From the NCBI RefSeq assembly GCF_024363255.1, contig NZ_AP026070.1:248001-312000 (forward strand): a stretch of 64,000 nt of DNA. The letters run 5' to 3'. Made by a program: the position numbers and the translations under genes. The stretch comes from Shewanella sp. NFH-SH190041. Its GTDB lineage: Bacteria; Pseudomonadota; Gammaproteobacteria; Enterobacterales; Shewanellaceae. Positions 1 to 64,000 of this stretch are shown here, piece after piece; the stretch's first letter is position 1; the number at the start of each line of letters is the position of its first letter. The notes under the pieces are model-generated. The model searched no databases. It was not told the origin of the DNA and saw only the letters and a list, made by a program, of their open reading frames with translations.

Positions 1-1
1 T

Positions 2-343
2 GGTGAAGCAATATCATTGGGGTTTTGTCTTAAGTTGCCCTCCACCACGACAGGGCAGTTTGTGAGTTTTAGTGGTGCGCAAAAGTTATTACAGACAGCT
101 TTGCCCATCTCAAGGCCAGTCGATATTGATATTCAATATTGGTATGAAAAAAATCTGCAGTGTTTGGTTGCCCGGCCCTTTCCTGTTGGCAATGGTGATT
201 TTGGTAGTGAAATTAACAAACAATCTTCAACCCGAACCCAAAGTGGCCAGAGGTTGAAGCGTATATGGCATAAATGCTGTTATGAATTTTGGCTTAGAGT
301 TTACCGCGGTCGAATTGGAAAGTTACCTAAAAAATTGCTTTAG
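2..343 (+). CDS. Glycosyltransferase family 25 (LPS biosynthesis), C-terminal part
   Basis: The reading frame is open from the second base of the window, so this is the 3' end of a gene that starts outside. The visible part has the look of the C-terminal segment of GT25 glycosyltransferases: a GAQKLL helix after the catalytic part, then PISRPVDIDI and a closing ARPFPV segment. Family members transfer galactose, glucose or related sugars onto LPS core or glycans in the cytoplasm. It converges on the WavE-like gene on the other strand, which fits an LPS locus. The assignment rests on motif resemblance in a fragment of about 113 residues, so donor and acceptor are unknown. Confidence 0.6.
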   Translation, partial: GEAISLGFCLKLPSTTTGQFVSFSGAQKLLQTALPISRPVDIDIQYWYEKNLQCLVARPFPVGNGDFGSEINKQSSTRTQSGQRLKRIWHKCCYEFWLRVYRGRIGKLPKKLL

Positions 344-453
344 TCGCGGGTGATTCCCCCTCTGAGCCAACCGATTTTATCTAACTAGGTTAGAGCTTAT
401 GACTGATGGCTCATTGGGTTCAATTGATATTTTGTTTGTGTATTTTTATAACC

Positions 454-1434
454 TTACTTATGTCGTTTGCTATGTTTGATGGAAAATTTAAGTCGGCTAA
501 AAGGGAGTTTAACCAGTCGTTTCCAACCAAGTTGTGTAAAGAGTTTTAGTTTTGGGGCGACAAAATTAGTATCGCAGTAACGCTGATATAGGCATTGCCA
601 GTCTAAATAACTCATCTCATTGGGACGTTTTTGTTTGGCAATAAAGCGGGGGATCAACCCTAGGCCAATTTGCTCAGGCTCCATTACCACAAAATTAGAT
701 GCCATAAACCGATCCCAGTACTCCACCATAGCAGCGTTTTGCTGATGTCTGTGCTCCAGATAGGGAACCTGTTTATCCAGTTGTTGTAGCCAAGCATTGC
801 AATAGATTTGCTCTGCATGGGGAATGATATAGGGGTAACCTCGGTATTGGGGTCTGCCACTTTGACTCGGGTTAAAAACCAGATCATCAAATAATGGAAT
901 CCCCCAAATTTTGAGTAAATCTTCTGTCCGGCCAAAATGAAAGAAATCGCTGGGTAACATTACGACACGATGCCCATCAGCGTATTTACGAAAATAACTG
1001 GTATTGACGACTACTCGCTCGGTAAACAGGCTGTCAGCTTGATTTCTAACGGGATAGGCTTGCTGTGCTGTTACAAATTCATTACCAGTAAGGTAGTTAT
1101 CTGAACGCAGTTTGATGGCATAAGGGGTACGGGCCTGTCGAAGCCCTGCTGCTGTGGAGAGCAATTGCCGGTTAAAATTTAGTTTTCCCGGTTTTCCATG
1201 CTGATCATATGCTGCAATAGTACCGCCTGGGTCTTTATTTAACAGTAGGATATCCGGCTCTAAGCCTGAACAGTCTTGTCCTTCCCATGTGGATAAAATA
1301 ATGGTGGCACCAGGGAGATGGGTGCGGATACTTTGCAGGCATTGGTGGGTGATCCCTGCTTGCTGATCTCGCCCTTGATAGGCCTGAACCGGCCCCTGTA
1401 CGATAACACTGATATCTTTAAAATCGATGCTCAT
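454..1434 (-). CDS. WavE-like LPS core glycosyltransferase
   Basis: A 326-residue protein resembling the WavE family first described in Vibrio cholerae LPS core synthesis. Visible features are the N-terminal DISVIVQGPV strand, an ILSTWEG segment after the first Rossmann-like alpha/beta unit, and KLRSDN, the likely acidic metal/nucleotide-sugar site, near residue 110. There is no signal peptide or membrane segment, so it should act in the cytoplasm. It lies downstream of the nucleotidyltransferase genes on the same strand with a gap of about 140 bp and may be read with them. The sugar transferred cannot be read from the sequence. Confidence 0.7.
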   Translation of the reverse strand: MSIDFKDISVIVQGPVQAYQGRDQQAGITHQCLQSIRTHLPGATIILSTWEGQDCSGLEPDILLLNKDPGGTIAAYDQHGKPGKLNFNRQLLSTAAGLRQARTPYAIKLRSDNYLTGNEFVTAQQAYPVRNQADSLFTERVVVNTSYFRKYADGHRVVMLPSDFFHFGRTEDLLKIWGIPLFDDLVFNPSQSGRPQYRGYPYIIPHAEQIYCNAWLQQLDKQVPYLEHRHQQNAAMVEYWDRFMASNFVVMEPEQIGLGLIPRFIAKQKRPNEMSYLDWQCLYQRYCDTNFVAPKLKLFTQLGWKRLVKLPFSRLKFSIKHSKRHK

Positions 1435-1572
1435 AGCGTAATTAAATCTTAATAGCAGAACTGATCATGGTGCGTAATATATTCATAGCTGCATAGAATA
1501 TAGATTCAAGCAGCAGTACCGTACTCATCTGGAAGCAGAACGGTTGATACTGCTATGTGTTGCGAAAATCCT

Positions 1573-2298
1573 TTACTGTTGCAGAAATGTCAGATATTCA
1601 TCGGGCACACCGCAGAAGATCACTTCCTGCCTTGTTATGGTGTGATAGCGTATATCTCGGCCCTGTTGGATTAATTGGTTATACAAGGGGGCGATATAGA
1701 GTTCCTGCTGTTGCCATTGCGTTGCAGGTTTTGCTGCTTCCAGAGTAAAAGCCGTGATGAAATCACCGGCCTGTTTAAAATAATATAATCCCGTGCTACA
1801 CAAATTGGAGATAGGATTTTTCTCTGCTGTTTCTATCACTTTGTCACTGTCTGGTGTTGCGGGTTTTGCATACGACCAGTTACTGCCCTCACCGATAAAT
1901 ACTTCCAAATAGCCATCACATTGCGTTTTGATTGTTGGATAACGGAAGTTAGGGCGAAAAGTATCGATATTGAAAATGGTCAGCGGTGTTGTTGTTGGCA
2001 GTTGAGATACACCTAGATAAACGGTTTCAGCTTGTCCCCGGGTTTCTTGTTCCAATATTTTGATAGTAAAATTTTTTATGCCCAGCACTTCACAACGCTG
2101 TTTGACAAACTCAGGAGTGCCATAGACATCGCGGACAATAAATAAGAAAGGTTCACTGCTGAAGTAAGCACTGAAACTGAGTACTGCATGATCAAACAAG
2201 GGGCGGTTATGGCCCGGTAGCATATATTTAGGCTGCTGATAGCCTGCTTTAAAAAATCGGGAACTGAGTCCCGCCATAGGTATTACGATCATTATCAA
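1573..2298 (-). CDS. NTP-transferase-fold sugar nucleotidyltransferase
   Basis: A 241-residue protein with the N-terminal signature of nucleotidyltransferases of the GT-A-like fold: IVIPMAGLSSRF followed by a PKYMLP segment, corresponding to the usual GxGxRx(n)PK nucleotide-binding loop in degenerate form. A FNIDTF segment near residue 110 supplies the metal-binding acidic residue. It probably activates a sugar, polyol or related phosphate as an NDP derivative for cell-surface glycan synthesis. The start codon overlaps the stop codon of the preceding gene as ATGA, so the two are translationally coupled. The substrate is unknown. Confidence 0.65.
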   Translation of the reverse strand: MIMIVIPMAGLSSRFFKAGYQQPKYMLPGHNRPLFDHAVLSFSAYFSSEPFLFIVRDVYGTPEFVKQRCEVLGIKNFTIKILEQETRGQAETVYLGVSQLPTTTPLTIFNIDTFRPNFRYPTIKTQCDGYLEVFIGEGSNWSYAKPATPDSDKVIETAEKNPISNLCSTGLYYFKQAGDFITAFTLEAAKPATQWQQQELYIAPLYNQLIQQGRDIRYHTITRQEVIFCGVPDEYLTFLQQ

Positions 2299-3875
2299 TA
2301 TCCTATTTGCTGCTTGAGTTCGTCGAATAAGCGGTAGGCATTGCCAATAAAGGCAAGCTGCCGGTCCGGCCTATCACTGTGTAACGGCAGCATGGAAATA
2401 AACAGTTGGATCTGCATGGCATACAGTTGGGATTCAGTCACATTGAACTGGCTGTACATCATGTCGGTAAATAAACGCATAATTTCCTGCCTGCGAGGAG
2501 TGACAGCGAGATTAAATGTTAACTGTTGCGGTTGTTGCAGTTCAGCCTGGAAATAACCAGCAATGATGGCGTCATATAATCCAATTACCGAGTGAGCCAG
2601 TTTGGCAATATCGTACAGGCTATTGCCATAAATGCAGCGATGGTTATTAGCATCAATGCCGCGAGGATCGATCACTTTGATATTGCAGGTGCGAAAGTCA
2701 TAGAGAATATTACTGAAACAAAAGTCCCCATGTAACAAGTTCATGCTGTGGTTGTCTGCTGGCAGATATGCTAATGATAATGCAGCTAAGGCTTGCAGTG
2801 ATGGCTGCTCTACACCATTAATGATAAGCGGCTTATTGGTATCAAAAGGTGCTGACTGATGAAATTCTTGCAATCTTTGTCGCGTTTTCCCTGCAAACAG
2901 TGCTTGCAGCGTAGCCTGAGCAGGAGCCTGATATGTTTTTGCCGCATGGAGAAATTGACAGCATGCTCGTAGAATTTTTTTCCAGGCAAAAGCTGGGAGT
3001 TGGCTGAAAACGTACAGTTCATTCAATGCCGTTAAATGCAAGTATTCGATACTATAGCTAAATTGCTGTTCACTCTCTTGGCTTTGCAGTAATTGCGGAA
3101 TATAGACATGCATTGGACCTGGCAGGGTTTGGTACCAATTTGCTTCTGCTGCTAATTTGAATTTTTTGTGGCTGGTTTTACAAACGACCTGTCCGGTAAT
3201 TTGCATGGCATTAAATGCCCTTTGGGTGGTCATTCTACTTTTTGATTGATAGTAGGTGTGACTGTGGCCAAAATCATACCAATCTTGCAGTAAAAAGGGG
3301 GCTAACCCTAACTCTTGGATATAGCCGTTCAAACCGCTAATAAAATCCCATTTGGCCTGGGTAATATGACGAATTAGCGTTTTTGGGGCTGAGAAGCTGA
3401 AAAAACCATTGGAGATAAGATCGCTTTTTGGCGCTTGGTCGGCTTGAAAGCGCTGCAATAAACCACTGTGTTGATCGTATTCAGCCCAATCATAATTATC
3501 TTCTACTGTGCTGAGACCGAGCAGATCCGTTGCTTGGGGCAACTCTTTGAATAGCGTATCGCCGTGAAGTATAAATAATGGTTCTGTTGGATTGAATTCT
3601 ACCAGATTCAGCGCATAGACAATGGATTCACCTAATGTCAGATGGCTGGGCAAATAAAGCAGTTCCACCCCGGCGGCCATCAATACTTGGCGATCGTAAG
3701 GGCCTGGGATGAAGTCTTCTGGCAGCGTCATCAATATCCGCTTACCGGGAGGGATCAACCGTAACTGGTGATGAAATAGCCGCTGGTTTCCCACAGGTAA
3801 AAAACTGGGTGGGAGTGGGCCGAACTCGGATTGTAGCTCAGAAGCTATCAGGGCTGCAGATGTGATTAGATACAT
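2295..3875 (-). CDS. Nucleotidyltransferase fused to an aminoglycoside phosphotransferase-like kinase
   Basis: A 526-residue two-domain protein. Residues 1 to about 240 resemble an NTP-transferase domain (FLPVGNQRLFHHQLRLI near the N terminus, FILHGDTLF as the acidic metal site). Residues about 250 to 526 resemble a choline/aminoglycoside kinase, with the catalytic HGDFCFSN motif and the IKVIDPRG metal-binding motif. The combination suggests phosphorylation and nucleotidyl activation of the same small molecule, as licC-licA-type enzymes do for choline, but the ligand is not identifiable here. The gene overlaps both neighbours (10 nt upstream, 4 nt downstream), giving a tight three-gene unit with a HAD phosphatase. 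Confidence 0.65.
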   Translation of the reverse strand: MYLITSAALIASELQSEFGPLPPSFLPVGNQRLFHHQLRLIPPGKRILMTLPEDFIPGPYDRQVLMAAGVELLYLPSHLTLGESIVYALNLVEFNPTEPLFILHGDTLFKELPQATDLLGLSTVEDNYDWAEYDQHSGLLQRFQADQAPKSDLISNGFFSFSAPKTLIRHITQAKWDFISGLNGYIQELGLAPFLLQDWYDFGHSHTYYQSKSRMTTQRAFNAMQITGQVVCKTSHKKFKLAAEANWYQTLPGPMHVYIPQLLQSQESEQQFSYSIEYLHLTALNELYVFSQLPAFAWKKILRACCQFLHAAKTYQAPAQATLQALFAGKTRQRLQEFHQSAPFDTNKPLIINGVEQPSLQALAALSLAYLPADNHSMNLLHGDFCFSNILYDFRTCNIKVIDPRGIDANNHRCIYGNSLYDIAKLAHSVIGLYDAIIAGYFQAELQQPQQLTFNLAVTPRRQEIMRLFTDMMYSQFNVTESQLYAMQIQLFISMLPLHSDRPDRQLAFIGNAYRLFDELKQQIGY

Positions 3876-4246
3876 GTTTTATCTTCGGCGATCAGTTGTT
3901 CGATTTCTGCTTGGCTTAGGCGGGCAAATTCTGCCGGTCTGACGGCGCGATCGTCGATATAAAATCCTTCATGACCACACCAAGGTTTACCCACCAAAAT
4001 TTCGTCGTATGGCACCTGATGTTTATCCAGCCATTGGGTAATGATGGGCAGGGTATGAATGTTGATTTTGCCTACATTGCCATTAAAGGTGCGCATATTA
4101 CGGGCAGTCGCAATGACAATTTCAAAGCCCTGATCATGGTATTGTTGTAATTTAGCTATCACATCCAGCCTAGGAGATACTTGGCTGTAATCTGTGGTAT
4201 CAGCCTGGGTCAGGGTGCCGTCAAGATCTACGATGAGTCGTTTCAT
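3866..4246 (-). CDS. HAD phosphatase of the EcbF/BcbF capsule-biosynthesis type
   Basis: The start chosen is the ATG giving MKRLIVDLDGTLT, because this begins the HAD fold directly. A longer reading frame adds 38 residues with no family resemblance. The 126-residue protein has the nucleophile motif DLDGT, an ATARNMRT segment for motif II, and KPWCGHEGFYIDDRAV for motifs III/IV. This short capless form matches the EcbF/BcbF phosphatases found in capsule loci of Pasteurellaceae and others. It is first in a three-gene overlapping unit with the nucleotidyltransferase-kinase fusion. It probably dephosphorylates an intermediate in making a surface-glycan substituent. The exact substrate is unknown. 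Confidence 0.7.
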   Translation of the reverse strand: MKRLIVDLDGTLTQADTTDYSQVSPRLDVIAKLQQYHDQGFEIVIATARNMRTFNGNVGKINIHTLPIITQWLDKHQVPYDEILVGKPWCGHEGFYIDDRAVRPAEFARLSQAEIEQLIAEDKTCI

Positions 4247-4412
4247 ATCTGTCGTTTGTATCAAGAATCTGCTCGCTATTTTACAGGTATTGCTGGTTTG
4301 TAACCAATTGCAATAGTCAGAAAATATGCGCTCAGGGGCGGATTTGACAGGCAGAAACATTCACAATTGGGGCTTGCCAAGGTAGGATCTCATCTTCATC
4401 AATTAGTTATAA

Positions 4413-4907
<495 letters not shown>

Positions 4908-4921
4908 AAGGTTTACAGGAC

Positions 4922-6427
4922 GTGACGAAATTTTCCCGTGTAGTTATTTGGGGTTGTGCAGCATTTTTATTGCTTGTCGGAATGGGTCGGGTGAGTGCAG
5001 CGCCTTGGGTGGATACATCTGATATCTATTTGCGCGCAGATATTCAGGCATTGGCTGATGCCGGGGTGATTACCGTACCAGTAAATACTTATCCGCTCAT
5101 GTGGGCTGGTATTGGTAAAGATCTCGCCAATGCTGAACCAGGAGCGCTTTCTCCTGCATTGATGCAAGCATACGAACGGGTCAATTTTTATTATCGAAAT
5201 GCGGTACAAAACCGCGGTAATACACACATTAAAGCCTCGCTTGCGAGTGATCCGGCTCGGTTTCAGCATTTTGGTGCAGATTACCGTGAAAAAGGCCAAC
5301 TAAGCACTTCTTATGAGTACCTCGGTGAGCGGTTTGCGTTTAAATCCGGAGGCTCTCTGAATTACGATCCAGTTGATGGTGAAAAATATCACCTCGATGA
5401 TACCTATCTTGCAGGGGTATTTGGCAATTGGGTGGTGACCGGAGGCACTTTACCCATGTGGTGGGGGCCAGGCTTTGATACCGGCTTAATTAAATCTACA
5501 AATGCTCGACCAATGCCATCTATTATGCTCAGTCGCAATGACAGCCATGGTTTTGAAACGCCTTGGTTATCCTGGATAGGTCCTTGGACCTTAACCGCGG
5601 GCCTGAGTATGTTTGAAAAAGAGCGTTATGCGCCCCATGCGCTGCTATGGAATATGCGCGCGACTATCAGGCCATTTAAACAATTAGAAATAGGCGGTTC
5701 CTGGACCACACAATTTTGTGGTGAAGGGCAGGAATGTGGCGCGGATATTTTCTTTAAGGCACTGGCTGGGCAGCGAGATTGCCGCGCAGATGATGGTTCT
5801 ATTGGCTGTACCGGTTATGGTAATCAGATGGCTGGTTTTGATGTTCGTTACAGTGACACTCTCGCTAATATTCCTTTTGGCTTGTATGTCGAAAAAACAT
5901 GCGAAGACTCCATGGGACCCTATCCTTGGAATATTACCGACTGTGGTTATTTATGGGGCGCCGATACTCGTTTTGGGACGCAAACAGAGCAATATAAGCT
6001 GTTTATAGAATACACCAATACGATGGTTGCCTGTAATGGCGGAGATAAAAACAGTTTTAACTGCTTTTATGAGCATAATACCTATAAGAGTGGAAGCCGT
6101 TATTATGGTCGAAGTCTTGGCTCAACTTATGATTCTGATGCCAAGGTTATTGTATTGGGATTGATCGGTCAGTATCAAAATAGCCATGGATTAAAAGCTT
6201 TTTTGCGTTATGCCGAGTTGAATAAGGATGGTAATAGTCCACAACAGGATGGTTGGACATCGATTGTGCCAAAAGAAGATTTACTGATGTTGGAGTTAAG
6301 TTATCGCTTGCCAATATGGCATGGCATGCTGAGTTTTGGTGGTACAGTCTCCCACTCTAAATTTGAGCAAACCAATACCTCAGATAATCACGGCACGGTA
6401 TTTAGCAGTTTTGAGTACCGTTTTTAA
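4922..6427 (+). CDS. Capsule assembly Wzi-like outer membrane protein
   Basis: A GTG start with an AGGA ribosome binding site 14 bp after coaD gives a 501-residue protein with a signal peptide (hydrophobic stretch to about residue 26, ending VSAAP). The N-terminal mature segment, WVDTSDIYLRADIQALADAG, is typical of Wzi-family proteins, and the rest is rich in alternating aromatic strands ending FEYRF, as expected for an outer membrane beta-barrel. Wzi anchors group 1 capsule at the cell surface in E. coli, but distant members occur in bacteria without a capsule. The gene sits beside an LPS/capsule locus, which supports a surface-polysaccharide role. Confidence 0.8.
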   Translation: MTKFSRVVIWGCAAFLLLVGMGRVSAAPWVDTSDIYLRADIQALADAGVITVPVNTYPLMWAGIGKDLANAEPGALSPALMQAYERVNFYYRNAVQNRGNTHIKASLASDPARFQHFGADYREKGQLSTSYEYLGERFAFKSGGSLNYDPVDGEKYHLDDTYLAGVFGNWVVTGGTLPMWWGPGFDTGLIKSTNARPMPSIMLSRNDSHGFETPWLSWIGPWTLTAGLSMFEKERYAPHALLWNMRATIRPFKQLEIGGSWTTQFCGEGQECGADIFFKALAGQRDCRADDGSIGCTGYGNQMAGFDVRYSDTLANIPFGLYVEKTCEDSMGPYPWNITDCGYLWGADTRFGTQTEQYKLFIEYTNTMVACNGGDKNSFNCFYEHNTYKSGSRYYGRSLGSTYDSDAKVIVLGLIGQYQNSHGLKAFLRYAELNKDGNSPQQDGWTSIVPKEDLLMLELSYRLPIWHGMLSFGGTVSHSKFEQTNTSDNHGTVFSSFEYRF

Positions 6428-6467
6428 CCGTATTGCCAGATGTGTAGTGCTTAACATAATCAAATGA

Positions 6468-6490
6468 GGGGGAGCTATTTGCTCCCCTTT
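6468..6490 (+). terminator. Terminator-like hairpin after the Wzi-like gene
   Basis: GGGGAGC and GCTCCCC form a 7-bp stem around TATTT, followed by CTTTAAATT. It lies between two convergent genes and can serve the Wzi-like gene. The U-run is short, so strength is uncertain. Confidence 0.6.
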
Positions 6491-6524
6491 AAATTATGCG
6501 GCTCTCTTTTTTAATCCAGAATAA

Positions 6525-7337
6525 TTAGTGCTGGCAAACAGGACAAAAGACGGTAGAGCGTTGTCCTTGACGGATTTCTTGCAACAAAGTGCCGCACTGG
6601 GTGCAGGGTAAGCCTTTGCGACCATATACGTGCAATTGCTGGGCAAAATAACCGGGTTTTCCTTCCGCATTGGTAAAGTCTTTCAATGTGGTACCTCCTT
6701 GTTTTATGGCGAAGGCCAATACCAATTTGATCTCTTCGACCAGTTTTTCTAATCGCGGCAGTGTTATCTGACCACCGGCGATGCGGGGATCTATTCCAGC
6801 GGCAAATAGCGCCTCATTGGCATAAATATTTCCCACCCCCACTACGATATGGTTATCCATCAGACATTGTTTAATGGCTTGCTTTTTGCCTTTCAGCCGT
6901 TGTGCGAGGTAATCGGCATTAAAGTGTTCTGATAGAGGCTCGGGGCCTAGCTTTTGCAATAGCGGATGGGCGCTTTCAGGCAGTTCACACCATAGCCAGG
7001 CACCAAATCGCCTGGGATCATTTAGCCGTAACGCTTGGCCGTTATCCAGTACTAGATCGATATGATCATGTTTTCCTGCCGGGCTTCCTGCCGGTACAAC
7101 CCGCAAACTACCAGACATCCCTAAATGCACTATTGTGGTTCCGGCATCCGTATCCAGCAGTAGGTATTTTGCCCGGCGGCGGATATGGCGAATTTGCTGG
7201 CCGATAATGTTGCTGGCAATCTGGGGAACGGGCCAGCGTAATTGCGGATTACGGACGATTAAATCCGTGACAGTATGGCCTTGTAAATAAGGGGTTATCC
7301 CTTGGCGTGTGACTTCAACTTCTGGTAATTCAGGCAT
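6525..7337 (-). CDS. mutM: Formamidopyrimidine-DNA glycosylase
   Basis: A 270-residue protein starting PELPEVEV after the initiator Met, which supplies the catalytic N-terminal proline and Glu of the Fpg/Nei family. The helix-two-turn-helix region ([15 protein letters not shown]) and the C-terminal zinc finger with two CxxC pairs (CTQC and CPVC) are present. The enzyme excises 8-oxoguanine and other oxidised purines and cleaves the strand. The GGTTLKDF segment matches the lesion-recognition loop of MutM rather than Nei. The small gene just upstream on the same strand is 20 bp away. Confidence 0.97.
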
Positions 7338-7357
7338 GGTATTAACGTCTAATTCGT

Positions 7358-7822
7358 CTATTGATAAATGCTACCGGCTTGCAGCACCGGGGAGAGTTCA
7401 GCCTTTAGCCCGGGAGGAATACGATACCAGTTCCCGGATTGGGAACGCAGTAGCCCGGTTTGGGTATACCAGTGCCATATTTGTTGCTGTGGCACACTGG
7501 GCTCACCGGTATACAGCGTGATTTGTTGGCTGGCTTCACTGGGCTGTGGTGTTGTGGTCAGTGGCGATATTTGCAGTGAACTCCAAGCGTTAGACCAAGT
7601 CTGGCAGTTAAGAATGGTTGCACTGCACTGCCAGCCTGCCGGACCGGCGTTGAGCCAAAGGGAGCCCAGTTGCATTTGTTGTAGGGGGTGCGTGGTCCCA
7701 AATAAGGGGATAGCGCTATCAGGCAGGCGTTTGCTGTGCTGCTCCAACAGCGTCAGCCCTGAGATAGTCAGCAGGCAGGCGATAATGATGACATTGTTCC
7801 ACTGTTTACGGCTCAACGGCAT
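7358..7822 (-). CDS. Uncharacterised membrane-anchored protein upstream of mutM
   Basis: Not recognised as a known family. The 154-residue product has one N-terminal hydrophobic segment (about residues 11-25, [16 protein letters not shown]), then a probably periplasmic region rich in Gln, Trp, Thr and Pro. There are two Cys residues, in [10 protein letters not shown], which could form a disulfide in the periplasm. It is 20 bp upstream of mutM on the same strand and may be cotranscribed. Its own start has no strong alternative. The function is unknown. Confidence 0.55.
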
Positions 7823-7927
7823 AGGTACAGGTTAAAAGCAGCCAGTATGATAAATCAGTGTATATGCAAGCAAGGTGGCTGAAAAGCCACCTTTTAGCTT
7901 TATTATCCTTGTGATATCACTAAATCG

Positions 7928-8914
7928 TTAGCCACCGGTGACATTCATAAAGCGCAGAATTTGCACCTCACCATCGGGATCAAAACGGTGTGCTTCCGGT
8001 TTTAGTGCCATCGCCTCAATGATGGCCTGCTTAAGTCGGGTAATATCCCCAGGATAAGCTCGCGCAATTGCTTTTAAGTCCACGGCATTTTCATTGCCGA
8101 GACACAACAGCAGTTTACCTTCTACTGTGACCCTGACCCGGTTGCATTCATGGCAGAAGTTATGACTGTGGGGCGAGATAAAGCCGATATGCACAGGGCT
8201 GTCCGCCATACTGTAATAGCGGGCAGGGCCTGCGGTACGTTGATCTGACAATGTCAGTGGGTAACGGGCAGAGATGACGTCATGGACTTCATCACTGCTG
8301 CAGTGTCGACTGCGTTTACGCTCATCAATTTCCCCCAGCGGCATTTCTTCAATAAACGCGATATTGAGTTTTCGGCTGCGGCAGAACTCGACCAAATCCA
8401 GCACTTCGTCGTCATTCTGGCCTTTGAGTACCACGGCATTGAGTTTAATACGCTCAAATCCGGCAGCAATGGCAGCATCAATGCCAGCGACCACCCGGCT
8501 TAATTTACCGTTGCGGGTCAGGTTGGCAAATTTATCTGCCTTTAAGGTATCAAGGCTGATGTTTAACCGGCTGAGGCCCGCCTGATGCAGTGGCTGCGCT
8601 AATTTATTGAGTCGAGAGCCATTGGTGGTCATCGACAGCTCAGTTAACCCCGGCAGTTGCGCTAGGCGAGAGACCAATTGCACACAGTCTGGCCGCACCA
8701 AAGGCTCACCACCGGTGAGACGAATTTTATGCACCCCAAGTTCAGTAAATGCCTGAGCAATCCAAGCCAGCTGATCCAAGCTCAGTACCTTGTCCTGAGG
8801 GAGGAAGCAGGGATTTTCACTCATGCAGTACACACAGCGGAAGTCGCAGCGGTCTGTCACCGATAGGCGTAGATATTCAATGTGGCGGCCAAAGCGATCC
8901 ACTAACTGGCTCAT
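7928..8914 (-). CDS. moaA: GTP 3',8-cyclase, radical SAM
   Basis: A 328-residue radical SAM enzyme with the N-terminal cluster motif CDFRCVYC (CxxxCxxC), the LTGGEPL motif, the second [4Fe-4S]-binding set in FCHECNRVR with a later Cys in LLLCLG, and the C-terminal Gly-Gly needed for activity in MoaA. With MoaC it converts GTP to cyclic pyranopterin monophosphate, the first step of molybdenum/tungsten cofactor synthesis. It is the last gene of the tupA-to-moaA run, 9 bp after mobB/moeA. moaC, moaD and moaE are not in the window. Confidence 0.96.
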   Translation of the reverse strand: MSQLVDRFGRHIEYLRLSVTDRCDFRCVYCMSENPCFLPQDKVLSLDQLAWIAQAFTELGVHKIRLTGGEPLVRPDCVQLVSRLAQLPGLTELSMTTNGSRLNKLAQPLHQAGLSRLNISLDTLKADKFANLTRNGKLSRVVAGIDAAIAAGFERIKLNAVVLKGQNDDEVLDLVEFCRSRKLNIAFIEEMPLGEIDERKRSRHCSSDEVHDVISARYPLTLSDQRTAGPARYYSMADSPVHIGFISPHSHNFCHECNRVRVTVEGKLLLCLGNENAVDLKAIARAYPGDITRLKQAIIEAMALKPEAHRFDPDGEVQILRFMNVTGG

Positions 8915-8923
8915 GGTGTGTCC

Positions 8924-10714
8924 TTACAGCAGATCGGCAAATGGCTGGATATATACCCGGCTGTTAGCGGGTACCTGATCTGCCTCTTCACCAATCACAA
9001 TCAGGCAATTGCTTTTGGACATCGACGTCAGCATACCTGAGCCTTGCGCGCCGGTTGTGCGAACATGTAATTGCCCATCAGTACCAATGTGGTAAATACC
9101 GCGCAAAAACTCAGTTCTGCCGGTGCGAGAGCGTAGCGGCATATCTGTTACTGCAGGGATAAGCTGCGCTTGCCAGTCAGCTTCCCCGGCCAGTTTTCGC
9201 AGTGCCGGTTGCACAAACTGAATAAAGGACACCATTACCGCAACTGGGTTACCGGGCAGGCCGAAAAATAGCGCCTTGCCAATCTCACCGAAGGCCAGCG
9301 GTCGGCCGGGGCGCATATTGATACGCCAGAAATTAATTTTGCCAATACGGGCCAGTACTGTTTTGATAAAGTCAGCATTGCCAACCGATACGCCGCCAGA
9401 GCTGATAATCATATCGGCTTTTTCGCTCGCATCGAGCAAAGCCTGTTCCAGTGCCGCTTCATCATCAGCAATAATGCCTAAATCTAGTACGTCACAGCCC
9501 ATCCGCCGAGCCATGGACTTAATGGTATAACGATTGGAGTCAAAGATGCAGTTATCGCTCAATGGCTGGCCAGGTTGAGAAACCTCATCCCCAGTAGAAA
9601 AGACGGCGACTACAGGCTTGCGTTTGACGGTTGCATTGTCCATGCCTAAGGAAGCCAGCAGGCCAAGCTCAGCGGCGCCAAGGCGGCAACCCTGTTGAAG
9701 CGCTGTCGCGCCTTTAGCTATATCTTCCCCGGCCATACGGATATTCTGGCCTGCTTTCATCGGCTTGCTAAAGCACACTTGCCCATCTTTTTCTTCGGCA
9801 TGTTCCCGTGGCTGCACGGCATCAGCACCATCAGGCAAAGGGGCACCAGTCATAATACGCACAGCTTGCCCAGCACTGAGTTGCCCTTGGTAACCGTGTC
9901 CGGCCAAGACTTCCCCGACGACCTGATAATGGCTGCACTGGACTGACATTGCGACGGCATAACCGTCCATGGCTGAGTTAGTCTGTTGTGGCACATTGAC
10001 CGGTGAGATGGCATCTTGCGCCAGAATACGGTTATCCAGCTCATCTAGCTGACACTGCTGTTGTTCGCTAAGTGGTGTAATGGTTGCCAGAATATGATCT
10101 AACCCTTCGCGAACTGAACGGCTGCCTTGAGGGGACGGGATCTGTGATGCACTGAGTGGTAATTGCAGTGGAGCCGGTTGCCAGTTAGCTGCAAACTCCT
10201 GCACAAAATCGGCAATTTGCGCCACATTGTTTAGATCAAGCCTACGGATACCGTCAGGCAGCACTGTGTCATCACAGCAAGCGACGGCCATGATATTGTT
10301 GTCATCGGTGTGGATAAAAGGTTTGCCGTGGGCGGCGCGGTGCAGTTCAATCTTTGGTAGCGCCAGTTTTTTAAAGCCTTCAACCAGCACCATATCGACT
10401 TTGTCCGCTTCAATCTGCGCTAGCAAATGGGGCAGGCTAGGATCGCCGTCAACCTCATCTTCTGTCATTAATGCCCAGCGAACATGTGAAGCAACCAGCA
10501 TTTGCCGGGCACCAGCTTTGCGCATTTCGTAACTGTCTTTGCCCGGTGTATCCACATCAAAGGTGTGATGAGCGTGTTTAATCACCGCCAGACGGACACC
10601 GCGACGGGTTAGCTCAGGGATTAACTGCGTCAGCAACGTGGTTTTACCGGTACCGGAATAGGCGCAGAAACCCAGCACAGGAATTGGCAGTGGATTAGAA
10701 AACGGAGTAGTCAT
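8924..10714 (-). CDS. moeA: MobB-MoeA fusion protein
   Basis: A 596-residue bifunctional protein. Residues 1 to about 175 form MobB, a P-loop GTPase with GFCAYSGTGKTTL, and act with MobA in guanylylation of the cofactor. Residues about 200 to 596 form MoeA, with SAMDGYA, MTGAPLPDGADAV and the SGGVSVGNADF segments of molybdopterin molybdotransferase. MoeA inserts molybdate (or tungstate) into adenylylated molybdopterin. Joining MobB and MoeA is known in some gammaproteobacteria, and E. coli keeps them separate. It is 21 bp after mobA and 9 bp before moaA. Confidence 0.94.
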   Translation of the reverse strand: MTTPFSNPLPIPVLGFCAYSGTGKTTLLTQLIPELTRRGVRLAVIKHAHHTFDVDTPGKDSYEMRKAGARQMLVASHVRWALMTEDEVDGDPSLPHLLAQIEADKVDMVLVEGFKKLALPKIELHRAAHGKPFIHTDDNNIMAVACCDDTVLPDGIRRLDLNNVAQIADFVQEFAANWQPAPLQLPLSASQIPSPQGSRSVREGLDHILATITPLSEQQQCQLDELDNRILAQDAISPVNVPQQTNSAMDGYAVAMSVQCSHYQVVGEVLAGHGYQGQLSAGQAVRIMTGAPLPDGADAVQPREHAEEKDGQVCFSKPMKAGQNIRMAGEDIAKGATALQQGCRLGAAELGLLASLGMDNATVKRKPVVAVFSTGDEVSQPGQPLSDNCIFDSNRYTIKSMARRMGCDVLDLGIIADDEAALEQALLDASEKADMIISSGGVSVGNADFIKTVLARIGKINFWRINMRPGRPLAFGEIGKALFFGLPGNPVAVMVSFIQFVQPALRKLAGEADWQAQLIPAVTDMPLRSRTGRTEFLRGIYHIGTDGQLHVRTTGAQGSGMLTSMSKSNCLIVIGEEADQVPANSRVYIQPFADLL

Positions 10715-10735
10715 GATTACCTCATTACGGGTGGC

Positions 10736-11326
10736 TTAGCGGCTCAGGGTGTCGGCCAGTTGCTGTTTTTGTTCCTGGGTGTTGACGTTAACAAACGCCA
10801 TGGGCTGATCGGCAAAACTGACTACCGCCACCTGATGCTTGGCATACCAAAAATCAATTTTACGCTCACCGGCATCTAAAAAGGCCTGGATTGAATCTGC
10901 CAGTGTGGGTTTTAGCAGCATGATGACAGGCTGTTCTCGCTCCCCATTACTGGCGACGGCCAGTTCGGCACTTGTTTGTTCCAGTGCTGTGAGCATGCGA
11001 GCGGCAAGATCGGTTGGTAGTAGCGGGCTATCGCAAGGCACGGTCAGCAGATAATCTGCATGGGTGCGTTTCAACGCGCTGACAATCCCGGCCAAAGGGC
11101 CGAGGAAACCGCTTTGATCATCACAAAATACCGGCAGCCCAAACTGACGGTATGTTTCTTGGCTGCGATTGGCATTGATGACCATGCTTGTCACCTGGGG
11201 AGTAAGCCGGTCCAGTGTGTAACTGATCATGGGGCGCCCATTGAGTTCAACCAGACCTTTATCTTCGCCACCCATACGGCGGGCTCGGCCGCCGGCCAGG
11301 ATCACAGCTTCAATTTGTGACGACAT
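10736..11326 (-). CDS. mobA: Molybdenum cofactor guanylyltransferase
   Basis: I chose the ATG giving [13 protein letters not shown]. The upstream in-frame extension of 23 residues runs into the tupC coding region and has no family resemblance. The 196-residue product has the nucleotide-binding loop [11 protein letters not shown] followed by DKGLVEL, and VPCDSPLLP for the metal site. It transfers GMP from GTP to Mo-molybdopterin, giving the MGD cofactor of the DMSO reductase family. The start overlaps the end of tupC by 17 nt, which supports one transcript. Confidence 0.94.
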
Positions 11327-12017
11327 AAATCGATTCCTCGTATGGCTGCGTCGTATCGGGGTAAAACGGCGCAGCGGTAATATGTTGATGTTCAATCTGC
11401 CAGGTGTGCCGGCACAGAGCGGTCAAGCCACAGGTCTGGTGGCTGCTGATCAGCATGCCGGTACCTTGCTGTTTCAGGGTGGAAATCATCTCCAGCATCA
11501 ACCGACGAGATTCCTTATCCATATTCGATACAGGCTCATCCAGCATCAGCAGATCCGGTTGGATCACCCAAGCCCTTGCTACGGCTAACCGCTGACGTTC
11601 GCCGCCTGATAGATTGACGGCACTGGCCGTCAGCAAGTGGGTCAGCCCCGCCATATCAGCCGCTTGTTCCATTCGATGGCTTAGTTCTCGGCGGGATAAT
11701 TGACTATAACGTCCAGCAAAGCCCAGATTGTATTTCACTGTCCCCTCATAAAGATAGGGATGTTGATGCAGATAAACTGCTTTTCCCAGTTGTGGGTGAG
11801 TTTTCCACCAAGGATGGGCTTTGTCATCTTGCCAGCGGATTTGTCCGGCCGAGGGTTGGATCAGTCCGGCCAGTAGTTTCATCAGTGTGGTTTTGCCTGT
11901 GCCATTATCCCCCTGCAGATAAATCACATCCCCTTTGGCAAAACACAGGTGCGGGGCTTCAAATAACAGCCGCTCGCCAAATTGCATTCGCAGATTATCA
12001 ATAACCAATTGCACCAT
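11310..12017 (-). CDS. tupC: Tungstate ABC transporter ATP-binding protein
   Basis: The start used gives MVQLVIDNL, 10 bp after the permease stop; a longer frame would overlap tupB. The 235-residue ATPase has a Walker A motif ([10 protein letters not shown]), the signature [15 protein letters not shown], Walker B LLMLDEP and the switch His in SSHQ. It energises uptake together with the adjoining permease and binding protein. The substrate assignment to tungstate comes from the TupA-type binding protein and the operon with cofactor genes. Confidence 0.9.
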
Positions 12018-12027
12018 AGTGCGGCTC

Positions 12028-12735
12028 CTAGTGGCTACGGGGTTCGGATTTTCCGCGTAAGGTACCCAGCGCAAAATTAAGAATAAGTGCCAGAATCAAC
12101 AATACCAATCCCAGCGCGATGGCTTGGGCAAAATCACCTTTGCTGGTTTCTAACGCAATGGCGGTAGGAATATTGCGGGTGACATTCATAATGTTACCGC
12201 CGACCATCATAGAGCAGCCGACCTCAGTCACAATCCGGCTAAAGGCCGCCACAATCGCCATCAACAGCGGGGCGCGCAGTTCCCGACATAACACCCATAC
12301 GGCACTAAGCCAAGGCGCACCTAAGGTGCGAGAGGTCTCCCACGCGCGCCGGTCGGCACTGGTGAATGCAGCTTGACTCATGGCAACCAAAACCGGCGCA
12401 CAAATTAGCATCTGACCTAAGATCATCCCTTTTTGGGTGAACAGCCAGCGTAGATCCCCTAATGGTCCCATCCTCGTCAACAACAGGTAGGCCAGCAGCC
12501 CGATCACCACAGTGGGAATAGATTGCATGGTTTGTACTAGGTTGATGACGGTCCAGCGGCCGGGAAAACGGGCAAAGGCCAGAATAAAGCCCAATACCAT
12601 AGAAGGGACAAGGGTCAGCAGCAGGGCTGCCAAAGAGACATTAAATGATACCCCGATAATGGACCAAGTACCGGGGTCAAGTGAAAACAGCAGGCCAAAG
12701 GCCTGCTGTATCAGGGATAGCCAACTTTCCGTCAT
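12028..12735 (-). CDS. tupB: Tungstate ABC transporter permease
   Basis: A 235-residue integral membrane protein with about five hydrophobic segments and the EAA-like loop (WETSRTLGAPWLSAVWVL) that contacts the ATPase. Its length and sequence are typical of TupB/WtpB permeases. It lies 5 bp after tupA and 10 bp before tupC. It should form the inner membrane channel for tungstate (possibly also molybdate). Confidence 0.9.
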   Translation of the reverse strand: MTESWLSLIQQAFGLLFSLDPGTWSIIGVSFNVSLAALLLTLVPSMVLGFILAFARFPGRWTVINLVQTMQSIPTVVIGLLAYLLLTRMGPLGDLRWLFTQKGMILGQMLICAPVLVAMSQAAFTSADRRAWETSRTLGAPWLSAVWVLCRELRAPLLMAIVAAFSRIVTEVGCSMMVGGNIMNVTRNIPTAIALETSKGDFAQAIALGLVLLILALILNFALGTLRGKSEPRSH

Positions 12736-12740
12736 GGCGT

Positions 12741-13568
12741 TTATTTGCCGTAAGTGGCTTTAAACAGTTGTTCGCCATTCACGCGGTAGTTGTTGATCAT
12801 TTTCTGAGCTTGAGGGCTGATCAGCCAGTCACTTAAGGCGCGAGCCCCTTTGTGGTTCAGATCAGGATATTTTTTCGGATTGATCAGAATAATCTGGTAA
12901 GGGTTAGCCAGTGTTTTACCACCATCATAGTCCACCGCCAGATTCAGTTTGTTTTTGTAAGCGACGTAAGTGCCACGGTCAGACAGGGTGTAGCCCTGCA
13001 TTTCATTGGCCATCTGCAAGGTTTTACCCATGCCTTGACCTACTGAGGTGTAACCGGAAAACTCAGGGGCAATGGCGGCTTTTTGCCAGATAGCCATTTC
13101 TTTCATATGAGTGCCGGAATTATCACCACGGGAGATAAATGGCAGGCCGGATTTAGAGATAGCTTTAAAGGCTGCCGCCGCGCTCTTACTGTCACGGATA
13201 TGCGCTGGGTCATTGATTGGGCCCAGAATAACAAAATCGTTTTCCATAATGCCGCGTGGCATCCAGCCATAACCTTCGGCAACAAATTTCGCTTCCGCTG
13301 CTGGTGCGTGGGTCATAACAACATCCACATCTCCTTGGCGGGCCAGTTTCAGGGCCTTACCCGTACCTGTCGCAATAACCTGCACCTGATAACCGGTTTC
13401 TTTTTCAAATTTAGGCAGCAGATAACCCAGTAGCCCAGAGTTTTCTGTACTGGTGGTGGTGGCTAATTTGATGATATCGCTGTTGGCCAGGGCTGGGAAT
13501 ACCGTGCCTAAAGAGGCCAATAACGCAGCGCTCAACGCGATGTTGATAAGACGCTTGAACTTAAACAT
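12741..13568 (-). CDS. tupA: Tungstate-binding periplasmic protein
   Basis: A 275-residue protein with a signal peptide ending near VFPALA. The mature N terminus has the TupA oxyanion motif ATTTSTENSGLL, followed by VIATGTGKAL and GDVDVVMTHAP, all characteristic of TupA rather than of ModA. It binds tungstate in the periplasm for the TupBC transporter. It is the first gene of the run ending with moaA, so tungsten/molybdenum uptake and cofactor synthesis would be co-regulated. A candidate sigma54 promoter lies about 70 bp upstream. Confidence 0.94.
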   Translation of the reverse strand: MFKFKRLINIALSAALLASLGTVFPALANSDIIKLATTTSTENSGLLGYLLPKFEKETGYQVQVIATGTGKALKLARQGDVDVVMTHAPAAEAKFVAEGYGWMPRGIMENDFVILGPINDPAHIRDSKSAAAAFKAISKSGLPFISRGDNSGTHMKEMAIWQKAAIAPEFSGYTSVGQGMGKTLQMANEMQGYTLSDRGTYVAYKNKLNLAVDYDGGKTLANPYQIILINPKKYPDLNHKGARALSDWLISPQAQKMINNYRVNGEQLFKATYGK

Positions 13569-13634
13569 TTTTACTCCTTCCGCCGTGCGGGATGAAAAAT
13601 AGCGGGAAAATTCATATTAGGGTTGCCAGCAATA

Positions 13635-13649
13635 GCAAAGAGAATGCCA
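13635..13649 (-). promoter_or_regulatory. Candidate sigma54 (-24/-12) promoter of the tupA operon
   Basis: On the minus strand the sequence reads TGGCAT, five bases, TTGC. This matches the RpoN consensus TGGCAC-N5-TTGC with one difference and the exact GG-to-GC spacing. Transcription would start near 13624, about 55 nt before the tupA start. A sigma54 activator of the NtrC type is encoded divergently about 185 bp away, which raises the likelihood that the site is real. Confidence 0.6.
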
Positions 13650-13681
13650 ATGCAGAGACGACTGTTTTCGCGGAAAGTAGA

Positions 13682-13737
13682 GTCACAATCTGTGACGTAA
13701 ATCCCACATTGCGACATTAAATCGCAGACAAATTGTC
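13682..13737. promoter_or_regulatory. Three inverted repeats, candidate activator sites between tupA and the response regulator
   Basis: Three palindromes lie in a row: GTCACA-ATC-TGTGAC (13682-13696), TGCGA-N7-TCGCA (13710-13726) and GACAA-A-TTGTC (13727-13737). Their centres are about 65, 94 and 108 bp upstream of the inferred tupA start, the range expected for enhancer sites of a sigma54 activator. Which one binds which protein cannot be read from the sequence. Confidence 0.45.
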
Positions 13738-13833
13738 CCAGACAGCAAGATCTTTGGTTCATAGTGACCTACCACCTCAACAACAATGTTAGACTAGCCT
13801 AAAATTGAGTCAAAATGTCCAGAAGATGATGAG

Positions 13834-15216
13834 ATGAGCCAAACAGAAAAACCGATCAAACCCCTTCCTTCCGCTGTATCTGTGCTGATTGTTGATGATG
13901 AGCCGGGAATGCGCAGCTTTCTCAGTAAGGCGTTGGCCAAGAAATTTGCCTTGGTGGAAACGGCTGGCAGTGTGGAAGAAGCGGAGCAGCTGCGCAGCCG
14001 CTGTCATTTTGATCTACTGATTGTGGATATCCGCTTGCCGGGCCGCAGCGGTATTGAATGGCATGAGGCGCTCGATGATCAGGAACGCCGCTCTGACATC
14101 ATCTTTATGACCGGCTATGCCGATATGGAAGTGGCGATTGAAGCGCTGCGAGCCGGGGCGTCGGATTTCATTATGAAGCCGTTTCATCTGGAGCAGATGA
14201 TGAAAGCGGTTGACCGCTGTATTGAACGCCGGCTGTTAAAACGGGAAAATCTGATGCTGCGCCGTGAGGTGTCCAGTGGTTATTCCGGCACCATCATAGG
14301 TAACAGCGACGCCATGATGGAAGTGAAACATATTATCGAGCGGGTGGCCCCCACCAATGCCGTGGTGCTTATCCAAGGGGAGTCTGGCACAGGTAAAGAG
14401 CTGGTGGCCAGACAGCTACATCAGCTCAGTGGCCGTCAGGGACCTTTTGTGCCGGTTAACTGTGGTGCTATCGCTCCTGAATTGTTGGAAAGTGAATTAT
14501 TTGGCCACACAGCGGGCGCATTTACCGGTGCTAAGGGCAATCGGGAAGGCCTATTTAGCTTTGCTTCGGGTGGCACCATTTTCCTTGATGAAATTGGTGA
14601 AATGCCGCTGAAGATGCAAACCGCCTTGCTGCGGGTATTGGAGCAGCGTGCCATTCGGCCAGTGGGCAGTGAAAAAGAAGTGGCCATTGATGTGCGGGTG
14701 ATCGCTGCCACTAACCGTAAGCTGGCCGAAGAGGTGGAGGCTGGCAATTTCCGCCAGGATCTGTTCTACCGTTTGAACGTTTTAGATATTGTTATCCCGC
14801 CGCTGCGGGATCGCCCCGAAGATATTGTCGAGCTGACTCATTATTTCACTTTGCAGCTGGCCGCAGAGTTGGGGGTTAAAGAGGTGGTGTGGAGCCATGA
14901 AGATCTGCTGAAACTACAGCAGTATGAGTGGCCTGGTAATATCCGCGAGCTGCGCAATATGATCGAGCGTTGCATCTTGCTGGGTAAGCCTCCGGCAGAA
15001 TACTGGAAGCACCCCGCCAAGGTGGAAGCGGAATGCGACAATGGTTATCCGCTGGATTGGCCGCTGAAAGAAGTGGAAAAAAGCCACGTGATGAAAGTGG
15101 TTGATGCCCACGGTGGCAATAAATCTGCAGCGGCCCGGGATCTGGGGGTTTCACGTAAGACCCTGGATAGAAAATACAAAGAGTGGTTCGATCCGGACAG
15201 TGGTGAAGAGGCCTGA
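13834..15216 (+). CDS. Sigma54-dependent NtrC-family response regulator
   Basis: A 460-residue regulator in three parts. Residues about 15-135 are a receiver domain (LIVDDE, LLIVDIRLPG with the phosphoacceptor Asp, and the KPF Lys). Residues about 150-385 form an AAA+ domain with Walker A GESGTGKE, and ELFGHTAGAFTGAKG containing the GAFTGA loop that touches sigma54. The C terminus carries a Fis-type helix-turn-helix (AARDLGVSRKTLDRKYKEW). It is followed 2 bp later by its histidine kinase. The divergent tupA operon has a sigma54-like promoter and is the most obvious target, but this is inference; other targets are possible. Confidence 0.93.
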   Translation: MSQTEKPIKPLPSAVSVLIVDDEPGMRSFLSKALAKKFALVETAGSVEEAEQLRSRCHFDLLIVDIRLPGRSGIEWHEALDDQERRSDIIFMTGYADMEVAIEALRAGASDFIMKPFHLEQMMKAVDRCIERRLLKRENLMLRREVSSGYSGTIIGNSDAMMEVKHIIERVAPTNAVVLIQGESGTGKELVARQLHQLSGRQGPFVPVNCGAIAPELLESELFGHTAGAFTGAKGNREGLFSFASGGTIFLDEIGEMPLKMQTALLRVLEQRAIRPVGSEKEVAIDVRVIAATNRKLAEEVEAGNFRQDLFYRLNVLDIVIPPLRDRPEDIVELTHYFTLQLAAELGVKEVVWSHEDLLKLQQYEWPGNIRELRNMIERCILLGKPPAEYWKHPAKVEAECDNGYPLDWPLKEVEKSHVMKVVDAHGGNKSAAARDLGVSRKTLDRKYKEWFDPDSGEEA

Positions 15217-15218
15217 CA

Positions 15219-17354
15219 GTGTCGCTGTTTGAACAGATTTTCGGTGTCAGCTACCAGAATGTGAAAGCCAAAGTGCGCTATCGCATTCTGATCCTGACCC
15301 TGCTGCCGATTTTGCTGACCTTGGTCAGTCTGGTATTTATCACCATTTACTGGAATATCAGCTACACAGGTAACCAGCTATTTATGAAGGTAAAGGCCGA
15401 TCTGGCCGTTGCCAACAATACCCTGCAGGCTAATCAGGCAAGGCAGGAGGAAGAGCTGGAAAATGTGGTGAATTCTTATGTTTTTCAGCAGCGTTTCCGG
15501 CCGATAATTAATGGCTTGGAACGGCGCACCGATGCGATCAATACCTGTCTGGTATTTCGTAAGCAGCAACTGCATTTAGATTTTTTGCGGCTGATCAGTG
15601 TTGAGGATGTGCAGGCCGATCCGGATCTGCGATTGATGCAGTCAAAGATCCAAGGTCAGCAAGCCTATTCCGGACTGATGGTGCTGAATGAGCGGCAATT
15701 GGCGCGGATCAATCCTATGTTGGCGGAAAAAGCCCGTATCCCGCTGATGGCAACACTGCGTGCCCAACCACCGAAAAAACAGTTTGAAACCGACGGGATG
15801 TTAAGCCGCACTCTGTTACCTATTCCCAATGCCAAAGGGGAAGTATCCTGGTATTTGGATGGTGGGATTTTGTTTAACCGTAATACCCATATCGTCGATA
15901 CCATTCGTAATCTGGTCTACGACCGAGGCACATTGCCGGAGCGCTCTATCGGTACTGTGACTATCTTTTTGGACAATGTCCGCATCAGCACTAATGTGCC
16001 ACTGCACTTTTTCCCGAAAGAAGGCGAAGACCGTGGGCGGGCGTTAGGCAGCTTGGTGTCAGAAGATGTGCGTGATGATGTGCTGGTGGAAGGAAAAACC
16101 TGGGTTGATCGGGCTTTTGTGTTTGATGACTGGTTTATTTCCGCTTATGCCCCGCTGACGGATATTCGCGGTAAACGCATTGGGATGATCTATACCGGTT
16201 TTTCCGAGTCGCCATTTGTGCATAACTACCTGCTGAACATTATTGAGCTGGGTACGATTTTGATGTTGGTGCTGTTTGTCTCCGGCCTGTTGGTTTATCG
16301 GGGCGCTTACAGTTTATTGCAGCCGATTGAACGTATTCACCATGTGGTCAAAGGGGTGCAAGCTGGGCGGAATCTGCGCATCGGCTCCCTAGGGTTGGAG
16401 CGGGATAATGAACTGACTCACCTCGCGGAGCAGTTTGACCGCATGCTGGATCAGCTTCAGCTGCGAAATACCCAGATCCAAGCGGCTGCAGAGCAGCTGG
16501 AAATGAAAGTGGAAGAGCGCACCCGTAGCCTGAAGGAAAGAACTCGGGAGCTGCAGCAGAATGTGCAATTACTGAATGAAACCCGTCAGCAGATGGTGAT
16601 CAATGAAAAACTCACAGCTTTAGGTGAGTTAACTGCTGGTATTGCCCATGAAATTAATAACCCGACCGCAGTGATCCTCGGTAATATGGAGCTGTTGCGC
16701 TATGAGCTGGGTGACAATGCTCAGGTGGTGGAAGAAGAAATTAAACTGATTATTCAGCAGGTGGGTCGCATCAGCACCATCATTCGCAGTTTGTTGCAGT
16801 ACAGCCGTCCGGGAGAATTCAATGCTCCGTTGGAAATGCATCAAATCACTCCGATTATTGAAGAGATGCTGGTATTGGTGCGTCACTCCATTAAGCAGCA
16901 GGAAGTGGTATTAAATACTGAACTCAATGCCAGTTACCCGGTGCAGGTAAATCGGCCGCAGCTATTGCAGGTCTTGATTAACCTGGTGATCAATGCCGCC
17001 CATGCAATGGCCGGTAATGGCCAGATTTGGATCCGCACCAAAGATTGGTACCGGGATAATAACACTGACGGCGAATTGCTGGGGGTGCAGATTGAGGTGG
17101 AAGATGAAGGCCGGGGGATCCCGCCAGAGTCACTGAGTCGGATTTTTGATCCCTTCTATACGACCCGCAAGGATGGTACTGGACTAGGGTTATCCCTCAG
17201 CTACGGCATTATCAAACGAATTGGTGGCATGATTGAAGTCGATTCTACTGTGGGCGAAGGCACTGTGTTCACTATTCGTTTGTACCATGAAGCCAGAGAG
17301 CCTGCTGATGGTGTTTATGATGGGCTGCATTTTACCCCGTCGGCGAAAGCCTAA
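15219..17354 (+). CDS. Membrane sensor histidine kinase paired with the NtrC-type regulator
   Basis: A GTG start 2 bp after the regulator stop gives 711 residues. Order of parts: a first membrane helix near residues 22-46, a large periplasmic sensor region of about 290 residues, a second helix near 335-360, HAMP, a coiled coil (EQLEMKVEERTRSLKERTREL), then a dimerisation domain with GIAHEINNP carrying the phosphorylated His, and an ATPase domain with NLVINAAHAM, DEGRGIP and GTGLGLSLSYG. The large extracytoplasmic domain suggests a periplasmic ligand, possibly an oxyanion or a binding protein. That ligand is not identified here. Confidence 0.92.
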   Translation: MSLFEQIFGVSYQNVKAKVRYRILILTLLPILLTLVSLVFITIYWNISYTGNQLFMKVKADLAVANNTLQANQARQEEELENVVNSYVFQQRFRPIINGLERRTDAINTCLVFRKQQLHLDFLRLISVEDVQADPDLRLMQSKIQGQQAYSGLMVLNERQLARINPMLAEKARIPLMATLRAQPPKKQFETDGMLSRTLLPIPNAKGEVSWYLDGGILFNRNTHIVDTIRNLVYDRGTLPERSIGTVTIFLDNVRISTNVPLHFFPKEGEDRGRALGSLVSEDVRDDVLVEGKTWVDRAFVFDDWFISAYAPLTDIRGKRIGMIYTGFSESPFVHNYLLNIIELGTILMLVLFVSGLLVYRGAYSLLQPIERIHHVVKGVQAGRNLRIGSLGLERDNELTHLAEQFDRMLDQLQLRNTQIQAAAEQLEMKVEERTRSLKERTRELQQNVQLLNETRQQMVINEKLTALGELTAGIAHEINNPTAVILGNMELLRYELGDNAQVVEEEIKLIIQQVGRISTIIRSLLQYSRPGEFNAPLEMHQITPIIEEMLVLVRHSIKQQEVVLNTELNASYPVQVNRPQLLQVLINLVINAAHAMAGNGQIWIRTKDWYRDNNTDGELLGVQIEVEDEGRGIPPESLSRIFDPFYTTRKDGTGLGLSLSYGIIKRIGGMIEVDSTVGEGTVFTIRLYHEAREPADGVYDGLHFTPSAKA

Positions 17355-17427
17355 TGAGGCTGACATCAGCGCATAGGTTGATGCTGGCCGGTGTTAGCAG
17401 TGTATTGTTTTACTGCTATCAGTCGAT

Positions 17428-17533
17428 AAAAAAATGCCGGGAAAATGGAATTTCCCGGCCAGAAGAGTGTGAGCATTGTCGTGCTTAACAAAATGAAAGA
17501 AGCTTTACCTATGCAGGGTTAGCTCCGGAACGC
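17428..17533 (-). ncRNA. ryhB: RyhB-like iron-responsive sRNA, copy A
   Basis: On the minus strand an RNA of about 106 nt is bounded by a promoter and a terminator. It contains the core AGCACGACAATGCTCAC (within 17459-17485), which nearly matches the conserved target-pairing core of enterobacterial RyhB (CACGACATTGCTCAC). It ends in a strong terminator, stem GCCGGGAAA/TTTCCCGGC with a six-base loop and seven U. RyhB-type RNAs are made when Fur repression is relieved by iron shortage, and with Hfq they block translation of iron-using proteins. The ends given are inferred from promoter and terminator positions. Confidence 0.85.
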
Positions 17534-17539
17534 CACTTA

Positions 17540-17568
17540 ACGATAATAGTTCTCATTATTGATTGCAA
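17540..17568 (-). promoter_or_regulatory. Promoter with overlapping Fur box for sRNA copy A
   Basis: TTGCAA, 17 bp, TATCGT on the minus strand. A Fur-box-like 19-mer at 17542-17560 matches GATAATGATAATCATTATC at 14 of 19 positions and covers the spacer and -10, as expected for repression by Fe-Fur. Confidence 0.75.
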
Positions 17569-17923
17569 GTGTTTTTTGAATGTTTTCTTGTACGGTTTTA
17601 CCCGCTTTGTTTTGCGGCGCAGAATTAGTGCGTGGATTATGTCAGTGCAGTGAACGCAGCTAATCGATTTTCTTATCGTGTCGTTGGTTTAGATGCCAGC
17701 GCTTTGTCCCTCTTATCCCTTTAATTACCTGAGCTGTAGCGATTATGATGAGATGGGAGTCAGGCTCTCTGTTTGCTTAACGGCGCCTCTTTATCGCTCT
17801 CAGTTTCTACTTAACCTGTAACTGGGTAGTTGTATACTGGCCGCAGTGTCATTTTGCTCTCAGGCTATCGCGGAGCGGGAGATAACAATGTGCTTGGCTG
17901 GCAGATCCTGGGGAAGTATAGAT

Positions 17924-18064
17924 AAAAAAATGCCGGAGTAGAGGATACTCCGGCCAGAATAAGTGTGAGCATTGTCGTTGCGCTATCCAGCCTGTCGGGG
18001 ACTGGGAACATCAACTAAAAAACAGAGACATACTAGTGAGTGATGAGTATGTTTCTTGGAACGC
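17924..18064 (-). ncRNA. ryhB: RyhB-like iron-responsive sRNA, copy B
   Basis: A second RNA of about 141 nt lies 390 bp upstream of copy A on the same strand. It shares the first bases (GCGTTCC), the core AACGACAATGCTCACAC (within 17955-17978), the TTCTGGCC run into the terminator, and the terminator design (GCCGGAGTA/TACTCCGGC, seven U). The 5' part is longer than in copy A and unrelated to it. Same core with different 5' ends suggests overlapping but not identical target sets, as with the tandem PrrF1/PrrF2 RNAs of Pseudomonas aeruginosa. Confidence 0.85.
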
Positions 18065-18070
18065 ACTCGA

Positions 18071-18099
18071 ATGATATTGATTCTCATTAATATGTGCAA
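18071..18099 (-). promoter_or_regulatory. Promoter with overlapping Fur box for sRNA copy B
   Basis: TTGCAC, 17 bp, TATCAT on the minus strand. GATATTGATTCTCATTAAT on the plus strand overlaps the -10 and spacer and resembles a Fur box. Spacing and layout are the same as at copy A, supporting a duplication of the whole promoter-sRNA unit. Confidence 0.75.
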
Positions 18100-18150
18100 G
18101 CTTTTTTTCTGTGGTGAGCTATTTATTTGCCCTTAGCGCCGAGAGATCCG

Positions 18151-18606
18151 TTACAGCGGTTTTTGCAAGGTAAGCTGATGATCGGCGATATTGCTATGCT
18201 CTGCTAAGGCGGTAATATGATAGCCACGGCTGATCAGCATGGTCAGCATCGCCCGAAAACGGTTACTGCTCTTGACCTGCATTACTTGATATCCCTGAGT
18301 TTTAGCCCATTGCTCCTGCTGTTGCAGCATGTGTTTGGCCAATCCCAGATTACGGTAATCTGGCAGTACGCCACCTAACCAGCTATAGAAAATCTGATCG
18401 TTGAGAGCATATCCCAATTTGAAACCGGCCAATTCTCCTGCGATATAACCCAGCTGCAGCAAGTGGGATTTATGCTGCAGCGTGTTGCTCAGATCGGACA
18501 ATTGATGACGGTTATCAAATTCCGGCAGTTGTTGATACAGCTGCATGACAACGTGCCATTGATCAGGGCTAGTGTGGGAAATGGTTTCAATATGCGTGGC
18601 GTACAT
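18151..18606 (-). CDS. GNAT-family N-acetyltransferase
   Basis: A 151-residue protein of the usual single-domain GNAT size. The acetyl-CoA binding motif A is seen as WLGGVLPDYRNLGLAKHML, with the R-x-x-G-x-A pattern, followed by AKTQGYQVMQVKSSNRFRAML. It probably acetylates a small molecule or a protein N terminus/lysine, but GNAT sequences alone do not reveal the acceptor. It lies 9 bp after yhhQ on the same strand, so the two are probably cotranscribed. Confidence 0.8.
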   Translation of the reverse strand: MYATHIETISHTSPDQWHVVMQLYQQLPEFDNRHQLSDLSNTLQHKSHLLQLGYIAGELAGFKLGYALNDQIFYSWLGGVLPDYRNLGLAKHMLQQQEQWAKTQGYQVMQVKSSNRFRAMLTMLISRGYHITALAEHSNIADHQLTLQKPL

Positions 18607-18615
18607 AAATATTCC

Positions 18616-19275
18616 TTAAATTAAACGTCGCTCTTGCGTCACGTGCAAAATTCTATCCTGCAATACTTTCAGCAACAGGCCATAAGCGGGCAGGAAAAGT
18701 CCCAGGCTGACCATCAGCTTGAAGCTGTAATCCACCGTGGCAATTTCAGGCCAGTTTTGTGCCATAAAGGCATCTGTTGAGGCATAAAAAGCAATACTGA
18801 AAAACACAAGTGTATCCACCAGATTACCCACCAAAGTGGATGCTGTTGGTGCAACCCACCAAGCACATTCACGGCGGATACGAGCAAATACAGTAATATC
18901 CATCAGTTGGCCAACCAGATAAGCGGCAAAGCTAGCCAGTGCAATACGGAATACAAAGGTGTTGAAATGGTGCAGCGCTTCACTGCCCTGAAACTGACCG
19001 TTATGGAACAGCACCCCAATAACATAAGAGATCACTAGTGCGGGGATCATGGCGCGGAAAATAATGCGCCGGGCGGCATGTTGGCCAAAGATTCGCACTG
19101 TTAGATCGGTTGCGAGATAAACAAATGGAAAGCTGAATGCTCCCCAGGTGGTATGAAAACCGAAAATCTGAAATGGTAGCTGCACCAGATAGTTACTGGC
19201 GCTGATAATCAGGATATGAAATGCGGCCAATAATATGATGGCACGGCGGTGTTGCGTGTTAGAAAGCATTAACAT
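18616..19275 (-). CDS. yhhQ: Queuosine precursor (preQ0) transporter of the YhhQ/VUT family
   Basis: A 219-residue hydrophobic protein with about six membrane segments. The family signature is visible as NYLVQLPFQIFG, FSFPFVYLATDLTVRIFG and VGNLVDTLVFFSIAF. YhhQ imports 7-cyano-7-deazaguanine for queuosine tRNA modification. The start follows AAGG at a good distance. It heads a two-gene unit with the acetyltransferase. I looked for a preQ1 riboswitch in the leader and could not support one. Confidence 0.9.
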   Translation of the reverse strand: MLMLSNTQHRRAIILLAAFHILIISASNYLVQLPFQIFGFHTTWGAFSFPFVYLATDLTVRIFGQHAARRIIFRAMIPALVISYVIGVLFHNGQFQGSEALHHFNTFVFRIALASFAAYLVGQLMDITVFARIRRECAWWVAPTASTLVGNLVDTLVFFSIAFYASTDAFMAQNWPEIATVDYSFKLMVSLGLFLPAYGLLLKVLQDRILHVTQERRLI

Positions 19276-19471
19276 CTTGTGACCTTTTTAGTGTCCCGTT
19301 AGCAATCGCGATTGGGAAAGTGGATCGGGCGGGGTGAGGGAACCCGCAATGTATTTAAGGACTGTGATAACTGACCATTAATTAACCGGTTTGTCCGGGC
19401 GGCACATTATAGGGAGATGTTGACTAAATGCAATCCTTTAGCCGTGTTTTAGCAGGGATATTTGGGGAAAA

Positions 19472-19500
19472 CGCGGCCCGATTTTTCGCTTCAGGCCGCG
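19472..19500 (-). terminator. Terminator after menF
   Basis: CGCGGCC/GGCCGCG form a 7-bp GC stem, followed on the minus strand by TTTTCCCC. It lies just downstream of the menF stop codon. Confidence 0.7.
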
Positions 19501-19512
19501 TTGAGGATAAGA

Positions 19513-20913
19513 TTAGAAATCGATAAGGATCGAGATAATGGTGGCCAGTTTATTTTCCAGCTCCTGCCACTCTGCCCGGGGATCTGATCCTGACACAATA
19601 CCGGCACCAGCGTAGAGATTGATCCGTCCCGGCTCAAACAGTGCGCTGCGGATCGCTACGGAAAATTCACTTTCACTGTGATTGAGATAACCACAGGCAC
19701 CTGCGTACCAGCCGCGCATATAGCCTTCCTGCTGGCGAATAAATGCCATGGCTTCCTCCCGTGGCAGGCCACCAACCGCCGGAGTGGGGTGCAGCGCTTG
19801 TAGCAGCTGAAAATCATTAATATCGTTTTTCAGTGCCGCCTGAATGGTGCGGTGCAGGTGTTGAATATGTGTCAGTTTAAACACTCTGGGGTTAGCATCG
19901 GCGCTGACTTCAGTGCTAAGGGGCGTGAGCATGTCGACGATATGCTCACGAACCAGTTGGTTTTCATGGCTGTTTTTGCTGTCATCTAGCAGTTGTTGTG
20001 CCAGCGCCTGATCTTCTTCCTGATTTAACCCGCGCACGGTGGTTCCGGCTAGGGCCTCAGTCAGCAGTTCCCGTTCCCGGCGGCGGAACAATCGCTCAGG
20101 TGAGCAAGAGATAAAGGCTCTGCTAGGGCTGAATTGAAAGCCAAACTGAAAGCTGTTTTGATTTCGCCCCTGCCAACACGCCAGCACCAGCCAAGGATCG
20201 ACTGCTTCATTCACCTCCAGTTGTGATAAACGTGACAGCACCACTTTAGGCACTTTTTGATTGAAATCGGCATCCGTTACTTGATTGACCAGCTCCTCCC
20301 ATCGGGCATAGGCTGGGGTATCGTAACGGGCCGTTAATCCCACTTTGTGTGGTGGCTGCAGTGGCCGAGGGGGCTGTAATAATGTCAGTGCTTGACTGGC
20401 TGCACGGCACTCATCAACTAAGTTGCTGTCAGCTAGGTTGAGGTTCACATACAGGGTTAACTGATTTTGACTGCGGCGCAGTTCAATGCGCGGCAGGATA
20501 AAACGGGCACGGCCAAATTCAGGCCAACTGGCGATACTGCGATCAAAAGCGACGCCACCGTAATAACGGATATTATGGTTGTCTGAAAGGCTGCGTTGTT
20601 GCTGATAGATAGAAGCGAGTTGGCCATCATCAATATCATCATCAAACTGAAAATCTTTCGCGCAGCCGATAGCGGCGACTTCTTCTACTTTGTCTCGCCC
20701 TTGCCAATACAGCCGAGGGTATTGATCTTGGGATGAGAGCCAAGAAATTAAGGGAATGGCATCTACCTGGCAGCAAAGCTGGATAATTTTGTCTCCGGGC
20801 GAGGTGGAGGTACTTCCGCCGCTAGGGGAGATTGATGCTAGGTCATGGGGGGGGAGTTGACTCAGCTGTGCTAATAATTGGTTAACAGCCGATGACAGGG
20901 ATTGGGCAGACAA
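19513..20913 (-). CDS. menF: Isochorismate synthase
   Basis: A 466-residue chorismate-binding enzyme. The C-terminal half carries the family motifs LTEALAGTTVRG, DSKNSHENQLVREHIVDML, HPTPAVGGLPREEA and YAGAGIVSGSDPRAEWQELENK. It converts chorismate to isochorismate. No siderophore genes adjoin it, so menaquinone synthesis is the likelier role than an EntC-type siderophore role, consistent with the quinone needs of anaerobic respiration. It is a single gene with its own terminator. Confidence 0.9.
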   Translation of the reverse strand: MSAQSLSSAVNQLLAQLSQLPPHDLASISPSGGSTSTSPGDKIIQLCCQVDAIPLISWLSSQDQYPRLYWQGRDKVEEVAAIGCAKDFQFDDDIDDGQLASIYQQQRSLSDNHNIRYYGGVAFDRSIASWPEFGRARFILPRIELRRSQNQLTLYVNLNLADSNLVDECRAASQALTLLQPPRPLQPPHKVGLTARYDTPAYARWEELVNQVTDADFNQKVPKVVLSRLSQLEVNEAVDPWLVLACWQGRNQNSFQFGFQFSPSRAFISCSPERLFRRRERELLTEALAGTTVRGLNQEEDQALAQQLLDDSKNSHENQLVREHIVDMLTPLSTEVSADANPRVFKLTHIQHLHRTIQAALKNDINDFQLLQALHPTPAVGGLPREEAMAFIRQQEGYMRGWYAGACGYLNHSESEFSVAIRSALFEPGRINLYAGAGIVSGSDPRAEWQELENKLATIISILIDF

Positions 20914-21113
20914 ATCACGCTCCGGAAGACTAGGGGTATTACACCGAAAAGAATGGTATTACCGAAAAAGAACACAAACATATTTTGCCTAAAGTTAAGG
21001 TTGCCTGCTAGCAGGTGTCAACTAGATGCCGTGTTGGCTGTGAGATTGCACGTAAATTGTTAAATTACCGTATGAGAATGTTGGCAATTGCCCCAGTTTG
21101 CGACAAAGAAAAG

Positions 21114-21144
21114 CACTTTCCCCACGGTCGTCGTGGGGAAAGTG
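21114..21144 (-). terminator. Strong terminator after the pilin-like gene
   Basis: A 12-bp perfect stem, CACTTTCCCCAC/GTGGGGAAAGTG, with a 7-nt loop, followed on the minus strand by CTTTTCTTTG. Confidence 0.8.
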
Positions 21145-21154
21145 TTATATGGGG

Positions 21155-21697
21155 TTAAACGCCAGTCAGGGTGACTTCGCCGTTGTTGGTGTTATAGCGG
21201 ATTTGGATATCATTATCATCCATCAAGGTGTAAATACAGGTGCCAGAAACGGGTTCTTCAACTCTGAATACGCCATCGTTGATGTTGTAGTAATACTGTT
21301 TATCACCAACACCACTACTATCTAATTCAGGATTATGATCGAGAAAAGCATTCCATACCCGGGCACAGCGGTTGGCGTTGACTGGATCTAATATTGTATT
21401 TGTCTGACTACCGCTAAGATCTGCTGCTTCAATGGGATAACCAGCATTATTAAAATTCACTGTGCCATCAAGCAAATCAGGTAAGTCAGCTATTTGCCCA
21501 TCGATCCCTTTTAATTGCCAGAAAAGATGGGCTCTTTCAATTACCTCAGCTAAGGCCCCGGTGGTGCCTTTTGCAACGGCCTCATTGGCTTCATCGGCCA
21601 AATCAACAAACTTTGCTGTTGCCGTGACTGCCAAAATAGCCAGTACAATGATGACAACCACTAATTCAATTAAGGTAAAACCGCGGGCTTGGGGCAT
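21155..21697 (-). CDS. Type IV pilin-like / pseudopilin protein
   Basis: A 180-residue protein with a short leader and the prepilin peptidase site RGFTLIELVVVIIVLAIL: cleavage after Gly, then Phe methylated, Glu at mature position 5. The hydrophobic helix continues to TATAKFVDLADEA, which resembles MSHA-type pilins of Vibrio and Shewanella. Two Cys residues (NRCARVW and GTCIYTL) can form the C-terminal disulfide loop. It stands alone rather than in an msh cluster, with its own terminator, so it may be a minor or orphan pilin. The assembly system it uses is not in the window. Confidence 0.85.
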   Translation of the reverse strand: MPQARGFTLIELVVVIIVLAILAVTATAKFVDLADEANEAVAKGTTGALAEVIERAHLFWQLKGIDGQIADLPDLLDGTVNFNNAGYPIEAADLSGSQTNTILDPVNANRCARVWNAFLDHNPELDSSGVGDKQYYYNINDGVFRVEEPVSGTCIYTLMDDNDIQIRYNTNNGEVTLTGV

Positions 21698-22159
21698 AGT
21701 GTTTTCCTGTAGTAGCTTGTCTAATTAAATATCAATTAAACATAGGTGCTTATCAGCATAGTGCCAAACGCTCATGGTTTTTTATGTTGATAAATGATGG
21801 GGTATTGAGATGGAAATTGATTTTTTTTGGCAGGAGTATCGCTGATAAAATAAACATTTGTGCCTGATAAGCATTATGTTTGGGTATTATCGAATGATAG
21901 GTTATACGTCAGGCCACAGTATGAATGTAGCACTGTGACCTGATAGGAAAGCTGTGGATAAACATTAACAATGTAACTCACCCAATTAATTGGGGGTTTA
22001 GCAAATTGTTGTGTTACTTAGGTCGTGAATACCAGCTAGCGCATGGTAACAGACAATCACCACACCTGATTTTCGTCAAATGCCTGAAAACTCTTCTGTG
22101 ATGTAGCCTTTTTGATAAATCCTAGAGAAATCTTTTAAAACCACGCTAATCCATTGTTT
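21698..22159. other. Intergenic region between the pilin promoter and the avcD 3' end
   Basis: No gene is seen. The left part should hold the pilin promoter. CCCAATTAATTGGG near 21990 is a perfect 14-bp palindrome without a convincing U-run. The region is AT-rich and marks the boundary between core genes and the avcD island. Confidence 0.5.
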
Positions 22160-23716
22160 TTAATCTGAGGTGTAGTTGTCTTCCCCAACAGTTTTATCAG
22201 CAAACTCAGCAACTTTTATTTCATAATCGACATAGCAATCAAGTTGATGGGGATCTACGTGGCTTGATGTGGGTAGTTCATAGGTAATTATATTACCTTC
22301 CTTATCCTTTCTATTTTTATTGTAGATAAAGAATTCGGCGTATCTATTTGGAGATACACCCTCAAAATTTTGAAGTAAGAGTTTGTCTTCAGACTTATTG
22401 TCTACGTGACATATAGCATCATCATGCAGATCCATTGCTAGGCTTTTTTCATAAGGCTCAATATAAACAACTCGATCAATACCTGCCGCAACTATATGCC
22501 TAGCACAGTTATGGCAAGGGTATGTTGTACAGTAAAGAGTCTTGCCTACAGAGTTAGAGCCCGAGCGACGAGCGAGAGATATGATAGCATCCATCTCTGC
22601 GTGTATTGCACGTGAGTACTCTATCAGAGACTTAGCTTTTGAATTATTAAATATTTTATCAGCAATGCCATCAGGGTTATCAATACCCTCATCTTTTAAA
22701 ATCTTTTTTATTTGACTTTTTAGTAGAAGTTTATGCTTGTCGTTCTGGCAGCCTGTTTTGTTATAGCATCTTTTGTCTTTCTCACTATCTGCATCGTATA
22801 AGCCGCCCCTATATTTTGGCACATCGTTACACCCCGTAGCGATTATCTGCCCCATATTGTCCATTATGGCCGCGCCGACTTGTCTAGATAGACATGCGGA
22901 GGCGAGAGACGAAGAGTAGGCGGCATACAGTCCTTTCTCATCTCGTTTAGGAGTTATATTTCCAACACCATGAATAAGGTTAATAAAGCGCTTTATAGAC
23001 AAGTTTAGCTGTTCAGTTTCGTCGAGGTTGCGAATAAAATAGTCAGCCATTTGGATGGCTTTTTCTACATGTTGGCCATGCTTGTCGTTACTGTTTCTAT
23101 CTCTTTCGAGCAGATTTGTTACATCAGCTGGGTTTGATATGCCTTCTTCTTTGAGATTTTTCTCTCGCTCACTTTGAGTTCGTAGAAGTCCTATCAGATA
23201 AAAGTTGTTTCTGTACACCTCTTTAAATAGCTCAACTTCTTCGTGGTGTTTAATTTGATCGACTACATAAGCAACCTTTTTGGTTACTTTCACTGCTTTC
23301 CCACTTTCTTCACCATTTCCAAACAATGTATTTCTGATGAGGCCAACTCTTCTTATCCCCATTTCTGCGACAGTTGTGTTTGAATTATTTTTTCTGAGTT
23401 TGTCACCCAAGTTTTGTAGAGTGTTATAGCGCTCAAAGCCTTCAAGGGTAAGTATGCTATCTGGATCACTTTGAGTGTTAGCTATTAGCTCACTTAGGCG
23501 TATATGCTCGACGTGATAGTTGGCTTGTTTTAACTCTTTAATTACAGCTGTCTTGAGTCTTTTGACACCAGCTCCAATCGCTCCACATAGGCCGATAATC
23601 AATTCTTGAGAGTGTCTTGAGCGGATAGCTTCTAAGGAGTTTTTATAAGCACTATTTGAAGCTTCGGAGTTTGCCGAAGTAGGGATTTCGACGACTGTTT
23701 GTGTTTGTACGGACAT
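22160..23716 (-). CDS. avcD: AvcD-type antiviral deoxycytidylate deaminase with P-loop-like domain
   Basis: A 518-residue protein with two domains. The N-terminal part has a P-loop-like GLCGAIGAGVKR (residues 42-53), degenerate compared with GxxxxGK[ST]. The C-terminal part is a dCMP deaminase with the zinc and catalytic residues HAE (372-374) and PCHNC (400-404). This two-domain form is that of AvcD/DcdV, which depletes deoxycytidine nucleotides during phage infection and is held inactive by the adjacent RNA AvcI; transcription shut-off by phage removes the inhibitor. The gene is AT-rich compared with its neighbours and lies next to IS and integrase remnants, so it is probably acquired. A 56-codon ORF and leader directly upstream occupy the AvcI position. 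Confidence 0.85.
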   Translation of the reverse strand: MSVQTQTVVEIPTSANSEASNSAYKNSLEAIRSRHSQELIIGLCGAIGAGVKRLKTAVIKELKQANYHVEHIRLSELIANTQSDPDSILTLEGFERYNTLQNLGDKLRKNNSNTTVAEMGIRRVGLIRNTLFGNGEESGKAVKVTKKVAYVVDQIKHHEEVELFKEVYRNNFYLIGLLRTQSEREKNLKEEGISNPADVTNLLERDRNSNDKHGQHVEKAIQMADYFIRNLDETEQLNLSIKRFINLIHGVGNITPKRDEKGLYAAYSSSLASACLSRQVGAAIMDNMGQIIATGCNDVPKYRGGLYDADSEKDKRCYNKTGCQNDKHKLLLKSQIKKILKDEGIDNPDGIADKIFNNSKAKSLIEYSRAIHAEMDAIISLARRSGSNSVGKTLYCTTYPCHNCARHIVAAGIDRVVYIEPYEKSLAMDLHDDAICHVDNKSEDKLLLQNFEGVSPNRYAEFFIYNKNRKDKEGNIITYELPTSSHVDPHQLDCYVDYEIKVAEFADKTVGEDNYTSD

Positions 23717-23720
23717 TGCA

Positions 23721-23747
23721 GTACCTGTTATTAAAGTAGACAGGTAC
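23721..23747 (-). promoter_or_regulatory. Hairpin covering the avcD ribosome binding site
   Basis: GTACCTGT and ACAGGTAC form an 8-bp stem immediately before the avcD start. The AGG of the likely Shine-Dalgarno sequence is in the 3' arm, four bases before the ATG. The stem would hide it, so avcD translation may depend on opening by an upstream ribosome or RNA partner. Confidence 0.55.
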
Positions 23748-23767
23748 TAGTATGAAAAAGATGGGTA

Positions 23768-23938
23768 TTACCAATCAAGTTGTTGCGCTGCTAGTTTCAT
23801 ATTTTTCTTAGCTGTTTCAAATGCGATCGCTTTTTTCTTCGCGTTCAAAGAGTGTACAGATGCAGACTCTCGACCTCTTTGAGAGGATTCTTTGTTTGTC
23901 TTTACTGCGCTGTGCGACATTAAGCTTACGACACCCAT
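23768..23938 (-). CDS. 56-residue small ORF or AvcI-like inhibitor RNA upstream of avcD
   Basis: The ORF has an AAGG ribosome binding site 8 bases before ATG and a clean stop 51 nt before avcD. The peptide is basic (many Lys/Arg, no Cys, no membrane segment) and ends KLAAQQLDW. In the Vibrio cholerae AvcID system the inhibitor AvcI, a non-coding RNA, is encoded just upstream of avcD; this interval has the same position and orientation. From sequence alone I cannot tell whether the RNA or the peptide is the active product. The good ribosome binding site argues that it is at least translated. No other family was recognised. Confidence 0.6.
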   Translation of the reverse strand: MGVVSLMSHSAVKTNKESSQRGRESASVHSLNAKKKAIAFETAKKNMKLAAQQLDW

Positions 23939-23967
23939 ACTTTCCACCTTGAAAAAAAAACGTGTAA

Positions 23968-23995
23968 ATTATACACAGACATTCCCTGCTTTCAA
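23968..23995 (-). promoter_or_regulatory. Strong promoter for the avcD leader/small ORF
   Basis: TTGAAA, 16 bp, TATAAT on the minus strand, a near-consensus sigma70 promoter. The -10 sits inside the inverted repeat GTGTA-N5-TACAC, a possible operator. Start expected near 23961. High constitutive expression is what an unstable inhibitor RNA needs. Confidence 0.7.
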
Positions 23996-24113
23996 CATGC
24001 TATACATGAGATTTCTTAAACAAAGTATCATTTTTAGTTTAGCAGAGACAAACTAAGATGGTTCTTAAAACTAAAATCTTTGAAGCTAAACCAAAGAACT
24101 TTCGATATGCAGA

Positions 24114-24505
24114 CTAACCTGCCCCCGCTTTCTAATCCACCGACAACGTTAGTAATGTTCATCAACTAATGAGGAAGATGAGCATGAAAAAGCGATTCAA
24201 CGAACAGCAGAGCGTTACCATTCTCAAAGCGGCAGAAGCTGGCGTTCCTGTTCAAAGAACTCTGTCGCAAGTATAACATTTCCGATGCCCGATGTCTGAA
24301 AGCATTAGAAGAAGCGGACAGAAGAAAATCCACGCCTGAAGAAGTTGCTGGCGGCGTCGATGTTGGATGCGGGAGCGCTTAAAGTCATTCTTAACCAAAA
24401 TACTGACTGTCGATGACAAGTGCAAGGATGCGCATATAATGCAGGATGTCTTGAAGATATCAAAGAACTCGCCTTCGAACGGCCTCGGTTTGGTTACCGC
24501 TGTGT
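24114..24505 (+). mobile_element. Decayed IS3-family (IS407-group-like) remnant
   Basis: A plus-strand remnant. From 24184 the frame MKKRFNEQQSVTILKAAEAG matches the start of IS407-group OrfA, then frameshifts. KKLLAASMLDAGALKVILNQ follows in another frame after an internal deletion, then the start of OrfB as KELAFERPRFGYR near 24465. The element stops abruptly near 24505, where the oppositely oriented IS3-family remnant begins. CTAACCTGCCCCC at about 24114 looks like its left end. It is not functional. Confidence 0.7.
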
Positions 24506-24507
24506 AG

Positions 24508-25112
24508 TGACAACCCTGATCTCTATGAAACATCACATTCTTTGGTTGTCCCCGATACTCAAATGCCATTGTTAGTGCCTGGCAGGTGAGATTGCTGTCC
24601 GGCGACAAACTCATTGCCCAGCCAATAGGTTTACGGGCAAACAGATCTATCACCACCACGAGATAAGCCCAGCGGTTACCCGGCCAGATAAAGCTAACAT
24701 CGCCATACCAGATCTGATTCGGCGCAGTGGCGGCAAACTGCCTGTTGAGTATGTTCGGAATAGTAAGGTGCTCCTGTGTTGCTTTCCGATATGCATGTTT
24801 CGGTAACTGGCGACTGAACAGATTCAGGGCTTTCATCAACCTGCCTGCACGGTAACGGCTCAGTGTGATGTTATGGGACTCGTCATTCGTGATGATGTCA
24901 GAAATAGTTCTAGCTCCGGCAGAACCACCACTGAGACGGTATGCTTCACGCACTAAGTACGTAGCCTGACAGCTTCAGGTGATGGGCGTTTGTCACGCTG
25001 CTGCCAGTATTTAAATGTGCTGCGGTGGACATCCAGTACCGTGCACAAATGGCTAATCGAATAGCGGCGCTTATTGCTCTGACTCAGCCTCTCGATTAAC
25101 GAAAGTATTTCA
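24508..25112 (-). pseudogene. IS3-family transposase OrfB, frameshifted and 3'-truncated
   Basis: The frame following OrfA gives RRYSISHLCTVLDVHRSTF and ends at a stop near 24954. The family sequence continues in another frame as REAYRLSGGSAGARTIS, so one base seems to be missing between RLRT and VREAY. The DDE domain runs through IWYGDVSFIW to FHRDQGCHYT near 24510, then breaks off into the other IS. The last DDE Glu is lost. Confidence 0.8.
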
Positions 25113-25428
25113 TGGAGTCCGACATCAACAGAGCAGAAGCCTTTTTTAAAATTTCCTTTTCTAACTTAAGGCGTTCAACTTGCTTTTTCAGTTCGTAAAT
25201 TTCCCGCTGCTCAGGCGTCATTGGCGTAGCTTTAGGGGCCTTACCTGCACGTTCCTCACGCAGTTGCCGTACCCATTTACCAAGCGTTGAATATCCAACA
25301 CCCATTGCTTCGGCTGCTTCTTTATGTGTATACCCTTGGTCGAGTACCAGTTGAGCTGTTTCCAGTCTGAATTCCGGACTGAAATTCGGGCCTTTTTTCT
25401 TTGCTATCTTGTCACCTAATCTTGTCAT
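25096..25428 (-). CDS. IS3-family transposase OrfA
   Basis: A 110-residue OrfA with a helix-turn-helix ([21 protein letters not shown]) and a C-terminal leucine-zipper-like stretch ([19 protein letters not shown]). A slippery A-AAA-AAG lies at the position where IS3 elements shift -1 into OrfB. OrfA binds the terminal repeats. Because OrfB is damaged, it has no partner here and could at most act as a repressor of related elements. Confidence 0.85.
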
Positions 25429-25480
25429 GCTGCCATCATAGCAGCTCTAATCAGGTGGCCAAATTCACTATGCCACTACA

Positions 25481-26043
25481 GTTTTAGTGGTTGAGTTCTT
25501 GGGCACTCGGATGCGCAGATCTGAAGTCTGCACAGTGAACTTCGGCATCATATGGGCCAGCATGCCGTGACTTTTGACCTGTACGAACTCAATCTCAAAT
25601 GGCTTATGGATTTCGGTGATCGGGTACAGGCGCTCATGTGCAGCCCATAGGTAAAACTGCACAACATGGCTCATGTAGGTGTTTGCTGTAGAGTACGCCA
25701 ACTCACCTGATTTTACGCTTTGCAGCAGCTCATCATTGCGGAAACGGTAGGTGGGCTTTAGTCCTTTCACCGGTGGGAATTCGTCCCTGGTCAATGCCTC
25801 TCTGTCTAGAAATGACCAGTATCGAAGCAATGCACGTGAATAGGAACTGAGGTCTTAGAGGCGTTTGGTTGCTGACAGGTGGATGAACCATTGATTGACC
25901 GGCTCAATGTACTGGCCTTGTCCGTCATACAGCGTTGGTAGTGGCCCCAGGTTTCGACCGCCCTCGAAATGGATTAGGTCCGCTTCTTGCCGGATAACAC
26001 CACCAATGAACACGTCACTGGATTGCAAAAGCCTAGCCATCAT
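25481..26043 (-). pseudogene. Tyrosine-recombinase (integrase) N-terminal fragment with an in-frame stop
   Basis: Two open segments lie in the same frame, separated by a TAA at 25855-25857 between KRL and DLSSYSRALLRYWSFLD. Read through, they form the N-terminal and core-binding part of a phage-type integrase (SAM-like segment, then STANTYMSHVVQFYLWAAHE). A single G-to-T change from GAA would explain the stop. The catalytic half is cut off by the IS at 25480. It lies directly downstream of gor, a likely former island boundary. Confidence 0.65.
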
Positions 26044-26079
26044 ATCTCCTTATGATTGAGCTTACTGAGCGCTGTATAG

Positions 26080-26108
26080 AAAAAAGGCTAGAAGGTAGCC
26101 TTCTAGCC
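26080..26108 (-). terminator. Terminator after gor
   Basis: A 10-bp perfect stem, GGCTAGAAGG/CCTTCTAGCC, with a 3-nt loop, followed by six U on the minus strand, 56 bp after the gor stop. Confidence 0.85.
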
Positions 26109-26163
26109 TAAATTACGCTTTTTCCAGAGTTTTACAACACGTGGAGGTGGCTTTTCGACACTA

Positions 26164-27519
26164 TCACCTGAGGGTAACAAACTCTTCAGCGCCTGTGGGG
26201 TGGATGGCCACTGTGGCATCAAAGTCGGCCTTAGTCGCGCCCATTTTGATGGCAACGGCGAAACCTTGCAGGATTTCATCCATACCAAATCCGATGCCGT
26301 GGATCCCAACTACTTTTTCCTCTTCACCCACACACACCAGCTTAAATTTACATTCTTGACGATGGGCAGTAATGGCGGTGTACATGGAGGCAAAGGTTGA
26401 AGTGTAGACTTTGACCTTATCTTGGCCATATTGCTCAATGGCTTGTGGCTCACTCAGGCCCATAGTGCCGATAGGTGGATGGCTAAATACCACCGTAGGA
26501 ATACAGTGATAATCCATCGCTGCATCAGACATATTGTTAAACAGGCGCTCTGACAGTAACCGGCCCGCTTTCACCGCGACTGGGGTCAGTTCCACCCCGC
26601 CCGCCATAATATCACCAACGCAATAGACGCCTTCTGCGGAAGTATTTTGCTGGGCATCGGCAAAGACGAAACCGCGTTCATCCAGAGTGACATCGGTATT
26701 TTCTAGCCCAATATTGCCCGTTGCTGGATGGCGGCCAATGGCCCAGATCAAGCAGTCAACGTCATGGCTGTTACCGTTTTCCAATGTCAGCGTCAGGCTG
26801 CCATCACTGTTTTTACTGACGGATTGGGGAATGCTGAAGGTATGCAGCATTGGACCTTCTTTGGCCATTTGTGCCACTAAAGTGTCACTTAGTAGCGGAT
26901 CGAAATTACGCAGCGGCGCATGTTTGCGGACAAACAGGTGGGTCTCACTGCCAAGGGCGTGTAATACCCCGGCAATTTCTACGGCAATATATCCGGCACC
27001 GACAATGGCAACCCGCTTAGGTTGCTGTTGCAGCGCAAAGAAACCATCGGAATCAATGCCGTATTCAGCCCCAGGAATATTAGGGATGGTTGGTCGGCCG
27101 CCGGTGGCGATAAGAATATGATCAGCAGTGTATTGCTCGCCATCAACATCAATGGTGTGGTTATCAACAAAGCGGCCATAGCCATGTACCACGGTGACAT
27201 TATTACTGGCCAGTCCCCGCTCATAGGCCCCGTGAATACGGTCAATATAGGCAGTGCGACTGTTAACCAATGTTTGCCAGTCAAATTTATTTAGGGTGAC
27301 ATCAAAGCCGTAATCTTTGGCGTAGAGGTGCATGGCTTCAGCTACTTGAGCACCATACCACATCACTTTTTTCGGCACGCAGCCAACATTGACACAGGTG
27401 CCACCCAGTGCTTTACCTTCGATCAGCAAAACTTTTGCGCCGCGCATTGCGGCCCGGTTAGCAGATGCAATCCCACCACTGCCTGCACCCAGGCAGATAT
27501 AATCAAAGTGTTGTGCCAT
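26164..27519 (-). CDS. gor: Glutathione reductase
   Basis: The start used gives [16 protein letters not shown] after GGAG. A longer frame adds 30 residues without resemblance. The 451-residue flavoenzyme has the FAD site GAGSGG, the redox disulfide [13 protein letters not shown], the NADPH site [11 protein letters not shown] and the C-terminal catalytic HPTGAEEF with its His-Glu pair. It reduces glutathione disulfide with NADPH in the cytoplasm. It is transcribed alone, ends in a strong terminator, and borders the degraded island on its 3' side. Confidence 0.96.
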
Positions 27520-27758
27520 GTTGTACTCCATTTTCAAGTTAGCCGGCGGCGCATCGGATGTGAGGGCCGGAAAAAACTGCTGCACAGCATACTGCCAAAT
27601 TCTGCCCAAGAGTGACAGTGTCTGATGCTATTGTGTTGTTTCTGTTTAATCTATTCTCAACCTTGGCGGGCTCTAGACCTGATGCAATGTTGCTTTCACT
27701 TAAGTTACTTTCACTTAACGCGGTTCTTGTTTGGCGCTAAGGATTTATCGCTTAGGGG

Positions 27759-28280
27759 TTAGCGCTTGATTTGGCAACGGGCGTGATCTCCCGCTTCAGG
27801 TCCTTTCCCGGCACAATCGAGACAACGCCATTCTTTACGACGCAGTGTCAGCTCCCGTTGCTGGTGGCCATACCTTTGTTGCTGCTGTATTTGCAGCTGC
27901 TTTAAGCGCTGATCTAGCCAGCGGCAGGTCGGGTCATTTGCGACGGTTATCCGCCCTGTGCTTCTAGCTTTACTTTTCCCTTTTCCTGCATGGTTCCGCT
28001 GGGACGATGGCGCCGGGTTGCTGCGCGGTTTAATTGGGCTTTGTTTCGGTGCTTGATAATGCATTGCGCCTTGGTGTTGTTGCGGGAGTGCCATTGGTTG
28101 ACCGTTAGCATCAAGTAAAGTCCCTAAGGGCAGTGTTTTGGGTGTTTCTGATGCTGAGTCTTCAGGTTTTAATGATGCAATATCGGGCGCGCCAATAGTG
28201 AACATTGGTGATAGAGATAGCATCAGTAAGAGTAATAACCGCGCGGGAATAACAGCAGCAAAGCGGGTAAGCATATGCAA
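27759..28280 (-). CDS. Uncharacterised secreted protein with C-terminal Cys pair
   Basis: Not assigned to a family. The 173-residue product has an N-terminal signal-like hydrophobic stretch (LLLLLMLSLSPMFTIGA), a low-complexity Pro/Gln/Lys/Ser middle, and a basic C-terminal region with Cys residues in TCRWLD, WRCLDC and ARCQIKR. The Cys arrangement resembles small secreted proteins stabilised by disulfides. An internal ATG two codons later is an alternative start. It lies between gor and an outer membrane protein gene on the same strand. Confidence 0.55.
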   Translation of the reverse strand: MHMLTRFAAVIPARLLLLLMLSLSPMFTIGAPDIASLKPEDSASETPKTLPLGTLLDANGQPMALPQQHQGAMHYQAPKQSPIKPRSNPAPSSQRNHAGKGKSKARSTGRITVANDPTCRWLDQRLKQLQIQQQQRYGHQQRELTLRRKEWRCLDCAGKGPEAGDHARCQIKR

Positions 28281-28385
28281 AGAGGTGTTGGGGACAGGTG
28301 GCTTGAGTATAGTCAGTGCACTGAATTATCGCGGGAAATACTGCCGTCCGTGGCAGGGGTAGGGTAAAGCTGAAGTCTTTATCCC

Positions 28386-29087
28386 TTAACGCCAGGTGAA
28401 GTTAATGCCCGCATAGGTTTGGTTCATATCAGCACCAGGCGCGGCATCGCGTTTTAGGTTAGTTTGGGCAATGCTGTGGCTAACCACGGCACCAAGGCTA
28501 ATATGGGATGTCAGCTGATAATTGGCATTAATACCCAGTTCAAAGTTATTCGGGCCGTTATAACTTTCAGTGATGGCACCAAAGTCCACCACTTCCTGCA
28601 CATAAGGATTTAGTGTGAACTGCTCATTAACTTGGAAGTTACCGGTAAGCGAGAACTGCAGGTAATACCCTTTTGCTTCTGTGGCATAGGAGTAATAAAT
28701 TTCCGGGGTCAGCCAGTCGATGCCATTGTAATCCAGCGCAGCGGTTAGATTATTATCATGGCCACGTTCATCAGCCCAAGACTCAACCCGCTCATATCCC
28801 AGTGTGGTACTGAAATCCACTGGTAAATCGACAGTGTAATTCAGGCCAGCATTCAGCTCGGTATATTTAACACTGTCACCGCGGCCGACTTTGATATAAC
28901 CGTTCAGCCCATCTTGACTGACATTAGCTTCCCCCCAGAAAATGCCCCCTTTTTCGAGGTTGTTCACCCCTTCAGAGAGATATCGGGAGTCCCAGCGACC
29001 GGTAAACTCAATATCGGCTGCCTGGGCGGCTAATGGGGCAGCGCACAGGAGTGTTAACAGGGAAGTGGAAAGAAGCGTACGGTTCAT
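28386..29087 (-). CDS. Outer membrane beta-barrel protein (TorF-like)
   Basis: The start used gives MNRTLLSTSLLTLL, a typical signal peptide ending AAQAA. The longer frame has 44 extra residues from the promoter region. The mature part of about 210 residues consists of amphipathic strands with aromatic girdles and ends in YAGINFTWR, with a terminal aromatic-basic pair common in barrels. It resembles the family of small putative porins to which the gene at 33.3 kb also belongs. The substrate is unknown. Confidence 0.65.
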   Translation of the reverse strand: MNRTLLSTSLLTLLCAAPLAAQAADIEFTGRWDSRYLSEGVNNLEKGGIFWGEANVSQDGLNGYIKVGRGDSVKYTELNAGLNYTVDLPVDFSTTLGYERVESWADERGHDNNLTAALDYNGIDWLTPEIYYSYATEAKGYYLQFSLTGNFQVNEQFTLNPYVQEVVDFGAITESYNGPNNFELGINANYQLTSHISLGAVVSHSIAQTNLKRDAAPGADMNQTYAGINFTWR

Positions 29088-29286
29088 CTGCAAGGGCCTT
29101 ATTCGGTAATTTGTATCAGTGGCCGCATCATAATGAAAAATTTGTAATAACAAATGAGATTTATTTTCATTTGTGTTCAGTGGCGCAAAATTTGTGACCG
29201 GCAAATGAAGCTTTTGCAATTTGTGACACCTTGCTCACATTAGTTCAGAATAATATGTTAAGCACAGGAAAATACGAGGGTTTAAG

Positions 29287-29316
29287 CTTGATTATTCAAC
29301 ATTCCGCCCCTATTTA
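29287..29316 (+). promoter_or_regulatory. Candidate heat-shock (sigma32) promoter of prlC
   Basis: CTTGATT, 13 bp, CCCCTATTTA. It resembles the sigma32 pattern CTTGAAA-N13-CCCCATNTA with two mismatches in each element. E. coli prlC is known to be a heat-shock gene, which makes the site plausible. Confidence 0.45.
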
Positions 29317-29352
29317 TACTCTATTGGCGCAAGCAACATCTAAGGAACCAGT

Positions 29353-31392
29353 ATGACCAACCCTTTACTGCGTAGCAATGAGCTACCGGTGTTTTCAGAG
29401 ATAAAACCCGAACATATTCAAGAGGCTGTTGAACTGGCTATCCAGCGTTGCCGGGATAAAATTGAACAGGTTACCATTCGTCAGCAGGGCTATACCTGGG
29501 ATAATCTGGTGGAGCCACTGGATGAGACCGATGATGCCTTGAATCAGATTTGGTCGCCAGTTTCCCATATGAATTCTGTTTTGAGCACAGATGAATGGCG
29601 TCAGGCCCATGATGCCTGTCTGCCCCTGTTGTCAGACTATGGTACCTGGGTGGGACAGCATCAAGGCCTATATCAGGCCTATAAGGAACTGCATGAATCC
29701 GCCGAGTTTGCCACGTTAACCAAGCCACAGCAGACCTATATTGAAAACAGTCTGCGGGATTTTGAGCTGTCCGGTATTGGTCTGGAAGATGAGCAGAAAG
29801 TGCGTTATGGCGAAATTGCCAAGCGCTTGTCTGAACTGACCAGCACATTCTCTAATCAACTGTTAGATGCCACCCATGCCTGGAGCAAGCTGATCACTGA
29901 CGAAGCTGAGCTGGCGGGGTTGCCCGATTCAGCTAAAGCGGCAGCAAAAGCCATGGCTGAGGCCAAAGAGCAACAAGGCTGGCTCTTTACCTTGGATTTT
30001 CCGTCTTATTTGCCGGTAATGACGTACAGTGAAAATCGGTCACTACGGGAAGAAATGTACCGAGCCTATGTCACCCGGGCATCGGATCAGGGGCCAAATG
30101 CCGGTGAGTTTGATAACTCGGCGGTGATGGAAGAAATTATGGCGCTGCGCCATGAATTGGCTAATCTGCTGGGCTTTGCCAGCTATGCGGATAAATCCCT
30201 TGCCACCAAGATGGCAGAATCCCCTGAGCAGGTGATGGCGTTTTTGAATGAGCTGGCGCTGCGCTCGAAAAAACAGGGTGAAACCGAATTAGCCGAGTTA
30301 CAGGCATTTGCTAAACAAGAATACGGTGTGGCGGAGTTAGCCCCGTGGGATATGGGTTACTACGGCGAGCAACTGCAGCAGCACAAGTATGAAATTTCCC
30401 AGGAAGATCTGCGCCCTTATTTCCCAGAAGACAGAGTGCTACATGGTTTGTTCTACACCGTGTCCCGGCTGTTCGGTCTGAAAATCGAAGAGCAAAAAGA
30501 CTTTGATCGTTGGCATAAAGATGTGCGTTTCTTCCATATTTATGATGCTGATGGTGAGCACCGTGGCAGCTTCTATCTGGATCTTTATGCTCGTAGCGGC
30601 AAACGTGGCGGTGCATGGATGGATGAGTGTCGGGTACGGCGCACAACCAGCAATGGCCTGCAAAAGCCGGTTGCTTACCTGACCTGTAACTTTAATGCCC
30701 CTGTGGATGGTAAACCCGCGCTGTTTACCCACGATGAAGTGACCACCTTATTCCACGAATTTGGCCATGGTATTCACCATATGTTGACCCGTATCAATGT
30801 GGCCGGGGTATCTGGTATTAATGGTGTGCCATGGGATGCGGTGGAGCTGCCAAGTCAGTTTATGGAAAACTGGTGTTGGTCTGAAGAAGCGCTGGCAGAA
30901 ATTTCCGGCCATTATGAAACCGGTGAACCACTGCCAAAAGCGATGCTGGATAAAATGCTGGCGGCGAAAAACTTCCAATCCGGCATGATGATGCTGCGTC
31001 AGTTGGAGTTTTCACTGTTTGATTTCCGTATTCACTTGGAATACAAACCTGAATTAGGCGCTCGTATTCAACAGATCCTTGATGAAGTCCGCAGTCAGGT
31101 CGCGGTGGTGAAGGCGGCAGATTTCAATCGCTTCCAGCACAGTTTCGCGCATATCTTTGCCGGTGGCTATGCGGCGGGCTATTACAGCTATAAGTGGGCA
31201 GAAGTTCTGTCTGCTGATGCTTTCTCCCGCTTTGAGGAAGAAGGGGTCTTCAACCCGTACACCGGGGCTGATTTCCTGCACAATATTCTGGAAATGGGCG
31301 GCAGTGAAGCACCTATGGCGCTGTTTAAACGCTTCCGTGGGCGTGAACCTCAGATTGATGCGCTGTTGCGTCACAGTGGCATTGCTACATAA
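29353..31392 (+). CDS. prlC: Oligopeptidase A
   Basis: A 679-residue M3-family metallopeptidase, the same size as E. coli PrlC. The zinc site is TLFHEFGHGIHHML, and the third ligand Glu lies in ELPSQFMENW about 25 residues later. It degrades short peptides in the cytoplasm, including cleaved signal peptides. It stands alone with its own promoter region and terminator. In E. coli prlC is followed by rsmJ; here rsmJ is 14 kb away. Confidence 0.96.
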   Translation: MTNPLLRSNELPVFSEIKPEHIQEAVELAIQRCRDKIEQVTIRQQGYTWDNLVEPLDETDDALNQIWSPVSHMNSVLSTDEWRQAHDACLPLLSDYGTWVGQHQGLYQAYKELHESAEFATLTKPQQTYIENSLRDFELSGIGLEDEQKVRYGEIAKRLSELTSTFSNQLLDATHAWSKLITDEAELAGLPDSAKAAAKAMAEAKEQQGWLFTLDFPSYLPVMTYSENRSLREEMYRAYVTRASDQGPNAGEFDNSAVMEEIMALRHELANLLGFASYADKSLATKMAESPEQVMAFLNELALRSKKQGETELAELQAFAKQEYGVAELAPWDMGYYGEQLQQHKYEISQEDLRPYFPEDRVLHGLFYTVSRLFGLKIEEQKDFDRWHKDVRFFHIYDADGEHRGSFYLDLYARSGKRGGAWMDECRVRRTTSNGLQKPVAYLTCNFNAPVDGKPALFTHDEVTTLFHEFGHGIHHMLTRINVAGVSGINGVPWDAVELPSQFMENWCWSEEALAEISGHYETGEPLPKAMLDKMLAAKNFQSGMMMLRQLEFSLFDFRIHLEYKPELGARIQQILDEVRSQVAVVKAADFNRFQHSFAHIFAGGYAAGYYSYKWAEVLSADAFSRFEEEGVFNPYTGADFLHNILEMGGSEAPMALFKRFRGREPQIDALLRHSGIAT

Positions 31393-31416
31393 CAATCAAT
31401 AGGTTAGCGACTGAGC

Positions 31417-31447
31417 GAAAAAGCGGCTTAGGCCGCTTTTTATTTTT
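31417..31447 (+). terminator. Terminator after prlC
   Basis: A GCGGC/GCCGC stem extended by A/T pairs (AAAA/TTTT), followed by TTTTTATTTTT, 25 bp after the stop. Confidence 0.85.
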
Positions 31448-31563
31448 GATGTTTAACCGAAAAACTGGAAGTGAATAGACAAGGGGATCGTGGTACAGAG
31501 ATGAACGGCTCACAGCTTCAGATATGGGGCTGCTGCGGATGACATAAAAACTAACAGCAGAGC

Positions 31564-31729
31564 ACCACGAAGCACTCGCCTCACTTGTTACACGAAGAGC
31601 ACGAAGGCAAAAGCGAAGAAAATTTTAAAAAATGTAGTTTTTGATTTTGATCTTCTTCGCGCCTTTCGTGGTGAGTTTTTAAGGGCAAAAAGTGGATCTC
31701 ACCACGAAGCGCTCGAAGGGTAAAAGCGC
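31564..31729. repeat. CACGAAG-family intergenic repeat, diverged copy
   Basis: Starts ACCACGAAG with ACACGAAGAGCACGAAGG, a variable middle of about 60 bp, and closes with CTTTCGTGGT at 31672. A second partial arm (ACCACGAAGCGCTCGAAGG) follows at 31701. It is the most diverged member in the window: the usual mini-palindrome is replaced by an unrelated stretch of similar length. Confidence 0.7.
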
Positions 31730-31820
31730 AGCTTCTTTGGGGGGACAGTTTTTATACTTTACGCCAATCCTTCGGCTCTGTTAGCCTGTGGGGCTCAGGG
31801 AAAGAAGGGATGCGCGACGA

Positions 31821-32378
31821 ATGAATTTAATTTTCAGAATGCTATGGTTGTTTATTTGGCGTATCCGTCACTGCGGTAAAATTGGTTTTCTTGATACCAG
31901 TTCCATCAGTTATCGGGCATTGCCCACTGATTGTGATGTGAATCTACACCTGACAAACTCCCGATATCCCTCCTTTATGGATTTAGCCCGGACCTATCTG
32001 TTGGCGGAAATGGGGTTGTTAAAACCCTTTTTACGTAAGGGCTGGATGCCGATCGTCAATGCCTACGAATTTACCTATATCCGCGATATTAAACCGCTGC
32101 AGCGTTTCAGCGTCGAAACTAAAGTGGTGGGTTGGGATGACAAATATTTCTACATCGAGCAACGTTTTGTGTCCGACCGTGGGCTGCACTGTATCGCCCA
32201 TGTGCGCGGGGTATTTGTCTGCCGTGGTAAACAGGTGCCGATTCCGGAGTTAGTCGCTGCCGCCGGGTATCAAGGGGAGGCACCGACACTGCCACCGGAA
32301 GTGGCGCAATGGAAGCGGATGTTGCAGATGAAAAAAGCCAGTAATCATGATAATAGCCGCAGAGATAAAGTGGCTTGA
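31821..32378 (+). CDS. Hotdog-fold acyl-CoA thioesterase-like protein
   Basis: The start used gives MNLIFRMLWLFIWRIR, an N-terminal hydrophobic helix; an upstream GTG would add 11 residues. The 185-residue protein shows the 4-hydroxybenzoyl-CoA thioesterase-like pattern: DCDVNLHLTNSRYPSFMDLAR with the catalytic-region Asn, then EFTYIRDIKPLQRFSVETKV and FYIEQRFV strands. It resembles the THEM6-like subgroup with an N-terminal helix. It probably hydrolyses an acyl-CoA at the membrane. The acyl group is unknown. Confidence 0.75.
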   Translation: MNLIFRMLWLFIWRIRHCGKIGFLDTSSISYRALPTDCDVNLHLTNSRYPSFMDLARTYLLAEMGLLKPFLRKGWMPIVNAYEFTYIRDIKPLQRFSVETKVVGWDDKYFYIEQRFVSDRGLHCIAHVRGVFVCRGKQVPIPELVAAAGYQGEAPTLPPEVAQWKRMLQMKKASNHDNSRRDKVA

Positions 32379-32399
32379 GGTGGTGCAATGAGTGCGATT

Positions 32400-33053
32400 T
32401 CAGGGAATTTGATTGAGCCCGGCAAAATCATTACCTTCAGCTTGAGCAATCTCATCTTGAACGAGCATCCAACTGGCGCGCATAGCAGCGCGGTGGCAGT
32501 AACTGTCTAAACGAGGTAATTGGCTTAGCTGGGATGCCAACCAAGGGTGGCGCAGACAGGGCAATAACGCACAGTCAGCTAGGGTTAAGTGGCCGCCGCA
32601 GAGCCACTCTTGCTCTGGCATCAGTTGCTGTTCTAGTAAAAACAGAAACTGCTGTAATTGATTTTCCAAGCGGCGCTGCTGCAGTTGATCTCCCCCGCCG
32701 GGTAACTCGGTCTGTTTATCCAGCGCAAATAACCTGTCATTTAAATCCGTGTCGATCATGCGATCAAACAATCTGACTTGCAGTTCTTGCTGGTGGTGCA
32801 GCGGGATCAGTGGATTGGCGCTGACGCAGCGGTTATCCAGATATTCAATAATGATGCTGGACTCTGGCAATGCTCGGCCTTCTGGCGTGATCAGCAGTGG
32901 TAGTTTGCAGTAAGGGTAGTGGCGGTAAAAATCCTGCCGGATCTGAGGATCGCGCAGATCGGTAAAATTGGCATTGAAGGCAACCTGTTTTTCAAACAAG
33001 GCGATCAATACCTTTTGCGAATAGCGTGACAAAGGATAGTAATACAGATCCAA
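32400..33053 (-). CDS. Glutathione S-transferase-like protein
   Basis: A 217-residue protein with an N-terminal thioredoxin fold (YYYPLSRYSQKVLIALFEK) and the glutathione-contact segment KLPLLI...LPESSIIIEYLD, followed by an all-helical C-terminal domain. The Ser near residue 9 may be the catalytic residue. It converges on the thioesterase gene. The substrate is unknown, and stringent starvation protein-like non-enzymatic roles are possible. Confidence 0.75.
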   Translation of the reverse strand: MDLYYYPLSRYSQKVLIALFEKQVAFNANFTDLRDPQIRQDFYRHYPYCKLPLLITPEGRALPESSIIIEYLDNRCVSANPLIPLHHQQELQVRLFDRMIDTDLNDRLFALDKQTELPGGGDQLQQRRLENQLQQFLFLLEQQLMPEQEWLCGGHLTLADCALLPCLRHPWLASQLSQLPRLDSYCHRAAMRASWMLVQDEIAQAEGNDFAGLNQIP

Positions 33054-33280
33054 AACCCTGACTCCATGGCGGCTGCAGAGCGGCAGTCTCTGTAATAACT
33101 CTAGTCGCTGTCCGGCCAGAGTAAACTTTTGGCTGACAATTTACCGGCCACTTGAGCTCTAGCGGCAAGATGGCAGAATCGATAAATCACCCTTTTACTT
33201 TTTCTATAACGTGATGAGCCCTGTGATGCTGCGGGCTGGTTGTTGGATGAGACAGAACAAAACAGACAGAGTAAAACAAA

Positions 33281-33303
33281 CAGGCTACCGGGTAGGTAGC
33301 CTG
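33281..33303 (-). terminator. Terminator after the TorF-like gene
   Basis: A 9-bp stem, CAGGCTACC/GGTAGCCTG, with a 5-nt loop, followed on the minus strand by TTTGTTTTACT, 25 bp after the stop codon. Confidence 0.8.
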
Positions 33304-33327
33304 AATCGGCGGGGGGATTACAGGGGA

Positions 33328-34083
33328 TTAAAAGCTTTTACTGACGCCGAAAACTAATCGGTCATCAAAAATTACGGTTTGATCGCCGTATACCTTATGG
33401 TCTTTATCCACTGTACTGCCGTGATAGCGCAGGTCAAAATCCAATCCCAGGTAATGCTTCCCTAATCCCAAATTCCAGTGTGTCCAGCCTTCTGCGGCAT
33501 TATCTGAGCTGTAAAGGTCTTGATATCCCACACTTCCTGACAAATTAAAGCCGCCGGGTAAGGTGTAGCTGGGGTGAATGGCGTAGTTGACCCCGTGCCA
33601 GCCGGTAACCCCGAACCAATCATCCAACGTTGGCGTTACCTCTAATTGCAGCTTGGCTGCACCAAACGTTTTGCCAACTCGCAGCCAGAGTTCGGTGTAG
33701 TTGGCGTAAGAGGCGTTGGGGTAGAGATAGGAAAAGACCATCACATCATAACTGAAACCGCTTTGACCAAATTCGCCAAATTTTCCGATGTAAGGGGCGG
33801 TGACGATTTCCAAATTGGGATCGCGAAATTTGATATTGGAAGCATAGAGCCCGCCATACCACCCCTGAGGATTGCTCCAGCCCAAGGTTCCCTGAACCAC
33901 TGGGATTTCCCCGTCGAGGGTTTCAGACTCGCCGCGGAAAACATAATCCGTGGCAAACGTCAGTTTACCGGAAATGGTGCCGCCAGCGATCTGACCATCG
34001 TTATCATCAGCTACTGCCAGTGCAGGAAAAGATAATGCCAGCAGGCTTGCTGGCAGCAGAAGGGAAAGCGGTTTACACGTCAT
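33328..34083 (-). CDS. TorF-family putative porin
   Basis: Three ATGs are possible. I chose the third, preceded by GAGG, because it starts directly at a signal peptide (LLLPASLLALSFPALAVA). The 251-residue product has the typical TorF/CHP02001 opening KLTFATDYVFRGES and the segments WYGGLYASNIKF and GVNYAIHPSYTLPGGFNLSGSVGYQ, and ends in F as outer membrane barrels do. Family members are small outer membrane channels of unclear substrate, named from a Shewanella TMAO reductase locus. No respiratory genes adjoin it here. Confidence 0.8.
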   Translation of the reverse strand: MTCKPLSLLLPASLLALSFPALAVADDNDGQIAGGTISGKLTFATDYVFRGESETLDGEIPVVQGTLGWSNPQGWYGGLYASNIKFRDPNLEIVTAPYIGKFGEFGQSGFSYDVMVFSYLYPNASYANYTELWLRVGKTFGAAKLQLEVTPTLDDWFGVTGWHGVNYAIHPSYTLPGGFNLSGSVGYQDLYSSDNAAEGWTHWNLGLGKHYLGLDFDLRYHGSTVDKDHKVYGDQTVIFDDRLVFGVSKSF

Positions 34084-34731
34084 TACCAACCTCATTATTT
34101 CAACCGTCCCATTGAGTACTGCAGGCTTTTGAACCACAGGCAGTACTGTTATGGGCTGGCATGCTGCATAGGTAACTGGCAGGCAGAAGTCTCCCTCGCG
34201 AATAGGGGCTGCTTTACCAGTGGTTGAATGTTAATCAGTTTTATTAACAAGTTTGAATATAACGGCATGCTATGAATAGGATCCGCTTAGGTCATGAACA
34301 GTCTGCAATGATATGTGAAAAAACGTGAACAATATGAAAATGGAAGGTTTCTTATTGCTGGTTGTTAATATCAAGGCTCTGCTATGGGATGTTGTGGTCT
34401 GAATTTTTGAAACAAGGACAGTAAGAAAAAACTTTTGTTTATATAATCCAATGAATTTGCTTGTATTTCTAGTGTATTGGTAGCGCTTTTGATATTCAGC
34501 TTAGCATCTAGGTCATAGTACAGATAATTTTGCGTTCGCCGACGCAATGTTAATGAAAGGTTGTGTTTTTCTGCTGTATTTCTGCATTATTTTCATTCGT
34601 TTACACTTTCACACAAAGCCTGCCTTGTTGATGATTTTGCGGTATGAGATAAATGCCAGATATTTCCCTTATGAATAAATCTTAACTGCGGCGGGGCGAT
34701 TGCCACCGGCTGGGTTGGTGTAGGAGTACGG
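34084..34731. other. Long intergenic region before the RND pump genes
   Basis: No gene is supported in about 650 bp. It holds the promoters of the divergent TorF-like and acrA-like genes. It is AT-rich in the middle, with TTATATAAT near 34440 as a possible -10 region. No TetR-type regulator gene is adjacent. Confidence 0.5.
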
Positions 34732-35880
34732 ATGCGGCAGAAATTAAAACTCGTTACCCCAGTGCTGATGGCGCTGGGACTGGCCGCCTGCAATCCCGGC
34801 GGTGCGTCGGAGCAGGCCGGAGGCCTGGGGCCACAGAGTGTCCCGGTTGATGTGATTGAAGTCAGTACCAAGGTACAGCCGATTACGCTGGAATTGCCGG
34901 GCCGTAGCCGAGCTTATCTGGAGGCGGAAGTGCGCCCTCAGGTTAGCGGCATTATCACGGCTCGCAGCTTTACTGAAGGTGGGCAGGTCACAGCCGGTCA
35001 GTCACTGTATCAAATCGATGCAGCTCCTTATGAAGCAGCCCTAGTCAGTGCCCGTGCGGAGCTGCAACGCGCTAAAGCGGCGCTGGCATCAACCCGGGCG
35101 ACGGCCACTCGTTTTGCAGAATTGGTGAAGACCAAGGCCGTCAGTCAGCAGGATTATGATCAGGCGCAAGCGGCTTATCTTGAGGCTAAAGCCAGTGTGG
35201 CCGTTGCCAAAGCAGCCATTAACACCGCTGAGATTAATCTGGAATATACCCGGGTTGCTGCGCCCATTGCCGGGCGTATCGGTAAGTCTAATGTGACACC
35301 GGGGGCGCTGGTCGGCGCCGGACAAGCCCAGCCGCTGGCACAGATTTCTCAGCTCGATCCCATCAATGTGGATATTGTCCAGTCCAGCACCCAAATGTTG
35401 CGCCTCAAGCAGCGCATTGCTTCCGGGACATTAGCCCAGCCCCAGAGTGCCAGTGTGACATTAATTCTCGAAGATGGCTCTGTGTATCACCATCAGGGAA
35501 AGCTGCAGTTTTCTGAAGTCACTGTTAATGAAGATACCGGCGCGGTCGGGTTGCGGGCGGAATTCCCTAACCCAGATGGTCTGCTGCTGCCGGGCATGTT
35601 TGTGCGCACCATAGTGACAGTGGGCACCGATCCCCACGCCATTTTGGTGCCGCAAAAAGCCATTACCCGTAACCCGAAAGGTGAAGGGGTGGCCATGGTG
35701 GTGAGCGCTGACAATAAAGTGGAGGCCCGGACGGTGGAAACCGCTGAGGCGATAGATAACCAGTGGCTGGTGACCAAAGGATTGCAGGCGGGGGATCGCC
35801 TGATTGTGGCAGGCTTACAAAAAGTGCGGCCGGGGGCATCGGTAAGCCCCACAGACGTGACAGCACAGCAGGCAAAGTAA
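34732..35880 (+). CDS. RND efflux periplasmic adaptor (AcrA/MexA type lipoprotein)
   Basis: A 382-residue adaptor with a lipoprotein signal, ALGLAAC, the Cys at residue 20 being lipidated. The biotinyl-lipoyl motif halves (VRPQVSGIITARSFTEGGQV and AAPIAGRIGKSNVTPGALV) flank a helical hairpin (residues about 95-165, rich in Ala, Lys, Gln), followed by the beta-barrel region. It links the inner membrane pump encoded 12 bp downstream to an outer membrane channel. No TolC-type gene is present, so a distant one must serve. Confidence 0.93.
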   Translation: MRQKLKLVTPVLMALGLAACNPGGASEQAGGLGPQSVPVDVIEVSTKVQPITLELPGRSRAYLEAEVRPQVSGIITARSFTEGGQVTAGQSLYQIDAAPYEAALVSARAELQRAKAALASTRATATRFAELVKTKAVSQQDYDQAQAAYLEAKASVAVAKAAINTAEINLEYTRVAAPIAGRIGKSNVTPGALVGAGQAQPLAQISQLDPINVDIVQSSTQMLRLKQRIASGTLAQPQSASVTLILEDGSVYHHQGKLQFSEVTVNEDTGAVGLRAEFPNPDGLLLPGMFVRTIVTVGTDPHAILVPQKAITRNPKGEGVAMVVSADNKVEARTVETAEAIDNQWLVTKGLQAGDRLIVAGLQKVRPGASVSPTDVTAQQAK

Positions 35881-35892
35881 CGGGGCGGGACT

Positions 35893-38800
35893 ATGGCAAG
35901 ATTCTTTATCGATCGCCCTATTTTCGCCTGGGTGATCGCCATTATTATTATGCTGGCGGGGGCGATGGCCATTAAGGGCTTACCGGTTTCCCAGTATCCG
36001 AGTATCGCACCGCCGACCGTGGTGATTGCGGCTAACTATCCGGGCGCATCGGCCAAAACGGTGGAAGACTCGGTCACCCAGGTGATTGAGCAGCGCATGA
36101 CCGGGCTGGATCATTTGCGCTATATCAAATCCAGCAGTGACAGCTTTGGTAATGCGGAAATTACTCTGACCTTTAATGCCGAGGCGGATGTGGATATCGC
36201 CCAGGTGCAGGTGCAAAACAAGCTGCAGCTGGCGATGCCATTGCTGCCGCAGGAAGTGCAGGCGCAGGGGATCAGCGTGAATAAAGCCGGCACCGGCTTT
36301 TTGATGGTGCTGGGGTTTGTTTCCCAAGATGGTTCTATGGATAAAGCGGATATTGCCGACTATGTGGCGGCCAATATTCAGGATCCTATGAGCCGGGTTG
36401 CCGGGGTGGGGGATATCACCCTGTTCGGTTCCCAATATGCTATGCGGATCTGGCTTGACCCGTTGAAGTTGACCCAATACCGCTTGACCACCAATGACAT
36501 TATTATGGCGATCCGCGAGCAAAACGCCCAAGTGTCAGCCGGTCAACTGGGGGGAACACCATCGGTTAAAGGGCAGCAACTGAACGCCACTATTTCGGCC
36601 CAAAGCCGTCTGCACAGTGCTGAAGAGTTTCGCAATATTGTGCTGAAATCCGATGCCAGTGGTGCCAAGGTATTGCTTGGCGATGTGGCGCAAGTGGAAG
36701 TGGGCGCTGAAAGCTATATGGTGACCTCTTTCTACAATGGTCGCCCTGCTGCCGGTATGGCTATCCAGTTGGCTACCGGCGCCAATGCGCTGGATACCGC
36801 GACAGCGGTGATGGATAAAATCAATGAGATGAAGCCTTTCTTCCCAGAAGGCTTGGATGTGGTGGTGCCGTTTGATACCACGCCATTTGTGGGTAAATCC
36901 ATTGAAGGCGTGGTGCACACTCTGCTGGAAGCTGTGGTGCTGGTCTTTTTGATTATGTTCCTGTTCCTGCAGAACTTCCGCGCTACGCTGATCCCGATGA
37001 TCGCCGTGCCGGTTGTATTGCTCGGCACCTTTGGGATCTTGGCGGTTGCCGGGTTCTCCATCAATACCCTGACCATGTTCGCCATGGTGCTGGCCATCGG
37101 CCTGTTAGTGGATGATGCCATTGTGGTGGTGGAAAACGTTGAGCGGATCATGTCGGAAGAGGGCTGCAGCCCGCTGGAGGCCACCCGTAAATCCATGGAT
37201 CAGATCACCGGCGCACTGGTGGGGATTGGTCTGACGCTGTCGGCAGTATTCGTACCTATGGCGTTTATGTCCGGCTCTACCGGGGTGATTTACCGTCAGT
37301 TCTCCATCACGATTGTCTCGGCTATGGCGCTATCGGTGCTGGTGGCGATGATCCTGACGCCAGCGCTGTGTGCCACCATGTTAAAGCCGGTATCTAAAGG
37401 GCATGCCTACACAGATAAAGGCTTTTTCGGCTGGTTTAACCGTACCTTTGACCGCTGGACCAACCGTTATGAAGCCAGTGTGGGCGGGATCTTAAAACGT
37501 ACTGGCCGGGTGTTTGTGATTTATCTGGCGCTGGTGGTGGCAACCGGCTGGGTGTTCCTGCGGATGCCGACGGCTTTCTTACCCGATGAAGATCAGGGCA
37601 TTTTGTTTACTCAGGTGATCCTGCCTGCCAACTCAACCCAACAGAGCACCCAGCAAGTACTGGATAAGGTGAGCGATTATCTGCTGAACAATGAAAAGCA
37701 GAATGTGGAGTCCGTGTTCTCGGTATCCGGTTTTAGTTTTGCCGGGATGGGGCAAAACATGGGGATCGCGTTCGTGGGGCTGAAGCCTTGGGAGCAGCGT
37801 ACGGCCCCGGGGCAGGATGTGCAGTCAGTTGCCGGACGGGCGATGGGGTACTTCATGTCCATCAAGGAAGCCTTTGTGTTCGCCTTTGTGCCGCCAGCGG
37901 TATTGGAGCTGGGTACGGCCAATGGTTTTGACATGTTCCTGCAGGATAAAAATGGCCAAGGCCATGATGCCCTGATCGCCGCGCGTAACCAGTTATTGGG
38001 CATGGCGGGGCAGGATAAGAATCTGGTCGGGGTGCGGCCTAACGGTCAGGAAGATGCGCCTTTGTATCAGTTGCATATTGATCACAGCAAGCTGCGGGCA
38101 TTGGGGCTGAACATCAATGATGTTAATGCTGTGCTGGCGACCGCATTCGGTGGCAGTTACGTCAATGACTATATTGATCGCGGCCGGGTGAAAAAGGTGT
38201 TTGTGCAGGGTGAAGCGCAATACCGTATGCAACCCGGGGATCTGGACAGTTGGCATGTGCGCAATAATCTGGGCGAAATGGTGCCATTTTCCGCCTTTGC
38301 TACCGGCAGTTGGGAATTTGGCCCGCCGCGGCTGGAGCGTTTTGGTGGCTTGCCAGCCGTGAATATTCAAGGGGCGACAGCGCCGGGATACAGTACCGGT
38401 GATGCCATGGATGCCATGGAAGCGATGGCGGCAAAATTGCCCGCGGGCTTTGGCATTGAATGGAATGGCTTGTCCTATGAGGAGCGGTTATCTGGCAATC
38501 AGGCGCCGATGTTGTATGCCCTGTCGATCCTGGTGGTGTTCCTCGTGTTGGCGGCCTTGTATGAGAGTTGGTCAGTGCCATTTGCTGTGATTTTGGTGGT
38601 ACCACTGGGGATTATTGGTGCGCTGTTGGCGACCTATGGCCGCGGACTGAACAATGACGTGTTCTTCCAAGTGGGGCTGTTGACCACTGTGGGCTTGGCC
38701 ACCAAGAACGCCATTTTGATTGTGGAATTTGCCAAGGAATACTATGAAAAAGGGGCAAGTCTGGTGGATGCGACTCTGCATGCGGTGCGGGTACGTTTGC

Positions 38801-39027
38801 GGCCAATTCTGATGACTTCGCTGGCATTTGGTCTGGGTGTTGTGCCATTGGCCATCAGTACTGGTGTGGGCTCTGGCGCGCAAAACGCCATTGGTACCGG
38901 TGTGGTGGGCGGGATGCTCAGCTCCACCTTCTTGGGGATTTTCTTTGTGCCACTCTTCTTTGTGATTGTGGAGCGGATCTTCAGTAAGCGCGAGCGAGAT
39001 GCCAAAAAGGCTGCTAAGGCTAAATAG
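35893..39027 (+). CDS. RND multidrug efflux transporter (AcrB type, HAE-1)
   Basis: A 1044-residue pump with twelve membrane helices in two repeats, each with a large periplasmic loop. The proton-relay Asp pair is in [18 protein letters not shown], and the partner Lys in [16 protein letters not shown]. The N terminus [17 protein letters not shown] is typical of HAE-1. It exports hydrophobic and amphiphilic compounds from the inner membrane/periplasm. It forms a two-gene operon with the adaptor and is followed by a bidirectional terminator. Confidence 0.95.
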
Positions 39028-39055
39028 GCTGTCTTGACAGGTGTTATGGTGATTG

Positions 39056-39083
39056 AAAAAAACCGGCTTAGGCCGGTTTTTTT
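39056..39083. terminator. Bidirectional terminator between acrB-like gene and yfcE
   Basis: A CCGGC/GCCGG core stem extended by A7/T7, with U-runs on both strands, between convergent genes. Confidence 0.85.
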
Positions 39084-39102
39084 ATGTTTGAGTATTAGGG
39101 GA

Positions 39103-39660
39103 TTAGAGCCGATGGCGCAGTTCACAACTGAGCATCACCGCATCTGTGTGCAGATCCCGCACTTGGCATTCAGTTTCACTGATAAGGCCATAGGAAGCGC
39201 TGCCGCCATTACGAGGAATGGTGGTGGAACCGGGGTTGAAGTGCAGTATACCTTGCTTGTATTCAGCGACCGGAATATGGGTATGGCCATAGATAAAGCC
39301 GTCGTCGGGTAGCAGTTTAGGCATATGCTCTGGGTTGAATAGGTGACCGTGGGTCAGGAACAGGCGCATTTGGGGCAGGATCACCTGCTGAAATGGCGCC
39401 GTGATGGGAAAGTCCAGCAGCATCTGGTCGACTTCACTGTCACAATTGCCCCGCACAGCAATAATGCGATCAGCATAAGGATTGAGGGTTTCAGCCAGTT
39501 TAGCCGGATCATAACCCGCCGGAATCGCATTGCGCGGCCCGTGGTTAAGAATGTCCCCCAGTAGGATCAGGTAGCGGCTGCCGGATTGTTCAAAACGCTC
39601 CAGCATCAGCTGGGTGGCGGTCAGGGAACCGTGAAGGTCAGAGGCAATAAACAGTGTCAT
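39103..39660 (-). CDS. yfcE: YfcE-type metallophosphodiesterase
   Basis: The start used gives MTLFIASDLHG. The upstream extension of 49 codons is translated from the CACGAAG-type repeat and is not part of the protein. The 185-residue enzyme has the calcineurin-like motifs SDLHG, LGDILNHGP, RGNCD, LTHGH and YGHTH. It hydrolyses phosphodiesters with Mn2+; the physiological substrate is not known. It converges on the RND pump gene. Confidence 0.92.
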   Translation of the reverse strand: MTLFIASDLHGSLTATQLMLERFEQSGSRYLILLGDILNHGPRNAIPAGYDPAKLAETLNPYADRIIAVRGNCDSEVDQMLLDFPITAPFQQVILPQMRLFLTHGHLFNPEHMPKLLPDDGFIYGHTHIPVAEYKQGILHFNPGSTTIPRNGGSASYGLISETECQVRDLHTDAVMLSCELRHRL

Positions 39661-39793
39661 TAAATGGTGCCCGGGAAGAAAACTCAGAGGCTCAATATAA
39701 CTCTGACAGCTGACAATGCAACTGAGCTTGCTATACCGCTCGTGTTTCAATTTTGCTCGCTTTTGATTCTGTTTGGAAAAGCCAAAGCGGATC

Positions 39794-40325
39794 ACCACGA
39801 AGCGCACACTGCGTCTGCTACACGAAGACCACGAAGGGTAAAGATCAAAGTAAGAACAAAGCTGTTGTGATTAAAGGTCTTTGCTCTTTTTCGTGCCCTT
39901 TGTGAGTGAAACGCTTAGTGGTTGATTGCTTTTGATTCTGTTTGGGAAAGGCCACAGCGGATCACCACGAAGTGCAAACTGCGTTTGCTACACGAAGATC
40001 ACGAAGGGAAAGAGCAAGAAAAGCTCATTTAATGCCTTTGCCCTTTTTCGTGCTCAATAACATCCCTGTTAAAAAACCAGTTCGCCAATCCTTGGCTCTC
40101 GCTCATAAGCATATGGCTGTGCCATATTCGCCGTGAACGTAGCGCAAATACATCCATGTATAACAGCCTGCTCGCCAATCCTTGGCTCTCGCTCATAAGC
40201 ATATGGCTGCGCCATATTCGCCGTGGTTAATCGCTTTTGATTCTGTTTGGAAAAGCCAAAGCGGATCACCACGAAGCACAAACTGGGTTTGCTACACGAA
40301 GGCCACGAAGAGTAAAGATCAAGAC
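39794..40325. repeat. CACGAAG-family repeats with a nested second repeat
   Basis: Three left arms (ACCACGAAG at 39794, 39964 and 40268) each carry the mini-palindrome insert like GCAAACTGCGTTTGC and a following ACACGAAG. The second is interrupted at about 40055 by a different module, present twice, whose units end in CATATTCGCCGTG. No gene is supported here. Translation gives repeated spurious peptides such as FVVIRFGFSKQNQK. Confidence 0.8.
40055..40227. repeat. 173-bp doublet repeat, left inverted copy
   Basis: Two related subunits sharing CGCCAATCCTTGGCTCTCGC and CATATTCGCCGTG. The whole 173-bp block is the reverse complement of 43961-44133 with about eight differences by my alignment. 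Translation of either gives the repeated peptide MAQPxAYEREPRIGEL, which is not a gene. Confidence 0.85.
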
Positions 40326-40380
40326 ATGAGCAAAGTGTTGTTTGTGAGTAGATGGAACGGTAATGCTTAAATGTCTCAAT

Positions 40381-40404
40381 AAAAAAGCCACAGCGAGCTG
40401 TGGC
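40381..40404 (-). terminator. Terminator after the AbgT-family gene
   Basis: GCCACAGC/GCTGTGGC perfect 8-bp stem with a 2-nt spacer, followed by six U on the minus strand, 22 bp after the stop codon. Confidence 0.85.
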
Positions 40405-40426
40405 TTGGGGGATATGGCTAGCGGGA

Positions 40427-42046
40427 TTAAGGCGTGTAGTAGGTTGCGGAGCCGGGACCGACGGGGAGGCCGAAACCAAATACCCAGATAAAGAAGAAGC
40501 TGACCCAACCGACGAAGAAGATCAGGGTATAAGGCAGCATGGTGGCGATGAGCGTACCGATCCCGAGATCCTTTTTATAGCGGCAGGCTACTGCCAATAT
40601 CAAACCAAAGTAACTCATCATCGGGGTGATCAGGTTAGTGACTGAATCACCGATACGGTAAGCCGCCTGAATGGTTTCTGGTGCGTAGCCAATCAGCATC
40701 AGCATAGGCACAAAAATCGGTGCTGTGACCGCCCACTGGGCTGAAGCACTGCCCAGCGACAGGTTAATCAGCCCACACATGGCAATAAAGAACACAAAGA
40801 CCAGCGGGCCGGTCAGACCAATGGCGTTCAGAGCATCGGCCCCAGCAACAGCCATTACCGCGCCTAGATTGGTCCACTTAAAGAAAGCGACAAACTGAGA
40901 GGCAAAGAACACCAGCACAATATACATACCCATGGTGCTCATGCTTTCGGACATGGCATCAATCACGTCTTTGTCTTTGTTAAATAAGCCTATCGCTTTA
41001 CCGTAAACCAGCCCCGGAATCGCAAAGCCGATGAAAATAAAGGCCACGATGCCTTTAAGAAACGGTGAGCCTGCAACTTCGCCGGTTGCTTGGTTACGAA
41101 GTGGCGCGCCTTCAGGCACCACTAATGCCGCTACAATCAAGGTAACGGTTAACGCTGCCAGACCTGCCAGTTTCAGAGCGCGTTTTTCATCTGCGGTCAC
41201 GGTTTCCATCTTTTGGGCTGATAAATCAATTGCCGCTTCTGCCGGGTTATATTGCCCCAGGTTAGGCTCGACAATTTTTTCAGTCACAAAGGCACCCAAG
41301 AAGGTGATCAGGAAGGTGGAGGCAAACATAAAGTACCAGTTCACTTCCGGGCCAACGGTATATTGTGGGTCGATCATCTGAGCAGCTGCTTCAGTAATGC
41401 CTGACAGCAGCGGGTCAACGGTGCCCAGCAGCAGGTTGGCACTATACCCCCCCGAAACTCCGGCAAAGGCTGCGGCTAAACCGGCCAGCGGGTGACGACC
41501 TAACGAGTGGAAAATCATCGCAGCCATAGGGATCAGAACCACATACCCCAGCTCAGATGCTGTGTTGGAGACAATACCGGCAAACACGATCACCAAGGTG
41601 ACCAGTCGGCGAGATGCCCCGATCACCATCAGACGCATTGCGGCAGAGAGCATACCGGAGCGCTCTGCGATCCCCACCCCGAGCAAGGCAACCAGTACCG
41701 TTCCCAGTGGCGCAAAGCCGGTGAAATTGGTGACCAGATTGGACACTATCATGCGCAACCCTTCGCCACTCATCAGGCTGACGACATGGATCAGACCATC
41801 AGGACTGCGGCCGGAAGCACCTTCTGGCCTAGGATCAACCACGGCCAGGTCAAAATAACCGGCGACACCGGAAATTAAGATAACTGCAAGACAAAACAGG
41901 GCAAACAGGGTGATAGGGTGGGGGAGCAGGTTGCCCAACCGCTCAACAATATTGAGGAATTTAACAAACCAGCCTTTGCGGCTGAGATCGTTCGGGCCCG
42001 GGGTATTGGGAGAGGTCATAGCACCGTCACCTGATTTCAGACTCAT
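40427..42046 (-). CDS. AbgT-family transporter
   Basis: The start used gives MSLKSGDGAM after AAGGA; a longer frame adds 19 residues. The 539-residue protein has about eleven hydrophobic segments and AbgT landmarks: NIVERLGNLLPHPITLF, a long periplasmic loop, GFAPLGTVLVALLGVGIAERSG, and a re-entrant loop region containing SGGYSANLLLGTVDPLL. E. coli AbgT imports p-aminobenzoyl-glutamate, and Neisseria MtrF and others export sulfonamides. No abgA/abgB peptidase genes adjoin, so the direction and substrate are open. It lies between an inverted pair of repeats. Confidence 0.9.
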   Translation of the reverse strand: MSLKSGDGAMTSPNTPGPNDLSRKGWFVKFLNIVERLGNLLPHPITLFALFCLAVILISGVAGYFDLAVVDPRPEGASGRSPDGLIHVVSLMSGEGLRMIVSNLVTNFTGFAPLGTVLVALLGVGIAERSGMLSAAMRLMVIGASRRLVTLVIVFAGIVSNTASELGYVVLIPMAAMIFHSLGRHPLAGLAAAFAGVSGGYSANLLLGTVDPLLSGITEAAAQMIDPQYTVGPEVNWYFMFASTFLITFLGAFVTEKIVEPNLGQYNPAEAAIDLSAQKMETVTADEKRALKLAGLAALTVTLIVAALVVPEGAPLRNQATGEVAGSPFLKGIVAFIFIGFAIPGLVYGKAIGLFNKDKDVIDAMSESMSTMGMYIVLVFFASQFVAFFKWTNLGAVMAVAGADALNAIGLTGPLVFVFFIAMCGLINLSLGSASAQWAVTAPIFVPMLMLIGYAPETIQAAYRIGDSVTNLITPMMSYFGLILAVACRYKKDLGIGTLIATMLPYTLIFFVGWVSFFFIWVFGFGLPVGPGSATYYTP

Positions 42047-42749
42047 GGGATATCCTTTTATCATTGTTATTGGCAATGCAAGGCGGTGACGGACAGTGGC
42101 CATGGGGATGCTGCTGTGGCGTCTGGCAATTAAGATTATTCTGATTATGAAGCCATTCCCGCGATGTTTATCCGGGAAACCGCTGCACCATCATACTGAC
42201 TGTCTTTAATGGGTTAAAGTGAAAAAGTTAAAATATTTAACTGTTCGATGTGTTTTTTGTATCAAGTCTGCATTTTTAATAATTTTTTCATGGATAAATC
42301 GCTTTTTCAGCGATAAATTCTGTAGCCTTGTATAAAAAATAACACCACAGTTAAAATTGATATTGTTACAAATTCAGATGGTTAGTTTGTTTTTGTGAGC
42401 GATTTAAGGCTTAAATTTGTCTTCACCTAGCCATAGCGTGTATGTGCGATATTTTGTAACAAATAGCTGGTTTGGTGCGATTTGTTGCGCCGTTTGTGGG
42501 CAATTGCTTACTTGCGATTACTTGGCTTGGCCGAGTTTTCCACGACATGTTTTCTCTCAGTCTCACTGTTTTGGGTAATGGCGGCATTAACTGCTGAGAT
42601 TGACTGAGATCTGGTTGGGGATGAACTTGGTTGCTTTAGGCAACGAAAGGGCATAAAGCATTCATGCGTGCAAACTTACGGTATTAAGGTGCTAGTAAGT
42701 TAAGGCATAAAGGCTAATAAGGGTAAAAACCAATGGAGATAAGCTGCCA
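42047..42749. other. Intergenic region between the AbgT-family gene and the transglycosylase
   Basis: About 700 bp with no supported gene. It holds divergent promoters. Palindromic TTTGTaACAAA-type motifs occur near 42362 (TTGTTACAAATT) and 42452 (TTTTGTAACAAAT). A similar ATTTGT-N4-ACAAAT occurs upstream of the outer membrane protein gene near 29140. Confidence 0.4.
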
Positions 42750-43424
42750 GTGACGCAGGCATATTATTTATTGCGCTATATCCGCGCGGGGCTGGTGCTT
42801 GTATGCATATCACTTGCGCAACTGGTCTCAATACCTGTTATTGCCGCGGTTGATAACAGTGCCAACGGACAGTCCAAGGGTGTGCGAGTGTACACTTACA
42901 GCAAGCCTGACGGCACTATGGCTTTTAGTGATACGCCACCAAGTGAAGGGCACTTTATGGTGCGTTGGTATGACTGTTATGCCTGTCAGGTCGACAGTGA
43001 TATTAACTGGCAGACACTGGCGCTGCATCAGCATCCTTTCCGAGACAGTATTATCCGGGCAGCTAAATTGCACCAATTGGAACCGGCCCTAATCCGCGCG
43101 GTGATCCATGCCGAATCAAATTTTGATGTTAACGCGGTATCCCGTAGTGGCGCGATGGGGCTGATGCAATTGATGCCGGTGACTGCGGCCGAAGTTGGGG
43201 TCAGTAATGCATTTGATGGCGCGAGTAATATTCTTGGCGGCAGTGCATATCTGGCAAAAATGTTACGTCGGTTTGATGGCCGGTTAGATCACGCACTTGC
43301 CGCGTATAATGCTGGGCCAGGTAATGTGGAAAAGTACCGTGGTATTCCTCCGTTTAAAGAAACCCGCACGTATATCAAACGGGTGAAACTGCTATTGCAT
43401 CGATATCGTGCCCAGAGCAGTTAA
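42750..43424 (+). CDS. Lytic transglycosylase with N-terminal DUF4124-like segment
   Basis: A GTG start after GGAG gives 224 residues with an N-terminal membrane/signal segment ending VIAA. A short VYTYSKPDGTMAFSDTPP stretch resembles the DUF4124 segment found in envelope proteins. The SLT domain follows with the catalytic Glu in VIHAESNFDVNAVSRSGAMGLMQL and the ALAAYNAGPGNVEKY motif. It cleaves peptidoglycan glycan strands to 1,6-anhydro products in the periplasm. It stands alone inside the segment bordered by the inverted repeats. Confidence 0.9.
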   Translation: MTQAYYLLRYIRAGLVLVCISLAQLVSIPVIAAVDNSANGQSKGVRVYTYSKPDGTMAFSDTPPSEGHFMVRWYDCYACQVDSDINWQTLALHQHPFRDSIIRAAKLHQLEPALIRAVIHAESNFDVNAVSRSGAMGLMQLMPVTAAEVGVSNAFDGASNILGGSAYLAKMLRRFDGRLDHALAAYNAGPGNVEKYRGIPPFKETRTYIKRVKLLLHRYRAQSS

Positions 43425-43479
43425 ATTCGTCGTATAGCAAAAAAACTTTGATTTTTTCTTGCTCTTACGTCTTTATTTC

Positions 43480-44250
43480 CCCTTCGTGCACTTCGTGTAG
43501 CAAACGCAGTTTGTGCTTCGTGGTGATCCGCTATTGGCTTTTACAAGCAGAATCAAAAGCTTTAACCACGAAGGACACGAAGAGCACGAAGAAGAGCAAA
43601 ATCACAAGCTAGGACTTGTTGTTTTTTCTTATCTTTTTCCTTCGTGCACTTCGTGTAGCAAACGCAGTTTGCGCTTCGTGGTGATCCGCTGTTAGCTTTT
43701 TCAAGCAGAATCAAAAGCTTTAACCACGGCGAATATGGCGCAGCCATTTGCTTATGAGCGAGAGCCAAGGATTGGCGAACTGGCTTTTTAACAGGGATGT
43801 TATTGAGCACGAAGAAGGGCAAAAGCGTTAAAAATAAAAAGCTTTGAGCTTTTCTTGCTCTTACGTCTTTATTTTCCCTTTGTGATCTTCGTGTAGCAAA
43901 CACAGTTTGTACTTCGCGGTGAGCTGCTGTTGGCATTTACAAGCAGAATCAAAAGCTTTAACCACGGCGAATATGGCGCAGCCATTTGCTTATGAGCGAG
44001 AGCTAGGGATTGGCGAGCTGGCTGTTATACATGGATGTATTTGCGCTACGCTCACGGCGAATATGGCGCAGCCATTTGCTTATGAGCGAGAGCCAAGGAT
44101 TGGCGAACTGGCTTTTTAACAGGGATGTTATTGGACACGAAGAGTACGAAGAAGAGCAAAGACCTTTAATCACAACAGCTTTGTTCTTGCTTTGATCTTT
44201 ACCCTTCGTGCACTTCGTGTAGCAAACGCAGTTTGCGCTTCGTGGTGAAC
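43480..44250. repeat. CACGAAG-family repeats with nested second repeat (right cluster)
   Basis: Several arms reading CTTCGTGCACTTCGTGTAGC, AAACGCAGTTTGCGCTTCGTGGT and ACCACGAAGGACACGAAGAG, in orientation opposite to the cluster at 39.8-40.3 kb. Two of the units have the nested GGCGAATATGGCGCAGCC module in the middle (43723-43807 single, 43961-44133 double). No gene is supported. Confidence 0.8.
43961..44133. repeat. 173-bp doublet repeat, right inverted copy
   Basis: Reverse complement of 40055-40227, about 95% identical by my hand alignment. Together the pair brackets 3.7 kb holding the AbgT-family gene and the lytic transglycosylase gene. Confidence 0.85.
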
Positions 44251-44308
44251 TACTTTTAGCTGTGAAAGACAGCTGTGCAAGCTTATTACCGAGATAACCG
44301 AAAGGGGC

Positions 44309-45151
44309 TTATTCGCCCACTTCCCATTCTACCCGGGTAAAGCCACCGCCACGGTTAAAGGTGCGATCCAGCACGGCTAACGTATCGCTGGCGAGCTGAT
44401 CAAACTGCCAAGGTGGGTTGATCACCCACAGGCCCGCTGCCGTCATGCCTTTTTCATCACTATCAGGGCTGATGCCTTGCTCAATCCGCAGTTGACGGCG
44501 AATGCCGCTAGCTTTGAGCTTATCGAACATGGCCTCGGTGCGGGCGCGATCCACCACGGGATACCAAATCATATACACCCCAGTGGCAAAGCGTTTGTGC
44601 GCTTTGATCACCGTGTCGGCAACATCCAGATAATCGGACTTAATTTCATAGCTAGGGTCAATCAGGATCAAACCTCGGCGCTCAATCGGGGGAACCGCAG
44701 CAATCAACCCCGCCAGACCGTCACCATTAATCACCTTGATTTGTCGATCGCCGGCAAACCCTTGGGCTAACAGCGGATAATCAGTGCCATGCAGTTCGTG
44801 CAGTACCATGCGGTCTTTTTCCCGCAGGGTCATATCCACAAATGCCGGTGAGCCGGGGTAATAATCCAGATCATCTGATTCAGTATTAAAGGCTTTTACC
44901 GCCGCAATATAATCATTGAGTGGCTCAGGCAGATCGGTCTGGGGCCAGATTTTGGCAATACCTTCAAGATACTCTCCGGTTTTCTGGGCAAACTCATCTT
45001 TTAAGCTGTAGCCACCGGCCCCGGCATGGGTGTCGATATAGACATAAGGTTTATTTTTCTTCTGCAGCAGCTTGATAGCCTGCAGTAGCATGGTGTGCTT
45101 CAGCACATCGGCATAGTTGCCGGCGTGGTAGCCGTGTCGGTAACTCAGCAT
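44309..45151 (-). CDS. rlmJ: 23S rRNA (adenine2030-N6)-methyltransferase
   Basis: The start used gives MLSYRHGYHAGNYADVLKH, which matches RlmJ and yields 280 residues, the E. coli length. The open frame extends much further upstream only as the antisense of rsmJ. The SAM-binding region is YIDTHAGAGGYSL, and the catalytic motif is LILIDPSYE (DPPY-like). It methylates A2030 of 23S rRNA. It is divergent from rsmJ, with about 100 bp between, an rRNA-methylase gene pair. Confidence 0.95.
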   Translation of the reverse strand: MLSYRHGYHAGNYADVLKHTMLLQAIKLLQKKNKPYVYIDTHAGAGGYSLKDEFAQKTGEYLEGIAKIWPQTDLPEPLNDYIAAVKAFNTESDDLDYYPGSPAFVDMTLREKDRMVLHELHGTDYPLLAQGFAGDRQIKVINGDGLAGLIAAVPPIERRGLILIDPSYEIKSDYLDVADTVIKAHKRFATGVYMIWYPVVDRARTEAMFDKLKASGIRRQLRIEQGISPDSDEKGMTAAGLWVINPPWQFDQLASDTLAVLDRTFNRGGGFTRVEWEVGE

Positions 45152-45254
45152 CTTGATGTCATCCGGAAAAACAATATCGCCGGAGTATACCGCAATCGGG
45201 ACGTGAAGGCTTTCTTCGCGCTCCGGGCACCCTTGAGGCATAATAGAGCCACTT

Positions 45255-46025
45255 TTGACTGACAGAACCTTATCCGTGACCCACAGCATTTTCTTCGACC
45301 AATCTGATGCCCGCGTGGCAGATATTTGTGCTCGCCAACAATTAACTTTCGCCGCCGATGCCCCGTTTGAATTGGTATTTGAACAGGACTGCCTAACCTT
45401 GAAAAAGCGCGATGAGCCTAAATTGGGCGGCATTATGGTTGATTTTGTCTCCGGCGCAGTGGCGCACCGGCGCAAATTTGGCGGCGGCCGGGGGCAGGCG
45501 ATTGCGAAGGCGGTCGGGCTGAAACAGGGGGAAAACCCCACTGTAGTAGACGGAACAGCCGGACTTGGGCGAGATGCTTTTGTGCTGGCCAGCCTCGGGT
45601 GTCGGGTAACCATGGTGGAGCGTCATCCTGTGGTTGCAGCACTATTGGAAGATGGTTTACGCCGCGGATATGAAGACAGTGAAATTGGGGAATGGATGCG
45701 GGAGCGTATGCAGATGGTACATGCATCCAGTCTAAAAGCATTGCCGGATTTGGGGTTAGCGCCGGATGTGGTGTACCTCGACCCCATGTATCCCCACCGG
45801 GAGAAATCGGCGCTGGTGAAAAAAGAAATGCGAGTATTTCAGTCCCTAGTTGGGGCGGATTTAGATGCAGATGGTTTGTTGGCCCCAGCGCTGGCATTGG
45901 CGGGCAAACGGGTAGTGGTAAAGCGCCCGGATTACGCCGAAGATTTGGATGGCATTAAACCCAGCGCCGTGATTGCCACTAAAAAGAACCGTTTTGATGT
46001 GTATGTTAAAGCGGCGATGCAATAA
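45255..46025 (+). CDS. rsmJ: 16S rRNA (guanine1516-N2)-methyltransferase
   Basis: A 256-residue protein with the RsmJ-specific segment [19 protein letters not shown], then [19 protein letters not shown], the SAM site [19 protein letters not shown] and catalytic [20 protein letters not shown]. It modifies G1516 of 16S rRNA. The start is a TTG at 45255 with a weak ribosome binding site; a GTG at 45276 is an alternative. It is divergent from rlmJ. Confidence 0.94.
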
Positions 46026-46727
46026 TTGCTGATACGACAGCGACAGGCTAATAGCACCTCTGTCGCTGAACCCATAAGTTGACATAAATAGATAATCGGG
46101 TTCTTGCGTCAATTCCTATTGAGGTGTTAAATCAATTTTTTTAATTATATTGATTGCCATGTATCACAGCATTTCACCTATATATCTTTAAGCAGCCATT
46201 TCTTTTATCGTGGTATAAATGGTAATTGCTATAACTTATATAGTTGATTTTAAAATTAAACTGTTATTATAAATAATATCTTTTCCTATTTTAAAGGTGA
46301 ATAACGCAAACCGTTTTTAGATAATAATCTATTTTGTGGTTCATCATACTGTGGGGAATAAACATCAAATTAAAATATCAGTATGGTATTGTTTTTGGCT
46401 TTATCAGTATTGATAGTAAATTGTTATCATAATTTTTAATCATGAGAGAAAACTGAAGTAAGTAAATAAACTGTTGTAACGATAATACTGCTGTTGTTGG
46501 CACAATTGGAGTTTGTATATTAGCCTGATTTGTCTTGTTATTAGCTGTGCTTTATTCCAGCATTCATCACTATTTATATTATTTGTCATCGTCTTTAGTA
46601 AAATGATAGTGATACACTCAGTATTAATTTCAATTAAAAATAATATTTATGCTGGGATATTAAATCTATCGACTTTATATGGTTGATACAGGTTTATTCT
46701 TTTGCGGCAGATCTTGGTGAGGATAAA
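46026..46727. other. AT-rich region upstream of the STM4015-like genes
   Basis: About 700 bp with no supported gene and clearly higher A+T content than the flanking genes. It should hold the promoter of the cluster that follows. Many TATAAT-like matches make a specific promoter call unsafe. Such regions often attract H-NS-type silencing. Confidence 0.5.
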
Positions 46728-47657
46728 ATGACGATTGATACCCATATTGACCAATTTTTTGGTATGGACATTGAGAATTTTGATGCTGAGCAGGGAATTA
46801 AAAATAGCCAAATAGCTATTAAAATCAGCAGTGATGATGATAACTATGATGATACTGGGTTATTTCAGCAGCAAATGGCTAAATTGCTGAGCGATAGCAA
46901 ATTGCCTGAGGTCCAAGCATTGATCGTTGGCGCTTGGCCTGAGGCGTATGATGAAAGTGCGCAGGTTTATATCGATATGCTGCTGGCCAATGCGGATAAG
47001 CTGGAAAATATCAAAGCATTATTTATTGGCGAAATGACCTACGAAGAAAATGAGATATCTTGGATTGTCCAAGGTGATTATGCCCGCGTGTGGTCAGCTT
47101 TTCCGGCATTAACGCATATGCAAATTCGAGGTGGGCAGTCTTTAACCCTGTCTTTGGGTGAGCAAAGCGCCCTGAAAACTTTAATTGTTGAATCCGGTGG
47201 TTTGCCTGCAAGTGTGGTTAATGAAGTTGCCACATGTCAGATGCCAGAACTGACCCATTTGGAGTTATGGTTGGGGACAGAGGATTATGGTTGGGATGGT
47301 AATATTGATACCGTATTGCCATTACTGTCAGCAACAAAATTCCCTAAGCTGACACATTTAGCTATTAAGAATAGTGAAATTCAATCAGAGATATTATCCG
47401 CTGTGCTTGACAGTGATATTCTGTCGCAATTGACCCATATTAATATGTCAATGGGGATATTAACGGATGCTGATGCACAATTACTATTGGATAACAAAGC
47501 TAAATTAGCCGATAAAATTATTGATGTATCTCAAAACTACCTCAGTGATGTCATGGTGCTTAGATTAAAAGAAAATTTAAATGTTATTACCGATGATCAA
47601 GGTGAAGTCGAGAGTTATGATGGTGAAGATTATTATTATGTTTCGGTCGCTGAATAA
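46728..47657 (+). CDS. STM4015-family leucine-rich-repeat-like protein, paralogue 1
   Basis: The start used gives MTIDTHIDQFFGM after GAGG; an upstream TTG would add 15 residues. The 309-residue protein has no signal peptide. From about residue 100 it shows repeated units of the form LTHLxLWLG and LTHLAIKNSEI, as in leucine-rich-repeat solenoids. The C-terminal 25 residues are an acidic linker ending in YVSVAE. It is about half identical by eye to the next gene. Members of this family occur beside STM4014, STM4013 and the radical SAM proteins STM4012/STM4011, but no function is established to my knowledge. It may be the substrate or scaffold of those enzymes. Confidence 0.8.
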   Translation: MTIDTHIDQFFGMDIENFDAEQGIKNSQIAIKISSDDDNYDDTGLFQQQMAKLLSDSKLPEVQALIVGAWPEAYDESAQVYIDMLLANADKLENIKALFIGEMTYEENEISWIVQGDYARVWSAFPALTHMQIRGGQSLTLSLGEQSALKTLIVESGGLPASVVNEVATCQMPELTHLELWLGTEDYGWDGNIDTVLPLLSATKFPKLTHLAIKNSEIQSEILSAVLDSDILSQLTHINMSMGILTDADAQLLLDNKAKLADKIIDVSQNYLSDVMVLRLKENLNVITDDQGEVESYDGEDYYYVSVAE

Positions 47658-47780
47658 TTAAGAATTAATATTAATATATTTTTCCAGTTGTTATTTTTAA
47701 GTAGTAACTGGTTATTCTTTATTGATAAAAATCATATTTATATAAAATCAAAATTTAAAGTTTATTGTTGGAGTATTCCA

Positions 47781-48704
47781 GTGGCAATTCGTAAGTATAT
47801 TAGTGAATTTTATAATTTACCTATTGAACAGTATAACCCTGAAAATGGTGTTAAAAATGAGAATGCAGCGATCAGATTAAGTTCTTATCAAGAAACTGAA
47901 GAATTAATCGAAAGTTTAATACAAGATCCTAAAATTGATAAAATTCAAGCAATTATTCTTGGGATGTGGTCTGAATGGTGTAGTGATGAATCGGATCAAA
48001 CCTATATTGATTTTTTGATTGCCAATGTTGATAAGCTCACAAATTTAAAAGCTCTGTTTTTTGGTGAAATGACTTTTTATGACTGTGAGATTTCTTGGAT
48101 CCAACAGGGAGATTACTCTCGCCTTTGGGCGGCATTGCCAAACTTACAACATTTACAAATTCGTGGCGCTGATGGACTTTCATTGGGGACTATTCCACAG
48201 AATCAATTGACCCATTTGATTATTGAGTCTGGTGGTTTGCATAAGGCTGTATTATCAGAAATTGCTCAAGGCTTATGGCCGCAATTGCAGCATCTGGAAT
48301 TATGGCTTGGCTGTAGTGAATATGGCTGGAATGGTGATATTAGTACCGTGACCCCGTTATTATCCGCAGCATTATTGCCAAAATTGACTACGTTGGCATT
48401 GAAAAATAGTGAGATCCAGCCACAAATTCTGGCGGCACTCATTAGTAGTGACATATTACCGCAACTGACCGAGATCGATATGTCGATGGGAATTTTAGGT
48501 GATAAAGAGGCGGAATTAATTTTACAGCACAAGGACAAATTCAGTGGTAAGAAACTGAATCTATCAGAAAATTTTCTCTCGACGCCTATGGTTGAAAAAC
48601 TGCAAGCCTGTCTTGATGTGATTGCTGATGAGCAGGAATATGACGAATTAGATGAAGAGGATTTGGATGATGAAGATTGTCGCTATGTTTCGGTAGCTGA
48701 ATAA
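47781..48704 (+). CDS. STM4015-family leucine-rich-repeat-like protein, paralogue 2
   Basis: The start used is GTG after TTGGAG, giving MAIRKYISEFYNLP, which aligns with the N terminus of paralogue 1. The upstream frame of 31 codons has no counterpart there. The 307 residues share GVKNENAAIRLSS-like, LTTLALKNSEI and DMSMGIL segments with paralogue 1. The C terminus is a different, very acidic linker (DELDEEDLDDED) followed by the same YVSVAE. It ends 10 bp before the STM4014-like gene, which links the paralogues with the enzyme genes downstream. Confidence 0.8.
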   Translation: MAIRKYISEFYNLPIEQYNPENGVKNENAAIRLSSYQETEELIESLIQDPKIDKIQAIILGMWSEWCSDESDQTYIDFLIANVDKLTNLKALFFGEMTFYDCEISWIQQGDYSRLWAALPNLQHLQIRGADGLSLGTIPQNQLTHLIIESGGLHKAVLSEIAQGLWPQLQHLELWLGCSEYGWNGDISTVTPLLSAALLPKLTTLALKNSEIQPQILAALISSDILPQLTEIDMSMGILGDKEAELILQHKDKFSGKKLNLSENFLSTPMVEKLQACLDVIADEQEYDELDEEDLDDEDCRYVSVAE

Positions 48705-48714
48705 CCGTTTGCTT

Positions 48715-49863
48715 ATGTCTACAACAGATCCCGATACTTTGTGGTTGTTTATCGGCAATCCAGAAAACCGTCGCTGTGAGTTTTTTCTCGCAGCGCTGTC
48801 AACGCATAGCCAACGGCATATTATTAGTTACCAGCAATTGCTGGCTGCAGATGATATTGCCGGTATGTTGATTGCACAATTGGCTCCTTTTCAGTTTTCT
48901 CGACTTAATATCAAAATTGACTCGGCCGGCGAAAATTTTGCTGTTGAAAAAGCCCTGTTGTGTCAGGTTAATCTGCCACGATATCAGGCATTAGTCGATG
49001 ATAAGGGGCGCTTTGCCCATTTGCATGATTGGTTCAACGGATTTTCGGCGCTGCTGATACGACTAGAAAATGCCTTACTGGAAGTGTTACTGCAGCGACA
49101 ATTACCCCGTGACAGTTTGCACTATCTTAATACTCCGGCAGCCATCACCCTGATGACGGATAAGCTGGCTTGTCAACGGCATTTACTGCGCTGCGGGGTC
49201 GCTGTGCCGGCCTTATTACCCCAGATGCAGAGTTTTAGCCAGTTAGTGGCCTATATGATGCAACAGCGCTGTTTTCAGGTGTTTATCAAAACGCGTTTTG
49301 GTTCTTCCGCTTCCGGGGTTGTGGCCTTGCGCCTATCTCCTCGGGGACAGATGGTAGCCCGCACCAGTTTGGAGTTGGTTACGGACGGTACGGCATATAG
49401 TTTTTATAACTCTCTAAAAATTCGTACTTACCAACATCCAGATCAGATTGCTCTGTTATTTGATGCCATTATTGCGCAGCAAGGGTATGTGGAGCGTTGG
49501 CAGCCTAAACCTGTCCTGCAAGGTAAGCATTTTGATCTTCGTATTGTGGTTCTGGGTGGAAAAGCCATGCATTACATTGCGCGTTGCAGTAGTTCACCGA
49601 TGACAAACCTACATTTAGGTAACTGTCGTGGTGATATTTTGCAGTTGGAGAATGGCCCGCAGTTGCTGGCCCAAGCGAAACAGGTTGCAGAGCAAGCTGC
49701 CGCTTGTATACCTGGTGCTGGTTGTATTGGTGCTGATGTTATTTGTGCCGCTAAAGGCGCTAAGGTGATCGAGCTTAATGCCTTTGGCGATCTGCTTCCC
49801 AATGTATTGCATCAGGGGCTAAGCAGTTATGAGGCGCAAGTTAGGTTGATGTCATGCTGCTGA
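48715..49863 (+). CDS. STM4014-family ATP-grasp-like protein
   Basis: I take the ATG giving MSTTDPDTLWLF, since the TTG two codons earlier is weak. About 382 residues. An FIKTRFGSSASGV glycine-rich loop (about residues 190-205) resembles the ATP-binding loop of ATP-grasp ligases. IELNAFGDLLPN near the C terminus supplies the Glu/Asn metal ligands typical of that fold. ATP-grasp enzymes join carboxylates to amines or other nucleophiles via acyl phosphates. In this cluster it may ligate or tailor the C terminus of the STM4015 proteins, but that is inference. Confidence 0.75.
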   Translation: MSTTDPDTLWLFIGNPENRRCEFFLAALSTHSQRHIISYQQLLAADDIAGMLIAQLAPFQFSRLNIKIDSAGENFAVEKALLCQVNLPRYQALVDDKGRFAHLHDWFNGFSALLIRLENALLEVLLQRQLPRDSLHYLNTPAAITLMTDKLACQRHLLRCGVAVPALLPQMQSFSQLVAYMMQQRCFQVFIKTRFGSSASGVVALRLSPRGQMVARTSLELVTDGTAYSFYNSLKIRTYQHPDQIALLFDAIIAQQGYVERWQPKPVLQGKHFDLRIVVLGGKAMHYIARCSSSPMTNLHLGNCRGDILQLENGPQLLAQAKQVAEQAAACIPGAGCIGADVICAAKGAKVIELNAFGDLLPNVLHQGLSSYEAQVRLMSCC

Positions 49864-50483
49864 TTTTTGATTTAGATAATACTCTGATCGATCGAGATGC
49901 GGCTTTTGTGTGTTTAATTAAGCAGCTATTTAACCATTATCAGCAACCGCTGCCGCAGGTTGAATTAGCGTTAATTTTGCAGCAGGATAACCATGGCCGG
50001 ACACCAAGACGCCCCTTTTGCCATTTTTTGATGCAGAGGTATGCTTTTTTACCGCAAGTGTTTGCTGAGCTATGGCAGCACTTTACCCATCTGCCAGACT
50101 TTATTACACCGGATTATCCCTTACAGCAAATGCTGACCCGCTTGGCTACCAAGCATGAGCTAAGGCTGCTGACCAATGGCAGTATCAGTATGCAAGAGGC
50201 CAAGCTTCAGCAGGCGCAATTGAGCGGTTTTTTTTCCAAAATTGTGATTTCAGAGGCTGTTGGGTTCAGTAAGCCGCAAACAGCTATTTTTCACCATATT
50301 CTTGGTGCCTGCCCCCCGGCGCAGAGCATGATGATCGGTGATGATCCACTGCGGGATATTGCGCCTGCCGTCCAGTTGGGAATGGGGACGGTTTGGGTCT
50401 CGCCGCAGCCTGATCCTAAGGTCACTTGCAGTGCCCACATCGCTTCCATTTACCAATTAGAACAGATACTCACCCATGCTTGA
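49854..50483 (+). CDS. HAD-superfamily phosphatase inside the STM4011-4015 cluster
   Basis: A 209-residue HAD-IA hydrolase: nucleophile motif FDLDNTLIDRD at the N terminus, LLTNGS for motif II, KPQTAIF carrying the motif III Lys, and IGDDPLRDI for motif IV, with a helical cap between. It overlaps both neighbours (10 nt before, 8 nt after), so it is translated as part of the operon. It is not among the five families I associate with this neighbourhood, and it could act on a phosphorylated intermediate made there. Confidence 0.85.
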   Translation: MLLIFDLDNTLIDRDAAFVCLIKQLFNHYQQPLPQVELALILQQDNHGRTPRRPFCHFLMQRYAFLPQVFAELWQHFTHLPDFITPDYPLQQMLTRLATKHELRLLTNGSISMQEAKLQQAQLSGFFSKIVISEAVGFSKPQTAIFHHILGACPPAQSMMIGDDPLRDIAPAVQLGMGTVWVSPQPDPKVTCSAHIASIYQLEQILTHA

Positions 50484-51279
50484 TATGAACCAGATTGTTG
50501 GCAGCCATGATATTGTGCTGTTGACCTTGGATACCCTGAGATTTGATGTCGCTCAGCGGGAGTTGGCCCAGGGCAATTTACCAGTATTGTCGCGCTATAT
50601 TTCAGCCTGGCAGCCGCGCCACAGCCCCGGCAGTTTTACCTACGCGGCACACCATGCCATTTTTGCTGGATTTTTCCCGACTGAGATTGATAATCCTGCC
50701 GCGCCCCGGTTGATGGCGGTGGATTTTAATGGCAGCCGAACCATTGACCCTCGCACCCGGGTTTTTAATGAGGCCAATATTGTGGCAGGGCTGGCTCAGG
50801 CCGGTTATTTCACTCTCTGTATTGGTGGGGTGGGGTTCTTTAATAAAAAGACCCCTTTGGGGATGACGTTGCCGGGCCTATTTCAGCAAAGTTACTGGGC
50901 GGAAAACACAGGTGTGACCGATCCGGCCTCGACCTTTAATCAGATTGAGATGGCAAAACAATTGCTGGATCAGCAGCAGGGGCAAAAAGCCTTTTTGTTT
51001 ATCAATGTGTCAGCCATTCATCAGCCTAATTACTTTTATCAATATTCCAATAAACAGCCGGATGATATTGAGTCCCATGGGGCGGCGCTGCGTTATGTCG
51101 ATAGCCAGTTAGCTAACCTGTTTGATTATTTCAAACAGCGCCGAAATACCTTGTTTATTCTCTGTTCTGATCATGGCACCTGCTATGGCGAGCAGGGTTA
51201 TGTGGGTCATCGTCTGGCCCATAACAATGTCTGGACCGTGCCTTACGCCGAATTTATCCAAAGAGCAGTAGTAGAATGA
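50476..51279 (+). CDS. STM4013-family sulfatase-fold hydrolase
   Basis: A 267-residue protein of the alkaline phosphatase/sulfatase superfamily. Metal-binding segments are LLTLDTLRFD near the N terminus and CSDHGTCYGEQGYVGHRLAHN near the C terminus. The nucleophile region reads SFTYAAHHAIFAG, with Ser53/Thr55 where sulfatases have a Cys or Ser that becomes formylglycine. The CxPxR maturation motif is absent, so a phosphohydrolase or phosphodiesterase activity seems likelier. There is no signal peptide. It overlaps its neighbours by 8 and 4 nt. Confidence 0.78.
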   Translation: MLDMNQIVGSHDIVLLTLDTLRFDVAQRELAQGNLPVLSRYISAWQPRHSPGSFTYAAHHAIFAGFFPTEIDNPAAPRLMAVDFNGSRTIDPRTRVFNEANIVAGLAQAGYFTLCIGGVGFFNKKTPLGMTLPGLFQQSYWAENTGVTDPASTFNQIEMAKQLLDQQQGQKAFLFINVSAIHQPNYFYQYSNKQPDDIESHGAALRYVDSQLANLFDYFKQRRNTLFILCSDHGTCYGEQGYVGHRLAHNNVWTVPYAEFIQRAVVE

Positions 51280-52634
51280 CCCAGCAACAATATGCATTAC
51301 AGGGGCTGTTAAATAGCCCGGTTTATCAGGCTTATGCCTACTCTTATCCCCATAAAATGGCTTATCGCCCTTTCAGCGATAAAGTGGCGCTGCGCGAGAT
51401 TTGGCAGCAAGAAAAACTCGATGCGCTGTACCTGTATGTCCACATTCCTTTTTGTAAAATCCGCTGCGGGTTTTGCAATTTGTTTACCTTAGTTAAGCCA
51501 GATGACAGTTTGCCGGATCTGTATTTGGATGCTCTGTCACGGCAGATTAATGCATTGGCTCCAGTGATAGAACAAGCGGGTTTTTCTCACTTCAGTATCG
51601 GTGGCGGCACCCCGACATATCTGGATGAAAAACAATTAGAGCGGCTCTTTACGCTGACGAGTTTTCCTGGCATTACTGCGGCAACGGCGAAAGGGATTGA
51701 GTGCTCTCCAGAAACTGTCACAGCAGGCAAGATCCAGCTGTTGGAGGCCAATAATATCCGCCGTATCAGTATGGGGGTGCAGTCATTTACCGAGCTGGAA
51801 GTGAAGAATTTAGCCCGGCGGCAGAATTTAGACCAAGTTATCAATGCGATAGAGACTATCCGCAGTCATAGCCAAGCTGATCTGAATTTGGACCTGATTT
51901 ATGGCATTCCCGGGCAGACGGTGGACTCTTGGCTGTACTCATTGGCTCAGGCGGTCTCTTTCCAGCCGGAAGAGTTGTATCTGTATCCTCTGTATGTGCG
52001 TGATGATACAGGGCTTGGCAAGGTGCTAAATAAACAGGGAACAGCAGATACGGCGGCGCAAACCCTTGATGAACATAAACTGATGCTATTTAGGGCTGGG
52101 CGAGATTATCTGCTAGCTAACGGATATCAGCAGATCTCTATGCGCATGTTCCGGCGGGTGGGATTGCCAGCGCATGATCAGGCAAATTATTCTTGCCAAC
52201 GGGACGGCATGTTAGGGCTAGGCGCCGGTGCGCGTTCTTATACCAATAGCCTGCATTACTCCTCCGAATATGCAGTAGATCGCCATAGTATCCGGGATAT
52301 TATCAGCCATTATCTGGCTCAGTCAGAAACCGATTTCAGCTTTGCTCATTATGGTATTAGGCTGGATTTGGAAGAGAAAAAACGCCGCTTTGTGATCCAG
52401 TCTTTACTGATCGCTGATGGGCTGAATTTAGCTGATTACCATGCCCGTTTTCATTGCGACTGTTTAGTGGAGTTCCCTTTGCTTAATACTTTGCTGCAGG
52501 CGCAATTTGCTGTGCGGCAAGGCGATGTGATGCAACTGACGCCCAGCGGATTTGAGCGGGCAGACAGTATTGGCCCTTGGTTTGTATCCGACAAGGTGAA
52601 ACAGGCGATGGCAGAGTATCGCACGGGATGCTGA
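51276..52634 (+). CDS. STM4012-family radical SAM protein (HemN-like)
   Basis: A 452-residue radical SAM enzyme starting within the STM4013 stop (ATGA). The cluster motif is HIPFCKIRCGFC (CxxxCxxC), followed by SIGGGTPTYL and ECSPETVTAGK, and NLDLIYGIPGQT, all as in the HemN/coproporphyrinogen dehydrogenase group, and a winged C-terminal HemN-like domain. Heme synthesis is unlikely because of the neighbourhood. It probably performs a radical reaction on a partner of this cluster. Confidence 0.85.
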   Translation: MTQQQYALQGLLNSPVYQAYAYSYPHKMAYRPFSDKVALREIWQQEKLDALYLYVHIPFCKIRCGFCNLFTLVKPDDSLPDLYLDALSRQINALAPVIEQAGFSHFSIGGGTPTYLDEKQLERLFTLTSFPGITAATAKGIECSPETVTAGKIQLLEANNIRRISMGVQSFTELEVKNLARRQNLDQVINAIETIRSHSQADLNLDLIYGIPGQTVDSWLYSLAQAVSFQPEELYLYPLYVRDDTGLGKVLNKQGTADTAAQTLDEHKLMLFRAGRDYLLANGYQQISMRMFRRVGLPAHDQANYSCQRDGMLGLGAGARSYTNSLHYSSEYAVDRHSIRDIISHYLAQSETDFSFAHYGIRLDLEEKKRRFVIQSLLIADGLNLADYHARFHCDCLVEFPLLNTLLQAQFAVRQGDVMQLTPSGFERADSIGPWFVSDKVKQAMAEYRTGC

Positions 52635-53482
52635 TCGATATTACCTACCGTGGGCCACTGGCCAGTTGTAATTACAGTTGTGGTTACTGCCCGTTTGCCA
52701 CCATGGTGGACTCGGCGGCTACCCGGCAACGGGATAAACAGGCGCTGACACGTTTTTATCACTGGCTAACAGCCCAACCTGTAGGGCGACGATTTAGAAT
52801 ATTGTTTACCCCTTGGGGGGAGGCGCTTGTAAAGAGTTGGTATCGGCAGGCAGTAGTGGCGATATCCCAGTTGCCGAATGTGCAGCAGTTGGTGGTGCAG
52901 ACTAATTTAAGTGGCGAGACAGCTTGGCTAGCGGCCGCAAATCGGCAAGCTGTGGCGCTGTGGATTACTTATCATCCGACTCAGGTGTCTTTGGCCGCAT
53001 TTATCTCTCAAACCAAGCAGTTGGATGCACTGGGGATCAATTACAGTGTGGGCTGTGTCGGCATGAAAGCCCATAAAGCGGAAATTGCGGCACTGCGCCT
53101 GCAGTTACCTGAATCTATTTATCTCTGGGTGAATGCATTTAAGGATGAGGCGGATTATTACTGCGCAGAGGATATTGCATTTTTTCAGCAGATTGACCCG
53201 CTGTTTCAGCTTAATTTGACTGATTACCCCAGCCAGGGACAGGCATGCCGCGCTGGTGTGTCGGCATTGTCTCTTGATGGTGAGGGCAATGTCCGCCCTT
53301 GCCATTTTGTCTCTGAGATTCAAGGTAATATCTACCGAGATGATTTAGAGCAGATCTTGCACTCACAATACCAGTGCCCTAATCGGCAGTGTGATTGTTA
53401 TATCGGTTATATCCATCTAGAGCAGTTGAGATTGGAGCAAGTCTACGGCGACAACATCCTCGCCAGGATCCCAATAAACTAG
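52628..53482 (+). CDS. STM4011-family radical SAM protein with C-terminal Cys cluster
   Basis: The start used is the ATG at 52628, giving MLIDITYRGPLASCNYSCGYC and a 7-nt overlap with the preceding gene. The 284 residues have the radical SAM motif CNYSCGYC at about 14-21. The C-terminal third has Cys residues in QACRAG, RPCHF, YQCPNRQCDC, the pattern of an auxiliary Fe-S cluster in SPASM/twitch-type enzymes that modify peptides or proteins. It is the last gene of the run. Its stop codon TAG lies in the CTAG flanking a MITE. Confidence 0.85.
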   Translation: MLIDITYRGPLASCNYSCGYCPFATMVDSAATRQRDKQALTRFYHWLTAQPVGRRFRILFTPWGEALVKSWYRQAVVAISQLPNVQQLVVQTNLSGETAWLAAANRQAVALWITYHPTQVSLAAFISQTKQLDALGINYSVGCVGMKAHKAEIAALRLQLPESIYLWVNAFKDEADYYCAEDIAFFQQIDPLFQLNLTDYPSQGQACRAGVSALSLDGEGNVRPCHFVSEIQGNIYRDDLEQILHSQYQCPNRQCDCYIGYIHLEQLRLEQVYGDNILARIPIN

Positions 53483-53747
53483 GGGCTGTTGACCTTTTAT
53501 GGTTAAATTTTGTTCGAGATAAAAGCGTTTTAATCGCGGCGAGTGGTTTGCCGCCTAGTTATTCTAAGCAAGAACCGCTCAACAAAGAGTAAAACGCTTT
53601 TAGCCGAACCCTTCGGGCAGCGTTTGAGGCGCCTTTCTACTGCGTTATCGGCTTATCAGGTAGCACACTACCTATCAAAGCTTCTGCCTTGTATAAAGCA
53701 CCCTCAAATCGCTGCAAAAACAAACTTGAAAGGTCAACAGACCCTAG
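53479..53747. mobile_element. MITE with 16-bp terminal inverted repeats and CTAG target duplication
   Basis: The ends are CTAG-GGGCTGTTGACCTTT and AAAGGTCAACAGACC-CTAG: inverted repeats with one mismatch, flanked by identical CTAG. The inside, 53483-53743 (261 bp), has no credible gene. CTAG fits the YTAR target of IS5-group elements, so an IS5-type transposase may have moved it. The left CTAG contains the stop codon of the STM4011-like gene. Confidence 0.75.
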
Positions 53748-53769
53748 CGTAAGAGTAAAAGCTGTTAAC

Positions 53770-54735
53770 CAAGCAGCATGCATTAGAGAGAAAATCACAA
53801 GCTAGGACTTGTTGTTTTTCCTTATCTTTTCCCTTCGTGCACTTCGTGTAGCAAATGCAGTTTGCGCTTCGTGGTAGGTCGCTGTTAGTCATTAAAAAAG
53901 CCAAAAGCTATCACCACAAAGGACACGAAGAGCACGAAGAAAAGCAAAGTCACAAGCTAAGATTGTGCCCTGTTCTTACTCTTACGCTTTTCTTTATTTT
54001 TCCCTTCGTGCACTTCGTGTAGCAAACGTAGTTTGCGCTTCGTGGTAGGTCGCTGTTAGTCGTTAAAAAAACCAAAAGCTATCACCACGAAGGACACGAA
54101 GAGCACGAAGGAAAGCAAAATCAAAAGCTAAGATTGTGCCCTGTTCTTACTTTTACGCTTTTCTTTATTTTTCCCTTCGTGCACTTCGTGTAGCAAATGC
54201 AGTTTGCGCTTCGTGGTAGGTCACTGTTAGCAGTTAAAAAAACCAAAAGCTATCACTACAAAGGACACGAAGAGCACGAAGAAAAGCAAAATCAAAAGCT
54301 AAGATTGTGCCCTGTTCTTACTTTTACGCTTTTCTTTATTTTTCCCTTCGTGCACTTCGTGTAGCAAATGCAGTTTGCGCTTCGTGGTAGGTCGCTGTTA
54401 GCAGTTAAAAAAGCCAAAAGCTATCACTACAAAGGACACGAAGAGCACGAAGAAGAGCAAAATAAAAAGCTAAGATTGTGCCCTGTTCTTACTCTTACGC
54501 TTTTCTTTATTTTTCCCTTCATGCACTTCGTGTAGCAAACGCAGTTTGCGCTTCGTGGTAGGTTGCTGTTAGCAGTTAAAAAAACCAAAAGCTATCACCA
54601 CAAAGGACACGAAGTGCATGAAGAAAAGCAAAATCAAAAGCTAAGATTGTGCCCTGTTCTTACTCTTACGCTTTTCTTTATTTTTCACTTCGTGCACTTC
54701 GTGTAGCAAATGCAGTTTGCGCTTCGTGGTGATCT
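53770..54735. repeat. Tandem array of CACGAAG-family repeats, 171-bp period
   Basis: Five units start with CCAAAAGCTATCAC(C/T)AC at 53901, 54072, 54243, 54414 and 54585, exactly 171 bp apart each time, preceded by a diverged partial unit. Each unit contains GGACACGAAGAGCACGAAG, a middle of about 70 bp, then CTTCGTGCACTTCGTGTAGC, the mini-palindrome GCAAACGCAGTTTGC and GCTTCGTGGT. It ends about 45 bp before the cysN stop codon. No gene is supported inside. Confidence 0.9.
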
Positions 54736-54777
54736 GCTTTGGGCTTTAACGGGTATGAAGTCCGTATTTTTGTTGGG

Positions 54778-56313
54778 CTAATTTTGCTTGTCTGGGAAGT
54801 ATTTTTGTACCAGCAGGCTGACTTCGGCATTAAAGGCAGCGAGGCGTTCTGGGTATGACATGGTGGCGATGTTGTCTGCTGCTGTAGCGACCTTAATATC
54901 CGGTAGTGATTCAATCATGCCGGCGGCGACAGTGGCATTGGTTACGCGGTCTATCATAATAAATCCACCTGTGGTGCGGCATTGTTGATATGTGCTCATA
55001 ATCCCCTGTTGGTGCAAGGTTACCGTTACACTGGCCACTTCATTAAGCTGGAGCATCTTCGCGGGATGAGGCGTCAGGCTATTAATATCCAGTCGGTGGT
55101 GAATATTGCTTATCTGACCCGAAATAGTTTGGCCACCAAGTTTAAACAGATACGGTTGCCCGATAATCAGCGCTGTGGCCGACATCCAGATAAGATTGGC
55201 GGTTACTGTATCAGTTACCTTAACGGCATCCGTGCTAGCCGCATGCTGGTTGTTGATCAGCATATCGCCCCGAGAAATATCTAATTCATCCTCTAACGTC
55301 AGAGTTATTGCCTGCCCTGTGATGGCCTTAGACAGATTACCATCAGCAGTGACAATGGCACTGACCCGGGACTGGCACCCAGAGGGCAGGACAGTGACAG
55401 TGTCCCCGGGTCTAATCGTGCCAGAGGCTATGGTGCCACAAAATCCCCTAAAGTCTGCTTCGGCGCGGTTTACCCACTGAACCGGAAAACGAAATGGCAT
55501 CTCGTGTTGCTGATCTTGCGATGGCCATAACCCCTCGCGCTGGCTGGCCAGGGGGATATTTTCCAGCGCTTGCATCAAGGTTGGATAATGAGAGGATGCG
55601 TCAGATGGCTCTGAGGATGGCAAAATATCATTGCTTTGTGTCGTTGCCGGTGTAAACCAAGGCATATGTGTGCTGGGGATGACAATGTTGTCACCCTTCA
55701 GGGCTGAAATCGGCATAAAATGAACGGTGGTGATATTTAATTGCTGGGCTAATTGACGATATTGGGCTGCAATGGTGTCGAAGACAGTTTGGCTGTAATC
55801 AACCAAATCCATTTTATTTACCGCCACAATCAGCTGTTTAATCCCCAATAAGCTAACAATACAAGAGTGGCGTTTAGTCTGTAACTGCACGCCTTTGCGG
55901 GCATCAATCAAAATAATGGCAAGTTCACAGTGAGATGCTCCGGTTGCCATATTGCGGGTATATTCTTCGTGGCCGGGGCAGTCAGCAATAACGAATTTAC
56001 GTTTATCGGTTGAGAAATATCGGTAGGCCACATCAATGGTAATCCCTTGTTCCCGTTCAGCTTGCAGGCCGTCAACCAATAGCGCCAGATCCAATGGGTG
56101 TTCTGCCCGATTGCCCTTTTGTGAGTCACGTTTAATGGCCGCGAGTTGATCGTCAAAAATCAGTTTTGAATCATGAAGCAGACGGCCAATCAGCGTGGAT
56201 TTGCCATCATCCACATTGCCACAGGTTAATAAACGCAAAATGGTCTTTTTTTCTTGCTGTTGTAGGTAGCCAAGAATATCGGTTTCAATCATTTGGGCTA
56301 TGTGCGCCATCAA
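54778..56313 (-). CDS. cysN: Sulfate adenylyltransferase subunit 1 (GTPase)
   Basis: A 511-residue translation-factor-like GTPase: G1 [10 protein letters not shown]3 [13 protein letters not shown]4 NKMDLVDY, followed by two beta-barrel domains. With CysD it makes adenosine 5'-phosphosulfate from ATP and sulfate, using GTP hydrolysis. It is longer than E. coli CysN (475) because of a low-complexity insert ([18 protein letters not shown]) after the G domain. No CysC-type APS kinase domain is fused. The start overlaps the cysD stop (ATGA). Confidence 0.95.
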
Positions 56314-57224
56314 AAATACCCTTCAACTTTTTTCTTTTCCATCGAGCCACTGCTGTCATGGTCAATTGCTCTACCTTGCCGTTCAGAGGTGGTGGTAAGC
56401 AGCATTTCCTGAATAATATCCGGTAGCGTTTGGGCATGGGATGGGATGGCTCCGGTGAGGGGATAACAGCCTAGGGTGCGAAAACGTACCATGCGCTGTT
56501 GTACCGTTTCCCCATTAGCCAGTGGCATTCGCTCATCATCCACCATTATCAGCATGCCATCGCGTTCCACTACCGGACGCAGTGCAGCGCGGTAAAGTGG
56601 CACAGTATCGATTTTCTCCTGGTAGATATATTGCCAGATATCCAATTCAGTCCAGTTGGACAGGGGAAATACCCGGATACTTTCTCCTGGATGGATTCGG
56701 CAGTTACTCAGTTGCCACAGTTCTGGCCGCTGCTGTTTGGGGTTCCAGTGCTGGTGGCGGTCTCGAAAAGAATAGACTCGCTCTTTAGCGCGGGACTTTT
56801 CTTCATCCCGACGAGCACCGCCAAAGGCGGCATCAAAACCATAGTGGGTTAGCGCTTGTTTTAATGCGGCGGTTTTCATCACATCCGTATGTAAGGCTGA
56901 GCCGTGGATAAAGGGATTAATCCCTTGTTTCACTCCATCCGGATTAATGTGTACCAGTAATTCCATGCCCAGTTTGGCTGCCATATGGTCTCGAAATTCA
57001 ATCATTTCTTTAAATTTCCAGCCGGTATCAACATGTAGCAGGGGAAAAGGGGGCTTGGCAGGATAATAGGCTTTGGCGGCCAGATGCAGCATTACGCTGG
57101 AGTCTTTACCGATAGAGTAAAGCATCACCGGGTTTTCACATTCCGCGACGATCTCGCGGATGATATGGATGCTTTCAGCTTCAAGTTGTTGTAGGTGGGT
57201 CAGATGTTCAGGGGACAGATTCAT
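56310..57224 (-). CDS. cysD: Sulfate adenylyltransferase subunit 2
   Basis: A 304-residue PAPS-reductase-fold ATP pyrophosphatase with the PP-loop motif [13 protein letters not shown] and [18 protein letters not shown]. This is the catalytic subunit that adenylylates sulfate. The family length is about 302. It is 16 bp after cysQ and coupled to cysN by a 4-nt overlap, giving the order cysQ-cysD-cysN. Confidence 0.96.
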
Positions 57225-57240
57225 TCAAATAATTGCAGTA

Positions 57241-58071
57241 TCAGGGTTGGCTTAATGCCATAAATGTATCGCGCCAGAGCGGGTCTGGACGGTTACAGAC
57301 AATAAAAAACGGGTTAAGTAAATCAGCTTTTTGGCCGTATTGCAGCGGGGTTAAATCTGGTTGCAGTACCTGGCCACCGGCCTGCTCGACAATCGCCTGC
57401 GCAGCGGCAGTATCCCACTCACAGGTGGGAGCCAGGCGGGGATACAGATGTGCACTGCCTTCCGCGACCAGACATAGTTTCAGTGATGACCCCATGGATA
57501 CGGCTGACACATGTTCCAGTGCGGCGGCAAATTGCGCCAGTGTGTCAGCCCCGTGGCGGCGACTGCCGACAATACGCCAGTTATCGCCACTCTGCGGTGT
57601 TGGCGCGACAGTTATTTCCCGGGGGGATTGCCCGGCATCAAGCCGAAATGCGCCTAGCCCCGCAGCGGCGTAATACAGCCGGTCGAGTGGCGGACAATAT
57701 ACCACGCCAAGCACGGCTTTGCCTTGATGGATAAGGGCGATGTTGACGGTAAACTCATCATTGCGCTGGATAAATTCTTTGGTGCCATCCAACGGGTCAA
57801 TCAACCAGTAGGTTTGCCACTGCCGGCGTAATGCCCAAGGTTGGGTTTGGGGATCTGATTCTTCTGACAGCACAGGATAATCACTGATTTGCCCTAGCGC
57901 CGTAACAATGACCTTGTGTGCGGCTAAATCTGCCTCGGTTACCGGGCTGGCATCTTGCTTTTGGTAGCGGGCAAAATCAGTGTGGTACACCGCCATAATG
58001 GCATCACCTGCCTGCCGGGCAATATGAATTGTTTGGTTCAGCAGCTGTTGCATCTGAGCAATATCCTTCAA
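57241..58071 (-). CDS. cysQ: 3'(2'),5'-bisphosphate nucleotidase
   Basis: A 276-residue inositol monophosphatase-fold enzyme: metal-binding EADLAAH and SEESDP, the IDPLDGTKEFI motif, and WDTAAAQAIVEQAGG near the C terminus. It hydrolyses 3'-phosphoadenosine 5'-phosphate, the toxic by-product of PAPS use, and may act on PAPS. It is first gene of the cysQDN set. cysC and cysH are not in the window. Confidence 0.94.
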   Translation of the reverse strand: MKDIAQMQQLLNQTIHIARQAGDAIMAVYHTDFARYQKQDASPVTEADLAAHKVIVTALGQISDYPVLSEESDPQTQPWALRRQWQTYWLIDPLDGTKEFIQRNDEFTVNIALIHQGKAVLGVVYCPPLDRLYYAAAGLGAFRLDAGQSPREITVAPTPQSGDNWRIVGSRRHGADTLAQFAAALEHVSAVSMGSSLKLCLVAEGSAHLYPRLAPTCEWDTAAAQAIVEQAGGQVLQPDLTPLQYGQKADLLNPFFIVCNRPDPLWRDTFMALSQP

Positions 58072-58159
58072 CCTGAATCAGTTTGAATGACTGTACCATT
58101 CCCGTATAGCGCTGACACCCTTTTAGCTTTTAACTGATATTGTCGCGGTAGATATTTTT

Positions 58160-58790
58160 TTGCTATTCGTGGTAGGTCGTTGTTAGCAGTTAAAACACCA
58201 AAAGCTACCACCACAAAGGACATAAAGAGCACGAAGAAGAGCACAATCACAAGCTAGAACTTGTTGTCTTTTTTTATTTTTCCCTTCGTGAACTTCGTGT
58301 AGCAAACGCAGTTTGCGCTTCGTGGTAGGTCGCTGTTAGTCGTTAAAAAAAACAAAATCTATCACCACAAAGGACACGAAGAGCACGAAGAAGAACAAAA
58401 TTACAAGCTAAGATTGTGCTCTGTTCTTACGCTTTTCTTTATTTTTCCCTTCGTGCACTTCGTGTAGTAAACGTAGTTTACGCTTCGTGGTAGGTCGCTG
58501 TTAGTCGTTAAAAAACCAAAAGCTATCACCACAAAGGACACGAAGAGCACGAAGAAGTGCAAAATCACAAGCTAAGATTGTGCTCTGTTCTTACGCTTTT
58601 CTTTATTTTTCCCTTCGTGCACTTCGTGCAGCAAACGCAGTTTGCGCTTCGTGGTAGGTCGCTGTTAGTCGTTAAAAAAACAAAAGCTATCACCACAAAG
58701 GACACGAAGAGCACGAAGAAGAGCAAAATCACAAGCTAAGATTGTGCTCTGTTCTTACTCTTACTTTTTTCTTTATTTTTCCCTTCGTGG
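58160..58790. repeat. Second array of CACGAAG-family repeats
   Basis: Four units begin at about 58198, 58352, 58516 and 58680 with spacing of 154, 164 and 164 bp, in the same orientation as the 53.8 kb array. Some units share GGACACGAAGAGCACGAAGA and CTTCGTGTAGCAAACGCAG with it. The period is shorter than 171, mainly in the middle. The two arrays form direct repeats on either side of cysQDN. Confidence 0.88.
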
Positions 58791-58814
58791 TGTTCCGCTT
58801 TTGGCTTTTTGCTG

Positions 58815-60203
58815 TTAAACCATAAACTCCAGCGTATGTTGGTTAAAGTTGCTTAGACTGGGGAAAAGATCCAACAGCTCAGAGTCTGATGCGCCAAACC
58901 ATCTAGCCAAAGTGGCAAAATACTGCTCATTACTCACTTGGGGAATTAACCGGCCACCGCCAACATCAAAAGGGCTACCCAAGCGCTGCTCCATCAGTGA
59001 GCCATAAATCTCCCCGCCTTTGACTGCGCCGCCCATTACCAGTTGATTGCCAGCCCAGCCATGGTCGGTACCATCACCATTAGACGTTAATGTGCGGCCA
59101 AAATCAGACATGGTAAATGTGGTGACACTATCACGCATACCTAATTGCCCTAATGCGGCATCAAACTCGCTAAAACCATTAGCTAACTCAGCCAATAACC
59201 CTGGGTGCTTAGTATTTTGATCATCATGGGTATCAAAGCCGCCCATAGTGACAAAAAATAGCTGCCGCTTAACACCAAACTGACTCTGCACCGAGAGTGT
59301 ACGGGCTACCGCCTTAAGCTTATTAGATAAGCTGGTATCACTAAATTGATCAGTAAAATCAGTTGCCCCGCCTAAGGCTGCATTTAACTGCTCCGTATTG
59401 GCCACTGCACGGGTTAACTTCTGGCTATAAGCCATGGCCAGCGGGTGGGTAGCATTGGCAAACATCTTCTCCAGTTCAGCCCGAAATGCTAAGCGATCAG
59501 GATGGGTACTGTTATAAGCATGAATAGGGGTAATACCCGCGGTGCTCATAGCAAAGGGTGTTGCTTGGGTACCAGTTTGCCAAAGATTAGTGCCGGCCAG
59601 AGAAATATTGCTGGCATAAGATTGGCTCTGCTCAAGCAATTCTAATAGCCGTGCCCCCCAACCATAGTTAAGTGAGGCTTTTTCTCGACCCTGCATCCAG
59701 GTAGCTTGCTGATCATTATGAGAGAAAAGATGCTTAGGTATCGCAGCAGACTTTGCTTGATACTCTGCAAGAGTAATGGGGCTGATAAGGCTGCCGACTC
59801 CGCCAACAGCGGCAAGGCGCTGTTGTAAAAACAGTGACTCAAGCGGTGCCAGCGCAGGATGTAGACCTACTCCATCATTAATGGCCGTGAGCGGGCTTAA
59901 CGCAATGGCATTGGTAGCCGCTAGGTTTTGTTTGCTGTCTTGATAGCTGGCAAGGGATTCGCCAGCCAACGGCAACAACATATTGAATGAGTCATTACCA
60001 CCCATTAAAAAAATGCATACTAAGGCTTTATTGTCATCCAACTGCTGTTGCCCAATGGCGGATGAATTAGTGTTTGTTTTTTGGCTATTTTTGTTATGAA
60101 TCAGCCCTTGCAGCGCCTGTAATTGCAAACTGGTTAATGCCGCCAGAGATACGCCACCTTTAAGGCAAAAATGTAAAAATGCACGCCGGTTAGTTGCTGT
60201 CAT
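58815..60203 (-). CDS. DUF1501 family protein, probably Tat-exported
   Basis: A 462-residue protein with a twin-arginine signal (NRRAFLHFCLKGG). DUF1501 features: IFLMGGNDSFNMLLPL near the N terminus, MGGFDTHDDQN in the middle, and FTMSDFGRTLTSNGDGTDHGWAGNQLVMGG near the C terminus, resembling the metal site of the alkaline phosphatase/sulfatase superfamily. The function is not established. It is paired with DUF1800 84 bp upstream, a very widespread pairing, so the two probably work together in the envelope. Confidence 0.88.
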   Translation of the reverse strand: MTATNRRAFLHFCLKGGVSLAALTSLQLQALQGLIHNKNSQKTNTNSSAIGQQQLDDNKALVCIFLMGGNDSFNMLLPLAGESLASYQDSKQNLAATNAIALSPLTAINDGVGLHPALAPLESLFLQQRLAAVGGVGSLISPITLAEYQAKSAAIPKHLFSHNDQQATWMQGREKASLNYGWGARLLELLEQSQSYASNISLAGTNLWQTGTQATPFAMSTAGITPIHAYNSTHPDRLAFRAELEKMFANATHPLAMAYSQKLTRAVANTEQLNAALGGATDFTDQFSDTSLSNKLKAVARTLSVQSQFGVKRQLFFVTMGGFDTHDDQNTKHPGLLAELANGFSEFDAALGQLGMRDSVTTFTMSDFGRTLTSNGDGTDHGWAGNQLVMGGAVKGGEIYGSLMEQRLGSPFDVGGGRLIPQVSNEQYFATLARWFGASDSELLDLFPSLSNFNQHTLEFMV

Positions 60204-60287
60204 TACTCACTCCTTACGGATAGTCAAAACCATTCTCCTGGCAAACCATATTGACCCGGATAATAGGCTTAATTAGGTTGCAGGTGA

Positions 60288-62273
60288 TCAGTGTTGCAAT
60301 ACATATTCTGGCGATACTGAAATGGTAAACAGCAGGAAGCCGACTTTTTCATAATCGGGCCAATTAGCAAAAATATTGTGGGTATTGATCAGGGTTTGAC
60401 GCATTGCCACTGACATACGGCCACTGAAGAACAGCACATTGTAGTGATCCAATAGGGCATCTAACCCCTGATTATTCAGGCGATCAACATGGGGCTGCAG
60501 TGTTAAGAGAATGGTGTTTTCGTGGGGATTGTTGGCGAGTTCTTTTATTCGCCAAACTTGATAGGAAAATTGATGATTGAGCTGTCCAATTAAGGTGGCG
60601 TCATTGGCAATTTGCAACTCAGGTGCGACTAAAGGGGCGTTAAGAGAAGAGTTAAAAGGCGAAGTAGGTTGCCAGTCCTGCAATTCAGATGGTTGATAGT
60701 CGGGTCGGAAGAAATTGAACACGGAAGGAGAGCCTAATGGAACTTGGCCATGACTGTTTTGTGACCACACATAAAACCAATCACTGGCACTGGCGGCATT
60801 CAGTTCTCGCCAAAATTGCACTGTACGTAGCAGTGGCTCACGAATTTTGCCTGAATATTGCAATACGCCGCTGGGGTGGCGAGCTTCATCATCTAGCAAA
60901 ATTGCTTTGATGACGGCAGCTAAATCGCCGCGAACGCCTTCGCCGTTATCAGTGAACACATCTGCAACCCGTTTAACATACTGAGGGGTTGGGTTAGAGG
61001 TGACTAAGCGTTGAATTAACTGCTTGCTGATAAAGGGGGGGACATTGGGATGATAAAACAGGTTATCTAGTGCCTGATCTAAATCTTGGTGTGCGCTTTG
61101 TCCGGCTGGTAAGACAGTGCTATTAAGCAGGATTTTTTTACCTTTATCATGAAACTCTTCCCATGGCTGCATGGAGTCAATAAAGTTGCGTGGCCATTTC
61201 CAGGATGTGGAACCGGCATAAGTCCAGCCGGTAAAAACATGGGCAAAACCGGTGATTTGATCTTGGCTATAAGTGGGAATGTGGTTGCCATTGTCATCTA
61301 ATTTTGGTGTACCATCTTGATTTAACTGTACTAAGCCAATGGTGAATAGTTGCATCACCTCTCGCGCATAGTTTTCATCTGGGCGAGTATTCTTTGCTGT
61401 ATCGGGCTTTTTATTACCTAAGTGGCTTAAATAGGTGCCCATAATGGGGGACAGAGTGATAGCTTCCAAGAGATCACGGAAATTACCAAAAGCATCTTGA
61501 CCAAGTTGATCATAATAGTGGGCCATGCCAATAGGATTGGCTACCAAAGTGTCACTACCGGTATCTGATACCACAAATATTTCACTTAAAGCAAAAGCAA
61601 TCCGTTGGCGCAGTTGATCCTGTGCACTTAATGTTGCCTGCCACCAAGCATTTATGAGAGAGACATGGTGAGGTCTATCCGTACCTGGTTCATTGAAAAC
61701 TAAAGGAGTATGCAGTGTTGCCGGTTGTTCAATTTGGCTCGATAGCCACTCCTGTTCATCTAAGCCTATTGCTGCTTGAATTTCATCCGAAGTAGGCCCC
61801 ATCGTAGCTTGATGCAACAAGTGCGCAGCCTCAAATTTATCCATACCGTAATGACTTGAAAAGCTGATTTCTGCGTTGGTTGATGCACCATCATCATCTG
61901 TGACAGTTACCTGAAAACGGTAACTAGAGGAATCGCTATTTTCGCCATTATCTATTTCAGGCAGCATAAAACTGAGTTGCAGGCCATCCTGGCCAGATAA
62001 TTCCAGTGTGGGTCCGGCTATTTGTTGCCACTGAATTTGGTTGGTACTGCCATCAGGATCATTAGCTTGAGCGGTTAGCGTATGGCTGCGCCCTTGGCGC
62101 AAACTGGCATGAATAGGTGAGATGGAAACAATAGGGGGAATATTTTGGCTAACAATGATCTCAGCCTGAGAAGTTTTGTCAGACTCAGACCCGCAGCCAG
62201 CGAGTAGACAGCTAACAGCTAAGAAAATAGTAAGTCTGCGACCTGTCATATCCATGTAGAGAGTTATATCCAT
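60288..62273 (-). CDS. DUF1800 family lipoprotein with N-terminal PKD/Ig-like domain
   Basis: A 661-residue protein with a lipobox (SCLLAGC) and a beta-sandwich domain of about 110 residues (PPIVSISP to YRFQVTVTDDDGAS, PKD/cadherin-like). The DUF1800 region follows, with EAAHLLHQATMGPTSDEI, NYAREVMQLFTIGL and HPNVPPFISKQLIQRLVTSNP. The first ATG has AAGGA six bases upstream; two later ATGs are possible. DUF1800 has no firmly known function. Its linkage to DUF1501 suggests a shared extracytoplasmic role. Confidence 0.88.
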   Translation of the reverse strand: MDITLYMDMTGRRLTIFLAVSCLLAGCGSESDKTSQAEIIVSQNIPPIVSISPIHASLRQGRSHTLTAQANDPDGSTNQIQWQQIAGPTLELSGQDGLQLSFMLPEIDNGENSDSSSYRFQVTVTDDDGASTNAEISFSSHYGMDKFEAAHLLHQATMGPTSDEIQAAIGLDEQEWLSSQIEQPATLHTPLVFNEPGTDRPHHVSLINAWWQATLSAQDQLRQRIAFALSEIFVVSDTGSDTLVANPIGMAHYYDQLGQDAFGNFRDLLEAITLSPIMGTYLSHLGNKKPDTAKNTRPDENYAREVMQLFTIGLVQLNQDGTPKLDDNGNHIPTYSQDQITGFAHVFTGWTYAGSTSWKWPRNFIDSMQPWEEFHDKGKKILLNSTVLPAGQSAHQDLDQALDNLFYHPNVPPFISKQLIQRLVTSNPTPQYVKRVADVFTDNGEGVRGDLAAVIKAILLDDEARHPSGVLQYSGKIREPLLRTVQFWRELNAASASDWFYVWSQNSHGQVPLGSPSVFNFFRPDYQPSELQDWQPTSPFNSSLNAPLVAPELQIANDATLIGQLNHQFSYQVWRIKELANNPHENTILLTLQPHVDRLNNQGLDALLDHYNVLFFSGRMSVAMRQTLINTHNIFANWPDYEKVGFLLFTISVSPEYVLQH

Positions 62274-62428
62274 ATAGCGTCCTTATGATCGAAAATCATT
62301 GTTTGCTAATGGCTTAACTGGCAAACACCTTGAGAAAATGTTGCATCTTTAGGAATGTTTAAGGAAAACAGTGTCAGTTAAGCTATGGATATAACATCGT
62401 CAGACGAGGAGATTTCTTGAGGATAAAT

Positions 62429-63595
62429 TTAATCACCACCAAATAAATCACGGGTGTAAACTTTATCCATAACATCATTGAGTTCATCAACCATACGATT
62501 GGATACAATCACATCAGATAAGTCTTTAAACTCAGCTAGATCAGTAATCACTTTTGAATTAAAAAATTCAACTTCATTTAGTACCGGCTCATAGACAATT
62601 ACTTCGATACCTTTGGCCTTAATACGTTTCATTACTCCTTGAATGGCTGAAGTGCGGAAATTATCAGAACCAGATTTCATAATTAGGCGGTAAATACCAA
62701 CAACTTTTGGTTGTTTAGTTATGATTGCATTAGCGATAAAATCTTTTCTAGTGGTATTTGCATCAACAATAGCGCGAATAATATTATTGGGTACAGTATT
62801 ATAATTAGCTAATAGTTGTTTGGTATCCTTGGGTAAGCAATAGCCACCATAACCAAAAGAGGGGTTATTATAATGGCTCCCAATACGAGGATCTAATCCA
62901 ACACCTTTAATTATTTGTTTGCTATCCAATCTATAAGTTTGTGCATAACTATCAAGTTCATTAAAATAAGCAACTCGCATAGCTAGATAGGTATTGGAAA
63001 ATAACTTAACAGCTTCGGCTTCAGTGGAGTCAGTAAATAAGACTGGAATGTCTTTTTTAATTGCCGCCTCAACTAGTAAATTAGCAAAAATTTTAGCTCG
63101 TTCGGTTTTTTCACCTATGATAATGCGAGAAGGATATAGATTATCATAAAGTGCTTTACCCTCACGTAAAAATTCAGGTGAGAAAATAATATTATCGCAA
63201 TTGAATTTTTCTTTAATAGCTTTGGTATAACCAACCGGTACCGTAGATTTAATAATCATCACAGCCTTAGGGTTAATCTCCATTACCTGTTTGATGATTG
63301 ATTCTACACTAGATGTATTAAAATAATTAGTTTCTACATCATAATCAGTAGGTGTGGCAATAATAACAAAATCAGCATCTTTATAAGCAAACTCTGCATC
63401 TAGTGTAGCAAATAAGTTTAAATTTTTTTGAGCTAAAAAGCTTTCGATTTCAGTATCTGCAATAGGTGATATTTTATCATTAATTAAATCTACTTTTTCT
63501 TGAATAACGTCAACAGCAATAACTTCATTATGCTGAGACAAAAGTACAGCATTAGATAGTCCAACATATCCTGTACCAGCAATAGCAATTTTCAT
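62429..63595 (-). CDS. ugd: UDP-glucose 6-dehydrogenase
   Basis: A 388-residue dehydrogenase of the short E. coli-like form: NAD site [16 protein letters not shown], catalytic Cys in [14 protein letters not shown], and the C-terminal domain with [13 protein letters not shown]. It oxidises UDP-glucose to UDP-glucuronate for surface polysaccharide. It is AT-rich and stands next to a glycosyltransferase fragment at the window edge, so a polysaccharide locus continues outside. Confidence 0.93.
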
Positions 63596-63702
63596 TTTTA
63601 AAATACCATATCAAAAATAAATAATAAAATTATAGTTTTAAACTTTACAAGAAATTATCTTAAAATATTTCGTATTTAAACTAAGTGTAAGTGTCTTTCA
63701 AT

Positions 63703-64000
63703 CTATTTACTGATGCTTAAATTTATTATTTTATTAGCAATCATATCTATTGACAATTGTTTATATAAATCTGTTTTATCATATGGGGTTGGTTTTTGTT
63801 GTTTAAGAACATTAAGGGTTGTTTCTAGAAATTGATTATCATCTACTACGTATGCGTTGGGTGAAAATTTACTTGCATATACGACGTCACCAACTTTTCG
63901 TGAAACAACAGGTAAATTTATTGCCATTGCTTCTTTAAAAACTTGTGGCGATCCTTCTCGATCTGATGTTAATAACATTATTTTGGAGTTAGAAAATAAT
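63703..64000 (-). CDS. Glycosyltransferase family 4, C-terminal part
   Basis: The frame is open to the window edge, so this is only the C-terminal 98 residues. The visible part, with MLLTSDREGSPQVFKEAMA, then LPVVSRKVGDV, is the donor-binding segment of GT4/GT-B glycosyltransferases (EGxPxxxxEAMA and GG/GDxxE-like region). It probably acts in exopolysaccharide or LPS synthesis with ugd downstream on the same strand. Donor and acceptor are unknown. Confidence 0.85.
   Translation of the reverse strand, partial: LFSNSKIMLLTSDREGSPQVFKEAMAINLPVVSRKVGDVVYASKFSPNAYVVDDNQFLETTLNVLKQQKPTPYDKTDLYKQLSIDMIANKIINLSISK

Follow-up and report, generated by a model that had tools for sequence, protein, structure and literature searches.

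The described systems closest to the cluster reported here are amino-group carriers and pearlins. As set out in the accessible parts of PMC10433800, the C-terminal glutamate of LysW is linked by LysX, and the substitution E54A in ArgW abolishes function. The portion of PMC9303977 to hand describes pearlins, amino acids that are modified on a carrier peptide. The NCBIfam names STM4011 to STM4015, in turn, assign no activity to the proteins that bear them. The available text of PMC2784778 names STM4011–STM4015 in passing, and that of PMC3844500 lists a sigma-54 site under STM4013, likewise as a passing mention. A search by family name, with preprints and most subscription papers outside it, returned no function in print for STM4011–STM4015, and the literature retrieved on radical SAM enzymes together with LysW or with C-terminal glutamate carriers does not name the system.

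Gene content of the cluster

The DNA analysed, referred to as the window, is a 64,000-nucleotide stretch of Shewanella sp. NFH-SH190041 (NZ_AP026070.1), and the cluster occupies window positions 46728–53482 on the + strand. A reading made from the sequence alone had listed two STM4015-like genes followed by STM4014, a HAD gene, STM4013, STM4012 and STM4011; all seven were found, and the five named families each pass their curated NCBIfam cut-off.

46728..47657, + strand: STM4015 copy 1, leucine-rich-repeat (LRR) protein, proposed substrate (NF038076, 295.2 bits, cut-off 275)
47637..47654, + strand: codons for the YVSVAE tail at the C-terminus of copy 1, its last Glu the proposed reaction site (sequence)
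47781..48704, + strand: STM4015 copy 2, second proposed substrate (NF038076, 275.7 bits, narrowly over the cut-off of 275; GTG start picked by eye)
48684..48701, + strand: codons for the YVSVAE tail at the C-terminus of copy 2 (sequence)
48715..49863, + strand: STM4014, ATP-grasp protein, proposed to be the ligase acting on the C-terminal Glu (NF038074, 323.1 bits, cut-off 175)
49854..50483, + strand: HAD-IA phosphatase, optional member (HAD_2, 70.4 bits; 13 of 80 loci)
50476..51279, + strand: STM4013, alkaline-phosphatase-superfamily hydrolase, Thr nucleophile (NF038075, 373.9 bits, cut-off 250; Thr53 in 68/68)
51276..52634, + strand: STM4012, HemN-like radical SAM enzyme (NF006067, 545.7 bits, cut-off 380; CxxxCxxC in 72/72)
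52628..53482, + strand: STM4011, radical SAM enzyme, its Cys set SPASM-like but partial (NF038073, 372.9 bits, cut-off 200; eight invariant Cys in 80/80)

The overlaps of 4–10 nt that had been noted between the last five genes are 10 nt (STM4014/HAD), 8 nt (HAD/STM4013), 4 nt (STM4013/STM4012) and 7 nt (STM4012/STM4011), the last with the STM4011 ATG at 52628 and only 1 nt with a later start. The two STM4015 genes have a G+C content of 39.4% and 37.8%, the five enzyme genes 47.5–49.9% and the 0.6 kb upstream 27.2%. When the STM4011 model was run over 60 genomes, own genome included, its cut-off was passed by that genome only, with 35 others of the same genus failing. The cluster was likely gained by transfer. 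Neither Rfam families nor tRNAs were found in the 64-kb window. Immediately downstream of the cluster, cysN/cysD-like genes are flanked by tandem arrays at 53816–54730 (period 171 bp, 5.3 copies, 94% match) and 58159–58789 (period 164 bp, 3.9 copies), apparently one repeat with CTTCGTG/CACGAAG arms, and a 90-bp repeat (1.8 copies) lies ahead of the cluster at 43963–44128.

Co-occurrence of the radical SAM genes with STM4015

GTDB species genomes were scanned with an alignment of STM4011, giving at least 587 confirmed places, of which the best 80 were taken as loci; a gene was counted as present in a locus at a match of at least 45 bits. Among these best 80, STM4012 is present in 75, STM4013 in 70, STM4015 in 68 and STM4014 in 64, with the HAD gene an inconstant member at 13. 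Where at least 6 kb before and at least 4 kb after STM4011 could be inspected (55 loci), STM4015, STM4014, STM4013 and STM4012 are all present in 50. The 12 loci lacking STM4015, together with one holding a weak match (L035), were checked genome-wide, and 12 of the 13 genomes contain a match, over the cut-off in 10; the sole genome in which STM4015 was not found is an Armatimonadetes assembly of unstated completeness (G068, genome of locus L046).

Further samples were drawn evenly from a class, with the seed genome included in the counts. STM4011 passes in 19 of 197 actinomycete genomes (the class of G071, a Micromonospora) and STM4015 in the same 19, while among 247 genomes from the class of G062, a Cytophagales assembly, STM4011 passes in 2 and STM4015 matches in those same 2 only. 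The STM4015 of G062 (genome of locus L020; contig C198) is under the cut-off and split by a stop into two overlapping pieces (L101 and L105), a TAG being counted inside one of them. The STM4011 search of a planctomycete sample was positive in 2 of 119 genomes, seed included. Homologues of the radical SAM gene STM4011 are thus not regularly found without STM4015, which on computational grounds supports the earlier claim that the solenoid protein is a substrate or scaffold. The cluster is spread over many phyla, occurring in Salmonella, Bacteroides, cyanobacteria, actinomycetes and planctomycetes. Plasmid records number 13 with STM4011 (11 predicted non-mobilizable, 2 mobilizable) and 14 with STM4015. 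STM4015 is also matched in five phage records; the one inspected is a contig of Salmonella on which the neighbouring genes are chromosomal.

The LRR protein and its terminal glutamate

Both STM4015 copies of the window end in Glu, and they share 52% identity in their bodies and agree at six of the last seven residues. STM4015 has 309 residues, and no Cys is invariant among 55 sequences. Tail statistics were taken from 120 listed out of 349 relatives, the window's own included: all 120 end in Glu, preceded by Gly, Ser or Ala at position -2 (117/120), Val at -3 (115/120), Tyr (81/120) or Ser (12/120) at -6 and Arg at -7 (109/120). The tails mostly read RYVxV[GAS]E and follow an acidic stretch. 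Among locus ORFs matching STM4015 at 90 bits or more, 78 of 82 end in Glu, against a rough background of 82 in 1923 (4.3%) among the remaining mechanically called ORFs of these loci that are 200 residues or longer. The final Glu is retained in Salmonella (NAMYTE), Bacteroides (YPMITE) and Paenibacillus (YPSLTE), where the rest of the tail is mostly different. It is also present in four copies (L135–L138) found roughly 100 kb from the cluster, on separate contigs, or on a contig of G071 too short for linkage to be judged.

Points against our best reading include a few copies without a terminal Glu. The exceptions among the locus ORFs are L081, in which the tail-bearing stretch sits in another reading frame, L085, L069 and L065; elsewhere, a further copy in G065 (L098/L109) extends beyond the tail, and an unlinked weak relative in G072 (L106) is without one. 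This last genome, a myxobacterial one that also holds L035, has 34 matches to the STM4015 model, nearly all weak and reflecting many LRR proteins, and one strong copy (318 bits) that ends in Glu.

In 20 pairs of neighbouring copies, all Glu-ended by a choice that favours tail agreement, mean identity is 48% in the body and 65% over the last seven residues, and the tail is more alike than the body in 16. The C-terminal Glu of STM4015 is, judging from its conservation, likely the site of the proposed modification.

The AF2 model of STM4015 is confident through the C-terminus (pLDDT 93 in the last block), and the crystal structure 2ra8 (Q64V53_BACFR, Bacteroides fragilis) aligns to the model as far as its last residue, with some 70 residues ahead of the STM4015-matching part. 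The N-terminal part of a B. finegoldii relative that matches this extension is a WGR domain. A plasmid of B. finegoldii (L176, 4513–8530) carries STM4015 with the N-terminal WGR domain, STM4014 and a long STM4011 protein, but just a short piece resembling STM4013, and no STM4012 match was found in the 14.8-kb stretch. A tail modelled with such confidence would also suit a docking function, with STM4015 as a scaffold gathering enzymes that act on a free small molecule, and LRR proteins are frequently binding platforms. However, neither an invariant last residue nor a ligase fold known for C-terminal Glu would be expected from docking alone, and we regard this explanation as improbable.

STM4014 and its pairing with the LRR protein

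In a structure model of STM4014 the best fold matches are ArgX-LysW, RimK and LysX, which is consistent with the ligation that had been proposed for the ATP-grasp enzyme and makes STM4014 a candidate ligase. The LysX model (19.4 bits, cut-off 275.6) and the rimK_fam model (33.1 bits, cut-off 143.4) are not passed, and no PDB sequence related to STM4014 was found at E 0.001.

STM4015 and STM4014 are adjacent in 61 of 64 loci, and in 17 they have changed position together with respect to STM4011. In Gemmataceae, STM4014 has been exchanged jointly with the LRR protein while STM4011 is unchanged. In the comparison, by a Mann-Whitney test uncorrected for relatedness, STM4014 was represented by 10 variant loci and STM4011 by 7, with the two lowest standard STM4014 scores (L084 and L069) retained; a second comparison used 69 loci (7 variant), omitting L132, which is on the same contig as L013. 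The LRR proteins of Gemmataceae type scoring at least 400 bits all end in Glu (22/22, five of which built the profile), as do four of the six ORFs at 80–400 bits, one of these six being a standard STM4015. Loci L023 and L126 each contain four consecutive genes of this type, all Glu-ended. Taken at the level of gene content and sequence, STM4014 is likely the enzyme partnering the LRR protein.

The hydrolases and the radical SAM enzymes

Motifs were counted over the loci above a score limit plus the window (67 loci for STM4013, 71 for STM4012, 62 for STM4014 and 79 for STM4011). Of the sulfatase-fold motif claimed for STM4013 the fold stands, whereas a formylglycine sulfatase does not, because Thr53 takes the position held by Cys or Ser in sulfatases. 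A SPASM-type radical SAM gene adjoining a sulfatase-fold gene might suggest that STM4011 is a sulfatase-maturing enzyme turning a Cys or Ser of STM4013 into formylglycine, but the Thr present in 68 of 68 proteins speaks against this as strongly as sequence evidence allows. The conserved Asp, Thr and His residues of STM4013 are presumably those expected in an alkaline-phosphatase-type site. The HAD protein passes the general HAD-IA model (47.1 bits, cut-off 23.3) and is YjjG-like below the cut-off (89.1 against 159.9 bits). Our guess is that STM4013, with the HAD protein in some lineages, handles a phosphate-bearing precursor.

The CxxxCxxC motifs reported as intact are invariant in both radical SAM enzymes. 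The eight invariant Cys of STM4011 comprise this motif and five others, two of which are spaced C-x12-G-x4-C, which we take to resemble the start of SPASM domains. The canonical SPASM Cys set is larger than five further Cys, and the SPASM match of STM4011, at 20.8 bits, is slightly below the Pfam cut-off of 21.5; no related PDB sequence was found at E 0.001. The five extra Cys are consistent with the auxiliary Fe-S cluster predicted from sequence for one of the two enzymes.

PqqE and MftC act on peptides, and the SPASM-like Cys set of STM4011, together with the conserved Val at -3 and Tyr at -6 among the listed relatives of STM4015, would fit a RiPP-like change within the tail, in which STM4011 and/or STM4012 modify Tyr, Val or Glu and STM4014 makes an intraprotein bond. 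Against this, position -6 is Ser in 12 of the 120, and the last Glu alone is common to STM4015 and its Salmonella, Bacteroides and Gemmataceae-type counterparts, which leaves such a change distinctly improbable.

STM4012 passes its own family model and was rejected as coproporphyrinogen oxidase (HemN, 136.7 bits, cut-off 324.95) and as HemW (151.7 bits, cut-off 205.4). Six of the seven proteins have no match among the PADLOC anti-phage defence models; STM4012 has a partial 39.4-bit match to the PADLOC candidate PDC-M51A at residues 140–249, possibly just the shared radical SAM barrel.

Proposed mechanism

The reading that we prefer, held on computational grounds and with evenly balanced confidence, is that STM4014 loads the C-terminal Glu of the LRR protein and that the radical SAM pair and STM4013 remodel the added group, which probably stays on. 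We infer the individual steps and their order as follows. The terminal Glu of STM4015 would be the reaction site; STM4014 would use ATP to activate a carboxylate of this residue and then attach a small molecule to it through that molecule's amine, a step modelled on LysX and ArgX acting on LysW and on RimK acting on ribosomal protein S6. STM4013, plus the HAD phosphatase where present, would most likely deal with a precursor that carries phosphate, with STM4012 and STM4011 afterwards remodelling what has been attached through radical reactions.

The added group would most likely be retained on the protein. The main rival to retention is release, as in a true amino-group carrier, where the LRR protein would hold a small molecule on its terminal Glu during synthesis and the finished product would be cleaved off, as in LysW-dependent lysine and arginine synthesis. 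The C-terminal Glu logic and the ligase fold are shared with such carriers, an acidic stretch likewise lies ahead of the STM4015 tail, and carriers of this kind are described in the part of PMC9303977 available. However, there is no peptidase among the seven genes, and copies as diverged as those of the 20 pairs are not readily accounted for if the protein is just a carrier; we consider release unlikely, if a serious contender. An all-against-all comparison of the loci, meant to reveal any additional gene that recurs in them (a release peptidase, for instance), returned mostly apparent shadow ORFs of high-G+C regions, a noisy and weak negative. Retention is favoured by the diverged bodies with conserved tails, the Glu of distant copies and the lack of a peptidase, and we rank it above both an in-tail change and a pure docking tail.

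If the group is retained, LRR proteins of differing bodies would share a single C-terminal chemical head. We tentatively extend this, with rather less than even confidence, to a protein-arming system in which one shared set of enzymes, working by ligation and radical chemistry, equips the terminal Glu of LRR adaptors with a permanent group, prosthetic or signalling in nature. Through their variable bodies the adaptors would direct this common head to different partners, and the exchange of STM4014 along with the adaptor class would allow evolution to re-couple the chemistry to new adaptors. The preferred reading makes a named yet unexplained gene set testable through one protein's last residue and one ligase. 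If it is true, the small group of known C-terminal Glu carriers would grow to include LRR proteins, and loading by an ATP-grasp enzyme would be linked with radical SAM chemistry on a folded protein some 300 residues long.

Comparison with known systems

Salmonella has the same STM4011 to STM4015 genes; the cluster in the window differs from it in having a duplicated STM4015 and a HAD gene of HAD-IA rather than Cof type. With pearlins the cluster shares a C-terminal carrier logic and a radical SAM enzyme, but a PEARL-type ligase is absent among the seven genes and the proposed loading enzyme is an ATP-grasp protein. The likeness to LysW, LysX and ArgX lies in a C-terminal Glu after acidic residues and an ATP-grasp partner of the same fold. 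LysW differs in being a small protein with zinc-binding Cys, and in its C-terminal motif EDWGE, as given in the accessible parts of PMC10433800, which STM4015 lacks; its system includes LysZ, LysY, LysJ and LysK, in place of which the seven genes carry radical SAM enzymes. Lacking both the EDWGE motif and a small zinc protein, and scoring far under the cut-offs of the LysX and RimK models, the STM4011–STM4015 cluster would work like an amino-group carrier system yet stand outside that family.
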